A program made the position numbers and the translations under genes. From Sialis fuliginosa (lineage: Eukaryota > Arthropoda > Insecta > Megaloptera > Sialidae): a stretch of DNA of 64,000 nt. Shown here in pieces: positions 1 through 64,000 of this stretch. The stretch covers positions 6,262,001 to 6,326,000 of the forward strand of contig OY540815.1 of NCBI GenBank assembly GCA_961205875.1, given 5' to 3'. The notes under the pieces were generated by a model that was given only the letters and a program-made list of their open reading frames with translations, did no database searches and had not been told where the DNA came from. The number at the start of each line of letters is the position of its first letter. Within the stretch, counting starts at the first letter, position 1.

Positions 1-240
1 TGATATATCTGTTATCATTTAAGCGTAAATATTGGTCATAAATTTTTATATATGTTAAAAAAACATAATTAATTAGTCGTTTTTCTGTCATCTCCAAAAA
101 AAAACTTTTTTAATGTTTATTTACGAGTCAAATCAACTTTTGTAAACTATAAATTACATAACCAAATACCTATTAATTTTTTTCCCATATCAAATCAATT
201 TTTTTAACACATACAAAAAATACATAACATAAAATACCAG
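1..240. other. AT-rich sequence, nothing recognised
   Basis: Low-complexity AT-rich sequence with homopolymer runs. I see no open reading frame, RNA gene or element end. Confidence 0.5.
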
Positions 241-600
241 AATCGGTTTTTCAGACCGGCGCTATTAATTCACGTAACGCGCGCACGCACGCACACACGG
301 CATAAGTGTTTGTGGACAAGTGTTGCGCTCAAACTACAAACAAACAAACTAACAAACAAATGGCAGACCAAGTACATCCGCACGGCTCGGATGTTCGCGA
401 ACAACTAACTCGCTATCGGCCGCGAGGTTTTCTTCTATCACAGCATCTCTGTACAGACCCAATGCGCGCGCCTAGCGTATGTGTTATCCCTACTCCACTC
501 TGTCTCAGCTCGATGTTTTTCCGACTTTTCTATCGCAAAGTGTGTGTGATATTTTATATGGCGCTAAGTGCTAGTGTTTAGCGATGTTTAGACCAGCGGT
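241..600 (+). promoter_or_regulatory. CpG- and GC-rich unique island, possible 5' exon or promoter
   Basis: This block stands out from its AT-rich surroundings. It has many CpG dinucleotides, an alternating CG/CA stretch near 277-300 and a run of AAAC repeats near 340-360. An ATG at 360 in a good context (CAAATGG) opens a frame to 581, but the predicted 73 residues match nothing I recognise, and I see no convincing splice donor in the first part. It could be the first exon and promoter of a gene whose other exons lie outside the window, or a conserved noncoding block. No function is assigned. Confidence 0.3.
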
Positions 601-719
601 ACTAAAAAATACTAAAGGCACAGTAGCAACTAACAACGTAAAATTACGTATATTCATTTTTAACTTCCCAGCTCGGTCCGAAAATCAAAATCAAAAATGT
701 CAACATATTTTATGTTTTA

Positions 720-1305
720 AGGTCACTATAGTATATTTACACTATTTTTAGAAGGATGTCTGTGTGTGTGTGTGTATGTATGTAGGTACGTGTCATTTTT
801 TACGTTCACGAAATCTCGCAAATGAAAAAGCTATTGACTTCGTTGAGGTACCAATCGAAGCGTCTTGACGTTAATATGATCTGAAGAAAGGATTTTTCGA
901 AATTCAACCCCTAAGGGGGTAAAAAGGAGTGAACAGTTTTTTTTTTGGTTGGATTTTCTTGAAACTTATTGTTAGCATAAATATTCTACAATACAAATAA
1001 TGAAAAATGTATTTCAGTATTTTTTTTGTTATACGTGCCTTGTTATACAGCCATAGAAGGGGTGAAAGGTGAAAACCACCCTCAAAATTTGAATTTTAAA
1101 TACTAATAAATAAGTCTACAATTCATATTTCCTTGGAAACAAACGCAATTAAATTTAAATTGTTCTATTTCATTTAAGAATGCAGTGGTTGCCGGGGTTT
1201 TGACGGTACGAATCGTGCATTTTACAGCGGTTTAACCGTGAAAAGGTAACAAACAGACAGACAGACAGACAGAAACACATTCTCATTTATAATATTGATT
1301 AATAA
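720..1305. repeat. Dispersed repeat, family E copy 1
   Basis: The segment about 1043-1160 is closely related to about 6925-7045: both have the 'GAATTTTAAATACTAAT' core followed by 'CCTTGGAAACAAA'. A TG-repeat lies near 760-785. The right end carries a (GACA)n tract at 1253-1272 followed by TTATAATATTGAT, which resembles the 5' end of the window's Helitron elements in reverse orientation. The block 1163-1230 is related to the inverted repeat at 55954-56051. The superfamily is unclear. Confidence 0.5.
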
Positions 1306-1824
1306 TTAATTAAGTCGAAAATTAACTTGCTTATATTTTATGTTACTGTATTTGGGGTTGGGGGATGGAGGGTCAATATAAAATTTTATTATAAAATTTG
1401 TTATAATATTTATTATAAGCTTTCGTTGCATTCGTGCTCCCCTAATACCGCCTGGAGATACGTAAAAAAAATTCAGACTTTGCTTCTATTTTCGAAATAT
1501 TGAAAAAAAACACTATATCAAAATTTGAAATAATAAAAAATAAGGACATATTTAGGGGGAGGTTGAGAAATATAATAAAAAATAACATAATTTTTATCAT
1601 CTTTGCTATGCTTTAGATAATTGTTAAAAATAAAACAAATGAAAATTTAAATAAATATTAATTGAGGGTGAGGGGGGGGGGGGTACATAGTAAATTTTCC
1701 CTGAGCACAAAAATCTTTAGTTACGGTGCTGGACATAACGTTAGCCTACTTGAGAATAGTAAAGTTTAAATAAAATATTTAAAAATGATTTCTTAACTTA
1801 ATCAATCCTAGAATTATACAATAA

Positions 1825-1870
1825 CTAGCTGGGCCCGCACGGCTACGCTCACGTGGACTACGGGATTATT
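1825..1870 (-). mobile_element. Helitron 3' end (reverse orientation)
   Basis: On the minus strand this ends in a GC-rich hairpin-capable sequence, then CAGCTAG followed by T. That is the hallmark of Helitron 3' ends (hairpin, CTAG, insertion before T), and it resembles the complete copy at 36302-36618. The 5' end of this copy was not found. Confidence 0.5.
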
Positions 1871-4202
1871 GTTTAGGATTTAAAAATTAAGTACAAACAC
1901 GATTAGTTATTACATATTGCAATAAAAACCAAACAACACTTATTACCTACCTAACAAAAACGAATCAGAACAAAAAGTAAAAATAATTTTTGTTCAATTT
2001 AAATTTAAAAGTTAATTATTGAAAACAAAATAAACAATTGACAATCAAAAGAATACAGACCTGTAATCATTCCCTCTACCCTGCGTCTACTTGGCATGCT
2101 TCCTCCTTGCCGCACGCCGCGACACGGGTCACCATCGCGCGAATAGTATGTTCCAGTATGTATATTTCACACATATTTCAAGATATTTGTATATTTCGAT
2201 ATTTTCTAAACTATACGACCAAATTGGATGCTGTAAATGGCAAATTATATCTACATTAAGTACTTATGACGATGAAATCATTTATTTTCATAAGGATTAA
2301 TGTTTTGCAGGTCATAAGTCCATGTAAACAGAACCCAAATATTTTATGTTTTCTTTGTAACATAAAAGCAGTCATTGTGGCTTAAATATAAAAGTTAGAC
2401 ATATGGTGTCGCTGACTTTATTTTAGATCTTTTGAATTATTTAATACATTATTTTGTTCAATATTGAACGGTTTAGGCAGCGTATTGCAAAATAGCGCGC
2501 CGACGCCAAAATTTTTTCCGACTTGATTTACTATTATCGTCACTGCTTAGTTGTTATGTTACCTTACGTAACAAAATATAGCCTATAACCTGGCCAGAGA
2601 ACGTACTTATGAATTAAAAAAGAAACCACGTAAATCTGATAAGTGGTTCTCGAGTGATAAGCGCACTAACGAACAGACAAGGAGACGTTGGGCTTTATAT
2701 ATTTAAGGATAATATAAAAAAATAATTATATTAAAATGTCATTCATTTTAATCATAAATCATTATTATATAAGTAACAATAATGCACAAAAAATGAGTGC
2801 ACGTTTTCAGTCTATAATCACTAAATGGGGTTGAGAGATTTGTATGTAACAATTTAAAAAGGACGTAATTTGATTCAGATAATATCTCCCAATTTTAATG
2901 CCTTATTATTGTTATTACTGTACCTGTTTTTGACACGTTCTCGGGGGGTAATTTTCAATACAATGAAAGAAAAAGTGGTCAGGTCACTTTCGTTTTTTTA
3001 TTGTTATTTAATTTTATTTAAAAAAAATGTATTTTTCTTTGGTTTATTTCATTATATTTGTGAAATATGGTTGATTGAATTATTATTTGGATGTATATCG
3101 ATATATCTATACTATTCTATACATAACATTTTTTTTGTTTTTTTTTTTACTTTTCAAAAAATTTTAAGTTTAATTTAGATCAAAATAAACTTTTTTTTAT
3201 TCTTTCTATTTTTTGTCTCAAATTGATGATTTCCAAATAAAAAATTCTGGAACCTCCGCTAATTAAATATCATAAAAAAATGGCCCGTAATATCAAATTA
3301 TCATTTCCCAAATTTTAAGCCTAGTTAAGTCAAACCTAAATTCAATAATTGTGAGTCTATACTTGAATATTCTATAAAAACTTTAAAAAATAATTAATAT
3401 TTAAAAGAATCAATCTTAGAAATTATTGTTTCAAATTAAATCCCATGTATAATCTTAAAATTTAAATTTCCAAGAAAAAAATCTCTCTTTTTTTATCTCT
3501 CTCGTACATTTCCACACATGGTATAGATATATATTTATATTTTAATATATGTATTTTCATCTAGAATTGGATGTAATATTAAAATCCAAGGACAATAACT
3601 AAACTAGATCTTCGCACAAAAAATTACTACGAATAATATGCTACAAAAAACTTGATAAAAAACCAATCTTAATATTTAATTATATGTTTGAGAACCGTGT
3701 TTATATGTAAGTTACTGTTTTTTGTATAAATATTTGTCATATTAGTGAAACGATTAAAATTCATTACAATTTTATATCAGTTTTAATTAATTTTAAAATT
3801 ATATGATATTCGCACTTTGAACGCTTTAGTTTTTTATATAAAATTATGTTTATTATTTTTATACATTTTTTTATTTTATGTTTTAATTAAGGCTTCCGCG
3901 GTTTTCGTTTTGTAGTTTTCCAGTTGGTATTTTAATTGTTGCATAGTTTTCTTAACTTTTAACTTACATTAAATAACAAATTGCTAAACCCCTGATGAAA
4001 AAAATAATATCTGAAAAACGTACTTAAATTACAAAAAAATATTAAATTCCACTTTTTCGCGTATACGCTGTCACTTAAAAAAATCAACGATAAATATCTT
4101 GAGATAAAATCTGCACACAAATACACACGTATTGACTTAAGTATACTACACATTAATACTTAAGCAATGTGAACGACTTAAGTCAAACGCATCCACATAC
4201 GT

Positions 4203-4224
4203 ATGTGTGTGTGTGTGTGTGTGT
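4203..4224. repeat. (GT)n microsatellite
   Basis: An uninterrupted GT dinucleotide run of about 11 units. Confidence 0.9.
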
Positions 4225-4456
4225 AATTTTATTATAACATGTTGAAAGAGTTTTTGTACATTTTTTTTTATTCTTTATCAGATGACCGCAGTAATGCGAG
4301 GGAGGTGGCTTAAGTTGAGGCAGATATGTTGCGTCCTGACAATAAGTGCTCTTATAAATGCATTTATAAAAAAAGTTCGAGTTTATATGGATTATAAGTA
4401 TGTTTGTATGTATGTATGTATAAAAGGGGGTCAGCGTGAGAAATCTCAACTTATTT

Positions 4457-5020
4457 AAGGTACTGGCACCAGTCTGAGATATGACTCCAGTAATGACTAT
4501 TTTTTAATTAAATGTACTGAATTAGAAATATTTGTTGTTATTTTATTACTACCATTTCTGAATATTAATCTATATACATTTAACTGTCTTACAGCGTGAT
4601 TTGATGACAATCGGCCAATAGGTGTCAAAATGGTGGATTTAAACTAATTATTAGTATAATTTATTAATTATTATATTATCATAGCAACTGCTTTACATTG
4701 TTTCAAATTTGACGATTCTTTTTTTTATATCTTTTGTGTCGTATTACTTTCCATTTTGTAATCATTAGCAAATGTCCATCACTGCGTGCTCATTACTGAT
4801 TTTACTTTATCCATTATTGGAGAAAAAACGTAAACAAAATAAAAGGCTATAATTTTAAAAACAAACTACATTTGCGGACTTTGGTAATTAAATAGATTAA
4901 ATACAGAGTTACTTGTTTTATTAGTAACATGAGTTCATGAGAATTACAAAAAAGAAGCCCGTCAATCAAAAAAACAGTAAACCTTGCTCTTATAGCGGCC
5001 ATAACTGGTTCCAATACCTT
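4457..5020. mobile_element. Non-autonomous TIR element, AAGGTACTGG family, copy 1
   Basis: It starts with AAGGTACTGGCACCAGT. Its end at about 5001-5020 reads ATAACTGGTTCCAATACCTT, the reverse complement with few mismatches. The 564-bp interior has no coding capacity. Related copies are at 15946-16222 (partial), 17776-18032 (reverse, partial) and 40351-42994 (interrupted), and the 3' part is repeated at 5838-5965. The target duplication could not be fixed. The superfamily is unknown. Confidence 0.7.
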
Positions 5021-5139
5021 TTTTTTTAAATTGTATGTTACATGGATTGTTTTAAAATTAATACCATCTCGGTCTCGTATACTTTGAAGCCCTAGAATAC
5101 GGGGAACCCCTTCCTCTAATAAAAAAAATAAAGATAATA
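4898..5139 (+). repeat. Left copy of a 225-242 bp direct repeat flanking a palindrome
   Basis: It begins TAAATACAGAGTTACTTG, covers the last part of the AAGGTACTGG element and continues into flanking sequence up to AAAGATAATA. The same order of sequence recurs at 5838-6062. The left copy has 17 additional bases near 5095. Confidence 0.85.
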
Positions 5140-5837
5140 CCCGGGAAAAAATTTCAGATCTGATGATCTCGGTTGATCTTCATTTTGGAACAAATCAGAT
5201 CTTTGTAAATACATAAACTTTTGTCTACCTTAAATAACAAATACACATATACTACCTATATAGAAATCTTGTTTATAATTTAATCAATTAAAAAAAAATT
5301 GTACAGAAACGTATTGAATGATATTTGAGGCCCGTGTATTAAATTAATAAATAAATTCACAACTCACCCTCTGTCACAGATGAAGGGTTGTAATTAGTCT
5401 CATTCGATCCAGCGGGAAAAATACTTATACGGATATTAGAGGTGTGGGGGGCAAAACAACCCTCTAGCACAGGAGTCGAGATATTTACGATTTTCTATAA
5501 TGAATACCATAAGTAGCGAAAAGAGAGAAAAATTCACCTAGTATCCCGAAGTATTTTTCCCACTGGATCGAATGAGACCAATTACAACCCTTCATCTGTG
5601 ACAGGGGGTGTGTTGTGAATTTATTTATTAATTTAATACACGGGCCTCAAATATCATTCAATACGTTTCTGTACAATTTTTTTTTAATTGATTAAATTAT
5701 AAACAAGGTTTCTATATAGTATAAGTGTATTAATTTGTTATTTAAGGTAGACAAAAGTTTATTTATCTACAAAGATCTGATTTGTTCCAAAATGAAGATC
5801 AACCGAGATCACTTCAGATCTGAAATTTTTTCCCGGG
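5140..5837. mobile_element. Foldback palindrome bounded by CCCGGG
   Basis: Two arms of about 285 bp (5140-5426 and 5550-5837) are near-perfect reverse complements around a spacer of about 120 bp. Both outer ends are CCCGGG. There is no coding capacity. A fragment of one arm (GAAGGGTTGTAATTAG) recurs at 32943-32985, so this is a dispersed repeat and not a one-off. The element lies between two copies of a direct repeat. Confidence 0.8.
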
Positions 5838-6062
5838 TAAATACAGAGTTACTTGTTTTATTAGTAACATGAATTCATGGGAATTACAAAAAAGAAGCCC
5901 GCCAATCACAAAAACAGTCAACCTTGCTCTTATAGCGGCCATAACTGGTGCCAATACCTTTTTTTTAAATTGTATGTTACATGGATTGTTTTAAAATTAA
6001 TACCATCTCGGTCTCATATACTTTGAAGCCCCTTCCTCTAATAAAAAAAAATAAAGATAATA
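5838..6062 (+). repeat. Right copy of the direct repeat flanking the palindrome
   Basis: It is colinear with 4898-5139, with scattered substitutions and lacking a 17-base segment. It retains the proper terminal sequence ACTGGTGCCAATACCTT of the AAGGTACTGG element. Confidence 0.85.
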
Positions 6063-6104
6063 TCTTATTGAATTAATACCTATATTTAGATATGGTAAAA
6101 GTTA

Positions 6105-6320
6105 TTTTTGGCGCCCCTCTTTCCCCAATGTAGTGCACCACTGCACACCCACGGACACGTAAACGGTTGCAGTGACGAGTACACGTCCATCACTCACACA
6201 CACATACACGTATCCAAGGCACACCGCGATGACACGCGTGTAATCGCCAGGCGGACGGCCGCGCGGACCTGTCCCCCAAGCGCGCAGTGCGTGGAGGCCC
6301 GCGTCAATCACTGGATTAGT
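6105..6320. other. GC-rich unique block
   Basis: A sharply bounded GC- and CpG-rich segment in AT-rich surroundings. Short frames exist on both strands (6108-6389 + and 6102-6311 -), but neither resembles a known protein. It may be a regulatory island or a decayed exon. No splice sites or motifs were convincing. Confidence 0.3.
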
Positions 6321-6451
6321 ATGATATTTAATTTACGCCTTACTTGCAATGGATTATGGAAATATGATGAACGTTTTAAATCAGACTGATATAAGACCCA
6401 GTGGCGTGTGAATTTAAAACAATTTTGTATGTAATAATGTCCAATGTTTAA

Positions 6452-7519
6452 TAGAGATTGGAAAAATAGTTTTTCAACTATTGCGTAAAAATGCATTTAT
6501 TGTAATTTTACTTCCATGTTCCGAAGGAAATGGAAGTATTGTAATACCATCGAAAAATCGTGTCCGATAAAATAACAAATTCTGATTGTACTAGCTTCAA
6601 AACTTAAAGAAAAGTTAATTTCCGCATGGCGGCTGTGCGTGTGTCTGTGTGTCTGTCTGTCAGGATGTAGATTTTTTTTTCGTTCACGATAACTACTGTA
6701 AAAATGCACCGATCTGAATTATTTTTGGGGAAAATATTTGTCTCAGTGAGTACTCCAGACCTATTGATTTTGATGCTAATCGGATAAGGGGTTTTGGAAA
6801 TATTCGAAATTTTGTAACTTTTTTCGTCAAAAAAATGAATATTGCGAGTATTACCTCACTAATTTTGATAAGATTTGGTACATTTGCAATTCAATTGAAT
6901 CTAAGGGACATTTATTATTTGTACGTACCTAAACAGCCATTAAAGGGATGAAAAACACACTTAAAATTTGAATTTTAAATACTAATATGTCATTCATTCA
7001 TGTTGCCTTGGAAACAAATGCAACTAAATTCAAATTGTCAAATTAGTTTTTCTACGAATGTGAATTATGTTTTTGACATTAGAAAACTAATATTTATATA
7101 CAAATGGCAAAAAGAGCTGTAACCGTTGTAAGTATATATGTTTTTTAATGTATTACGATATGTACGTATATTCATAGTAGTAGGTTATATAAATAAAATA
7201 TTTAAAATTAAAAAATGTATATTTAAAAATTATTTAAAAAGATAGATAGAACATGGAAGTCATGTATGGTTCTCCATACCGATATTTTATTACATATCTC
7301 CACCGTTTTCAGAAAACTGGTTTGATTGAACACAATTTGAAATCAACTATTTGCAACTACCTTTCCAACTATTCTAAAACTATTTGCGACACTTTTTACT
7401 GCTTCATTTGCACTAATTATTATTAAATCGTAAAAAAAACTATTTATCAACTATTTTCCGAAAAAAAATTCAACTAGTAACTATTTCATTGAAAATAACA
7501 ACTATTTTTCCAATCTATA
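6452..7519. mobile_element. TIR element (AGATTGGAAAAATAGTT) with a nested repeat
   Basis: GATTGGAAAAATAGTT at about 6455 is matched by its reverse complement AACTATTTTTCCAATC at about 7502-7517, so the ends are inverted. The interior contains the second copy of family E (about 6530-7090, with a GTCTGT-rich patch near 6640-6660) and otherwise noncoding sequence. Confidence 0.5.
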
Positions 7520-7534
7520 AAGAATTTGTATTTT

Positions 7535-7690
7535 TTTATTCAATCAATGTGCCCTTTTTCAGGATATAAGCTATCTCTCTGCCAAATTTCATCAAAATCG
7601 GTTCAGCGGTTTAGCAGTGAAAAAGTAATAAACAGACAGATAAACAGAGAGAATGACAGAGAGACAGACACTTTCGCATATTAGTATGGA
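7535..7690 (-). mobile_element. Helitron 5' part (reverse orientation)
   Basis: On the minus strand it starts A|TCCATACTAATATGCGAAAG and continues through the GTCTGT-rich patch and the 'TTTGATGAAATTTGGCA' block shared with the complete Helitron at 36302-36618. The 3' CTAG end was not located, so this is a truncated copy. Confidence 0.6.
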
Positions 7691-7738
7691 TACAGAAAAT
7701 AACGTCAAAAGATGAAATTTTCAAATCGCAAGTCTGTT

Positions 7739-8066
7739 GTCCGGTATTATAAAAGAGCTTGCAAATTTGCTAGCTTGCAAGCACTCTCAAATGAGATATC
7801 AAACTTATATGACAGTTCTTTTGGAGTTTGTTGAAGACTTTGACAAGTTTCGCTCACGCGTTTTAGGTAAACACCAACGGTATTAAAACAGTGGTGATAT
7901 TATGAAAATTATTTTGTACGGTCAAAGATGCCAACTGCGTTACAATTAGTTGAAGTGTGGCTGCTCTAAATTCCATTGCTAATCCATAGATACTAGTTCA
8001 GAATTAGTACCCCATTTGAGAGTGCTTGCAAGCTAACAAATTTTGCGAGTTCTTTTATAATACCAC
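7739..8066. mobile_element. MITE, CCGGTATTATAAAGA family, copy 1
   Basis: The left end CCGGTATTATAAAAGAGCTT is mirrored at the right end by TTCTTTTATAATACC. A longer inner inverted repeat (CTTGCAAGCACTCTCAAATG and its complement) extends the arms. There is no coding capacity. Related to 8278-8614, 20113-20398, 22295-22490 and 24790-25022. Confidence 0.75.
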
Positions 8067-8212
8067 ACATGTATCTCAAACCGTTTTCGAGACATAATCT
8101 CCTGAAGTTATAGTTTTTTCAAAATTTTTGAGAAACTTTTTGAATGGGTTGTCGGATTTTATATTATTTACAAATTTGCGGGTTGGAAATTTTAACTTCA
8201 CCTATTAATTTT

Positions 8213-8268
8213 TAACAGTTTTTGAAGTCGTTTTCTTTTTTCTTTCAACGACTTCAAAAACTGTTTTA
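8213..8268. repeat. Perfect 20-bp stem hairpin
   Basis: AACAGTTTTTGAAGTCGTT is followed after about 14 bases by its reverse complement. It resembles a fragment of the 'AACCGACTTCAAAAA' family (family D). Confidence 0.7.
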
Positions 8269-8277
8269 ATTTATTAA

Positions 8278-8614
8278 TGCCCGGTATTATAAAGACTTTG
8301 CTTGGCTGCAAATACATATTAGCTCCCAGCTAACACTATCTGATAGGTATCAAATTGTTATGAAATTGCTCGATATTTTAAAACAGTGGTAATAAATATA
8401 AATTCTATTAATTTTATGAGGTACACTTGGCAGCACTTATTTTAAGTCGCTGATTTCTACTTATACGTATGCGTCAAAGTCATTATACATATGTTTGATT
8501 TCATTGGCTACACATCTGTGAGTGGTTGTCATTTATATTCAATACCTAGTAGATAGCGTTAACTCGGAACTAATTTGCATTTGCAGTCAAACAAATTCTT
8601 TATAATATCGGGCA
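8278..8614. mobile_element. MITE, CCGGTATTATAAAGA family, with TAA target duplication
   Basis: Ends TGCCCGGTATTATAAAGA and TCTTTATAATATCGGGCA are inverted repeats. The 3 bases outside each end are TAA (8275-8277 and 8615-8617). A 3-bp TWA duplication is typical of PIF/Harbinger elements. It is 337 bp and noncoding. Confidence 0.8.
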
Positions 8615-8625
8615 TAAGTATAACA

Positions 8626-9235
8626 ATATACTTTTCAGTATTTTCAGGGATTTTTACTTTCTTATACCATGTATATGAAATATACATAATATAATAGTAG
8701 TGACGTTAAATATAAATAAAAACAAACTTGTTTGTTTAAACGTCAAAATTTATTAAAGAAGAGGAAACCGCAAGCTTTCGATTCACAGAATCATCGGCTA
8801 TTAATAAAGATTTAAATTTGAGAAAGATGTCGTTATCTCAATAAAATTCTGTGAATCGAAAGCTTGCGGTTTCCTCTTCTTTAATAAATTTTGACGTTTA
8901 AACAAACAAGTTTGTTTTTATGAAATATACATACATATAGTATAAGTATAGTGAAGCCGATTTTTTTCGAAATCCAGATTTTGATGGAATTATCCATTTT
9001 GATCTTCCCTGAATCCATTCTGACTATTTTCGCCATGATGTCTGTGTGTCTGTCTGTAAGCGCTGTAACTCGAATACGACAAATCGTAGAATGGTGAAAT
9101 CTTATATTTAAGATTAATTTTTGTCTGGGAAGAAAACGTCCTATAGTTGAAAACGATCTTTCAACCGAATACGGATGTTTACCTACGTCGATTTTTGAAT
9201 TTTTCGAATTACTCTGAAACAGTGCGAAAACCCGA
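8626..9235 (+). repeat. Dispersed repeat family F, interrupted copy
   Basis: It is colinear with 12305-12650: both share TTATACCATGTATATGAAAT, then GTGAAGCCGATTTTTTTCGA and a TCTGTGTGTCTGTCTGT patch. Here the copy is interrupted at 8689-8918 by a hairpin insertion. Confidence 0.7.
8689..8918. mobile_element. Hairpin insertion with 15-bp target duplication
   Basis: TATGAAATATACATA occurs at 8674-8688 and again at 8919-8933, flanking the insertion. The insert carries a perfect inverted repeat with 75-bp arms (8717-8791 and 8846-8920, overlapping the right duplication by two bases) and a spacer of about 54 bp. The related family F copy at 12305 shows an uninterrupted site. A 15-bp duplication is longer than for most DNA transposons. 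Confidence 0.7.
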
Positions 9236-9850
9236 AAGAACCCGTATTTTTCACTAACCTGAACCCGAACCGAACCGTTATATCTCAAAGTCAACGAACC
9301 TGAATCTGAACCCGAACCTTTTCAAGGATAACGCAGTAACCATATATTTTTAAAAGGTTCACTAAATTATTTTTAATATTTTAATATTTTCCTCCGATAA
9401 TTTTAAAAAAAGATTATAAAATGTACTAATACTGGAAATCTGTTTGAATTTTATGATATGATTATCAAGTCAATTACTGAAATTTACATATTTTTCACTT
9501 TCTTTTTTAATTCTATAACTGAATTGCATTTCAATTTGCAAAAAATCTGAAAAATAGAAATTTCAATCTTTAAAACGTAATTTTAATTTTTGCCCTTTTT
9601 CTAGCAATATTTTAATGGCTATTAATGATTTTTTCTTCTTCAGAAAATATTTTATTTGTTAATTTTTTTTTTAACAAAATAATTTTCTTTCAATTACAAA
9701 CTTGAACCCGAACCCGAACCCTAAAAAAGTAACGGTTTTGGAACCCAAATAGTTTGCAGCATATTGAACCCAAACCCGAACCCGAACCAAAATTCATGTT
9801 TGAATCCGAACCATAAATAAATTCCGGTTCAAGTCCCTGATGTTTATGGT
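9236..9850 (-). mobile_element. GAACCC-rich dispersed element, copy 1
   Basis: Both edges are made of clustered GAACCCGAACC-type hexamer repeats around an AT-rich core. The same element is present in the opposite orientation at 29140-29660, including the core (for example AATACTGGAAATCTGTTTGA). No protein is encoded. The hexamer GAACCC differs from the usual insect telomere unit TTAGG. Confidence 0.65.
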
Positions 9851-10340
9851 CCATTTTTTTAAAGTCTGTTAATAAAATGGACATAATCGCATTGTCAGTT
9901 GAACCTCTCACACTGTTCTGTTTCCCACCAAACTTTTTCCAATCAAGTTTTGTTTTGCCAGTTAGTTACGAGCTTACAGTCGACGTGCGACATGTATAAT
10001 TGTTTCGTTCGGGGGTAAGAAGATACGTATAGTATAATACATAACATGCACACGATAGATGTATTAATTAAATCAACGCGTTCGTGTATTCCCCGATGCG
10101 TTCAGCGACTGATTAATGATGTATCGTGATGCGCAGGTGTTTAGATCAGCAGGGTGTCTAATCACAGCCGTGCGTGCGTCTGTCTAATTGTGTTATTGTG
10201 TATGTACTCGCTGTATGTATTGTTGTGTATGTCTGGATGTATGTCTGTCTGTCTGTATGTGCACCAGTGCTGTGCAACGGTTTCTATTCGATGGATCGAG
10301 TTTTGTAGTTACCATCATATCACTCATCCTTAATCCTTAA
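9851..10340. other. Unique CpG-containing intergenic block
   Basis: There is a small hairpin at about 9849-9882 (GTCCATTTT and its complement). From about 9960 the sequence is more complex and CpG-richer than its surroundings, ending in TGTATGTCTG-type repeats at 10195-10260. No coding region or element ends were recognised, so it may be regulatory. Confidence 0.3.
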
Positions 10341-10930
10341 TATATGGGCAAATCCACAGAACGTGGCCGCTTTGGGGGAACGGCAATAGTGCGCGTGTGG
10401 GAATGTATATTACCCACACATAAGTACACGAACTCAAAGTATACTTTATTGTGGATATAAACATGGAGTTACAAGTCGATTGCTTGATTCATATAAAAAC
10501 TGCAGCACAATTTGCATTGAAAAATCGGTTATTTTCATGTTTTCAGAATGGAACTTTTAAAAAAAGAAAAATTCATACCACCGCAATTTTCTCAGATTCA
10601 AACCAATGAATCTGAAATTTTTACTGGACATGTTTTTTAGTACAATGAACCTTTTCCCGGAGTTTCAAAGGCGCACACCTCTTACATTTCATATGCGCGA
10701 TTGTTTTATCCAGCGAACGGCAATTTCAGCGTATTTTATTTGGTTTATTTGCTGTAACTTTTGGAACATCCGAAGCACACTCTTGAAATTGAGACCAATT
10801 ATTCTTCTCTTTGTTACGAAGATTTTGAGACGACATAGAAGAGTGTGCGTTCAATGCTCCATTTTGAAGAAGCATTTGAGTATTTTAATTTAAAGCTAAT
10901 GCGGCCACGTTCTGTGGATTTGCCCATATA
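10341..10930. mobile_element. DNA transposon with perfect 30-bp TIRs
   Basis: The first 30 bases, starting TATATGGGCAAATCCACAGA, are exactly mirrored at 10901-10930. The 590-bp interior contains a 95-codon frame (10606-10893) with no recognisable transposase motif, so it is probably non-autonomous. The terminal TATA makes the target duplication ambiguous (TA possible). It sits just upstream of a Helitron 3' end and probably inserted into it. Confidence 0.8.
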
Positions 10931-10982
10931 CAGTATTTTTAAACCTTAATTCGACGCGAACGAAGTCGCGGGTAACAACTAG
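10931..10982 (+). mobile_element. Helitron 3' end
   Basis: CGCGAACGAAGTCGCGGG can form the terminal hairpin, followed by TAACAACTAG and then T. The upstream part is separated from it by the TIR element ending at 10930. Confidence 0.6.
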
Positions 10983-11265
10983 TATGTATAATTACGTTTT
11001 ATTCGGCACGAATGCAACAAATGCTTATATCTCAGGAACTAATAATCGTAGAATAATAAATAAAACGCCAATATATAGCTAATTTAGTATCGTTGAATCC
11101 TCTATTTTTCAACCCTTAAGTACAGTAGCATAAAAAATACTACCTCCCTCCCAACAAACAAAAAATAATAATAATAATAACCCAACTTTAGCTCAAAATT
11201 CAGGTTCTTTATTGATTATATAGAAAAATCATATTTTAAAATATAAAATAAATATTATGATTATG

Positions 11266-11362
11266 AATCTTGGCTTCTGGGTGTAAGCCACGTCGGTTTG
11301 GTCGTGTTATAGGCCGATATCACGACCAAACTGACGCGGCTTACACCCAGAAACCAAGATCC
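11266..11362. mobile_element. Hairpin MITE (ATCTTGGCTTCTGG), copy 1
   Basis: Two arms of about 43 bp with a short spacer form a near-perfect hairpin. The second copy is at 17596-17691. Shared flanking sequence on one side (CATATCAAGAT..CCTCAAGACTTA here, its complement at the other copy) shows that the element extends beyond the hairpin. Confidence 0.75.
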
Positions 11363-11600
11363 ATATCAAGATCACCGCGGAAGCCTCAAGACTTATGATT
11401 ATGAAGATTGATAATGATTCAATATGTTCTAGATTGTTCATTTAAACCTTTATGAAACTTAAAAATGTTGCGTACCACTGGTTTATGCATTGCATTAGTT
11501 ACCAATAAGTGGTGTTCGGGCTTAGCCTTCGTCCAAACGTGAGAACTGTGTAAGTCGATCACAAATACCTACTTTTTTTGATGATATTTACTGCACCACA

Positions 11601-11943
11601 ACTGAATGAATGTTTGATAAGGTAAGGGGGTAGGGAGGGGATGTGTAAATTACTAGTTTCCCAAACGTGATAATATAATTAATAAATATAATGAACAATC
11701 TAAAAAATATTCGTATATAAAGTATTATAGATTCATTTAACGAAGTAGAACTGAATGAATGTTTGATAGGGTAAAGGGGGGAGGGGTATGTGTGCATTAC
11801 TAGTTTCCTAATAGCTTGCGTTGAAAAGTTTACCTCCTAAACGTGATAATATAATTAATAAATATAATGAAATATCTAAAAAATATTCGTATCAAGTTCT
11901 ATAAAGTACATATTTTATTATAGATTCATAATACAACGAAGTA
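11601..11943 (+). repeat. Two-copy tandem duplication
   Basis: Both units begin ACTGAATGAATGTTTGATA and end ACGAAGTA. Unit 1 is 11601-11749. Unit 2 is 11750-11943 and carries two extra insertions. It is noncoding. Confidence 0.75.
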
Positions 11944-12272
11944 ATTTTTGTAACGCATATGTTTTATTATTCGCATTATGACTGTAAATACTATTCACAA
12001 GTGGTGTTTAATTAGTAACGATTGGATCTACATAAATGCTTTCACATTATACAAATTAAAAACATATTCCTGATTATGAACGCTCTAATAAATAAACGAA
12101 AATCTGTGTTTTCCGGTACACGTGAATTTCATGTTTGGATTTTTGCCAAATACATGAAATCTGTAATGTTCAATGATTCAACAAAAATTTGAGCTCTTGG
12201 TTAATTTATTTTTAAAGTACATACTATAAAATTAATTATAAATAATAGAAAACGCGAAAAAAGCAAACATTT

Positions 12273-13440
12273 TTAACCGTCTTCAAAAAAGAATGAAGTT
12301 CTCAATTCGACAATATAAGTATTTTTACTTTATTATACCATGTATATGAAATAAATATAAGAAGGTATAGTGAAGCCGATTTTTTTCGAAATCCGGATTT
12401 TGATGGAATTATCCATTTTGACCTTCCCTGAATCCATTGACTATTTTCGCCATGATGTCTGTGTGTCTGTCTGTCTCTAAGCGCTGTAACTCAAATACGA
12501 CAAATCGTAGAAGGGTGAAATTTTATATTTAAGATTAATTTTTGTCTGGGAAGAAAACGTCCTATTTTTGAAAACGATCTTTCAACCAGATACGAGTATT
12601 TACCTACGTTTTTGAATTTTTCCAATTACTCTGAAACAGTGCGAAATAAAGAAAAATGATCAAGTTAAAAATTGTAGGTAATATCATTATCTATAATTTA
12701 TGTTCTATTCATGTTTTCGTAACAACGAATTTTTGAAAAAAAAATTATTATAATTCAAATGGTTCATAACAGAGGAGAAATATCTGCCATGAGGGTCATG
12801 GGACTTTCTTATACGTATTACAGAGATTTAACAGTGTGGGCGTTTGCCATAGGTACCATGGGACTTTCTTATACGTAATACTGAGAGTGAACAGTGTAGG
12901 TGAATCTAAATAATTACATTAAAAAATTCTTTCTGGCTAAATCATAAATGTTGGGAATAATGTATGGGGAATAAATTATAGATAATAACATACTCGACAT
13001 TTTTTAGCCAAAACATTTTTTTCTTATTTCAAAAATAATTCGAAAATTCAAAAATTTACAAGAGTAAACAACCATTTTTAGTTATTACGTTAAAAAAATC
13101 ACTAGTTATATAATGGAGAGAATAATATTACCCATATTATTCATTTTATTCTATGTTGTTAGTTTGTCAGAAATGTTTTAATAAAATAAGAATCACGTAT
13201 ACTATTCACTGTTAGGATTACGTATAAGAAAGTCCCGTGGTTCCCAAGGCAGATATTTTTCATGTATGTTCGGGCATAACTCCGACAAATATGCACCGAT
13301 TTAGACGATTTTTTTTATTTTGTTTGAAAGAGTATATTCCCGAGATGGTCTTTTATAAATTTTATCAAAATCTGACCTTGAACTTCAAAGAAAAAAATTA
13401 AGATAAAAAAATAAAACCAACATAAAAAATAATTAATTAT
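12273..13440 (+). mobile_element. Family D repeat interrupted by family F and a TIR element
   Basis: The left part TTTTAACCGTCTTCAAAAAA is at 12273. The continuation (GGGCATAACTCCGACAAATA onward) is at 13271-13440, matching the uninterrupted arrangement at 32590-32800. The insert holds family F (about 12305-12650) and a TIR element (12779-13258). Confidence 0.6.
12779..13258. mobile_element. TIR element (AAATATCTGCCATGAGGG)
   Basis: The left end AAATATCTGCC..ATGGGACTTTCTTATACG is mirrored by CGTATAAGAAAGTCCCGTGG..GGCAGATATTT on the right. The left terminal block is also duplicated in tandem at about 12840-12900. No coding capacity. Confidence 0.7.
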
Positions 13441-13469
13441 TCTTAAAAGTTCTTGAAATGTTGGTATAA

Positions 13470-14314
13470 GCCAATAAAAAACATCTGCCAAGTAAATGCA
13501 CAGTGCTTCCTCGTGCTAAATTCACCAAAGGTAGTTAATTATTCAATAATTTAAAAAAAACCGATAGTGTTTATATAAATTGCCTGGAATTGGTTAACCA
13601 TTTAATTTTTATACAATTTTACTAAAAAATATTAGTTCGAAATTTTTCTTAAAACGCACCTGATTATTTTTTCATAATTTTTAATTTTTTTGAAATTTCA
13701 ATCTAAATCTAAATTTATGCAAATGTCAAAATGACATTTAAAACGTCAAAGTGACATTTAAAACGCCAAAGTGACATTTAAAACGTCAAAATGACACTTA
13801 ATATATCCAATCAAATATCAATTTAGAAAAACAAAACACGAATTTTTAAAATTAATTTAGATAAATCTTTGTAAGGGAATATTTTACAACAAACGTAGTA
13901 GACCCATATTATAGGAAATTTAATTCTCTACAAAAAATATTCTATAAAATTTTCTCGTAACATGTGTCGTTCTTGAGATATCTTGAAAAAATAAATATTT
14001 TGGGGTGTCACCCCTCCCCCTTACACACGATTTTGATGATTTTGAAATGGGACCGTCCTCAAACCAAACCCAACCATCCGACCAAGTTTCAATAATATCG
14101 GTTCAGTGGTTCATAAGTTATGCGTCTGACAAGGATTCAGGGGACAGACGGACACACGGACACACGGACAGACAGACAGACACGGAACGAAAAGTGTTTG
14201 TCTTGACGTGAAACGGATAAATAAATTTAAAATTTTGAAATTGGAAAACTTTTTTTTTGTCTCAATCTGAAACGATCACATAGCTTCTCGTATCTTCGAT
14301 ATTGCGAGGAAGCA
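13470..14314 (+). mobile_element. Family A element, copy 1
   Basis: An approximately 0.85-kb noncoding element shared by 20728-21514 and 38841-39636. It starts AACATCTGCCAAGTAAATGC and ends TTGCGAGGAAGCAAAA. A subterminal inverted repeat TGCTTCCTCG/CGAGGAAGCA lies near both ends. An internal minisatellite (AAAACGTCAAAATGACATTT-like units, about four copies at 13722-13800) and a GGACAGACGG-type tract occur inside. The frame at 14005-14211 recurs in copy 2, but it is not a known protein. Confidence 0.7.
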
Positions 14315-14319
14315 AAACT

Positions 14320-15090
14320 TTATAAAAAATAAAATAAAAAAATCGATTTCAAAAAACTGTTAAATTTAATTATTATTAAATACTTTTCAATTTTATAAAA
14401 TTTTATTTTTAAGTCGGTTTTATTTTTATTTTTTAAAGTATTTCCATAATTATAATTTTGTCGTATTTTAAATATTTTGCCCCCTACACCCTTGTATGTT
14501 GCCAATATATCGTTTAAATTTTGAATATAATAGGAAATAATCATTCTAAAAAAAAGATAAATATATTAATCAAAAAATATTACTTCTCTTGATAGTTTAC
14601 AAATTTACTTTAAATAAATAATGAAATGTGTTTATTTATGTTTATATTTCCATTCACAAATTCTTAAGAACTGTGAAGATAAATTTTTTGAATTCGCCAT
14701 TCATCTGGATAAATTTATTTTAAATAGATCTTTCAAATTGTACGATATTTATAACTTGACGCAAATAAAAGAAACAAACCTTGAAACTTATAGTGTATGT
14801 AGTTATATTTAAAATGTTTTATACATATTTATTTTCATTGAGGAAAAGTTATAGCCGGCTACTGCATATTTAAATTTATATTTACTTTTTTACATTTTCA
14901 TTAATAAAATAAATAATTCAGAAAATATCGTCTTAATTTTCGACGATACGATACAGTTGCGTACCGTGCATTTCTGCCGCCCGGGGCAGATCCCCCCCAC
15001 TCCCCCGCACTAAGAAATCAAATCTATAATTTTCAATAAAAAAACATTTTTCTTCAAAATTTTAAATTAAAAACTAGAAAATAATTATTT
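14320..15090. other. AT-rich sequence; fragment of a GCCGCCC hAT relative
   Basis: Mostly AT-rich noncoding sequence. A patch at about 14975-15010 (TTTCTGCCGCCCGGGGCAG and a C-run) resembles ends of hAT-type MITEs in this window, but no second end was found. Confidence 0.4.
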
Positions 15091-15093
15091 GTA

Positions 15094-15194
15094 GGGTGTA
15101 AAACAGCAGTTTTCGCACGAGTGGGAATGTTTATAAGTCAAGGCGCTAGCCGAGACTAACAATCACACGAGTGTGAAAAACGCATTTTACACCC
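15094..15194. mobile_element. Short inverted-repeat element
   Basis: GGGTGTAAAACAGCAGTTTT at the left edge is mirrored by AAAACGCATTTTACACCC at the right edge, with inner arms CACGAGTG and complement. It is about 100 bp. Confidence 0.6.
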
Positions 15195-15299
15195 GAGATG
15201 CACACAATATTTTTTCTACAACCCTATTTATTATATAATATTAACAATAATATAATATAATAATTAATTTATATACTTTGTATTTTACTATATTACTAG

Positions 15300-15540
15300 A
15301 TGTGCACCTCCTATTTTTGAAAACCATAATTATTTTTAAAAAAATAGAAAAAGGGTCAAATTTCGCTTTAATAAATTTGTACATATTTTACTAGAGGGTG
15401 TCATTTTACATGTTCAGTAAAAATTTCAAGTTTCTAGCATATATAGTTTACGAGCTATTTAGCTTTGAGTGAAAATGACGGACGGACGGACGGACAGACG
15501 ACAAAGTGAGATTAATAGGGTTTCTTCGAAATCCTAATAA
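15300..15540. repeat. Repeat fragment with GACGGACGGACGG tract
   Basis: A GACG/GACA-rich tract at 15478-15500 follows sequence typical of transposon interiors here. No ends were defined. Confidence 0.35.
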
Positions 15541-15945
15541 ATAAAAATATACTTCAAAAAGCTCCATTCACTTTGGCTTCTGTAAAATAATTAAAAAGAA
15601 AATTATTTTCATCTTAATAGTTCATTACTCTTTAATAAATAAAAAAAACATTATCTACGTAGATACTTGAAGTGCTTGTATATTTATAATACATATATTA
15701 AAAAGAACAAAAAACTATGCAAATTATCCAGACGTACATACATACATCCACCGAAGCGTGTAATGCAATTTAACTATAAATCAAACAATTAAACCACAGA
15801 ATGACGGCTTTCTGGTAGGTTTCAAAACTGCAATCTTTATTTTGATAAGTAAAAATGATGTTTTAATGACCACCCGCGTTATACACACAGCCAACTTGAT
15901 ATTTTCATTATTGTTTTTATAAAATTCCGTACTAAAAAATGTTAA

Positions 15946-16222
15946 AAGGTACTGATACCAGTCTTGGACAATACCCCAGTGTTGGGCACTTGTTTAATTA
16001 AATGTACTTAATTACAAATATTTGTTGATTTTTGATTACATACTGCCATCTGCCATTACTGAATCATAATCTACTGACATTTAACTGTAAAACAGCTTAA
16101 TTTAATGGGAGTCAAAATGGTGAACATTTAAACTAATTATTAGTGTAGTGTAATTTTATCATACATTGTTTCAAATTTTACGTTTATTTATTTTATAACT
16201 TTTGTGTTCTGTTACTCTTTCA
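15946..16222 (+). mobile_element. AAGGTACTGG-family element, partial copy
   Basis: It starts AAGGTACTGATACCAGTCTT and follows copy 1 for about 275 bp, then is cut where a hAT element begins at 16231. Confidence 0.65.
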
Positions 16223-16230
16223 TATACACA

Positions 16231-16695
16231 CAGGCTGGGATTTAGAAATTTGCCGCCCCTAGGCAGTTGTGAAAATTGCCGCCCCCCCTCATGTAAGAAA
16301 AACACTTGTGAAGATAACAAACCTGAAATTGATGCCGTTGAAACTTGTCACACGTACTGTTAACAATAAATTAACAATGACGTTAATAATCGTTCACCAA
16401 TGTTTAGTAATACTGACAAAGGAGGTTATGTGTATCACAATATACTGTAGGAGAAAATAAGATGATTTTCGATACATAAACTTATCGAATATTCGATATT
16501 AGGCCAATATCGAGACTTGTATAAATTGATTCTTTTCTCGATTCGGGCATTTTCTACTTATAATGTAGATACGCATGCCAGCGAAATTAGCGGGAAATTC
16601 AATTCCCACGAATATAACAAGTTTTCAAAATTTTCCGCCAAAATTTGCCGCCCTAGACAACTGCCTACTCTGCCTGCATGGTAAATCCGGGCCTG
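16231..16695. mobile_element. hAT-type MITE with 8-bp duplication TATACACA
   Basis: The ends CAGGCTGGGATTTA and TAAATCCGGGCCTG are inverted. TATACACA is present immediately outside both ends (16223-16230 and 16696-16703). An 8-bp duplication with CAG..CTG ends is diagnostic of hAT. It is 465 bp, contains GCCGCCC blocks near both ends and has no transposase. Confidence 0.9.
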
Positions 16696-16896
16696 TATAC
16701 ACATAAAGTGTGTAAAGTATTCTTAAAATAAATATTCTTTGCTTTTGATTTTTTTAATAGATAGATACTTAGATAAGTAAATACGAGACAAAATATATAT
16801 GCACATATTTGTAAGAAATTGTTCAACCCTTTCCATTTTCCATAATATATAATCAGGTTGTCTGTAAGTCACTGTAAATGTGTGTATTTCTGTGTG

Positions 16897-16922
16897 TCTC
16901 TGTGTGTGTGTGTGTGTGTGTG
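16897..16922. repeat. (TG)n microsatellite
   Basis: A dinucleotide run of about 11-13 units. Confidence 0.85.
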
Positions 16923-17396
16923 TTTGTAAGAATGCAACTTCTGATCTATATAGACCTGTCTTATCCAGTGGGATGACAGAAAAAATATCATCTACGCACA
17001 TTCACTACGATACGTTGTACAATTCATAAAAACATAGACGACTCGTTTCAAATTAATTTAAAAAAAGTATATTCAAAATTTTTGGGAAGTAGGTACAATG
17101 AAATGCAAAAGTGGTCGTCCAGTTTTCATTCAAATTCGCGTATCACAAACTTATCCGAGTATGAATATTGCTGACATTATGACATCTTTCTCAAATCTTA
17201 TTCCTTCTAAAAGGTATATTTCTGAATTTTTAAAATGTTTTCACATTATAATATGATTGTATTTCATTGTTATTTATTATATTTTTAATCTGACGATGAT
17301 TCTGTGGATCGAAAGCTTGCATTTACTTATATCTTCATTATATTCTGACGTTAAGACAATTAAGTTGTTATTATATAGTTCACGCAAATATAGTTT

Positions 17397-17445
17397 TTGT
17401 TTCCTCGCAATATTGAAGATACGAGAATCGTTTTTAGAATCGTTC
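17397..17445 (-). mobile_element. Family A terminal fragment
   Basis: TTTCCTCGCAATATTGAAGA followed by TACGAGAA is the reverse complement of the family A right end. Only this terminal piece is present. Confidence 0.6.
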
Positions 17446-17595
17446 TCCGATTTCAAAATTTTATTATAACTTTTTATTTTGTTTTTTTTTCTCCAGTAAT
17501 GGATAAATTAAAACCAGTAATGAGCATCCAGTGATGATTCCTTGCTAATAATTACAAAATGATAAGTCTTGAGGTTTCTGCGGTTATCTTGATAT

Positions 17596-17691
17596 GGATC
17601 TTGGCTTCTGGATGTAAGCCGCGTCGATTTGGTCGTGTTATCGGCCCGACACGACCAAATCGACGCGGCTTGCACTCAGAAGCCAAGGTCC
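17596..17691. mobile_element. Hairpin MITE (ATCTTGGCTTCTGG), copy 2
   Basis: Arms of about 45 bp around a loop of a few bases. It is preceded by CTTGAGG..TCTTGATATG, the complement of the sequence following copy 1 at 11362. Confidence 0.75.
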
Positions 17692-17775
17692 ATGATATGT
17701 ACTATGACACAAAAGTTATATCAGCTATATGAGTTAAAATAATAAAAAGTTATATAAAATAAAGAATCGTAAAAT

Positions 17776-18032
17776 TTGAAACAATTTAAAGCAGATGTTA
17801 TGATAATATAATAATTCATAAATAGATTACACTAATAATTAATTTAAATGTCCACCATTTTGACACCCATTGGTCGATTGTCATCAAATTAAGCTGTTTT
17901 ACAGTTAAATATCTATAGATTATGATTCAGTAATGGCAGTAATCAAATATCAACAAATAATTCTCATTTAGTACATTTAATTTAAAAAAATTTCAAATTC
18001 TGGGATATTATCCAAGATTGGTGCAAGTACCT
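17776..18032 (-). mobile_element. AAGGTACTGG-family element, reverse partial copy
   Basis: It contains the complement of the shared block (TGTCCACCATTTTGACACC) and ends GGTGCAAGTACCTTA, a diverged terminal repeat. The distal part is missing. Confidence 0.65.
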
Positions 18033-18034
18033 TA

Positions 18035-20020
18035 TATTTTTTTGTTTTCGCCGCCACTGATGTAGGTACCGCGATAAGCCCACGGCGACCCAACCCGGCG
18101 CGGTGTCACTATCATTGCTATGAAATAATAATAATCATAGTGTTTGCTGGAATGATTCCATTTCCGTGTAATCATTGTCCCGCGAGCCCAGTGTTTATGT
18201 CCAAAATACGAGGTACTAATATGTGCCCTCGTCCACATTGTTTGTACACATATATACAGTCAGTGGCGTGCAGGAGGGCAAGATTAAAAGAGGAATTTAT
18301 TTTTTAGAATTTAGTATGAATGAAATTTTTTGAGATATTCTAAATATCAGGGCCGGCAGAACAGAGAAATTTCGAGTGAAGAGTAAAAAATTTGGGATTT
18401 GGAAAGGTTTATTTTCATAAATATGGTTTTTGGAACCTTAAAAATTGTGAATGCAGTCATACAAATAAAAATTCAAATTAACTGTTTATTCATAAAATCT
18501 GACTCAATTATTTCGAAGTACATTAATTAATTCTTAGATAAGACGAAAACAGTTGCAATGCCTTTTCAATTTCTGGTGGATAATTCGACACACAAATTTT
18601 TCAAGCGTCTAGTACAACATACCGAAGACTAGACTGATGCTAAATATTCCTTATTTCTTATTACTTGAGGGTATTGTTACTATCTGTCCATATTTGAAGA
18701 CTTTTGTTACTAAAAGTATAAAATCATAAATTAATATAAGTATAATAATCCATACGTTTACACGGTTAAGGATGTATGGCACGTACAGTCTGAGTCAAAA
18801 ATAATGTAAATCTAGATGCAATGAACGATCAAAATCAAATTATGAATTCACTATAAAAGTTTATAAGAAAGTCAAATTGGTTTATATACTACATAAACTA
18901 TAAAAATACTTTTGTTTAAAACTTTATTTCCCATTATTGACTGTTTTTTAGAATTTTAGCCAAAAAATGAATAAGTATTTGTGTTGATTATACGAAAAAA
19001 ATTTATTCTGAATTTATCTGTCAGATATAAAAACAGAAGAAGTATTTTATTGTTATAAATGACATAAATTAAAATATTTTTAAATAACACTATTTTAAAC
19101 ATAGGTGGAACATACAAGTGTAATGAAAATAATAATATGCTTACATATATGAAAAAATATGTAATAAAAACATATCATTACATTTCAGTACGCCATTTTT
19201 TTCAATATTTTTCAGCAATAATTTTTTTTCCTCACAATTTAGTTGTGTATGTGTAAAAAAAATTTTATGCAACTTTTTGCTAAATATATGTGACGAGTTG
19301 TGAAAATTTCAGATTTTTCTCGATGCTTGAACCATGTGTTTTATTGGACTTTAACCGTTAATACACCATTCTGCCATAAGAGTCCATGTTAATTTTAAAA
19401 AATAATAACTTTCAAACTATGTTGTAAAACCTTTTGAAATTTTGTGTGGGTACTTAAGATTTATAAAGGAATAACTTCTCCAAAATTTAACTATTTCTCG
19501 TTGAAATTAGATACCTGCTATACATTCTTAATTGATTCCATGAAAACAGCACGTAAAAAACCGCATAAATGGAGCAATAGAAATTGTTCCATTACGTTGT
19601 GTTTTTAAGTCTTTTCACATTTTTTCCAAACTTTTTCAACCGTATAAACGGATGGTTTACTGTATAAATGTAATTCATCGATAGATACAAGTATAATAAC
19701 CTAAAGAAAAATGTATATTATCCGCCACTGATTTAAATGCCTTCGTATCATTTCTACTGTGAGTTGTAGGTAATTAAAGAAATACATAAATTAAATTTAA
19801 TTCTATGCTTGTTTTTGGAACGTATTAAATGCACATTTTACAGTGATTATTATGTTATTTTCTCGGTTTTATTATAGAACAATCGCCGATCAAAATAAAC
19901 AAACAAATATTTGACCTAATTAAGATCACGGTACTGTAGCGTAGACTATTAAATTTAGTCTACTCGGATTGTCTATACATTGTCTACTATTATTTTTAAT
20001 TGATATTTATTATTCTTTAT
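18035..20020. other. Gene-free stretch with a GC-richer patch and MITE relics
   Basis: 18035-18240 is GC-richer and unique. The rest is AT-rich. A block near 19560-19605 (ATGGAGCAATAGAAATTGTT) is related to the MITE at 23120-24510 and serves as its empty-site relative. No supportable coding region was found. Confidence 0.45.
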
Positions 20021-20023
20021 TAA

Positions 20024-20575
20024 GGGTCGATCCAAACTATCGAACCGGTCTCGGTCCGGTCTCGCTCCAATCAAATATAAATAAACAATAAAATCATTCA
20101 TATACTAATGTCTTAACAAAATTTGCTAGCTAGCAATTACATTCAAATGGGGTATTAATTCTGTACTAGTATCTATGGATTAGTTATAGAATTTAGAGCA
20201 GTGACACTAATTGTAACACAGTTGGCATCTTTGACCATACAAAATAATTTTCATAACATCACCACTGTTTTAATACCGTTTGTATTTACCTACAACGCGT
20301 GCGCGAAACTTGTCAAAGTCATCAACAAACTCCAAAAGAACTGTCATATAAGTTTGATATCTCAGTTGAAAATGCTTGCTAGCTAACAAATTTGTCAAAT
20401 TAAGTCTAAGTATAGGCATCGGTCAGGTCTCAGTCCAATCTCAATCCGATACAGGCTCGTTAATGTAAATATGATAAGATTTGATTGGAACAAGACCGGC
20501 TCGTTAATGTAAATATCATAAGATTTGATTGGAGCGAGACCGGACCGAGACCGGTTCGATAGTCTGGATCGACTC
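20024..20575. mobile_element. PIF/Harbinger-like TIR element with TAA duplication, carrying a nested MITE
   Basis: About 52 bp at the left edge (GGGTCGATCCAAACTATCGA onward) is mirrored at the right edge (..TCGATAGTCTGGATCGACTC). TAA flanks both ends (20021-20023 and 20576-20578). Noncoding apart from the nested MITE at 20113-20398. Extra tandem copies of the GACCGGCTCGTTAATGTAAA block lie before the right end. Confidence 0.85.
20113..20398 (-). mobile_element. MITE nested in the TIR element
   Basis: It matches 7739-8066 in reverse orientation: shared GTACTAGTATCTATGGATTA-like core, GCTAGCAA and TTGCTAGC ends, and TAA-containing flanks. Confidence 0.65.
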
Positions 20576-20727
20576 TAAATGTCTATATATTTATACTTAT
20601 CTTAACTCTTTCATCTTGTCTATGGATTTAAACAATTTAAATACATACTAGACAGAGTAAAACCATAGACAACATAACACAAATAAGTACATTGTAAATG
20701 ATGGTAATTAAAAATGTACGTACATAT

Positions 20728-21514
20728 AAAAACATCTGCCAAGTAAATGCACAGTGCTTCCTCGTGCTAAATTCACCAAAGGTAGTTAATTATTCAACAA
20801 TTTAAATAAAAACCGATTGTGTTTATATAAATTGCCTGGAATTGGTTAACCATTTAATTTTGTACAATTTTACTAAAAAAATATTAGTTCGGAATTTTTT
20901 TTAAAACGCACCAGAATATTTTTTTTATATTTTTAATTTTTTGACAATTTCAATTTAAATCTAAATTTATGCAAATGTCAAAATGACATTTAAAACGCCA
21001 AAATAACATTTAAAACGTCAAAATGACATTTAATATGTCCAAGCAAATATCAATTTAGAAAAACAAAACACGAATTTTAAAAATAAATTGAAATAAATAT
21101 TTGTAAGGGAATATTTTACAACAAACGTTGTAGACCCATATTATAGGAAATTTAATGCTCTACAAAAAATATTCTATAAAATTTTCACGTAACATGTGTC
21201 ATTCCTGAGATATATGCTACCCCTCCCCCTTACACACGATTTTGATGATTTTGAAATGGGACTGTCCTCAAGCCAGACCCAACCATGCGACCAAGTTTCA
21301 ACAATATCGGTTCAGTGGTTCATGAGTTATGCGTGTGACAAGGATTCAGGGGACAGACGGACGGACAGACAGACAGACACGGAACGAAAAGTGTTTGTCT
21401 TGACGTGAAACGAGTTGATAAATTTAAAATTTTGAAATCGGAGAACATTTTTTTGTCTCAATCTAAAACGATCACAAAGCTTCTCGTATCTTCGATATTG
21501 CGAGGAAGCAAAAA
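20728..21514 (+). mobile_element. Family A element, copy 2
   Basis: Colinear with 13470-14314 but with about three units of the internal AAAACGTCAAAATGACATTT minisatellite. It ends GCGAGGAAGCAAAA. Confidence 0.75.
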
Positions 21515-22291
21515 GCCGTAATTTGGGGTGTGACTAAATATAATATTTTACAGTTCTTAGATTCGAAATTTTATTCGTGACTTTATAACTTTATTGTTAA
21601 TATACATAGGTAGATCAAATATTATAATAATAGACGAAAATAACTCTCTTTGTTAGCAATAAAAAAATGTGTAGGTACCATTTTGGAAATCACTGCAAAA
21701 TATTTATCAAATAACTCTAGTTAGTTATGTGCAAATGTACTCAACATAAGTACTGTAAGATTTCGACATATTTTAAAGTATTTTGTTTATACGAAAGTAA
21801 AATTAAACAGATTTGTATTTGTGAATGTATGTATACCTTCTACTAGTCTGGATTTTGCAATAATCAATCCAGATATATTCGACTTTTGTTTATTAAACAA
21901 AAGAAAATATGTGCTTACTTGTTAATTTATTAGTTCATTTCATTCATTCAAAATACGAAGATTTCGTGGTGATATCTATATAGTTAATTGAAATTCTTGG
22001 TGTAAGCAATGTCTTACATAATTATCTTCATAACTAAGTTTATACAGTGGATTTTTTCTAGTAATAATATATTTAAGAGACTACAAATATTGATTTTTTT
22101 AATTCTGTTATGATCGATCTATTAGCAACTTCTCCCCCGTCTTAGCTCTGGTTACACAATTTTTAGTCTTCTTCTTTCGCAATATAATCCAGTTTGATAG
22201 TTTTTTTAGAATTTTTATCTGTGTTTTTTTGTTCCGATTTGAAAATAAAACTCTAAACCGATGTTTATGAAATTTTCACTGTTAGAAAGTC
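21515..22291. other. AT-rich sequence, nothing recognised
   Basis: No element ends, RNA genes or plausible coding region were seen. Confidence 0.45.
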
Positions 22292-22294
22292 TAA

Positions 22295-22490
22295 CGCCCG
22301 GTATTATCAAGTTTAACTAAATGCTCCTTTAATTTTTAATTATCTGCGCTATGTTTTTACAACGCATATTATGTACATTCTTCATTGAGAGCCTAAATAT
22401 TGATTTAAATGACGTTTATAATATACAAAATTTAGGTTAAAGGAGCATTTATCGGTAAAGGAGCTTTAAATTGGTTAATAATATCGGGCA
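22295..22490. mobile_element. MITE, CCGGTATTAT family, TAA duplication
   Basis: Ends CGCCCGGTATTAT and ATAATATCGGGCA are inverted. TAA flanks both ends (22292-22294, 22491-22493). An inner repeat AAATGCTCCTTTAA is mirrored by TTAAAGGAGCATTT. It is 196 bp. Confidence 0.85.
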
Positions 22491-22554
22491 TAAGACTTGA
22501 ATTATTTGATGTTATGTGAAAATTTATATTTGATTTTTGATGTAAGTAAACCAA

Positions 22555-22607
22555 TGTGGATGAGGTATATTAAAATACACGCGGGTAAAGCCGCGCATTA
22601 TTTCTAG
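22555..22607 (+). mobile_element. Helitron 3' end
   Basis: ACGCGGGTAAAGCCGCGC forms the hairpin, followed by ATTATTTCTAG and T. The body could not be delimited. Confidence 0.5.
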
Positions 22608-23118
22608 TAAACAAACCGCCCAGCTATTTTACCGGCAAAGCATTTAATTACAAAAATATGATTATAATTTTGTGTACATATTTGGAATTACAGCTTGACA
22701 TTTTTACCATCATGTAAGTATGTCTGTGTGTTCCTACCCACGTGCCCTAAACGTATTCGTGTATTATTTTTATAATAATGTAATTAGAGTGCAATAACCC
22801 AACACCACAAAGGACCATATTTAAATGCACATGATTGTTATCATTATTAAATATTTATTTTTACTTCGTGTATAAATCTATGCAGACAAAGGCAATGTAG
22901 GTAATGTTATCTTATATTTTTATTGCATTTGTTCCTGGTGGGTTAAAAACAGTAGCGTCGCTTAACAATTTGTAGGCAGTTAATCTGACTCCTTTAAAAT
23001 TATATTTTAAAATAAATTCAAAGGTTTTTATACTAAATTGCACAATTTAAAAGTGGCCACATTAAAAAATACCACTAACTTTAAGATTTAATTTATATTT
23101 ATTATATTAAAATTGAAT

Positions 23119-24511
23119 TACAATAATCCTTCCATTTACGCGGATTCGCTTTAACGCATTTGAAAAGTTTTCAAAAAAAAAAATTGAAAAGAATAATGGA
23201 GCAATTTCTATTGTTCCATTTATAGTCCAGGAACATTAGGTTTTCACTGAGGGAAAATTCGCAGGGAGCTGAATTTTTGTATGCACTTTCATTTTGTCTT
23301 TATAAATAAGATACAAAAAAATCCCCATCGATCCCTTGCGAGCATACTTTTTTACAGCCCACAAAAAGTGCTAATTAGTTTTATGTAAATATCTCTGTAT
23401 CTATTAGTTCTATGACTAAAATAGTTATTATCAAATATAAAGACTAGAAAATTACCTACAACAAAGATCTAATACCTTTTGTCGTCAAAGTAATCGTTTT
23501 CTCGTATTATGGGGGTATTCTCGTCTTTAAGGGGGAAGACCCAGTTGGGACTTCCAAAAAAAGCTCTTTTTTAAGATTTTTTTTGGCCATGCATTAAAAT
23601 AATTAATAACAAATGTTATTCCACATGAAAGATATGTATTTACAAAAAATATTATAATTTTTTTATGGCAAAATATTAAAAAATAAGTAGGATACAGCAA
23701 ATTTGGAAGGGGTCAAAAAAAAGTGTTTTGCCGTGATCACTGCTGCTCGTCACTAGATCATCTGAAACAAAAAAAAATAAAAGGGACCATTAGCTAATGA
23801 CATAATGCTCCGGATGGACGAAAGGATTTGAAAAATTTTGAATTTTCACAAAATGGCGGATGTTGAAAGTCAAAATTCTTTATTCGACTAAAATTTCACT
23901 CGTATTTTCGGCTGTAAAAAAAATCGTCCAAAAAAATCCTTCGTCCATCCGGAGGACAATTATGTATAGAATAAGTGAGAAAAATTTCAAACCGATCGGC
24001 AAAGCCGTTCTCAAGTTACAGTGATCACCGACTTCGAAAACATGGTTTCGAGAAAAAGGCGTTTAAAGTTTTGAGTACGATTTGCATGCAGATAAAAAAA
24101 TTATTTTGGAACTTACACTGTTACACGTTTTTCTCGAAACTGAAAACTGAAATTGGCTGCCACAATATCTCAAGATCTATTGAACTGATTGACTTCAAAT
24201 TTGCTGTGTACACAAGCTTTTACTACCGGTAGCAAAATTGAGTAAAATAAATATTTTTGTTTTAAAGATAACGAAAGATTTTTTAAAAAAACAGTAACGA
24301 AAAATCGATAGTCACTTTCAAAATGCTGTCATTTTTTTAATTTTCAGTTTTATTTTATTTTTACTACCCGACAAAATGAAGTTGTATAAAAAAATTCAGC
24401 TCCCTGCGAATTTTTCCCCAGACACATCTATTTTTCGTCTAAATGTACTGGACTATTACGCGTTATTTTCATGGAACCAATTAACCACGTAAATAAAAGG
24501 ATTACTGTACA
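23119..24511. mobile_element. Pogo/Tigger-like MITE split by an insertion
   Basis: The left end TACAATAATCCTTCCATTTA and the right end TAAATAAAAGGATTACTGTA are inverted repeats with TA outside, suggesting a TA-target (Tc1/mariner/pogo) element of about 155 bp. It is split at 23222 by the element 23223-24455. Confidence 0.6.
23223..24455. mobile_element. 1.23-kb PIF/Harbinger-like element, TTA duplication
   Basis: Ends TAGTCCAGGAACATT and AATGTACTGGACTA are inverted, with a stronger inner repeat AATTCGCAGGGAGCTGAATT mirrored on the right. TTA flanks both ends (23220-23222 and 24456-24458). A second internal palindrome (TCCGGATGGACGAA near 23812 and its complement near 23940) is present. The frame 23975-24232 is not recognisable as a transposase. 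Confidence 0.75.
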
Positions 24512-24789
24512 TATATGCTAGAAAATAAAGGTTTATAATTGATTTGGCATTATTTATATACATACGTAATTTATATTTAATATTAGTAAAAAATAAATGT
24601 AATCATTTTTTTTAAATAAATCTGGGCTATCCATAAACTAAATCACGCTATTTTTTGTTATACTCCCTTCCTCGGTCATTTATAACATTACTGTGACCGC
24701 CCCCCCTTTAATATTACGCAATTACCCCATTATTTACTTTTCTTATATTCAGTATTATACCTATCTGTAATACTGTCTAGGATTTGTTT

Positions 24790-25022
24790 CGGAATTTAGA
24801 ACAGTGATACCTATGTACTTGAATTATGAATTAATTATAACAGTTAGTGACTCTGACAGCATAAGCTAATTATCATATATTATGTCACCACTGTTTACTT
24901 ACCTCACATGCGTTAAACTGTCAATAAACGTCATGGAACTGTCATATATGTTTGATACCCAGTTTCAAAGTGCTTGTGAGCTAAAAGTATTAGTTTAGTT
25001 ATTTCTTTATAATACCGGACAT
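24790..25022 (-). mobile_element. MITE, CCGGTATTATAAAGA family, partial
   Basis: It ends TTCTTTATAATACCGGAC and shares the GTCACCACTGTTT and GTCATATATGTTTGATA blocks with 20113-20398. The opposite end is eroded. A C-run follows at about 25037. Confidence 0.6.
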
Positions 25023-25430
25023 TAGCTACTTTCATCCCCCCCCCCCTCTTCCCGTCTTGATGTGATAATGGACAGCCCAATTGTTATTTAAAAAATCACT
25101 CAATTTTTTTTTCTAACTACGCACCTGAAATGTAACCTGAATATATATAATTTATACGAGTATTACGTAAATCAGGTGTATGTTGTGCAGTAAAGTAAAC
25201 GAAGAAATAGTTTTAACGTCTTCTTCATTGTCACTGAGAGTGATGTGACAGTTGGTAGTTAATTTGATATTGTGTTCTACATGTTGGTACACCTGATCGT
25301 ATAATTGTAGTTTATATAATGTTGTAATATATCTTGTAAATGAATTCATTCTCGAAAATAAAAATGTAAATTAGTTAGTATCTTTATTTTTTTATTAATT
25401 TATGTCTTACTTTACATGTTACATTGTATA

Positions 25431-25643
25431 CTAGCTGTTACCCGCAACTTCGTTTGCGTGAGGGAGCTGTCATAAAACCCATGAAGAAAAAAAGGTTAGG
25501 TAATACATATTTCTGTTTTGATCTATCAGGATGCAAGCTATCTACCTGCCAAATTTCATCAAGATCGGTTCTACGGTTTAGTTGTAAAAGGATAACAAAC
25601 ATACAAAGAGACAGACACACTTTCGTATATTTATAATATTTAA
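25431..25643 (-). mobile_element. Helitron, reverse, 5' end eroded
   Basis: The 3' end is intact: on the minus strand a hairpin (CGCAAACGAAGTTGCGGG) precedes TAACAGCTAG. The other side has the CTGTCTCTTTGTATG patch and TATAAATATACGAAAG but lacks the final TCC. Confidence 0.7.
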
Positions 25644-25885
25644 AAAAAATAGTGTACATATTTTTTTTCAAGTAGTAATATTTTAGAATACCTAGTTAAT
25701 TGGTTTATATCAAATTAATATTTTTCTCCAATAGTTAACATTTTAAGCTTTTTGTCTTGCCCCCTCCATCCTTATTCACTGTATTATTAGGTTAGTTTAT
25801 GATTTGAACTACGAGTATATAAAATAAATAATATTTAATCTAATAGATTTTCATGATACAATAAATACGTACAAACAATTAAAAT

Positions 25886-26330
25886 CAGAGCCGGCCTTAG
25901 CAAGTCTGACGCCCTAGGCGAGATTTATTTTTCCGCCCTTTCTCTCTCTCTAAAAAATGTTCAAAAATCACCAAAAATGTCTATTAAAATTGATAAATTA
26001 ACAAATAAGTTGAATAGTTAGTATCTCAGCTTGGCGAAATCCTACAGACTCCAACATTTTTTAAAAATATATCTTACACCATTAACATTAAGACTATCAA
26101 ATGCCCTAAGACCGTCGAGACCCTCTTCCCCTATTATTAACAAATTAAAATTGATAAATTAACAAATAAGTTGAATAGTTAATATCTCAGCTTGGCGCGA
26201 TCCTACAGACTCAAAAAGTTTACTCAAAAATTATAGCCTGTATACTGATTTGAACCAAAAAAGTCGCTTATGCCCCATTGTGCGCCGAGCGATCGCCCTG
26301 CCCCCCCCCCCCCCCTTAAAGCCGGTGCTG
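25886..26330. mobile_element. hAT-type element with 8-bp duplication ATTAAAAT
   Basis: Ends CAGAGCCGGC and GCCGGTGCTG are inverted. ATTAAAAT lies outside both (25878-25885, 26331-26338). It is 445 bp and contains an internal repeated block (TAAATTAACAAATAAGTTGA at about 25993 and 26154). The same family forms the outer shell of the nest at 50605-52443 and serves as its empty-site control. Confidence 0.9.
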
Positions 26331-26338
26331 ATTAAAAT

Positions 26339-26879
26339 TAAGTACAGATAATATTTACTATATTCTTCAACCAAAGATACAAATAAATACATACATACTG
26401 AGTCTATCATTCAAACAGCAATTACCCTAACTACTAGGGGATTGCAATACCAACATAGTAATACTTAAATACACTATTATTGCATGTGATTAGAATATCA
26501 TCTCTTTCAAAAAGCGGATAGTCCGGTAACTAGTATACATTTAAGTAATTATCTACCCAAGATTTAACTTCCAGTTTGCATGATTATAGATGTCATGTTA
26601 TGTGTAGCTAGTTTATTTTGTCATGCTGGATTTTTTATAGGTTTTGAAAATTAATTTTTATGCAATGTGTTGAAAAAATTAGTAGGTACAGTTATTTATA
26701 ACTAGTAGAAAACAGAGAAACTGTATATTTTACTCCTTAAAAAACGTACCTTAAATATAATAAAACAACGTAAGTACGATACTTAAGTGCATTAATAAAG
26801 GTAAAACAAGATTAATTCGGAGCAAATATGTATGTTGATAAAATATTATTTTAAAAAGAGGATACAAATGGAGACATAT
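26339..26879. other. AT-rich sequence, nothing recognised
   Basis: No coding region or element ends were seen. Confidence 0.4.
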
Positions 26880-27620
26880 CTACATTTGTTCCGACAGCCA
26901 AGCGGCGATTAAGGCCCTACTCTCTCCAGAGATAGGGTCACGATTGGTTGAGGAATGTCGGCAAACACTCACAAAACTCTCAACTGAGAACTATGTGAAG
27001 ATCCTTAGGTACCAGGCCATAGTGGAATCAAGGGTAATGAAGAAGCTGACGTTCTAGCGGTAGCTGAAGCGAATGAACCTTTAACAGGTCCAGAACCAGC
27101 CTTCGGAATACCCCCAAAAAACGTGAGGCACGAGATCTGGAACAATGTAACCGAGCGGTTTCAGCAATCTTGGACCTCTAGACAAAGACCTAGACAAGCG
27201 AGATCCTTTATTAAGGGCCTCTCGTCTAAGTCAACTAAATATCTTCTGAACTTAAACAGAAGACAGCTCAAAATCGTTACGGGTCTCCTAACAGGTCACG
27301 TGCGAATGAACAGCCATCTCCACACTATAGGCATAGCGCCTAACCCACAGTGTAGGAAATGTCAAACACAGGAGGAAACTTCTGAACACGTCCTTTGCAT
27401 TTGTACAGCACTTGCTGAGATAAGGAACAAACACCTTGGCTCCCCTTTTCTTGAGCCGAGAGACATTCAAGACATACCGATGAACAGGATTCTTTCCTTC
27501 GCGGAAACAACAGACCTGTTCAAAGAGTGAAGTCTTGGTAACCTCAAGGGGGCACAATGGGCCCTAGCGGCCTAAGTGCAGGAGACTCGCTCAACCCCCC
27601 GTTTATCTATCTATCTATCC
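26880..27620 (+). pseudogene. Broken RNase H / C-terminal fragment of a non-LTR retrotransposon
   Basis: Translation from about 26883 gives the RNase H signature SDSQAAIKAL. After a one-base frameshift near 27003-27012 the next frame gives PGHSGIKGNEEADVLA (the second acidic and His motif), then continues to a stop at 27528-27530 through a C-terminal CRKC..EHVLCIC cysteine motif. This layout is known from RNase H-bearing non-LTR elements of the Jockey/R1/LOA group. Only the last approximately 215 codons remain, with no reverse transcriptase, and the frame is broken, so it is a 5'-truncated dead copy. The (ATCT)n run at about 27604-27620 may be its original 3' tail. Confidence 0.8.
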
Positions 27621-27689
27621 CGATTGATTTTCTTCTTTCGCAAACAAACATAATATTAAATAGATTAACGACAATTTTTTTTTTAAATC

Positions 27690-27885
27690 ACTTTTGCGAG
27701 CTTTTATACCTGATAATATAGTAGAGAACATATTATGCGATATACTAGAGAGTAGAAAGAGAGGGAATGTATTTTAAAAATGAGAAAATGTACTGTGAAA
27801 CACATTCCCTCCCTTTCTACTCTCTAGTATACCGCACAATACATTCTCTGCTTTATTATTAGGTATATTACTTTAATAGCTCGTA
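27690..27885. mobile_element. Palindromic element
   Basis: Arms of about 80 bp centred near 27785, for example ACTAGAGAGTAGAAAG and its complement CTTTCTACTCTCTAGT, with spacer TTTTAAAAATGAGAAAATGT. Noncoding. Confidence 0.7.
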
Positions 27886-29139
27886 AAATAAATATTTTTG
27901 AATTTTTTAAAGTGAAACTTCTTTTGCGAGCAAGTGAATTGGAATGACCACAATACATCTTAAAATACAACAGGTTTTCAAGATTAATTATTTATTTAAT
28001 CTACTGCTCGAGTAGATTTTTAACTGCCGCTGTAAGATTAAATAACTTACCAAAATCTTGTATATTACTTGCTACATTTTACTGCCACAATTGATTTAAT
28101 TACCGCACAAAAAATTTAATACTGCCTAAATGAATTATTAACTGCCAAATGTTACCGCCCGATATTTCAAAAATTGCTCAAATAATTACTTCCCTTAATT
28201 TAATACGTTTAGCTTCATTTATGTAATTCTCTTGGTGAATGAAAACAAAAGAAGTATCACTTCAACCGTGCGTTTATGTGTTTGATAAAAATCGGTTGCT
28301 TACATAATATTTTAAGTATGGTTTTATAAAAAAATAATTTAAATTATGTCTAGCCCATCCCTGGTAAAAATAATTACGAATGTTTCGAAAACATTCGTTG
28401 ATTGGTGTCAGAAAATGTCGATATAGTTATCAGGTATAATTATTATAAAATAAGATTTATCTTTCGGGAGGAGCTGCTCGATTGATTATTTATTCACAAA
28501 ACGTGTTCATTAATACTGATTTATAAACAAGAGTACCGGGTTTTATTTTTGCAACTCAATCGCTACGAATTAAAATGCATATTAAATAAACTGGAAACGT
28601 ATGTACATATATTATCATTTACATGCCATGCTTAAATATAAAGTTACACATTACAGTTATTTGTTTATCGATAAAATTATACTGATAATGATTTTTATTA
28701 TTTCGTGTTCTTTTTTATTCTGTAGATATTATCACATTATTTATAATTTTTTTTTAATATTATATAAAGTTATATATCATACATACAGGATGACCCAGTA
28801 AAACTACCTGAAACAAATGCCATGTTTTTTTTGCTCTGCAAAAAAAATTGATAAGCATATTTTTCAGTATATTTTTTTTATTTATTGTATGCTTGTATCA
28901 CTTTTTACAGATCGTTTGATAGCTGATTTTTATTGAATACAACTGTTTTAATATGTGTAATTTAAATTGGGCTATTAAAATTGGAGATGGTTTGAATAGC
29001 TCTTTTAAATATTTTTTTACAATTGTAGTTCGTAAATTCAGTTCTGATTGTGAGTATAGTAACAAAGTTGAAATACGTAACGTATATCACCCATTCACTT
29101 TAGTTTATAGAAGAAATGTTGGATAGTAAAATCATAGAT
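27886..29139. other. Gene-free AT-rich stretch
   Basis: No coding region was supported. The frame 28601-28801 is composed of aromatic and hydrophobic codons from AT-rich sequence. A block of the window's unclassified repeats may be present, but no ends were found. Confidence 0.4.
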
Positions 29140-29660
29140 ATGAACCGGAATTTATTTATGGTTCGGGTTCAGTCCGGATTCAAATATAAATTTCAGTTCG
29201 GGTTCGGATTTGGGTTCAACATTTTACAAACTATTTGGGTTCAAAACCCGTTATTTTTTAGGGTTGAAGTTTGAAATTGAAAGAAAATTATTTTTTTCGA
29301 AAAAAAAAATTATAATTAACAAAGAAAACATTTTCTGAAGAAGAAAAAAACATTAATAGCCATTAAAATATTTTAAAAAAGAAACTAAAAAAGATGTAAA
29401 TTTTAGTAGTTGATATGATAAGTCACATCATGCCATAAAATTCAAACAGATTTCCAGTATTAGTACATTTTATAATCTCTTTAAAAAGTTATTGGAGAAA
29501 AATATTAAAAATAATTTATTGAACCTTATAAAAATATATGGTTACCGGTTATCCATGAAAAGGTTCGGATTCAGATTCAGGTTCGTTGACTTTAAAATAT
29601 AGCGGTTCTGTTTGGGTTCAGGTTAATGAAAAATACGAGTTTTTCGAGTTTAGGTTCACT
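29140..29660 (+). mobile_element. GGTTCGGGTTC-rich dispersed element, copy 2
   Basis: It has the same structure as 9236-9850 in the opposite orientation: GGTTCGGGTTCAG-type clusters at both edges and an AT-rich core. It ends about 20 bp beyond the stop codon of the sugar transporter, so it probably lies in or directly after that gene's 3' UTR. Confidence 0.65.
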
Positions 29661-29680
29661 TATTCAATTTATGTAAATTA

Positions 29681-31532
29681 TTATTTTTTTAGTTCTATTT
29701 GGATTTCATCTAGAGATTTTCCTTTAGTTTCCGGTACAAAAATATAAAAAAATACTGCACCCACACATGCACATATCGAAAAAAATATAAACGGGAAATA
29801 CATACCATAATAATATAAAGTATTTCTAAAAAATAATAAACTACAAAAGGTTAAAACACCATCGAATGCACTCACTACTGATACAGCAAATCCTTTGACA
29901 CTTACGGAAAAAATCTCACCAACCATAAATAAAGGTATTACACAAAATCCTATACTAAACATAAAATCATATAAAAATATAAACACCAAAGGTATCCATG
30001 ATGAATATTTAATATCAGCATCTTTTAAAAAATAATGCACCCCCATAATTCCTAAAAATAAGGCAGTTCCGATAGTAGAAACTAATAAAATAGGTCTTCT
30101 ACCAATCCTGTCAATAAAAATGCTACTAACTAAAGTTGTCACTATATGAATAATATAAAAAATCAATATCAAAGTAGTCGCTGAAGGATAATCAATTGTT
30201 TCTTCGAAAATCATTTGCCCAAAAACGATAAATATCGAAGCTCCAGCAAATATTAAAAAAAACCTTAAACCAATAGCTATTATCAAAGATTTTCTATTGC
30301 TCTTTATTAAAAGCAAATCCCAAAATTTCCCAGATTCACTTATTTGTCTTTTTACTGCTTCATCCAACAGATTTAGTTCGGCATTGATGTTTGTAGAATT
30401 ACGCAATAATGTAAGAGATTTTTTTGCACCTTCTGTATCATCTTTCATCAGTAAATAATAAGGGGATTCTGGCATGAATGCAAACATAATGAACTGCGAA
30501 ACAGAAAATCCAATACAAATATATGCAGTTTGATAAATATCAAAATTAGAACCAAATATATTTATTACAATGAATCCAGTTACGACTGAAATATCACAGA
30601 ACATTGCCAAAGTTCCTCTATGTTCTTTTTTGGCAATTTCCGATATGTAAATTGGAATTATAACAGCTGTTAAACCATCTCCAATTGATCCTACAATTGT
30701 TGCAGTTAAAATTCCTAGGAAATCTGTTGCCACTGAGAAGAGTATAAAACAAACGAAATGTAGAATTGATGCGATTATGATTAATGTTTTTCTTCCGAAT
30801 TTATCACATAAAACGGTCAGTATTGTAGCAAGTGTGTAACTGATTCCTGGGAAAATTGTTAAGTAATCAATATTCTCTTGAGTTATCTGAATTGTAGAAT
30901 TTGGTGATAATAATTGTGGATAATATGGTGATCCCCAACTTAAGTTTATTCCAGTCATGAAGGTAGTTAGTGATGCTAAAATAAAACAATAATAACGTTA
31001 AACGACAATACAAAAAATAAATAATTGATAAGAAATTCATTTATTATGAAATTTTATTTCATATTTTTGATTCTTTAAATTAAATGATAAGTAAATAATT
31101 TTATAAAAAATATCTATTATTTCTAATATTTTATTTCTATATAGAAAAATTAATATTTTTGTTTATTTACTATTCTATACCGTATATATATATTTTTTTC
31201 TTATAAAAAAATAATACGTAGAAATAATTTTTGGATAAAAATTAAAAAATATTTTTTTTACACTTTTGTCAATTTTTCCATCAATTAAATAGGTTCTTCA
31301 AATTGACGATTTTATATCGCATTTACACTTGTCAATTTACATTCAATTTATTGGTGAAAATGATTAATTCTTTGTATTTTTTTCCTGATTAAGTCAAAAA
31401 ATGTAAGGCAATCAAGAAAAATTAATTTATAGTTAAACAATAAACTGACTATATCATTTTACTAATTGTAAGTATTTAATTACCTGAGAAAACTGCAAGA
31501 TATTCGAACGAAAAATTGAACAAATTTAACAT
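29681..31532 (-). CDS. MFS sugar transporter (SLC2/Tret1-like), two exons
   Basis: Predicted facilitative sugar transporter of the plasma membrane. The substrate is unknown; glucose or trehalose is typical of the family. Exon 1 is 31484-31532 (ATG at 31532) and exon 2 is 30975-29681. The 508-bp intron has GT and AG borders and keeps the frame, giving 447 codons. The alternative Met at 30958 is internal, because the 22 residues before it (..YLAVFSASLTTF) belong to the first membrane segment. Family motifs seen: DKFGRKTL in the loop after helix 2, PESPYYLL after helix 6, DRIGRRP in the second half and PETKGKSLDEI at the C-terminus. About 12 hydrophobic segments are present, a normal length for the family. 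It has no neighbour within 1 kb. An exact orthologue cannot be named. Confidence 0.9.
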
Positions 31533-31892
31533 CTTTAAAACTTTAAATCATACAAAACTTTTAAGCAAGTTTATTTCTTCTACACTTATTTACATATTAA
31601 ATAATTGAGTTACTTTAGAATTACAATAATATTACTATTGTTAAAAAAACATGTATTAATATAAAATAATTATCATTTTCTTCAATTACTTATAATTTTT
31701 TTTACGTCCATGTAACTGTCACTCTAAATAACTAAATTATATTCTATTCTATCGTATTGTTATTATAAAACATATTCTTTATAAACTTATCGCTATATAA
31801 GAACTACATATGTTGTTGTTATACTAATTCTACAAATAATTTTTTTTAACTTATAAATTCCAATACGCAATATAATAATTAATTAATATGAA
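31533..31892. other. AT-rich sequence upstream of the sugar transporter
   Basis: It should contain the transporter's promoter and 5' UTR, but no specific element could be recognised. Confidence 0.4.
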
Positions 31893-32477
31893 TAGGGTCA
31901 ACTGGGGTAAAAGTGAAACAAAATGCAAATCTTTTATGTTTTTTGACAGTTAACGATACAAATTCATACTTTAATTTTTTCTACTAGATGCGCTTATGTA
32001 TGAATAACCATTTTAAATACTTACGTCATTTTTACTGTACGATACAATACGGACTTTAAAAATGAAAAAAGTGTGTTTCATTTTTAACCTCTAATTTGGG
32101 AAAAAGTGAAATAGGCCTCTAATGGAAAATATTTCTCGAAAAATTTTAAAAAAAGCTACAAAGGCAACTTTGATTTATCTTCTTTGTGGCATATCAATGT
32201 GAAATTGCGACTTTAATTAATATCTGAGGTATACAGAAAGTTATGTGCAAAGAATTAAAATTTAATTCACACGTTTTGACATCGACTAACAGGGAAATTT
32301 GTAGAGGTGACACATCACTTATTAGACGATTCATATTTTCAGGTCGCTTTAACAAAACTTTTAATGATGATGTCAGTTTTTATAATTCTCCTATAAACAA
32401 ATTAGTTTTTTATTTGCAAGCTTATTTCACTTTTACCCCATTTTTTTGGTGTTTCATATTTACCCCGCTCGACCCTA
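31893..32477. mobile_element. TIR element (TAGGGTCAACTGGGGTAAA)
   Basis: Left end TAGGGTCAACTGGGGTAAAA. Right end TTTACCCCGCTCGACCCTA. A second matching block, AAAAGTGAAA near the left, is mirrored as TTTCACTTTTACCCCA near 32427. It is 585 bp and noncoding. Confidence 0.75.
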
Positions 32478-32589
32478 ATATAAATTTTAATAGACAATAT
32501 ATACCTAATCTAACTAATTGAAAGAATATTAAACAATACAAGGGTGTGCAAAGCCTTCCATACATTTTTCAGATCGCATCGTAAATAAA

Positions 32590-32985
32590 TTTTTAACCGA
32601 CTTCAAAAAAGGATGAGATTCTCAATTCAATCGATATATATTTTTATGGGCATAACTCAAATATGCACCAATTTGATCTTTTTTTATATGAATAAATATA
32701 CTCCCGAGTTGGTCCCATTTAAATTTTATCAGAATCTGACCACTCACAAGTGAAAAATAAAACCAACTTCAAAAGAAAACACTACAAACACTAAAAAGTA
32801 TGTATATCATTTTTTAATGTAGATTCCAAGCCAATTAAAAAAAAATTTTTGAAAAAAAAAGAAAACAAACTTCGAAAACTGTTAATTTTAATTATTATAT
32901 GCCTTTCAGTGTTTTTAAGGTCATTGTTTCGCAGTCACATATGAAGGGTTGTAATTAGTTTTATTCGATCCGGCTAGGGTTGCCG
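32590..32985 (+). repeat. Family D copy and foldback-arm fragment
   Basis: TTTTTAACCGACTTCAAAAA at 32590 followed by GGGCATAACTC..ATATGCACC matches the interrupted family D copy at 12273-13440. At 32943-32985 a fragment (GAAGGGTTGTAATTAG) matches the arm of the palindrome at 5140-5837. Confidence 0.6.
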
Positions 32986-33239
32986 CAGATGTTCACTATT
33001 TGAGCGGACAGTCCGCTTTTTTCACATTATGTTCACTATTTTTTTTCACAAATTTTTATTTAAAAGCTTTATAATGAAATGGTACGTAATCTAAAGCATA
33101 CCTACTACTAAGGGCCACGGGCCAGAATATGCAAAAATAAAACCTGAAGACCTTTTTTTTTAGTCTTCAATTTCAATTCCTAATTTTGTAAATACTATTT
33201 TACTGTGTTTTAATTAAATCAAAAAAATTGTATTTTATT

Positions 33240-33325
33240 TTTTTTACTACTAGATCTGGCGGAAAAAATATCATGGGGATGGGGATTTTGGAATACACGC
33301 GAGCGAAGCCGCGGGTAGCAGCTAG
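33240..33325 (+). mobile_element. Helitron 3' end
   Basis: CGCGAGCGAAGCCGCGGG hairpin, then TAGCAGCTAG followed by T. The body further upstream is not delimited. Confidence 0.65.
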
Positions 33326-33419
33326 TTTCTAATACAAATGAATACATCAAAATCGATATTGACAATAATATAACCTAAACGTATTGACAAAAATAAATTC
33401 TATTCAATTCTAAAACGGT

Positions 33420-33892
33420 AGCTATTTTCAACAATGGCCAAATTTGACAGCCACGATTATAATTCGCGAATATCGATATATAAAATGATCTCAGAGGGTT
33501 CCGAGTATATTATATGCATGTATGTGTGTGTGTGTGTGTGTGTGCAGTGCACCACCCACAAACGCAAGTGAACCATGGTAATCTCGCGCTGATCTCTGTG
33601 CTGTAATTGGCCACGATTGATGTCTGATATTGACTACATGACATATTGTCCGTGTGTCTGTCTGTGCGTGTAAACATCACCGGCTGATATTTAAACTATT
33701 GGCACCAAACCAGTGGTTGTAAAAATTTGATAAATATTGGAAGGTAACAATATGCATTATTGGGCATATTTAATTTAAGACTAGAAATCAAGTAGGGAGC
33801 TGGGAAGCTGAGTGACCTTAGCTCGAATTCTAGTAAAAAAGATTGGACAAATAACACATTACCTAGCGTTGTTACCATATCGCTGCACAAGT
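33420..33892. other. Unique stretch with GT microsatellite
   Basis: It contains a (TG)n run at about 33521-33543 and moderately GC-rich unique sequence to about 33700. No gene was recognised. Confidence 0.35.
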
Positions 33893-34270
33893 CATTGGTC
33901 ACGTTCACGACTGACCAAAAACAGTGAACAACGAGCTTTGATTGGTTGATTCATTGAATTTCTGATGGAATGTACCAGAAATTTAAAGAATGTCATTTTT
34001 TTAAGCGTGTAAGGAAGTGAGAAAGAAGTAACTAAAAAGAGATAGAACTAGTGACCAGGCTAACCAAATAACTTTTATGTTCACTTCATGTTGAGCGTTT
34101 CTGTCAGAACAATAGTTTCTATCTCTTTATGGTTACTTCTGTCTCACTTCCTTACACGTTTAAAAAATTACATTCTTTAAATTTCTGGTACATTCCACCA
34201 GAAATTCCATAAATCAACCAATCAAAACTCTTTGTTCACTGTATTTGGTCAGTCGTGAACGTGACCATTG
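33893..34270. mobile_element. Foldback element, about 155-bp arms
   Basis: 33893-34050 and 34112-34270 are reverse complements with scattered mismatches, for example GGTCACGTTCACGACTGACC at the left against GGTCAGTCGTGAACGTGACC at the right. The spacer is about 60 bp. Noncoding. Confidence 0.8.
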
Positions 34271-36301
34271 GCGTTTCATTTAGATTTTAAAATAAATATC
34301 AATTGTTTTGAATTATAAAATTAATTAATAATAAATATTTTATATTGTCTTTAAAATTATTTCAGTGATAATTGATTAACAAAGAAACGTCTATTTGGAA
34401 CTATTATCTATCATAAATACCAAATTCAATTGTAATATAAAGCATAATTTTCAACTGACATCTCTGGGATAATATGCATTGAAATAACGAAAATGACATT
34501 TAAAAAAAGATGGCCGCCGTAAAATTTTGGTAACAGTTTCATATACGGACTAGTATCGGTTGTTATGTATCCATAGTATTTCCTAATCTAAGATTGAACT
34601 GTTAAATCCAGATAACTATTTACAAACAAGATGGTGATGACATTTTCGTTGATAATATCTTCTATTCAATTATGAAATAATAAAATGATATTATTATTAT
34701 TGTGGGTAAAATAAATATTGAGAACCACTGTTATATTGTATGAATGTATTTGTAGCCGGATGCCAACTGTTTCTTCAGTAGTTTGTGTGTGGTCATTTCT
34801 GTTAACACACTCATTTCTTTTGATCACACGTTTTTTTCTATAAAACAATTATTAAATTACGCGGCATAAGTTGAAAGCTTATAGATACGTAACTAAATAG
34901 ATATTATTTACATTGGTATTAATTATATATCACGCCCACTACACTCGATCAATTTTTATTTTAAATTAAATATTATCTTTTTATATTATTTAAGTATAGT
35001 AAAGATAATCATAAAATTAATATTGAACAATTAACAGTAAACATTTCATCAAAATCGGTTCAGTAGTTTATTTCTTTCAAAACTGGTTCTTTTGCCTGAA
35101 GTTGAACTCGAAAACTCAAATTATTTATTTGATTAATTATAATATTTTTAGAAAATATTTAGCACATTACAGAATTTCTCTCAAACCGTATACTGTATAA
35201 AAAAAGTATCTGTACAATTAACGAATAAGTACTCAAAAGCGGTTTCCCCAAGTACATAATCTCTCTAATTAGCATAGAAGACAATCAATTAATTGATGTG
35301 TAAGGGTTAATTAACCTTTTGAACGCTAGGATATCCACAATTTGTAAACGATCATAGTTGCAATGAGGCAAATTTGATAGCCAATTATAGTCACGGTGTA
35401 AAACTGTTCGGAATGTATGGCTAATTATCCGGAACATTACAAACCTCTTCTTTATAACAACGAATGACATAGGTATTATCTAGTCATGTGGGGTGATCAC
35501 AAAATCCTACAACTTCAAAGTTACTGTTTGTTTGATAAGTAGAAGCTAGAATCTAATGTTTTAAAAAATCGCTTCTTTGTGGCATATGTATTATCTAGTC
35601 GTATGGGGCGATCATAAAGTGCTACAACTTTATCTATATATGTTACAATATTATTGTTGAAGTTATACTTCTTTAGACGCACCGCCACACATTTTTGCTA
35701 CGTCATGATGTTCGGATAATACATTTCGGAAAAGTTCGAGTAAACTCGGGGAGCTGAACGACTGCTTACACTACTGTATGCTTGTCTCTCTCAAATTCGC
35801 TCGATGTGGATTATATATTTTTGGTAGCTTTTGATGCCCCTATTACTGATAAACGACATTGACGTGAATACGCAGTAAAAATACGAAGCAAGCCGGAGAA
35901 AAATTAGATATTTATTAAAACATTGACTTATAAACACATGATATTATTATTGGATCGCCCATGACATACAATAAAATAATCAAACTTTATGATCACTTCT
36001 TATATGAAAATACAATATGTCCATACATGTATGTATAATAGATTGTATATATGTGTGCATCTGGCGCCTAAGTATGATATAATGTTTGTATGCTTTATTT
36101 TTTACATGTGTATGTTACTTTAATGTGCCCGTATATATACTACCTATATTATATGTATGGAAATTTATTTAAATTTCTATACACTATTTATTCTTTTTAT
36201 TTACTTACGTAATGCAATGCTAGTGCAAAAAAGTACTGTATAATAATATGTAGGTACCTATATATTTAATATAGCCTTTTTCTTGTTTATTTTTATTATA
36301 A
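34271..36301. other. Gene-free AT-rich stretch with a local direct repeat
   Basis: A segment of about 46 bp (TATTATCTAGTCATGTGGGG onward, 35474) recurs at 35588 with changes. A Helitron-like fragment (TTTCATCAAAATCGGTTCAG) is at about 35043. No gene was supported. Confidence 0.45.
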
Positions 36302-36618
36302 TCCATACTATTATTATAAATGTGGAAGTGTGTTTGTCTGTCTGTTTGTTACCTTTTCACGGTTAAACCACTGAACCGATCTTGATGAAATTTGGCAGGG
36401 AGATAGCTTGCATCCCGAAGAAGGACATAGGCTACTTTGTATCCCAAAAAATGTATAAAACATAAAAAAATGAGTGTGTGACATTTGCATGTGCAACAGG
36501 ATATACTTTTTTGCGTAATGACATCTAGCGTGCAAATGCGAAACTAAAAACCTGTTTTATCGACTATCGTAATTGAAATCTGTACTACCACGCGGACGAA
36601 GTCGCGGGTAACAGCTAG
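36302..36618 (+). mobile_element. Complete non-autonomous Helitron
   Basis: Inserted between A (36301) and T (36619). It begins TCCATACTATTATTATAAAT and ends CGCGGACGAAGTCGCGGG..CAGCTAG. The terminal hairpin pairs CGCG with CGCG and AC with GT around GAA, with one bulged G. It is 317 bp with no Rep or helicase. This copy defines the family seen as fragments at 1825, 7535, 10931, 22555, 25431, 33240 and 63477. Confidence 0.85.
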
Positions 36619-36847
36619 TTTTATCATAAAATCGTAAGTTAAATGACAAAATATATTTCAATTATAGAGGAAAAAGGTTTTATTTAAGTCAATTTTTCAT
36701 ACTGACAGTTTTGTAACTTCACTAACCATTTAAACTGTTATGTGGGTACAAAATAAAAAATAATTGGGTAGCAAATAAAAGACCTAGCAATTTATTTTCT
36801 CTCCTGAAAATTGCCTACTAGAATATCCAAGTATTATAATAGAATAA

Positions 36848-37645
36848 AACGGCCAAGTGCGTGTTGGGTACGCACTTGATAGGTTTCCGTAGTCATTACG
36901 ATTTATAAACAAGAGTTATTTCAATTTTTTTTATAAACTATTCTAGCTACAGTGTTCGTTATAATTTTCATTGAAAGTACTGAGAAACTAAAAGTTACAT
37001 TCTGGATTTTTTTTTTAGATTTTTTGCATCGATAGTTTAGAAAGTAGAAGGGTGGAGGGTACGTTCTGATAACGACATTTAAATGCAAATATATCGTGAC
37101 TGAAGGATTAAAATCAAAAGGTCATATAACATTTTTTGTTACATTTTAGGAGACCTATCTAATGATACCCCACTCAATGGGGTAAGTGAAAAAAATAATT
37201 ACGTACAATTTTCAGTCTATGGAAGGGGGTCCAAAATAATTTTGACAGTGTTCGTTATAATTTTCAGTGATAGTACTAATTAAAAGCTACATTCTGAATT
37301 TTTTTTCAGATTTTTTGAATAGATAGTTTAGAAATTAGGGGGGAGGGGACGTTCTGATAACGACATTTAAATGCAAATATATCGTCACTGAAGGGTTAAA
37401 ATCAAAAGATCATTTAGCATTTTTTTGTTGCATTTTAAGAGACCTATCTAAAGATACCCCACTCAATGGGGTAAGTGAAAAAAAGTGAGTACAATTTTCA
37501 GTCTGTGGGCGGGAGATCCAAAAAAAAAATTTTTTCAAAAATCTTATCATTTCTGTTTTTATGTTATCAGTTTTCGTCCGTATACCAAATTTCATCTTAA
37601 TCGGCTTAAAATTTTCATATAGTTTTCTACGGAAACCTAAAAATC
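36848..37645. mobile_element. Repeat element with internal 297-bp tandem duplication
   Basis: Near the left edge a hairpin (AAGTGCGT..ACGCACTT) and GATAGGTTTCCGTAG occur. The right edge has CTACGGAAACCTA, so the edges are inverted. Two tandem units start with CAGTGTTCGTTATAATTTTC at 36951 and 37248. Noncoding. Confidence 0.65.
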
Positions 37646-37802
37646 GATGTGAATTGTGAAGTGAATCTTTTTGCCGGTAAAATAAATTTGTTATACTCTC
37701 TATTATCTTCTAAAGTGAATACGATTTTTGGCTAAAAATCAATAAAATTCAATATAAATTATTTTTTTAGTATACCTATACTCGCACACGATTTTGATTT
37801 TA

Positions 37803-38388
37803 TACAGGGTCTTTCAAGTTCGAGTTTCTTTTTCAGCAGTGTTTTGTTCTGACAGTTATCATAGTTTTTTTTGTTTTTTGTTTGACATAAATCAAGTTGA
37901 AAGTGTACAATTTACTAAAATGAATTCGATTTCGCTCGAAAACCGTATAAAAATAATCAAAATCCAACGAAACAATGAATTTATTGCGAACGAAATTCCA
38001 GGGAAGAATAATCTCAAGAAATTCTGAAGCAATTTGGCCGCCAAGATCGCCGGATTTAACGCCTTTGGACTATTTTCTGTGGGGCCATCTCAAAGATAGA
38101 GTTTATGCAAATAAACCAGAAAATATTGAAGCCTTGAAAGACAACATTGTGCGCGAAATTGCCGAGATAGAGCCCCAATTATGCCGAAATGTCATCGAAA
38201 ATTTCACCAAAAGAATCGACATCTGTAAGCGTGCACACGGGGGACATTTGCAAGATATCATTTATCATACATAAATTGTAGACCCTCTACTACATAGGTA
38301 TATCAATAAACAGATGATGATTTTCCATTCAAAATGGGTGTTTAATTTTAATTTTAAAAAGAAACTCGAACTTGAAAGACCCGTTACA
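37803..38388 (+). mobile_element. Mariner/Tc1-type deletion derivative
   Basis: Ends are inverted over about 26 bp (GGGTCTTTCAAGTTCGAGTT and complement). The interior joins the first approximately 20 residues of a transposase (from ATG 37920, SLENRIKIIKIQ) to its C-terminus in another frame (38024-38274, containing WPPRSPDLTPLDYFLWG). The latter includes the last catalytic-triad region of Tc1/mariner enzymes. The DNA-binding and most of the catalytic domain are deleted, so the copy is dead. It could in principle be mobilised by a related enzyme. Confidence 0.85.
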
Positions 38389-38840
38389 TATTGATTTTTT
38401 TCCTGTCTGTCTGTTTGTTCATTCAGAATCAGAGTCGAAAACTACTGAACCGATTTTAATGGAACGTTCACTGTTAAAAATCCTAAAACACTAGAATTAG
38501 CTTAGAGGCTATATATCTGTTTAGTACAGTTGGTCGCACGAGCATTCACAAATTCATATTTGAGTAAAAAATTCAGAAAATATTACCAATTCGAAATTTA
38601 TTCTTAAAGTTTCGTTCCAGTTTGGGGGTTATATTTAATAATACCCAAAACTCGTGCGTTGTCTTGTTACGTGATTTTGTTTTTATTTTATTTATTTTTC
38701 CGATCACGACGACACAATCGCGGATACGCATGAACTGATTCGATTTACAGAGACAATGGCGGGTGGGTCTCATCCTTGGTACTGTACCTATATTTGTGGT
38801 CCAGTGGTCCCAAACGTACCTACGTCAAACCAGCCCAAAT

Positions 38841-39636
38841 GTTCTTCGTGCTAAATTCACTAAGGTAGTTAATTATTCAACAATTTAAATAAAAACCGAT
38901 AATGTTTAAATAAATTGCCTAGAATTGTTTAACCATTTAATTTTTATACAATTTAACTAAAAAATATTAGTTCGAAATTTTTCTTAAAACGCACCTGATT
39001 ATTTTTTCGTATATTTTTAATTTTTTGACAATTTCAATCTAAATCTAAAATGCAAACGTCAAAATGACATTTAATATGTCCAAGCAAGTGATAAATTGAG
39101 ATAAATCTTTATAAGGGAATATTTTACAACAAATTATAAATTTATTTACAGTTAATGTAGGTACTCATTGTCACCCTCTCAACTTCAACGACTTTTGGTA
39201 TCAGGGCAAAAGGGAACGTCCATTAATTACGATTTTCGAAATTTTCGCGCGCGCCCCCCACCACCTTATAAGGGTCCGTAAATCTATGGTAACCTCTCCT
39301 CTCACATCAGTCTTATAAATATTTTGGGATGTCAGCCTTCCCCCTTACACACGATTTTGATGATTTTGAAATGGGACCGTCCTAAAGCCAAACCCAACCA
39401 TCCGACCAAGTTTCAACAATATCGGTTCAGTGGTTCATAAGTTATGCGTGTGACAAGGATTCAGGGGATAGACGGACACACGGACGGGCGGACGGACAGA
39501 CAGACACGGAACGAAAAGTGTTTGTCTGACGTGAAACGGAAAAATCAATTTAAAATTTTGAAATCGGAGAACATTTTTTTCTCAATCTGAAACGATCACA
39601 AAGCTTCTCGTATCTCCGAAATTGCGAGGAAGCAAA
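38841..39636 (+). mobile_element. Family A element, copy 3
   Basis: Colinear with the other two copies from CTAAATTCACTAAGGTAGTT to GCGAGGAAGCAAAA, with only one minisatellite unit and an insertion of GC-richer sequence at about 39155-39310. The left end is diverged. Confidence 0.7.
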
Positions 39637-39808
39637 ATTATCTTAGAACAGAAAAAAATCAAGTCTGAAATACTGACGAATAAATTACTTTCTACAAAAT
39701 ACTTTTTTTAAATTTATTTATTATTTATAAAATCTAATTTACCACTTGTACTATTTGTATGGAACAATTTTTAACCCTATTAAGGTTGAACTAAGAAATA
39801 TCGAGATA

Positions 39809-40323
39809 CACATAGACGCATAGAGCATGGACCACGCATAGGGTGACCAGGTCTCAGGTTTTCACCCGGAGTCTCAAGGTTTATATATGTACTGTTTCTC
39901 CGGGCTCAGGGTTTCGGTGCTATTTCTCCGGGTTTTGTAATAATGATGACGACTAAAAAAAAGGTCGTCAAAAACAAAGCAAGGGGCGCAAAAGTGCAGA
40001 TTAGGATAATAAAATGTATTAAATAAAAATAAAAAGGATAAAATAAAAAATGGGGGTCTTCATTTACATGTCAGGGTTTACAAAAACTAAAACCTGGTCA
40101 CCATAACCACGCATTTAACTCGAAAACAGAGCCATGTCAAAAGAAAGAGATAAAAAATGATTTGGGTTACACTTGCCCTTATTTAAACAGGAGTGTCTAT
40201 TTCATTCTTATTAGGAAAAGAGATAGATATATCCCAAACGCCACAGCATCTCTCTCACTGTTTTGAAGAAATGTTACACCATTATGTTAATACAGAATGC
40301 GCGGTCCATGCTCTATGTCTATG
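39809..40323. mobile_element. TIR element carrying a nested hAT MITE
   Basis: CATAGACGCATAGAGCATGG at the left is mirrored by CCATGCTCTATGTCTATG at the right. A piece of the same family (CTCTGTTTTCGAGTCAAATG) is found at 61685-61710 downstream of NDUFAF5. It is interrupted by 39839-40105. Confidence 0.65.
39839..40105. mobile_element. hAT MITE with 8-bp duplication ACCACGCA
   Basis: Ends TAGGGTGACCAGGT and ACCTGGTCACCATA are inverted. ACCACGCA is directly outside both (39831-39838 and 40106-40113). 267 bp. Confidence 0.85.
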
Positions 40324-40350
40324 GTAATACACATGTATTTTTATTTTGAT

Positions 40351-42994
40351 AAGGTAACGGCACCGGTCTTGGCAAGCACCCCAGTAATGGCAAATGTTTA
40401 ATTAAATGTCCTGAATTTGAAATATGTGATGATATTTGATTATAATAATTTCTGAATATTAATCTATGTATATTTAACTGTCTTACAGCGTGATTTGATG
40501 ACAATCGGCCAATAGGTGTCAAAATGGTGGACATTTAAACATCGCGGATCAGTCGAAATTTACGTAGTGTGTATTTTCTTATGTAAATGATTAGTGGAGC
40601 GAGTTTGATTATTAGTGATTTTTATGCTGCTTAAATTTTTTTTTTTAAATGAAATTAATATGTTTCATTCTTGAACATATCTTAAAGATAAGGTCACCAC
40701 TAAATTTAATTTTATTGTTCTAGGAGGGGTTTTGTGTTCAATAACCATTACTGGGTATTCATTTTTCACTAATACCCAGTAGTGGCAGCGATGTTTTCAA
40801 ATGTAGTTTTCATTACTAGGTGTGAAAAATGTTAAGCAGGCGGGTTGAAATTATTAATATATAGTGAATTATAATTCTAAAGATAAATTTTCAATTAACA
40901 TATTCAAATTAGGTCAGGTAAGTATTAAGGAAAATTTACGATTGATATTATTTTATGCAAAAATATATAAAAACATAAAGTCAAATTCAAGGTAATTGTT
41001 ATGTTTGTTTGAATTGTTTAATGTACAAAAAAATATTGAATAATTAAGGCAGATCCGTATTAAGGAAGTAATTTAAATAATATTTTCTAAAAAACTATAT
41101 TCTATAGTTATAAGGTAAAAAAATAGTTGTTATATTGACAGTATTTGAATAAATTATAATATTGAAAATAAAGAACAGGCCCGTATTAACGAAAATTTAT
41201 AATATTTTATATTTAAAATATACAAAAATTTAAAGAAAAACTTAGACAGTTATGTTGATATAATTTAAATAAAATATAGAACTGTGCAGTTTAGGCAGAC
41301 CTGTAATAACGAAAATTTACAAATGATTTTTATCGTAAAAAATACAAAAAAAGAAAAATTAATGATAGTTATGTTAGACGTACCCACTTCGCTCGCGTTG
41401 TATAATTTTTTATACTTATTAACAGTAAAAATAATATTATTTTAAGATAGATATTGAAATATAATTTTTTTTATATTTTTTGCTTTTTATTCATTATAAG
41501 ATACTGGCATAACATATGTGATGTGAATTCATCATCAGAAGAAAGTGTGGTTAACATAAAGACGACTGTTAATTAACTTGCTTACTATAAATTTATAATT
41601 TATAAATTTTTATAATTAATTGTTAGTTAAATACTTGCTTATTATTTGTGATTTATAATTTGTTAATTAAAAAAATAAATTTAATTGTGTAACTATCACA
41701 CATGTGTTTTACTAAAGCATCTGCACAAATTATATTTGATAATATTAATTGTATATTTTTCTTAATACGCCCCAGACTCAAAAATCACAATATAACAACT
41801 GCGGATGGTAAACATGTTCATGTTTATATAATTTTTATGAAAAAATATTCATTATAAATTTTTCTTAATACGTGCCTGACTAAAATATTAATATATACAT
41901 TTTTGGTTTAACTACATCAATGCTATAACGGTTTCATTTTTATACAATTTTTATTAGAAAATATTAATTATAAATTCTTTTTAATACGTGCCTGGTTTAA
42001 ATATACAATATGCATTATTGGTTTAGTTACATCAAAGTCATAACTACCATTATTTAATATTTTCATTTTTATAGAATTTTTATCAGAAAATTTTCTAATT
42101 ATAAATTGTTCTTAATACGTATCTGACTAAAATATTCATATATACATTTTCAGTTTAACTACATCAATGTCATAACTGTCATTGCTTGTTTCATTTTTAT
42201 ATAGTTTTTATTGGAAAATATTAATTATGAATTCTTCTTAATACGTACCTGACTAAAATATTCATATATACATTTTCGTATTAACTACATTAATTCCATA
42301 ACTTAATACTAAATGGTTTCGTTTTATACAGTTTTTATTGGAAAAATTAATTTTAAATTCTATTTAATACGTGCCTGGCTTAAATATTCAATATACATTA
42401 TAAGTTTAATTACATAGATATAACAACTTCCATTGGTTAACATTTTCATTTTTAAACAAATTTTATGAGAAAATACTAATTGTAAATTCTTCTTAATACG
42501 TGCCTGGCTTAAATATTCAATAACATTATCGGTTTAATTACATCGATATCAAAAGTTCCATTGCTTAGTATTTAATTACTTATGATTTATTATTAAATAT
42601 TAACTATAAATTTTACTTAATACGACCCTGCTCTAATTAAAAATGTAATCTATTATTTACTTATTTATTTATTGTATGACATTTCATGATATTTACCTTT
42701 AGTTTAAAAAAAAAATGTTTATAACAAAGTACTAGAAATATCATTTTGCCATCACTGGGTTGCCATAACTGGTTTTACCTCTGCCACTACTGGAGAAAAA
42801 ACATGATCAAAATAAAAGGCTATAATTTAAAGAAAAAAACTATATTTGCGGATTTTGGTAATGAAATTGATTAAATAAAGAGTTACTTGTTTTATTAGTA
42901 ACATGAGTTCATGAAAATTACAAAAAACAAGCTCATTAATCCAAAAAAACTGAAAACTTGCTCTTATAGTGGCCACCATTGGTGCTTTTACCTT
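40351..42994. mobile_element. AAGGTA-family element split by a large insertion
   Basis: The left half (40351-40545) and right half (about 42735-42994) correspond to the two parts of the intact copy at 4457-5020, with ends AAGGTAACGGCACCGGTC and CCATTGGTGCTTTTACCTT. About 2.2 kb of foreign sequence lies between them. Confidence 0.75.
40912..42650. repeat. Two opposed tandem arrays, 104-135 bp units (foldback-like)
   Basis: Left array: units starting with GTATTAA-containing motifs at about 40912, 41047, 41177 and 41293. Right array: reverse-oriented units marked by CTTAATACGTGCCTG-like motifs at about 41761, 41865, 41980, 42112, 42238, 42363, 42494 and 42618. The unit sequence of one array is the reverse complement of the other. 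They are separated by about 340 bp. No coding capacity. The design recalls foldback (FB/Galileo-type) elements, but no terminal repeats or target duplication could be fixed. Confidence 0.75.
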
Positions 42995-43288
42995 ATAATA
43001 TAGAGAACATTTTGCTTAGAATTTACCATTATAATACATGTATACTAGGGTGGTCCTTATATGGGGTTAGGACGAATTTTAACCGGGCCGCCCCCCAAAT
43101 CAGCTCCAAATAATTTTAAAAAAATGTGGAAAAAGTTTCAGCCTTCTATCTTGAAAAATGGCCATTACCAGAGGGGAGTGATTTTCTCATTTAAAATACA
43201 CGTGTTTTTTCGATTTTTCAAAGTCTTGCGTACTAGAGTGTCTTAAACTCTTTCTAAAAATCTAGAATACTCATGAAAGCATTCCTGG

Positions 43289-43748
43289 TACTCATATTCC
43301 ATATCTAGATGGATAAATAAAATTTGTGATTCAACGTTGACAGCTATATATGGACCATTTGGTCATTTCATCAAGAGAAAATTTTTAATATTTTTTTTTG
43401 GTATATAATTTATGGATAATTTTGTCAGAAAAATGTTTGACAATAAAAACATTGATCTTGAAATAAAAAAAAAAGATTCTAAAATCAAAAAAGATCATTC
43501 CATATCAATTTCTAACTGGCGCGACCAATTTTTTTTTTGTTAATTTTAATTTTAGAATCAGATTTTTTTATTTCAAGATCAATATTTTCATTGTCAAACG
43601 TATTTCTGACAAAATTATCCAGAAGTTATACAAGAAAAAATGTTAAAAATTTTCTCTTGATGAAATGACCAAATGGCCCATATAGCTGTCAACGTTGAAT
43701 CACAAATTTAATTTATCCATCTAAATATGGAATATGAGTATGTAATAC
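43289..43748. mobile_element. Foldback element, about 190-bp arms
   Basis: TACTCATATTCCATAT at the left is matched by ATATGGAATATGAGTA at the right. Arms continue through GATTCAACGTTGACAGCTAT and complement to an AT-rich spacer at about 43485-43550. Confidence 0.8.
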
Positions 43749-44278
43749 CTTCCTAAAATGATATTAAATTATAATATATCTATTACTCTGGTAAAATAAT
43801 ATTTAATTAAATAAAAGTTTAAGCAAATGTACCGATAATTTGTTTTAATATTCAAATGTATATTTGCATATCTATATCAAGATTTATTTAAGGAGGGGCC
43901 AATGGACCAACAGATTTAAAGAATACACTCATATGCAAATATCGAATATTAACATTGACAGTGAATCATCAAAATAAATAGTGTATCATTGAAAAAAATT
44001 ATAATATATACTTAAAATCGTTATTTAATTGTTTTGAATAAAAACAGATACACATATTTTCTTCAGATTAAATTTGATTTATTAATGCTTTTTATTTTAT
44101 TTGAAAATTTAAATTGTTTTTACTATTTCTTATATTGGCAATACTACGGAGATAACCAACAAAAGTCTGCAAGCTGTCAAAATTAATAATGAAGTCATCG
44201 GTTTTTGGTGACATATATTTTACATAATTTTAATTTATATATTTATTTATATTTTTGTTTTAATTAATAAATCAAAAA
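43749..44278. other. AT-rich upstream region of TATDN1
   Basis: It should include the TATDN1 promoter and 5' UTR. No motif was recognised. Confidence 0.4.
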
Positions 44279-45421
44279 ATGGCATCTAAATTATCAGAAT
44301 TAACTACAGACAACAAAACTAGTGATAGTTGCAGCACGTCCGAAATTTCAGCGATGATGAAAGAATGCTATGAAAATTTAATTGTAATTGATGTCGGGGC
44401 AAATTTAACGAACAAAAAATACAGCAGAGATCTAGATTCTGTAATTAAACGAGCTAAAGACTCAGGTTCGTAGTACGAACGTTTTATATCATAATTCCAT
44501 TACCATATTGAAACATTTTCTAGGCGTACAAAAGTTTCTTGTACCAGGGACATCTGTTCGGACAAGTAAAGAAGCACTAAGGTTAACACGTATACATCCA
44601 GGTACATGTTACTGTGCAGCTGGAATGCATCCCCATGACGCCAGGTCTTTCAATATGGAATCATGGGAGGAGTTACGGGAAATTGCAAAGGCTCCTGAAT
44701 GTGTAGCGATTGGAGAATGCGGACTAGATTACAACAGGAACTTTAGTGAACCGGAAGAACAGAAGATCGTTTTTTTAAAGCAAGTAGAGCTGGCTTGCGA
44801 ATTAAGGAAGCCTTTATATGTGCATGAACGTGATGCACATGAAGATCTGTTAGAGATTTTACGTCCATTTGAAGAAAGGAAAGTTTTGCCTCCAGTTTTA
44901 ATACATTCGTTCACAGGAACAGCTGAACAAGCAGTATCGTATTTAGATCATGGTTTTTTTATAGGATTAACAGGTACGTAAACTAAATACTGTGTTATTT
45001 AAACTATAGTAAATGTTTACGTTGTATTTTTTTAGGTTACTTATGTAAAGATAAATCCGATACTGGCGTGCGTAAATTATTAGTCGAAGGAACAATCCCT
45101 TTAGATAAATTACTCGTCGAAACTGACTCTCCGTTTATGTATCCGAACACCAGGGCTTCCAAGTTACCTCCGCATGTTAAAGATGCTCTTACGGAAAGGT
45201 TAGAATATTACAAAAGTGCTAAAACGATTAATGTATTAATTGATTTTTTTTTGTGTAGATCTACGACATTTTTACACCGATATTGTACATTTCAACGAAA
45301 CGAACCTTGTTCATTGCCGGTGATTGTTGAAATGGTTGCAGCGTTCATGAACAAGTCCGCAGATGAGGTTGCGCTTGCGACTGCGTTCAATGCACTTAAG
45401 TTATTTGGAATGTCACAATAA
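44279..45421 (+). CDS. TATDN1: TatD-family deoxyribonuclease TATDN1
   Basis: Metal-dependent DNase of the TatD/amidohydrolase fold, related to human TATDN1 and Drosophila CG3358. Exons: 44279-44465, 44524-44973, 45036-45198 and 45259-45421, all with GT-AG introns of 58-62 bp and preserved frame, giving 320 codons. Family motifs seen: VDVGANLT near the start, AIGECGLDY (metal ligand E), YVHERDAHEDLL (H), VLIHSFTG (H), LLVETDSPFMYP (D) and RNEPCSLP near the end. The last intron (60 bp) has a length divisible by three and no stop, so simple translation reads through it. The spliced form restores LTERSTTFLHRY as in relatives. AATAAA at 45417-45422 overlaps the stop codon. Confidence 0.93.
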
Positions 45422-45440
45422 ATATTTTTTTCTCATGCTT

Positions 45441-45568
45441 TTAACCCATTTTCTACCAAAATAAACAACGATTAATATTAATTATTTAAAATACTGACAA
45501 TATGGAGTTTTTTTTTTTAATTAATTTATCAATTTTGACAAAAATACTTTTGGTAGATAATGGGTTAG
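45441..45568. mobile_element. Small TIR element in the TATDN1 3' region
   Basis: TTAACCCATTTTCTACCAAA is mirrored by TTTGGTAGATAATGGGTTA. It begins 19 bp after the TATDN1 stop, so it may be part of its 3' UTR or downstream flank. Confidence 0.65.
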
Positions 45569-46187
45569 TAATTATAAAATATATGCTTGTGCCACGTATA
45601 AGAGCAGCTATACTAACATTGATCAATATTATAGGAATTATTTTTTTATGGAGAAACTAATTTTAAAATCGTATACATCAATTTCAAGACTTCTCTATAT
45701 AATTTATACAATTAATTTTTACTATATTTATTTTATATTCGTCATATTTGTATTTAATTGTGATTAAAATTTTATTATAGGATTTTAAAACATATCAAAT
45801 TTAAAAATATAAACTTTTCTAACAAAAAAATTGGGAAAACGATACTTCCACATGGTTCGAAACCATGTTTTGAATTTTTATAGATTTATTAATTATCGCA
45901 CCGAAAAATGTATTTTCAAAGCACAAATTGTAAAAGAAAAAATTGTTATCTATTAATTATGTTTTTAACTTTTTGTTTTTATACCCACCTGTTTTTATAC
46001 ACTTTTTATTGTATATAATTATATATTTACTTTCTTATACGTGTAAATAAGAAAGAGCTTGTCTAACATCAAAATAATGGAAATTAAAATCTCAACCTAT
46101 ATGCACTGTATGGGAAAAGACTGAAACAACGGAAATTTGGCTTGATTTTACTCAATGAATACTGGATTTTGTCATTTCTTTCAGTTA
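45569..46187. other. AT-rich sequence, nothing recognised
   Basis: Only a short palindrome (CATGGTTCGAAACCATG at about 45852) was noted. Confidence 0.4.
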
Positions 46188-46191
46188 TTAA

Positions 46192-47089
46192 GGAGGTTGT
46201 TCTATGGACCAAATCCAAGATTAAATTCTAATAATTGTTTTATATGAAAGATTAATATTAGTGAAATTTAAATTTAATTTGTACCACGCTGTTATGAAAA
46301 TACACTCATCCAAACAATTAAAGGAACAAGAAATTAAACATTTTTTTTGGGTGTTTTTTGAAGTGCTGTATCTTTGTGAAAAAAGGTCGTATCGAAATAA
46401 ATAAAAAAGCATTTTAAAGCTTCAAGTTTCTAGTTTTGAGATTTTTTAGCATAATTTTTTTTGAGTTACGGTTATCACGCAATCATAAGAAATAGTGGGA
46501 CACAAAATTTTTCCAATTTTTAAAATTTTTTTTAAGGGTCTGCAGGCTCGGGAAATTTTTTTTCAGTTAACCAATGCATAGGTCAGTTAACTTGTTTATT
46601 CAGCTTTAATTTGTTTTTTTTTTTTGGTCTTTCTCAATTTTTTTTGCCGAGATATCTGACTTTAAATGAAAAATCATTCTTTTGTCTTCGTTAATCAATA
46701 TATCAGCAACAAATGATTAAACAGTAAATTTAAGGACAGTTTTAAAAACTTGAATAAATTTCCTACAAGACCATTTCATGACTTTATTAGAAAAAAAATT
46801 TTTTTTACCCTCACCATTAGTTTGAAAAAGTACAAAAAAATGACCTTTTATGGTCTTTTAGTAAATCTATCGCTACTTTACAAATATTGATGGAAAGATT
46901 AATGTTGCCAGGTGATTTTACAGCTTAATGTACCCCCAACAGCCCTGTAAATTTTGAAATTGATCAATCGAACCGTTTTTCCGGACTGTGCTTTTAAATT
47001 TTGTATACATCAAATACAAAATTTTTCATGCTTACATTAATTTTCTAATATATACCTACACTTGACTCTTAATTACTAGAATAACCTCC
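46192..47089. mobile_element. TTAA-flanked TIR element (piggyBac-like), non-autonomous
   Basis: Ends GGAGGTTGTTCTA and TAGAATAACCTCC are inverted, and TTAA lies directly outside both (46188-46191 and 47090-47093), as for piggyBac. The 898-bp interior has no transposase. A Tc1-like start (TACACTCATCCAAACAATTA) at about 46301 may be a nested fragment. Confidence 0.7.
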
Positions 47090-47127
47090 TTAACAGTAAC
47101 TAAAATTTTTGTAAATGTAGTAAGGAA

Positions 47128-47230
47128 CAGTGGCATAGCGAGCATAATTGGCACCCGGGGCACGATACATTTTTGGCACCCCCCGGGGCATGATTGACCC
47201 CCTTGCTCGCCTCCCCTCGCTACGCCACTG
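47128..47230. mobile_element. Very short hAT MITE (103 bp)
   Basis: Ends CAGTGGCATAGCGAGC and CTCGCTACGCCACTG are inverted. The flanks GTAAGGAA and GTAAGAAA (47120-47127, 47231-47238) are an 8-bp duplication with one change. Confidence 0.8.
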
Positions 47231-47758
47231 GTAAGAAAGTAAAATTACTCTATTAGTGAGAAGTGCAACACCGATCGAAATTTGATTTAAAAAGGTATAG
47301 TTTTAAGACCTTTAATCTTCGTTTTTGGATACAGCGCAATATTTTATTTATTTTTTTAATTTCCATTAGGTTTGAGATGCTTTGCTTGAAAATGGCTCGG
47401 AATAGAAACGATTGTGCCTTATTGAAATGATGCTAGATGTAGAAAGTATTTAAAAGAATACTGCTCACTGATATCAAATATAGGTATTTGACTGTTAAAT
47501 GCCCGCCAATTACATAGACTAAAGTTTGGTTAGGTCAATCTCCGCCGCGATGGATCACACACAGAAAGTGTGTTTGTATGTATTCATAGTCTATGTTCTT
47601 AGTAGCGAACGTTAAATGGTCGAATACCAAAATATATATTACGGTGTTAATATTTAGTTGATTCGATTGCTACAATCATTAATATTTATAATGTTGCGAA
47701 TGATAATATATTTAAATTACAGAATTAAATTTTAATGTATTTATTTCAATAGAAAATA

Positions 47759-48291
47759 TACACTCGTCAAAATCATTAAATTAATTTTTTGGTGCAATAT
47801 TCAAATAGCTGTAACTTAAGTAAAAATGATCGTAATGAAATTTTTCAAAAAGAAAATTAAAGCTGGAAATCTCTGCTTTAAGATTCTTTCAAAAAATTTT
47901 ATTTTCATTAGCAATTTAAAAAATTACAGGATAATAAAGGATGCGCCGGAAAATTTCAAATTTTTTTTACATTTTTAACAACGTGCACCGAGTGTAAAAA
48001 AAATTAAATGCTAGCTTGGATGTTCAGCTTTAAAATGCTTTTCTGTTTTTGTTGATTTTTTCAACAAGTTATTGAAGTTTTACATTCAACACACACTGCC
48101 AAAATTGCATTTTTTTCGGTGCACCATTTATTTGCTTTTAACTTTTAAAGATTTTTATAAAAATACATTTTTTTAAAGTCTTCAAGTAATGATTTCAAGC
48201 TTTATTTTCCATTTTGAAAAATTTCTATGCGATTTTTTTTACCAAACATTACAGCTATTTGAATATTGCACAATTTTTTTTGATGAGTACA
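47759..48291. mobile_element. Tc1-like MITE
   Basis: TACACTCGTCAAAA..GCAATATTCAAATAGCTGTA at the left is mirrored by TACAGCTATTTGAATATTGC..TTTTGATGAGTACA at the right. TA-rich flanks fit a TA target. Noncoding. Confidence 0.65.
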
Positions 48292-48780
48292 TAGTGCTAA
48301 TATTTTTAATATTTAAATAAAACTAGGCCAATCAATGTATAATGTTTATTTTAAAAAACATGTTTTTTTTAAATTATTATTTTTAGATAATCTAACATAA
48401 CTTTTAGTTTTAATTTAATTAAAATTCTAAATGAATTTTAATAAAAATGTCCTATTTTAATTTTGTTCTGTTTTTATATAGTCCATTATATTTGTGCAAT
48501 TTGTTTTTCTATTACAATATATTCCTTTTAAATAATGTGTTTTAATTTTAATCTATTCTATATATTCAAGACATTTTGTTGTTTCATTTCGTACAATTTG
48601 ATTAAATTTTTTACAAACAACTATTTTTATTCTATTTAAAACAAACAGTACTTTTAAATATACACAAAACCACATATTCTTCATGCACATTTTAAATTCA
48701 TTAAATATTTTTTTATTGTGTTTTCTTATTTCAGCCATTTTTATTTCTATAAGAAAAATAAAACCTGAAAAATAGATATT
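48292..48780. other. AT-rich 3' flank of Ir40a
   Basis: Includes the presumed Ir40a 3' UTR. The reverse-strand frame at 48553-48738 is low complexity. Nothing else was recognised. Confidence 0.4.
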
Positions 48781-51700
48781 TTAAATCGAGAAGTTTTGCA
48801 TTTTATAATTAATAATAATACCTGATACGATATATCCAGATATTAAAATATAAAAAGCTCCTTGAATCATAGATAAACTTATCGGTTTAGATTTTTGTTC
48901 TTCTGTCGTTTCTTGTTTATTTGGTTTTTCGTTCACTTTAATTTCAGTATTGTCATTGCTTGTTTCAAATAATTTTCTCTTACCTAATTTTTCATACTCT
49001 TCTTCAGTCATTTTTGTTAATATTCCTGCTTCAAATAATTTAATAATTCTGAAAATATTTAAATTGTAAAAAATATAAATTTAACATTACAAACACAGAA
49101 GAGAAAAAATAAAATTTTATTGAATTGTGAGGAAATTATTCAAATTACAATTAAAATTAGTGATTTTATTGAAATTTGGTATACATTTTATTATGTTTAC
49201 TTATTTAATATTTCAGTTATTTCAAAAATAACTTGATAAAAAAAAAATTTGACAAATTAACTCTCATTCTTTGAAGAATTCTAAGTTTTCCATTCATCTT
49301 TTTCATAATCCCAATTTGACGTTAAACCAGTTATAGGGTTCATTCGTAGATCAATTATACGTCTTAACTGAGCTTGTGTACGATCTTCATCAAACGATTC
49401 AGGATATGGTCCATAAAAACTAAACTTAAATCCCATCCACAACCAGAAACTGAATGATATGATAAGACATGCTGCCCCGATAACTTTTTTCCATTCTCCA
49501 GTCGATGCTTTCATTTCTGCAAAAGTTTGACAGAAAGATAGGCGATACAATGTTTTTTTCTCAATCAGACTTAGCTGCTTCCAATCGCATAACTCTTTAT
49601 CTTTTAACGGTTCAAATTCTGGCGTTATTTCTCGGAATCTGATAGACGGAAATGGATACTCTGGTTTATCTACATATATCAGTCTTCCATTTATACCATA
49701 TCCAACAATTTCACGACATCCTATTATAGTTCTTTCTATATCTGTTCCATATTTAGCCGAATTTCTTGGTACAAATGAAGTTAAACGTTTTAAAAGTCTG
49801 ATCACCATCTTTATACTATCATTAATTAGTTTTTAAACATATAAAAAGACAGTAATTTGAAAATGTCAAATAAGAAACAATCCATCAATTGTTTTAAACC
49901 GAAACTCGATTTCAAACAATGCTTTTAAAACGCGTGAACTTGATTGGTTAGTTTGAATTATAAATTTAAATTTTCCCGATAACAATTACAAAATGATAAT
50001 ACTATCAAAAATATATTAATCCACTGATATACTTAGTACTTACATTTTATTAAAATTTTCTATATAAGGACATCCGGTCTGAAAAGCTATCGCCGAATAT
50101 CCTGTATGTAATTTTTCACTCATATGAAAATGAGTAACGCCGAATCTTCTTGTATCAAAATATAATGTTTCTCTTCCTCCAATAACAGCTATTTTTCTAG
50201 AATTTCGAACCATTTGAATCCCTTCTTCAACAGAATTTACTAAATATTTTGTTTGTTTTTGCATTAGAAACCACAGTCGACCATAAATTCCTGTTCCATT
50301 CTAAAATAAATAAATACGCATTCAAAACAGGCACTATATCATTATATGAATCCTGCATTCATATTCATGCCTGCTGTGGGTGCGTACTGTACCGTAGCGT
50401 ATGTATTTATTCGTAAACCGTACCGGGTACCTGTATACCTGTGCTACATATATACTAGCTAAGAAAAATGCATTTGTACTAGAGCGTACATACTTGCATG
50501 GATAAATGCAAAAGTAATTGTAATAATAAACATTGTTTGACAACCCTAGTTTGAGGGACGCAGGTATTTTTTATTTCCATTTTAAGCCGGTATTCTAGAA
50601 TTTACAGCGCCGGCTTTAGGGGAGGGCGAACCAGGGCGACCGCCTGGGGCGCCAGGCCAGGTGGGGCGGCGCTTAATAGGGCATAAGTCTTAAAGTTAAT
50701 GGTGTAAGGCAGGGGTCACCAAACTTTTCGAGAAACGGGCTGGATTGAATTTTTTTTAAACATGGGGGGGCCGGACGAAAAATATTCTTGTTGAAATCCT
50801 ATTAGAACATTTATTTACATGTGCAATTAGCTATGTAAATAGAGTATATATCATTTATAATGGAAAATATCTATTCAAATGTAGATAAATACACATATTT
50901 ACATCAAATCCTTAAATTATATAAAATTAATATTTCTTTTATGTATAAAAAATATTTATATATAATAATCAGGGGCCGGATGAAAAACTTTGGAGGGCCG
51001 TAGTTTGGTGACCGCTGGTGTAAGGTATATTTAATATTATTTATTATATATTATTAATATTAAAAGTTGGAGTCTGTAGAATCGCGCCAAACTGAGATAT
51101 TATTTATTCAACTTATTTGTTCATTTATCAATTTTAATTGACATTTTCGGTGATTTATGAATATTTTTTAGGGGGAGAGAGGGCGGAAAAATAAATCTCG
51201 CCTAGAGCACGAGACTTGCTAATAGTATAGGAACCAGCTGCAAAATCGGTGTAGATTTAACAACCGTCTGCCGTTGTGGTTTTTTTGAAGTACTCACTCA
51301 GACAAAGCTCGGACGATGAGTCCGGTCCACTAGCTTGTAGGGATTTAATAGATAGGGCCCACGAAAAATACGCACAAAAAAATCACGTAACAACCGTTTG
51401 AATGTGACGGTTGCTTATAGTAGACCCCAATTAAAGATGTTTTGGATATACGGCATAAATTTTTGCGTAGGGGTTTAATTACAGGGGCCTCTCAAAATTT
51501 CGACCCAAAAAAATCAGATAACAACCGGACCAGACCTGGTGCAAAATGTTTATTTGGACGTATACTTAAATAAAAACATAATGGTAGAATTTTTTATGTA
51601 GGGACTTCGGTGCTATAAGGCCTACAAATGGCCAGAATTTGGCCCTAATCTTAAAAATGCTGTAAAATCTAAAATACGGAATGAAAATTTCTGCCGCGCG

Positions 51701-54700
51701 GTGTATACCTTTGTTATGAACTATAAAATAGATATATACCCATAGCAGAAGTTTTATCCATGCCATTCTTCACAGCCTCCCCCCCCCCCCCCCCCCCAAA
51801 CATTACATTAATCATAATATAAAAAATTTAAAAAACTAAAAAATTAAAATTAAAACTTCCTCTAGGGCGGAGCTGGTGGGGAATAGCATAAATAAAAACT
51901 TCTGCCATGGGTATATATCTATTTTATAGTTCATAACAAAGGTATATACCGCGCGGCAGAAATTTTCATTCGGTATTTTAGATTTTACAGCATTTTTAAG
52001 ATTAGGGCCAAATTCTAGCCATTTGTAGGCCTTATAGCACCGAAGTCCCTGTACATAAAAAATTCTGCCATTATGTTTTTATGTAAGTATACGTCCAAAT
52101 AAACATTTTGCACCAGGTCTGGTCCGGTTGTTATTTGATTTTTTTGGGTCGAAATTTTGAGGGGCCCCTGTAATTAAACCCCTACGCAAAAATTTCTGCC
52201 GTATATCCAAAGCATCTTTAATTGGGGTCTACTATAAGCAACCGTCACATTCAAACGGTTGTTACGTGATTTTTTTGTGCGTATTTTTCGTGGGCCCTAT
52301 CTATTAAATCCCTACAAGCTAGCGGACCGGACTCATCGTCGCAGCTTTGTCTGAGTGATTACTTCAAAAAAACCACAACGGCAGACGGTTGTTAAATCAA
52401 CACCGATTTTGCAGCTGGCTCCTATACTATAAGGCCGGCTCTGAGAATTTAGACTATATTATCCCAAATGAGGTTATTTCCTGTAGTCATTTCGTGAGAT
52501 TTATCTCAAAATCTACATCATATTTTATTGATTATATTTATGTTGTATTAATATACCTACTAAACGTTTATTTTATAGGAAAGTTAAAAAAACGGGGAAG
52601 ATTGATAAGCATTGTAAGAATTCTTTATCGTTAATATATTATATATTTATATTTTTGATATACCTAATTATTAATTTTATTATCAGTAATTAATACAAAC
52701 ATCCTTTTGGTGAATTGCATTCAATAAATATAAATGTTTAATTAATCATTTAACCTGTTTAACATTGATAAATTATTTTGTCAAGGTTAAATACGACATT
52801 GCTTTCAAAAGTTTCAAAAACTTATTTTAGATTATAGAATCTTTTGTTCTAATAATTTATTTGTTTTCTGTGTTATATATACTACCACTTTCAAATTTTA
52901 ATTTTAACTATTATATTTTACATATTGTTAATAATAGTTTATGTACTTTTTTTTGTGTGTAGGTACAACATGTAAAAAATAGTGTTTATTTACATAATTA
53001 CATATGGTACCTATCTAATTAAATGTTATCATTTAATAAAGAAATATTTAACAATAATTTTAGTAAGTAAATTAATAAATTTACTATACATAACAATTGA
53101 AAAGTGCAATAGGTAATAATGTATTAAAATAAATATATTCAATAATTTTATTCTTTACAGATGTATCAGTTATTGTTGAGAAAATATAATATTCAAATGA
53201 GTGTAAAATGAGAAAACATCAAACCGTTCCTAAATATGTATTTCGGCCAAACGTTTTATATTTTATAATTTGTTTTTCATTTATAAGTATCGCCACTCAT
53301 ATTTATTTCAGTTCGTATGGAAATTGTGTTACAGAAAAAGAACAATGGCCCGGTAAGTATAATATAAACAACATATAGTTTCTATACTAATAATAAATAT
53401 TATTTTCAGTCAAATTTTTACTACAGAATCCGAACTGCCACATCCCTTATTTAGATATTATGAATTCCGATATCATAGGTTATATAAAACCAGTATATAA
53501 TATATCTTGTTCGTCGAGAACTCCGTTAACATATGTTGAAATGAAAAATGGAGTACCTGTATTATATATAGACCATGTAGTGAAAGATCTAATTACTTTT
53601 CGAAATGATTTGACTTGTTGTTTTTCAATTGTTACTAGAGATCCAAATATACGTAACGATGATTTTTTTAAGTACGTACTTATTTATAATATTCAGATTA
53701 ATCATAAAACTGATTTTTAATTTTAATTTTCAGCATAACAGACTGCAAACGATTTAAAAAGCGCATTGTACTAAAAACAAGTTATGAATTCATAATAACC
53801 AAATGTTATCTTGGAGAACGATTAATTTATAGCAACGGTCATACAATCATACTTCCAAAACCCGAGATACTAAAACGTATGAAATTGTTTAAACTAAAAG
53901 ATACCTTGAGACCTCTTAGTGTTTTAATACTCGGCATTGATAGCGTATCAAGATCAAATTTCTACCGAAGCATGCCGCAGACTTCTATGTATCTAAAAAA
54001 AATTGGAATGATCGACTTAAAAGGGTATAATAAAATAGAAGACAACACATTTCCAAATCTCATGGCGATTTTAACAGGTAAAAATCTTACAACATCATAT
54101 AAAATATGCGATCCTAAATCTCCACCAAAACTTGATGATTGTAATATGTTGTGGCACGAATTTAAAAACAACGGTTATGTGACCGCATATGCTGAAGATG
54201 AGCCGACCATTTCTACTTTTAATTTCCAAAAAAATGGATTCACTAAATCCCCGACTGATTATTATTACAGACCGTATGCATTAGCGATGCAGGAACACTT
54301 AAAAATACAAAAAGATAATGATATGTCTTACTGTGTTGGGCCTATTCCCGGTGGAGAGAGAATATTAACGTACGCACAACAGTTTATAGAATCGTATAGA
54401 AATGATCCGTTTTTTGGCTTGTTCTGGATAAATTCATTTAGTCATAGTGATATTAACAGCATATCTCGTGTAGATTTAATGTTTAAGAAATGGTTCGAAG
54501 ATTTAAAACACTCGGAAGTATTTAATACATCGATGGTTATATTTTTAAGCGACCACGGCATGCGATTCGGAGACATAGTTGAAACCAGTGCGGGCTGGTT
54601 AGAAGAACGCTTACCGTTTATTCTCATATCACTTCCAAAATGGTTCATCAACAAATATCCTCAGAGTTATAAGAATTTAATTACGAATAGAAACCGTCTA

Positions 54701-57700
54701 ACTAATCCTTACGATTTACACATGACTTTACAAGACGTCCTTGTACATTCGAAACGTTTAAACACGCCGCCAGTTCAAAGTTCGGCATGTCCGAAATGTC
54801 ACAGTCTATTTAAGCCTGTCCGTTTTGAACGTTCCTGTGATGACGCTTCTATAGATATACATTGGTGCACTTGTTATAGTTTTGTAAAGAAGAACAAAGA
54901 TCAAAGTATCGTTAATTCGTGCGCTAAACACCTTGTAACTAAAATAAAACACTTGATTCATAATGATAATGATGCTGTACATCTTTGCACGGAACCGATA
55001 TTAAATAAAGTTGTAGATGCGAGAATATCCACGTTTAAAGTGAATGTAAATATAACATATTATGTGTTGATTATTGAAACGTTGCCAGGGAATGCAAAGT
55101 TTGAAGCGACAATACAACATAACAGCTCGGAAGTCGGTCAGAAAGGATTTCAGCTGAAAGGTACAATAAGTAGAATTAATATTTATCGTGAACAAAGTTT
55201 ATGTATTAGTGATTCGGTCCTGAAAAAGTATTGTTATTGTAAAGATCTGCTGTTGTAAGTTCAAATCTGACAAGGTAGTTATCTTGAGGCTCAAACACTT
55301 GGTTATTAATATAAAAAAATATAAAAATATATAATTTATACACATTTAATATTATCTTAGTTTAGATAACAATTTTTGAAGTTAAACTTCTTTAGTGGTA
55401 CTGAATCAAATTCAAAATATAGTGGTAGGGGAATAATGCAAGCGAAATGATGAATTGAATCTTTACATATTCGTTACAATTCATGACATTGAAATAAAAA
55501 AGTACGACTGAAGAACAGACAGCGCGTATGTTGCAACATCAATCTATATTATTATAAAAGTAGATCTTGTACAACTTCTAGGGAGTTTATCACTGTAAGA
55601 CTGAAACTCAAGTAAATTCGGGATTGAGGCACTTTTGCGCCCACCAATATAAATTTCCGAGATGTTCTGTCTTGGGTTTTCGCTGGCTGTATATTAAAAA
55701 ATTAAGGCCAAGAAAAATATATATATACATTTCTCTCTCCCAAAGGCTCATATATGTTTCTGCCTCAGGGATTCAAACAGTATAGTTACGCTACTGTTAA
55801 ACCATTAAGGTTAATAAATATTGTTATAGTTCAAATATATTCGATATCAAAATATATCTATATTTAATGCAAAATATTAAAACTTAATAAGTATTAATAT
55901 TTTGCATTAAATATAGATATAATATAATAATAATAATAATAGAGTATAATATACTCTATTTCATTTAAGAATACAGTGGTTGCCGGGGTTTTGACGGTAC
56001 GAATCGTGCATTTTACCGTCAAAAACCACTGCATTCTTAAATGAAATAGAGCAAGCTTGTCCAACCCGCGGCTCGCGGACCACATGCGGCACCGCGAGGA
56101 TAATTAAAAAAAAATAATAATAATTTTATAATAATAAACCTACATTGAAATTAGCTCAACTAAAAAAAAAAAAAGGGTCCTCAGTTATATTCTGGCTTGC
56201 GGTCCTTAGTAAATTGAGTTTATACTATGCGGCCAAGAAGGTTCAAAAGGTTGGACACCTATGAAATAGAGTATAATAAATTTATGACATCTATTTTAAA
56301 TGTTATTGCATATTAAATCTTGACAAAATTGTGATATATTAGTGATCCTATAATTCTATAATAATTAAAAATTATTTATTTTATAAATCACCTTTAATAT
56401 TAAGTATGTAGTCTTATTTGTAGTTTACAAATTGTTCCCAAACTTGGACCATTACTTAACTGTTTACAATTAGCATACGTACTTTTTACAAATTAAATTT
56501 AATTTAGTATTAATTTATACTTATAATTTGATATACAGTCACACTTCGAGTTACAGCTCTTTGACTACATTTATACTACCATTCCCTGAAGCTCCAGTCA
56601 GAGTACTCAATGTCAGTGAAAGTACTTGAAGCATCAACAACGTTTTGCTATTTTCAAAAGTACTTGAAGTAAGTACTTCAAGTATACTTTCCTTGTTAAA
56701 ATCAAGTATTACATTCAAAAAGCACAACTACTTTTTCCTATGTATTCTACATAAACGTTTTAGTATTTTAAATGTACTTGAAGTACAAGTACCAAGTATT
56801 CAGTAAAAGTACTTAAAATATCAAAAAATACTTTTTGCCATTTTTAGATGTAGTCAAAATAAGTACTTCAAGTATTTTACTTGTTAAAATCCAATAATAA
56901 ATTCACTTGTTACTATTTTTTTAAGTATTAAGTATTGCCAACTCTGGTTGCTGCATTTGCTTAAAAGTTACGTCTCTTTAGCAGCATGATTGGCTTCCAT
57001 TATATAAATATGATGTAACTTTGATGTATGACTGGTACATACAATTCTATTACTTTTAATTATACATATTGTATAATAATGTTTCCTTAAAGAATATATA
57101 CTTAATTTTTTAACGCACACTATTAATTCTTATTGTTTTATACTTATATGCTTTCTTATAATTGTTTATGTGTTAAAGATATAAAAATAATATTGTTTAT
57201 ATATATATTTATTGTTATCTCAAAACAATATATTTTTGTATCCATTAATTTAGTTTTATTAATTATTTCTCAAATCTGATCCTACCTCAAGGTTATTAAA
57301 CTATACAGGTTGTTTCATAGGGTAGTTTCACGCTATTGGTCGACGACTAGTGACGTAGCCAGTCGTCAAAATCCATGGAAACTACTAATTATTAACCAAT
57401 TATTAATAATTAATTCAAATTTTCAATTTGACAAGACGGCCAGTGACGTCACACCCACACCCCTCCCGCTCATTCCTCTCACCTAAATGTTTAGTTATGA
57501 GACAACTTGTATAGTTTAATAACCTTGATCCTACCTCTAATAATGTGTATGAAGAACTTTGACGCTCTACAAACAATTTGTATTTATAATTTATCATAGC
57601 TTGTTCTAATTGAGATAACGAAGTTATTGGTTTTTCTGAAAAAAAAAATTGTTTTAATATAATTTATATATTTTTACCAAAAACTTTGACTTGCCTTTAG

Positions 57701-59500
57701 CTGGCTTTGCTAATAATGAAGTTAGATTTGCTGAATAAACATCAGATATAACGTACGTAACTGAAATCGTTAGAATTGTAATAAATATACGTGCCTTAAT
57801 ACATTGACTGGGTAACCTTCCAGCTAGAAAAATATATACCATTTTTTATAATCTTAGATCTGTTATATATATTTTATAATTGTACATACCCTGTTTCATG
57901 AATATACCTGTAGTATACCAGACACAATTATAAAGTAATCTTTTCTGATGTTTGATTTTTTGTTTGGTCCGTTTATTCCATAATTTCGGAGTCGATATTA
58001 AAAAGTACAATACAGGCCCTGCTATTATTAATACTACTATTATTAGTGGCCACACCTATTAAATAAAATAACAAATCTTGGCTTTTGGATATAAATTAAT
58101 AAAACTTAAATTTACCTGCCACTGAAATGATCTAATCAATGCCAAAGCTTCATTTAATTGACTCGGCGAGTGTGTGACAAAGGCACCACTATCGCTGAGT
58201 GTAAAAATTGAAAATTCAATAGCTAAACTTCTTTCTAATGTAATACCAACATCGCCTAAGAAAAAATCAGCCTCCTAAAAACAATTCCTGACATTTTAAA
58301 TTGGTACTTTTTTTTAATATTTGAACTAAAATAATTAACTTTACCCGTCTTGAAATGAGGCCTAATATGCCTGTAAAAGTCCCGTTACTCATTATTGAAG
58401 AGCCTTGGCTATGGTCAGGTGGATCGAAGTATTCAAATCTATATAATAAAGCGAATATGTCTATTGTCTTAAAGGAATATTATTTTTGTTTATATTGCCT
58501 ACCTAAAATTAAGTTTTTCTGCTAAAACTTTTAACAATTTATGATCTCTACCTCCTTGGACTGTTATAGTACTGTCATTATCATACTTAATAAAATGCCA
58601 TGGTGGTTTCTAAAAAAAAATCAGATTTTGAACAACGGTTTAATAAAATATGATTTTTATAATTTACATGAACGACGGGAACTTGAAATATTCTTCCTTT
58701 AAAATCTGAATAAATTTTATCAGATGAAGGAAGTGTAGGGTACTGATTTAATGCCCCAATCCACCAGTTTACAAGTTTAAAATTATGCTTTCGGTGTGAC
58801 GTAGCTTGATTGTAATAAACCCTGTGACTACATTGAGAAATATTTTATCATGTTAAAACTACATACTTCATTAATGTTACTCACACATCTTGTTTTGGAT
58901 TTGTTATGATGACAATTCTCATTGATTCATGCATACTTCTTACAAATCTTCTACTGAATGATGTTTTTTCCCAGTAAAAAATATAGAGCAAATTACGTTT
59001 TATTAAATTTGCATCATATAACTGAAAATATTAATAGTTTCTTTAAAGATATGCAGAAAATTTAAAAAAATTACACTTGTTTTTACCATTAGAAGTATAT
59101 CTTCTGAATTCTCTTCATTACAAATAAACAAACAAGAACAAAGTGAATAAGTGTCTTTAGAATCATTCAAATGATTAAATAAATCTGTATATCCGTGACT
59201 TAGATTATAATTTTCTAAAGATATTTGTGATCTCTGTATTGTAATAAATATTTCGTTTAGTTTTTCTGTATCTAAAATAAATATCTTGTAGAAAAATTGA
59301 TAGACCATAATAATTAATAATAACTTACTGATAGATTCATCAAATCCAGTAATTAAATATTCTATAGGGATGCCTTTTATTATATCTTTTATGGCTAATG
59401 CCGTTGTATTGTTTTCATTTAGGTTTAAATCATTGAAGATTGTGAATTTTGCTTTAACAGTTAGTATTAAAACAAAAAAATATGCTGTAGTTTTCACCAT
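48781..59500 (-). CDS. Ir40a: Ionotropic receptor Ir40a, 12 exons
   Basis: Variant ionotropic glutamate receptor. In Drosophila Ir40a works with Ir25a/Ir93a in antennal neurons that sense dry air. Exons: 59500-59329, 59271-59087, 59021-58885, 58821-58668, 58609-58503, 58438-58345, 58274-58116, 58055-57890, 57823-57695, 57635-57535, 50300-50044 and 49048-48781. The frame is kept throughout, giving 642 codons. The start at 59500 gives a signal peptide (MVKTTAYFFVLILTVKA); an in-frame upstream ATG at 59596 does not. S1 contains PPWHF and GGRDHKLL; TM1 is WPLIIVVLIIAGPVLYF; the pore region ends at FMKQ; TM2 carries SANLTSLLA; S2 has GGRETLYF; TM3 is near the C-terminus. Intron 9 has a GC donor. 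Intron 10 (7.2 kb) and intron 11 (995 bp) each contain another gene. The Drosophila protein is longer, mostly in the TM1-TM2 loop. Confidence 0.93.
49281..49808 (-). CDS. COX4: Cytochrome c oxidase subunit 4, intronless, nested in Ir40a intron 11
   Basis: Nuclear-encoded subunit of respiratory complex IV in the mitochondrial inner membrane. 175 codons in one exon, start 49808, stop TAG 49281-49283. The N-terminus is basic and Ser-rich, as in a mitochondrial targeting peptide. Family signatures: GCREIVGYG, YPFPSIRFRE, LYRLSFCQTFAEM, STGEWKK, one membrane segment (IGAACLIISFSFWLWMG), and FDEDRTQAQLRRIIDLRMNP..GLTSNWDYE at the C-terminus. Length is close to insect COX4 (about 180). It lies wholly between Ir40a exons 11 and 12 on the same strand. 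Lack of introns plus location suggests a retrocopy, possibly a COX4-like paralogue. No poly-A tail was seen, so this is inference. Confidence 0.92.
   Translation of the reverse strand: MVIRLLKRLTSFVPRNSAKYGTDIERTIIGCREIVGYGINGRLIYVDKPEYPFPSIRFREITPEFEPLKDKELCDWKQLSLIEKKTLYRLSFCQTFAEMKASTGEWKKVIGAACLIISFSFWLWMGFKFSFYGPYPESFDEDRTQAQLRRIIDLRMNPITGLTSNWDYEKDEWKT
50710..51017. mobile_element. Nested hAT MITE with duplication GTGTAAGG
   Basis: Ends CAGGGGTCACCAAACTT and AGTTTGGTGACCGCTG are inverted. GTGTAAGG flanks both ends (50702-50709, 51018-51025). The related empty site at about 26076 contains this sequence once (as its complement, one base different). 308 bp. Confidence 0.92.
51223..52429. 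mobile_element. Nested 1.2-kb foldback with about 555-bp arms
   Basis: The left arm 51223-51778 and right arm about 51870-52429 are near-identical reverse complements. Outer ends are TAGTATAGGA and its complement. TAA flanks both ends (51220-51222, 52430-52432), and the empty relative at 25895 has it once. A spacer of about 90 bp includes a run of about 19 C. A 3-bp TWA duplication suggests PIF/Harbinger-type mobilisation. No coding capacity. As part of the Ir40a pre-mRNA it would fold into a long duplex. Confidence 0.9.
52452..53207 (+). other. Upstream region and 5' UTR of the DUF229 gene
   Basis: AT-rich. A pyrimidine-rich acceptor (TTCTTTACAG) ends at 53160, suggesting that the 5' UTR exon begins at 53161 and an earlier noncoding exon exists. 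An upstream ATG at 53197 opens a four-codon frame whose TGA overlaps the main start codon. Confidence 0.5.
53208..55258 (+). CDS. DUF229 family protein (alkaline-phosphatase/sulfatase fold), nested antisense in Ir40a
   Basis: Exons 53208-53352, 53410-53671 and 53734-55258, short GT-AG introns, frame preserved, 643 codons, a usual length for insect DUF229 proteins. Residues 15-35 are a membrane anchor (type II or uncleaved signal), followed by a Cys-bearing luminal domain. The catalytic-fold segment begins LSVLILGIDSVSRSNF, continues with FPNLMAILTG and WINSFSHSDIN, and has the metal-binding-like LSDHGMRFG. The C-terminal part is Cys-rich (SACPKCHSLF, CTCYSF). The position of the fold's nucleophile is Ser in the IDSVS motif. 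The substrate is unknown in the family; secretory-pathway location is inferred. It lies inside the 7.2-kb intron of Ir40a, opposite strand. Confidence 0.92.
55259..55953. other. 3' flank of the DUF229 gene with an AT-rich hairpin
   Basis: A candidate poly-A signal AATAAA is at about 55492. A near-perfect hairpin with arms of about 32 bp and a very short loop is at 55853-55920 (ATATCTATATTTAATGCAAA and complement). No gene was recognised. Confidence 0.5.
55954..56051. mobile_element. Short inverted-repeat element
   Basis: CTCTATTTCATTTAAGAAT and ATTCTTAAATGAAATAGAG are perfect inverted ends with an inner pair TTTTGACGGT/ACCGTCAAAA. The related sequence at 1163-1230 lacks the mirrored half. 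The right end is abutted by a hAT insertion. Confidence 0.7.
56052..56263. mobile_element. hAT MITE with duplication AAATAGAG
   Basis: Ends CAAGCTTGTCCAACC and GGTTGGACACCTATG are inverted near the tips. AAATAGAG flanks both ends (56044-56051, 56264-56271). 212 bp, noncoding, in Ir40a intron 10. Confidence 0.85.
56597..56945. mobile_element. Probable hAT relative with AGTACTTGAAG repeats
   Basis: Edges CAGAGTACTC and GCCAACTCTG match as CAGAG/CTCTG. The interior repeats AGTACTTGAAGT-like motifs in both orientations. No matching 8-bp duplication was found, so the limits are uncertain. Confidence 0.45.
57288..57527. mobile_element. Mutator-like MITE inserted on the Ir40a exon 10 splice donor
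   Basis: Ends CAAGGTTATTAAACTATACA and TGTATAGTTTAATAACCTTG are inverted. ATCCTACCT is present outside both ends (57279-57287, 57528-57536). A 9-bp duplication is typical of Mutator-like elements. Read on the minus strand it is AGGTAGGAT, which contains the last two exon bases and the GT donor of Ir40a exon 10. The donor is therefore present twice, 249 bp apart. Confidence 0.9.
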
Positions 59501-60123
59501 TTTACATATTATACACAAATGAAATGTAGTTGATGCTATCGTTGACAAGAAAAGTGGAATGACCTTTTCAAATATAATTGCAATTGTAAAACTCATCAGT
59601 ATGATATTTTATAAAGGGTAAAATAATTCATTATTGATGATATATCAAACGTATCATTACTAACTATTTATTATTGAATTTCTTAAACTGTTATCTTTTT
59701 TTAAAGTCCAATATTTAATAGAACTGTTAATGTTTTCTTTAAATAAATTTTTTTCGCAAAAAGGCCAATATAATACATGATACAATATAAAAAGCAATCG
59801 TTTTTTTTTATTTACTAACTATAGCTAGTCTGTTTTGAGAAGATTCACAGTATATACAAGGAAAAAGGAATAATTTCATATTTATTAATTCTTACTTAAT
59901 ACGTTCCTGTTTTCCTACAACTATCCAACGTATCCAAGATTCAAACCAAAAAGCTGTCAACAAATTTTAAGGTTATGATTTTAATGTATGAGTAAAAATA
60001 AACATTAACAAGTGCAATGTTTTAATGTGCATTAATTAAGTGTTAAAACATGCAAAAAAGTCAAACGAGCTGAATATTTTATTAGTTTACTGTAAACAAT
60101 GGTATTAACAGTCAAATAGCAAA
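59501..60123. promoter_or_regulatory. Shared intergenic region between divergent Ir40a and NDUFAF5
   Basis: 623 bp separate the two start codons, so both promoters should lie here. No TATA or other motif is convincing in the AT-rich sequence. A single monomer relic of the 42-kb array (ATTCTTACTTAATACGTTCC) lies at 59888-59907. Confidence 0.5.
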
Positions 60124-61496
60124 ATGTTCCGTAACATACACAATTGTATTTTATGCGTTCAAAATAATACAAAAAGGCAAATTGTTCAAAACTATATAAG
60201 AACAATAACAACAAGTACAAGTGCATTGAATCAGAGTTCTTTGTATATATTCGATAGAAATGCAAAATATTTACAAAGAGAAAGAGCTGCTTCTGCGGCA
60301 GATGCGAATTTATATGATTATTTAAAAGAAGAAGTAGGGTATAGATTAGCTGATAGAGTTTTCGATATCAAGAGAAAATTTAAAGTTGCTGCTGATATTG
60401 GTATGTCAATTATACCATTAAAATTTTATAATATTTTAACAATTCCTTTTTGCAGGTTCTAACCGCAGTTTTATATCGAAACATATATTGTCAGATTCCG
60501 TAGAAAAGTTATTAGTTTGTGATATGAGCCAGACTCATTTAGATAATATTGAAACAAATGAGGGAATTGAAGTAAAAAAATGTCTTGTAGATGAAGAAGA
60601 TATAAACGTATGTTAAATAATTTTTATTTATAATTTTAACTAGCTATTGAAATTTTTTTTGTTTCTTATAGTTAGAAGAGAATTCTCTTGAAATGGTAAT
60701 ATCAAGTTTATGTTTTCATTGGGTTAATGATCTACCTGGCGCATTTAGTAAAATATTACGATCATTGAAGAATGATGGCGTATTTCTAGCTGCGGTTTTT
60801 GGTGGTGAAACTTTATATGAACTAAGGTTAATTTTTCTGAAAATAACCCCTTTAAAATATATCAAATTAAAGTTATTCATATTTTAGTGTCAACTTATAT
60901 AGAATTTCTTTACAGATCGTCTATCCAGTTGGCCGAGCTAGAACGCAAGGGAGGACTATCGCCGCATGTGTCTCCGTTTACTGAAATAAGTGACATCGGT
61001 AGTTTATTGAACAAAGCTGGTTTCACGATGTTGACGATAGACAAAGACGAAATTGTCATCAGGTATCCGACGATATTTGAGCTGATGTGGGACTTGAAAG
61101 GTTTGTTATTTGATAATATTAGGAACTTGAATTAATAAGTGTTTGTTTCAGGAATGGGTGAAAGTAATGCAGCTTTAAATAGATCGTTGCATTTAGATAG
61201 AGATGTCCAATTAGCGGCTGGAGCAATTTATCAACAACTTTATGGAGTGGAAGATGAAAAACGGCAAGTTAAAGCTGTTCCTGCTACTTTTCAAGTCAGT
61301 ATTTCACTACATTATATTTAATTTGTATTGTTAAAACAATTTTATTTTTATATTTTAGATAATTTATATGCTCGGTTGGAAACCTGATGTTTCTCAACCA
61401 AAACCACTGGAAAGAGGTACAGGTCAAGTCTCTCTAAAAGATATTAGCAAGTTTGATGAAATTGCAGAAAAAATAAAAAAAACTAAGAAGAGTTAG
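60124..61496 (+). CDS. NDUFAF5: NDUFAF5, complex I assembly arginine hydroxylase
   Basis: Mitochondrial assembly factor of complex I with a methyltransferase fold. The human protein hydroxylates an arginine of NDUFS7. Exons 60124-60400, 60456-60607, 60672-60826, 60916-61100, 61152-61294 and 61359-61496; all GT-AG, frame preserved, 349 codons (human 345). The N-terminus is basic and lacks acidic residues, as in a mitochondrial presequence. Conserved blocks: [20 protein letters not shown], the SAM loop in [57 protein letters not shown] and [10 protein letters not shown]. The loop is usually GCGRG-like, but here the later glycines are N and S. It is divergent from Ir40a and convergent with Sema2a. 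Confidence 0.93.
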
Positions 61497-62772
61497 TGCG
61501 CTTATTGTTTTGTGATTGTTTTTTAAAAATAAAAAAATGTCTTTTATATAATTGTGTAAAAATTGCCAAAAATAAAGATTTAGATTTTCAGAAATCAAAA
61601 AACTAAACAACAGAAAATAAAGAAATTAGATTTTTATCTAAAATATGACAAGTATTCCCAAACCATTTCTATCTCTTTCTTTTGATACGGCTCTGTTTTC
61701 GAGTCAAATGCTCTATGTCTATGGCTATAGTAGACTTACTTTTTGATAGTTCAGACTTTTCCTGATATTTGATGTTAAGTTTTAATATTTTTTTCAGAAG
61801 TCATTCTGACTAAGTCTAAAATTTTTTGTTAAGAACTCACTGAATTGATTATATCTATTTATCTACATTGATGCTCTTAATTAGTTCTATGTTACCTGTT
61901 TATCTATACAGGTATAAAGTATTGACTATTACTTACTTTCTTTATATAAATAATGCATTTATACTTATGATATTTCTTAACCACACGATGCCACTGTGTA
62001 TTATAGTGGTGTAGGTGCACTATAATTATTGTTTTTGCTCCTACACCATATGGTGTAGGCGCAAACACAATAATTATTTTTAAATTAGTATTTGGGTGAA
62101 ATAATCTTAATCTTGTAGTTCTGAAATGTGTAATTTACCTGCAATTTGTTTTATGAAGAAAATCTGTAATGGTGTAACTTAAAAATTAAATTAAATAAGA
62201 AATGAATCGATTTTGAAATGTATTTTATTAAAAAAGGTAAAGAACAATACATTATATTTAAAAAATATTGTCTGGTCTGGAAACATCAATTGCTTTTTAA
62301 ATTTCAACTATCACTAAGTGTTTAAGTACTCATATTTACAGTTAAAAAACTTAATACTACTGTTACGTAAGTAAAATAAATGATACTAATCATAATTATA
62401 ATAATAAAATATATAGTTTATTTCAATTTGTGAAAGACACTCAAAAAATCTATACATATATATTTATTATTTATACACAAAAAAATATTGATTAAATATA
62501 TATATTCAAGCAATACATATGTCTTGAGATAAAATTATTATTGTTATTAATATAAGTTGTAATATATACATGAATGTTTCTCGTTGAAATAAACTATATG
62601 AAATACAAAATGAATGAATGAACTGAAATTGAACTAATAGAGTAGAAAAAGCTAAACCACTTTATTTACAATAGTGTACTATCACAATGTTCAACATGTC
62701 TCTCACAAAGTTAACGGGTTCTAGGTTGTTCGGATGGTGAGAGGTTATTTAACGTTTGTTCACAAGAAAAAA
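61497..62772. other. Convergent intergenic region, 3' ends of NDUFAF5 and Sema2a
   Basis: Poly-A-like AATAAA sites follow NDUFAF5 at about 61543 and 61571. A fragment of the 39.8-kb TIR element lies at about 61655-61730. A hairpin with arms of about 26 bp (TTGCTCCTACACCA / TGGTGTAGGCGCAA, 62023-62076) was seen. The rest is AT-rich and probably includes the long 3' UTR of Sema2a. Confidence 0.5.
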
Positions 62773-64000
62773 TCACGTCAAAGGCCGAAATATTTCATTC
62801 GAGTGATTGTTCTGGTAGCTGCTGTTGCGTTGCGATGAACATTGCTACAAAATAAAAATAAATACATTTATTGTTGATAAATTTTTTTTTTGAGTTAGTT
62901 TCAATTCAGTTACTTACGGCTTGCTTTTTCTCCCAAGTCCTTACAGCTGATTTATATTTCTCATATTCATGACACCAATCTGAATATATCTTATGATAGT
63001 CTATAGTTTTCGTAGGAGGCGTACAACGGTGAGTATCTACAGTGACGTTGAACGAACATAACAAAGCTCCATCCATCAGACAATCATAGCGACCTGCATC
63101 AGCTTCAGTCACAGAAATTATAACTAAACCATGCTGAGAAGTTTCAACGTATTTATCAGATCTGAAAATAAAAAATACAGCATTAGTAACATCATATATT
63201 AATCTACTAGATAGATTAATATAGGGTTACATGATCTTTGCTACACAATATTTTAGATACAAACCGGTAAATAATCTTGTAACGCCCTTTTTCCTTAGAA
63301 TGGTGATACCACGTAACAGAATTCGTAGTATACGCATCTGGTATTTTCAAGAAGCATGCTAAATGCAAGCTCTGGCCCCATGTCACAACCATTTTCTTTT
63401 TTACAATACTGCTATCGCAAATGTCCGAAGTAGAATTAGAAACGTCTTGAAGTAATCTAGAAAAAAAAAATATATACTAGCTGTTACCCATGAGGAAAGT
63501 TAGGTTAAGTAAGAACTGTCAGATATAAAACCCATGAAGAAGAAGGTTAGGTAATATAGATTTCAGTGCATACAAATATCACACCCACTTTTTTATCTAA
63601 TGAATTTTTTGGATATAAAGTAGTCTATATCCATCCTCAGGATGCAAGCTAGCTCCCTGCTAAATTTCATCAAGATGGGATGAATGGTTTAGCCGTAAAA
63701 AGGTAACAAACAGACAGACACAGTTTCGTATTTATAATATTAGTACAGATAAAAACTAAAACTTATTAATCGTTGTTTAATACTGACCCTAAAGAATACG
63801 GTTTGCATGATCCGGTATCTTTATCCCAACCACAGTATGGGTCATGGACGCATCTCAAGCAGCTGTCGTAGCGTCGATTGCACATAACTAACTCAACTTG
63901 TTTAACACGGTGGTCTGACGCTACATACAGAGCCTTGTGACGCTGGGAGATCTCCATAGCTTGAATCGGTTCACCAGGTGTCACTTCAAATGTGTCCAAA
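62773..64000 (-). CDS. Sema2a: Semaphorin-2A, C-terminal part (5' end outside window)
   Basis: Secreted class-2 semaphorin, an axon-guidance ligand for plexin B in flies. The last four exons are visible: 64000-63788 (partial), 63456-63265, 63161-62918 and 62844-62773 with stop TGA at 62773-62775. The first holds the end of the sema domain and the PSI domain (CNRRYDSCLRC..DPYCGWD). The next two encode the Ig-like domain (CFLKIP..VTWYHHSKEKGRY, then EADAGRYDC). The tail matches Sema2a relatives through CTPPTKTIDYHKIYSDWCHE and WEKKQAQC, with no membrane segment. The intron after the PSI exon contains a Helitron. The choice of Sema2a over Sema2b rests on the tail and is likely but unproven. Confidence 0.9.
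63477..63749 (-). mobile_element. Non-autonomous Helitron in a Sema2a intron
   Basis: On the minus strand it runs from TCTGTACTAATATTATAAAT to GTAACAGCTAG, between A (63750 side) and T (63476 side). The canonical 3' hairpin is eroded, unlike the copy at 36302-36618. Confidence 0.75.

Follow-up and report, generated by a model that had tools for sequence, protein, structure and literature searches.

The donor of intron 10 in an ionotropic-receptor-type gene is present twice in the 64-kb stretch of DNA analysed here (hereafter the window), and the two copies flank a 240-bp inverted-repeat element (MITE) at the end of exon 10. We consider it likely that this arrangement arose by insertion of the MITE across the splice site, which would have doubled the donor through the target-site duplication, and that splicing mostly uses the exon-proximal copy of the donor.

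The receptor gene

On the minus strand of the window, 13 exons could be joined into an open reading frame of 701 codons (2,103 coding bases without a stop), with the following structure.

59500-59329, 59271-59087, 59021-58885, 58827-58668, 58609-58503, 58438-58345, 58274-58116, 58055-57890, 57823-57695, minus strand: exons 1-9
57635-57535, minus strand: exon 10, 101 nt, ending in phase 0
50301-57534, minus strand: intron 10, 7,234 nt; contains the element and, on the opposite strand, a DUF229 ORF
50300-50044, minus strand: exon 11, phase 0, with acceptor ttttag|AATGGAACAGG; encodes the second part of the S2 lobe
49048-48822, minus strand: exon 12, open frame and splice signals
48764-48553, minus strand: exon 13 with the stop, open frame and splice signals

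The predicted protein matched the profiles Lig_chan (6.7e-16) and Lig_chan-Glu_bd (2.9e-10), and its best match among solved structures was a GluK5 chimera (1e-20). Ligand-binding halves S1 and S2 are arranged around an ion channel domain, and on these matches the predicted protein is a channel of the ionotropic-receptor/iGluR type. Exons 12 and 13 encode the last membrane segment and the C-terminus; neither the profile matches nor the GluK5 match extended to them, apart from the opening residues of exon 12. Exon 11 is not adjacent to exon 10, being 7,234 nt away from it. A truncated gene was considered when exon 11 was absent within 2 kb of exon 10, and was dropped after the ORF scan of the minus strand had found 50300-50044. 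The GluK5 alignment crosses the joint of exons 10 and 11 with a one-residue gap, and therefore no exon seems to have been lost between them.

The initial annotation of this DNA had named the gene Ir40a. The receptor type agrees with the matches above; the name itself is unconfirmed, and the short N-terminus argues against it, since IR21a, IR40a, IR64a and IR93a are described as having a long N-terminus of about 400 aa (PMC2924276), whereas the glutamate-binding domain begins at residue 212 of our model, which starts with a signal-peptide-like stretch (judged by eye) and could miss 5' exons. Other matches to exons 7-11 in the same genome were three, with E 0.004 or worse, among the eight candidates scored.

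It should be added that the donor of intron 9 (57695-57693, minus strand) is of the GC type (AAAG|GCAAGT), the sole non-GT donor in the gene model. The window also contains several other coding features. An intronless ORF for cytochrome c oxidase subunit IV (49284-49805, minus strand, 174 aa, COX4 E 7.9e-48) sits in receptor intron 11 on the same strand as the receptor. Its two relatives on contig C14, with 54% and 49% identity in the longer pieces, are each split into two separate matches, and the ORF is therefore probably an old retrocopy nested in the intron. The DUF229 (sulfatase-like) ORF in intron 10 occupies 53714-55258 on the plus strand (E 2.1e-138), and an ORF at 53397-53720 (plus strand) may be an exon preceding it. 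Furthermore, a possible retrotransposon remnant was seen at 27009-27527 (plus strand; zf-RVT 3.7e-4, below its cut-off).

The element at exon 10 and its target-site duplication

Two copies of the nine-base word ATCCTACCT are present in the window (57279-57287 and 57528-57536), against an expected count of 0.19; at least two occurrences were seen in 1 of 100 shuffles. The element fits exactly between both copies, as the initial annotation had described. Its inverted repeats measure 32-33 bp (arms 57287-57319 and 57496-57528, 94% complementary), each 33-nt arm including one base of the duplication. Exon 10 ends ..TTAGAG|gtaggatc on the gene strand, where each copy of the duplication reads AG|GTAGGAT, that is, the last two bases of exon 10 plus the donor, again as originally proposed.

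57288-57527, no strand assigned: non-autonomous inverted-repeat element (MITE); arms 94%, copies in the genome, 6.1% from consensus
57528-57536, minus strand: exon-proximal duplication copy, AG|GTAGGAT; the exon ends at 57535 and the intron starts at 57534
57279-57287, minus strand: distal duplication copy, AG|GTAGGAT; its use would end the exon at 57286 and start the intron at 57285

The donor pair had been given before as 57534 and 57286. Both sites are real positions of the duplicated word, and only the labelling needs correction, as it combined the first intron base of one donor with the last exon base of the other; like for like, the pair is 57534 and 57285.

The full direct repeat around the element is 12 bp long (TGATCCTACCTC) rather than 9, because bases at the element ends match the flanks, so that the window alone cannot choose between duplication lengths of 9, 10, 11 or 12. 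The length was set at 9 because copies of the family show 9, and in the window copy the lengths 7, 8, 10, 11 and 12 match at 0-4 bases only. The extension to 12 bp, past the duplication, might be taken to mean that the repeat arose by chance or is an older tandem repeat and no insertion scar. We regard this reading as hardly credible: the repeat adjoins both ends of the element exactly and at the family-wide length, the word is as rare in the window as stated above, and the extra 3 bp are explained by the element-end bases.

Relatives of the element in the genome

The insertion reading draws further on the relatives of the element, which were searched for in its own genome (392 Mb, 20 contigs). 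The search returned at least 40 scored copies (39 others and the window copy) of 216 first-look candidates, with 68 match pieces. The end repeat gave 82 + 83 genome matches at up to 3 mismatches, and its reversed control pattern 0 + 0. Allowing up to 9 mismatches and no gaps, both ends were recognisable in 15 of the 40 sequences; the other 25 lacked one end by this measure and were left out. Among these 15, the duplication matched at 8 or 9 of 9 bases in eight (the window copy and 7 of the 14 others): five were perfect, window copy included, and three more matched at 8 of 9.

For a wider set, 46 further regions were taken, among the matches listed, from the 165 end-repeat matches. After 55 of the 86 sequences had been dropped before counting, 31 had both ends, and 16 of these matched at 8-9 of 9, a count that leans high because the choice of ends took the duplication match into account, a bias of which the 15-sequence count is free. 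At lengths 7, 8, 10 and 11, the corresponding numbers were 0, 1, 0 and 0 of 31. Four longer relatives (L060-L063; 1,059-1,384 bp) have the same ends, and their ORFs reach at most 77 aa. Two of them, L061 (C3) and L062 (C10), have one target word on opposite strands and matching flanks, so that this part of the genome has probably been duplicated; in view of their common target, the 16 duplications correspond to about 15 insertions.

Against a consensus of 21 copies that includes it, the window copy shows a difference of 6.1%; against the consensus of the 20 others it has 14 substitutions, 6 of them private, over about 229 sites. Shortness, the lack of coding capacity, terminal inverted repeats, a constant 9-bp duplication and a high copy number are those of a MITE.

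The assignment of this MITE to a superfamily is less firm. The initial annotation had described it as Mutator-like, and its 9-bp duplication falls within the range of 8-10 bp described for MULEs (PMC5225508). Its inverted repeats of 32-33 bp fall short of the MULE-typical length of >100 bp, a shortness that does not strictly exclude a MULE, because 2 of 14 Aedes families have repeats of <60 bp (PMC5225508). The genome yielded 10 matches to MULE transposase, and in these, taken with about 5 kb per side, no end repeat of the MITE was detected at up to 8 mismatches. Duplication length is thus the one feature that speaks for the Mutator-like label, which stays unconfirmed. The families Muta1-14 of Aedes aegypti are similar to our MITE in their 8-9-bp duplications, with Muta1 described as having no apparent sequence preference, and in having short derivatives with common ends (PMC5225508). 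They differ from it in that 12 of the 14 have inverted repeats of >100 bp (PMC5225508), against 32 bp here, and in that the MITE had no transposase partner at the 10 MULE matches examined.

Position of the insertion

A preference of the family for splice-site words was considered and is not supported. AGGT or ACCT was found in the left duplication copy of 1 of the 16 copies with a clear duplication, namely the window copy, by which the case was found, and in 1,799 of the 63,992 9-mers of the window (2.8%). As the family shows no preference for AGGT, the hit at an exon end looks like chance, and the most reasonable reading of the position is a single random hit out of many insertions that selection could tolerate.

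The same counts bear on the idea of an introner-like family that targets splice-site words and becomes an intron or part of one. In introner families, the duplication is described as a possible source of one splice site or of both (PMC9860276), which would agree with a donor inside the duplication; splice words are however not repeated among the duplications of this family, the ascertained copy being the only one of the 16 with AGGT/ACCT, and the host intron is 7.2 kb long with its own acceptor far from the element, which argues that the element is no maker of new introns. We thus judge an introner-like origin to be very improbable and retain a chance insertion at an existing splice site.

Three donors and their products

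The proximal and distal donors both read GAG|GTAGGA and are the same over all nine U1-pairing positions, in accordance with the earlier claim of two identical donors 249 bp apart. The U1 duplex energy (ViennaRNA duplex) is -9.3 kcal/mol for each, the best of the 12 donors of the gene model. This two-donor picture was right for the duplicated sites and incomplete, as it had missed a third donor-like site of equal predicted strength inside the element (-9.5 versus -9.3 kcal/mol).

57477-57485, minus strand: third donor-like site, TAG|GTGAGA (-3..+6), inside the element; last exon base 57483
57415-57417, minus strand: in-frame TGA if the distal donor is used, 39 codons past exon 10

Such sites are rare: 18 of the 6,545 GT sites on both strands of the window, the three donors included, have -9.0 or better, a rate of 0.035 per 249 nt of one strand. 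The 7-mer CTCACCT (plus strand) is present in 2 of 21 family copies, the window copy included, where the consensus has CTCGCCC. Two of the three changes that made the third donor in the window copy are common to 6 and 3 other copies, correspondingly, and one is private; as the changes are mostly common to other copies, there is no sign that this donor arose under selection. It should also be added that one CpG decay in the MITE consensus already yields the GTGAG core.

The consequences for the predicted transcript differ between the three donors. Splicing from the proximal donor joins exon 10 to exon 11 in frame, and the distal donor retains 249 nt with an in-frame stop, both as foreseen in the initial annotation; the first joint is in phase 0 and leaves the protein of 701 aa open, and in the second case the stop comes after 39 codons (TGA 57417-57415). 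The internal donor at 57483 adds 52 nt, shifts the frame and leads to a stop after 41 codons. In the gene model, only the proximal donor gives the receptor.

Predicted RNA folding around the donors

The minimum-energy structure of a 336-nt stretch around the donors has z = -6.0, and none of 100 shuffles was equally stable. The predicted hairpin has at its foot a pair between proximal-donor base +7 and distal-donor base -2. In the minimum-energy structure, though not in the centroid, proximal-donor bases -3/-2 are also paired, in a helix of 2 bp. No match at gathering thresholds was returned by Rfam over 48000-60000.

The predicted cost of opening the 9-nt donor, over three window sizes, was 1.4-2.5 kcal/mol for the proximal donor, 4.8-5.2 for the distal donor and 1.4-3.0 for the empty site, so the distal donor costs about 3 kcal/mol more to open than the proximal one, which is predicted to be as accessible as the donor of the empty site. 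For the internal donor the cost was 2.5 kcal/mol. The proximal donor was the cheapest of the three in every window size tried, being equal to the internal one in the widest (2.47 vs 2.51 kcal/mol, a gap of 0.04).

The distal-minus-proximal difference was reached by 3 of 60 controls in which the whole element was shuffled and by 0 of 100 in which the exon-proximal arm was scrambled. Proximal opening was low against both controls (1.6 vs 4.1 +- 1.3 for whole-element shuffles, 1.4 vs 3.7 +- 1.4 for arm scrambles), whereas distal opening was ordinary against whole-element shuffles (4.8 vs 4.3 +- 1.8) and somewhat high against arm scrambles (4.9 vs 3.7 +- 0.6; 3 of 100 as high). Accordingly, masking of the distal donor was dropped as the main structural effect, since the controls show the larger effect to be the open proximal donor. 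The predictions suggest that the contrast between the donors comes mostly from that openness, masking of the distal donor being weaker and partial, and that pairing of the arms would mainly keep the element's own sequence off the proximal donor. All folding figures are equilibrium predictions for naked RNA, and U1 may bind before the hairpin forms.

Proposed course of events

On this basis, the MITE would have inserted where a cut staggered by 9 bp spanned the 5' splice site of intron 10, and repair of the stagger would have copied donor positions -2 to +7 to both sides of the element. Exon 10 would thereby keep its donor unchanged over -3..+6, and use of this donor would therefore remove the whole element with the intron and give an mRNA as from the empty site. 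The proximal donor may be favoured as the end of a normal 101-nt exon and as the donor transcribed first; pairing of the inverted repeats would keep element sequence away from it and engage distal-donor bases -3 and -2 at the foot of the stem. We infer from these features that the proximal donor is mainly used in RNA. The internal donor at 57483 may cause some mis-splicing and, as it has equal U1 strength and opens at 2.5 kcal/mol, clean use of the proximal donor is not guaranteed.

A more general version of this idea can be put forward tentatively, and we would rather expect it to fail than to hold. An element with strong inverted repeats and a 9-bp duplication across a donor would fold on itself, the upstream copy would stay as open as before, -3/-2 of the downstream copy would lie in the stem and splicing would fall back on the original exon end, a self-excusing geometry by which such insertions would outlive hairpin-less ones under selection.

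State of the gene after the insertion

Splicing could also be leaky, with the distal (57286) or internal (57483) donor used in a substantial share of transcripts, which would lower or regulate the receptor through truncated or decayed mRNA. Three near-equal donors (-9.3, -9.5 and -9.3) within 249 nt speak for this, given how few GT sites of the window reach -9.0, as does the low opening cost of the internal donor, and MITE-linked alternative 5' splice sites are described in mulberry (PMC6593561). Conversely, the reading frame is served by the proximal donor only, this donor is the easiest to open, though in the widest folding window its advantage over the internal one is just 0.04 kcal/mol, and the open frame suggests that the gene still works. 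We therefore see leaky splicing as a possible outcome and not the expected one, and hold to predominant use of the proximal donor.

The open frame was also weighed against a dying gene, in which the insertion impairs the receptor and the frame is open merely through the insertion's youth. The 9-bp duplication is still perfect, and at 2% neutral change, with 2.2 stops expected without constraint, the probability of no stop would still be 0.12. All 13 exons of the model are nevertheless open, with splice signals present, and the expectation rises to 3.3 stops at 3.1% change (P = 0.036) and to 6.6 at 6.1% (P = 0.001), figures by which the age of the insertion is only roughly gauged because the element may have diverged in part before it inserted here. 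A dying gene thus appears improbable, and the open frame mildly supports continued function after the insertion. It is plausible that the duplication let the gene survive a hit at its splice site.

Relation to known systems and significance

Many introners are described as DNA transposons, and introners are the closest known kind: they share with the present case a short non-autonomous DNA element, a 3-9-bp duplication that may hold splice bases, removal of the element by splicing and an mRNA length that is mostly kept (PMC9860276). In contrast to them, most likely a pre-existing intron was hit here and its donor doubled, no new intron was made, and the MITE family shows no bias to splice words. 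An intron gain in Drosophila resembles our case in that an insect transposon is spliced out beside its target-site duplications, and differs in that a retrotransposon made a new intron and five amino acids were added (PMC3296678). In mulberry, MITEs likewise lie at alternative donors of host genes; transcripts were measured there (PMC6593561), whereas the duplicated donor described here is known from DNA alone.

Among the literature matches listed, covered by titles and the starts of abstracts and with subscription literature thinly represented, there was no report of a duplication doubling the donor of an existing intron. Maize Ds cases come close to the donor-doubling arrangement. The present case thus adds an example to a principle already known; as an event it is what known biology would lead one to expect, and it is no new kind of mechanism.

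The locus is a clean natural case: within 249 nt, a single exon end has two donors that are identical at nine U1 positions and, between them, another site that is predicted to be equally strong. Junction counts at exon 10 would reveal which of several equal donors the spliceosome prefers according to their position and to RNA structure, and would also show whether target-site duplications let genes survive hits at their splice sites.
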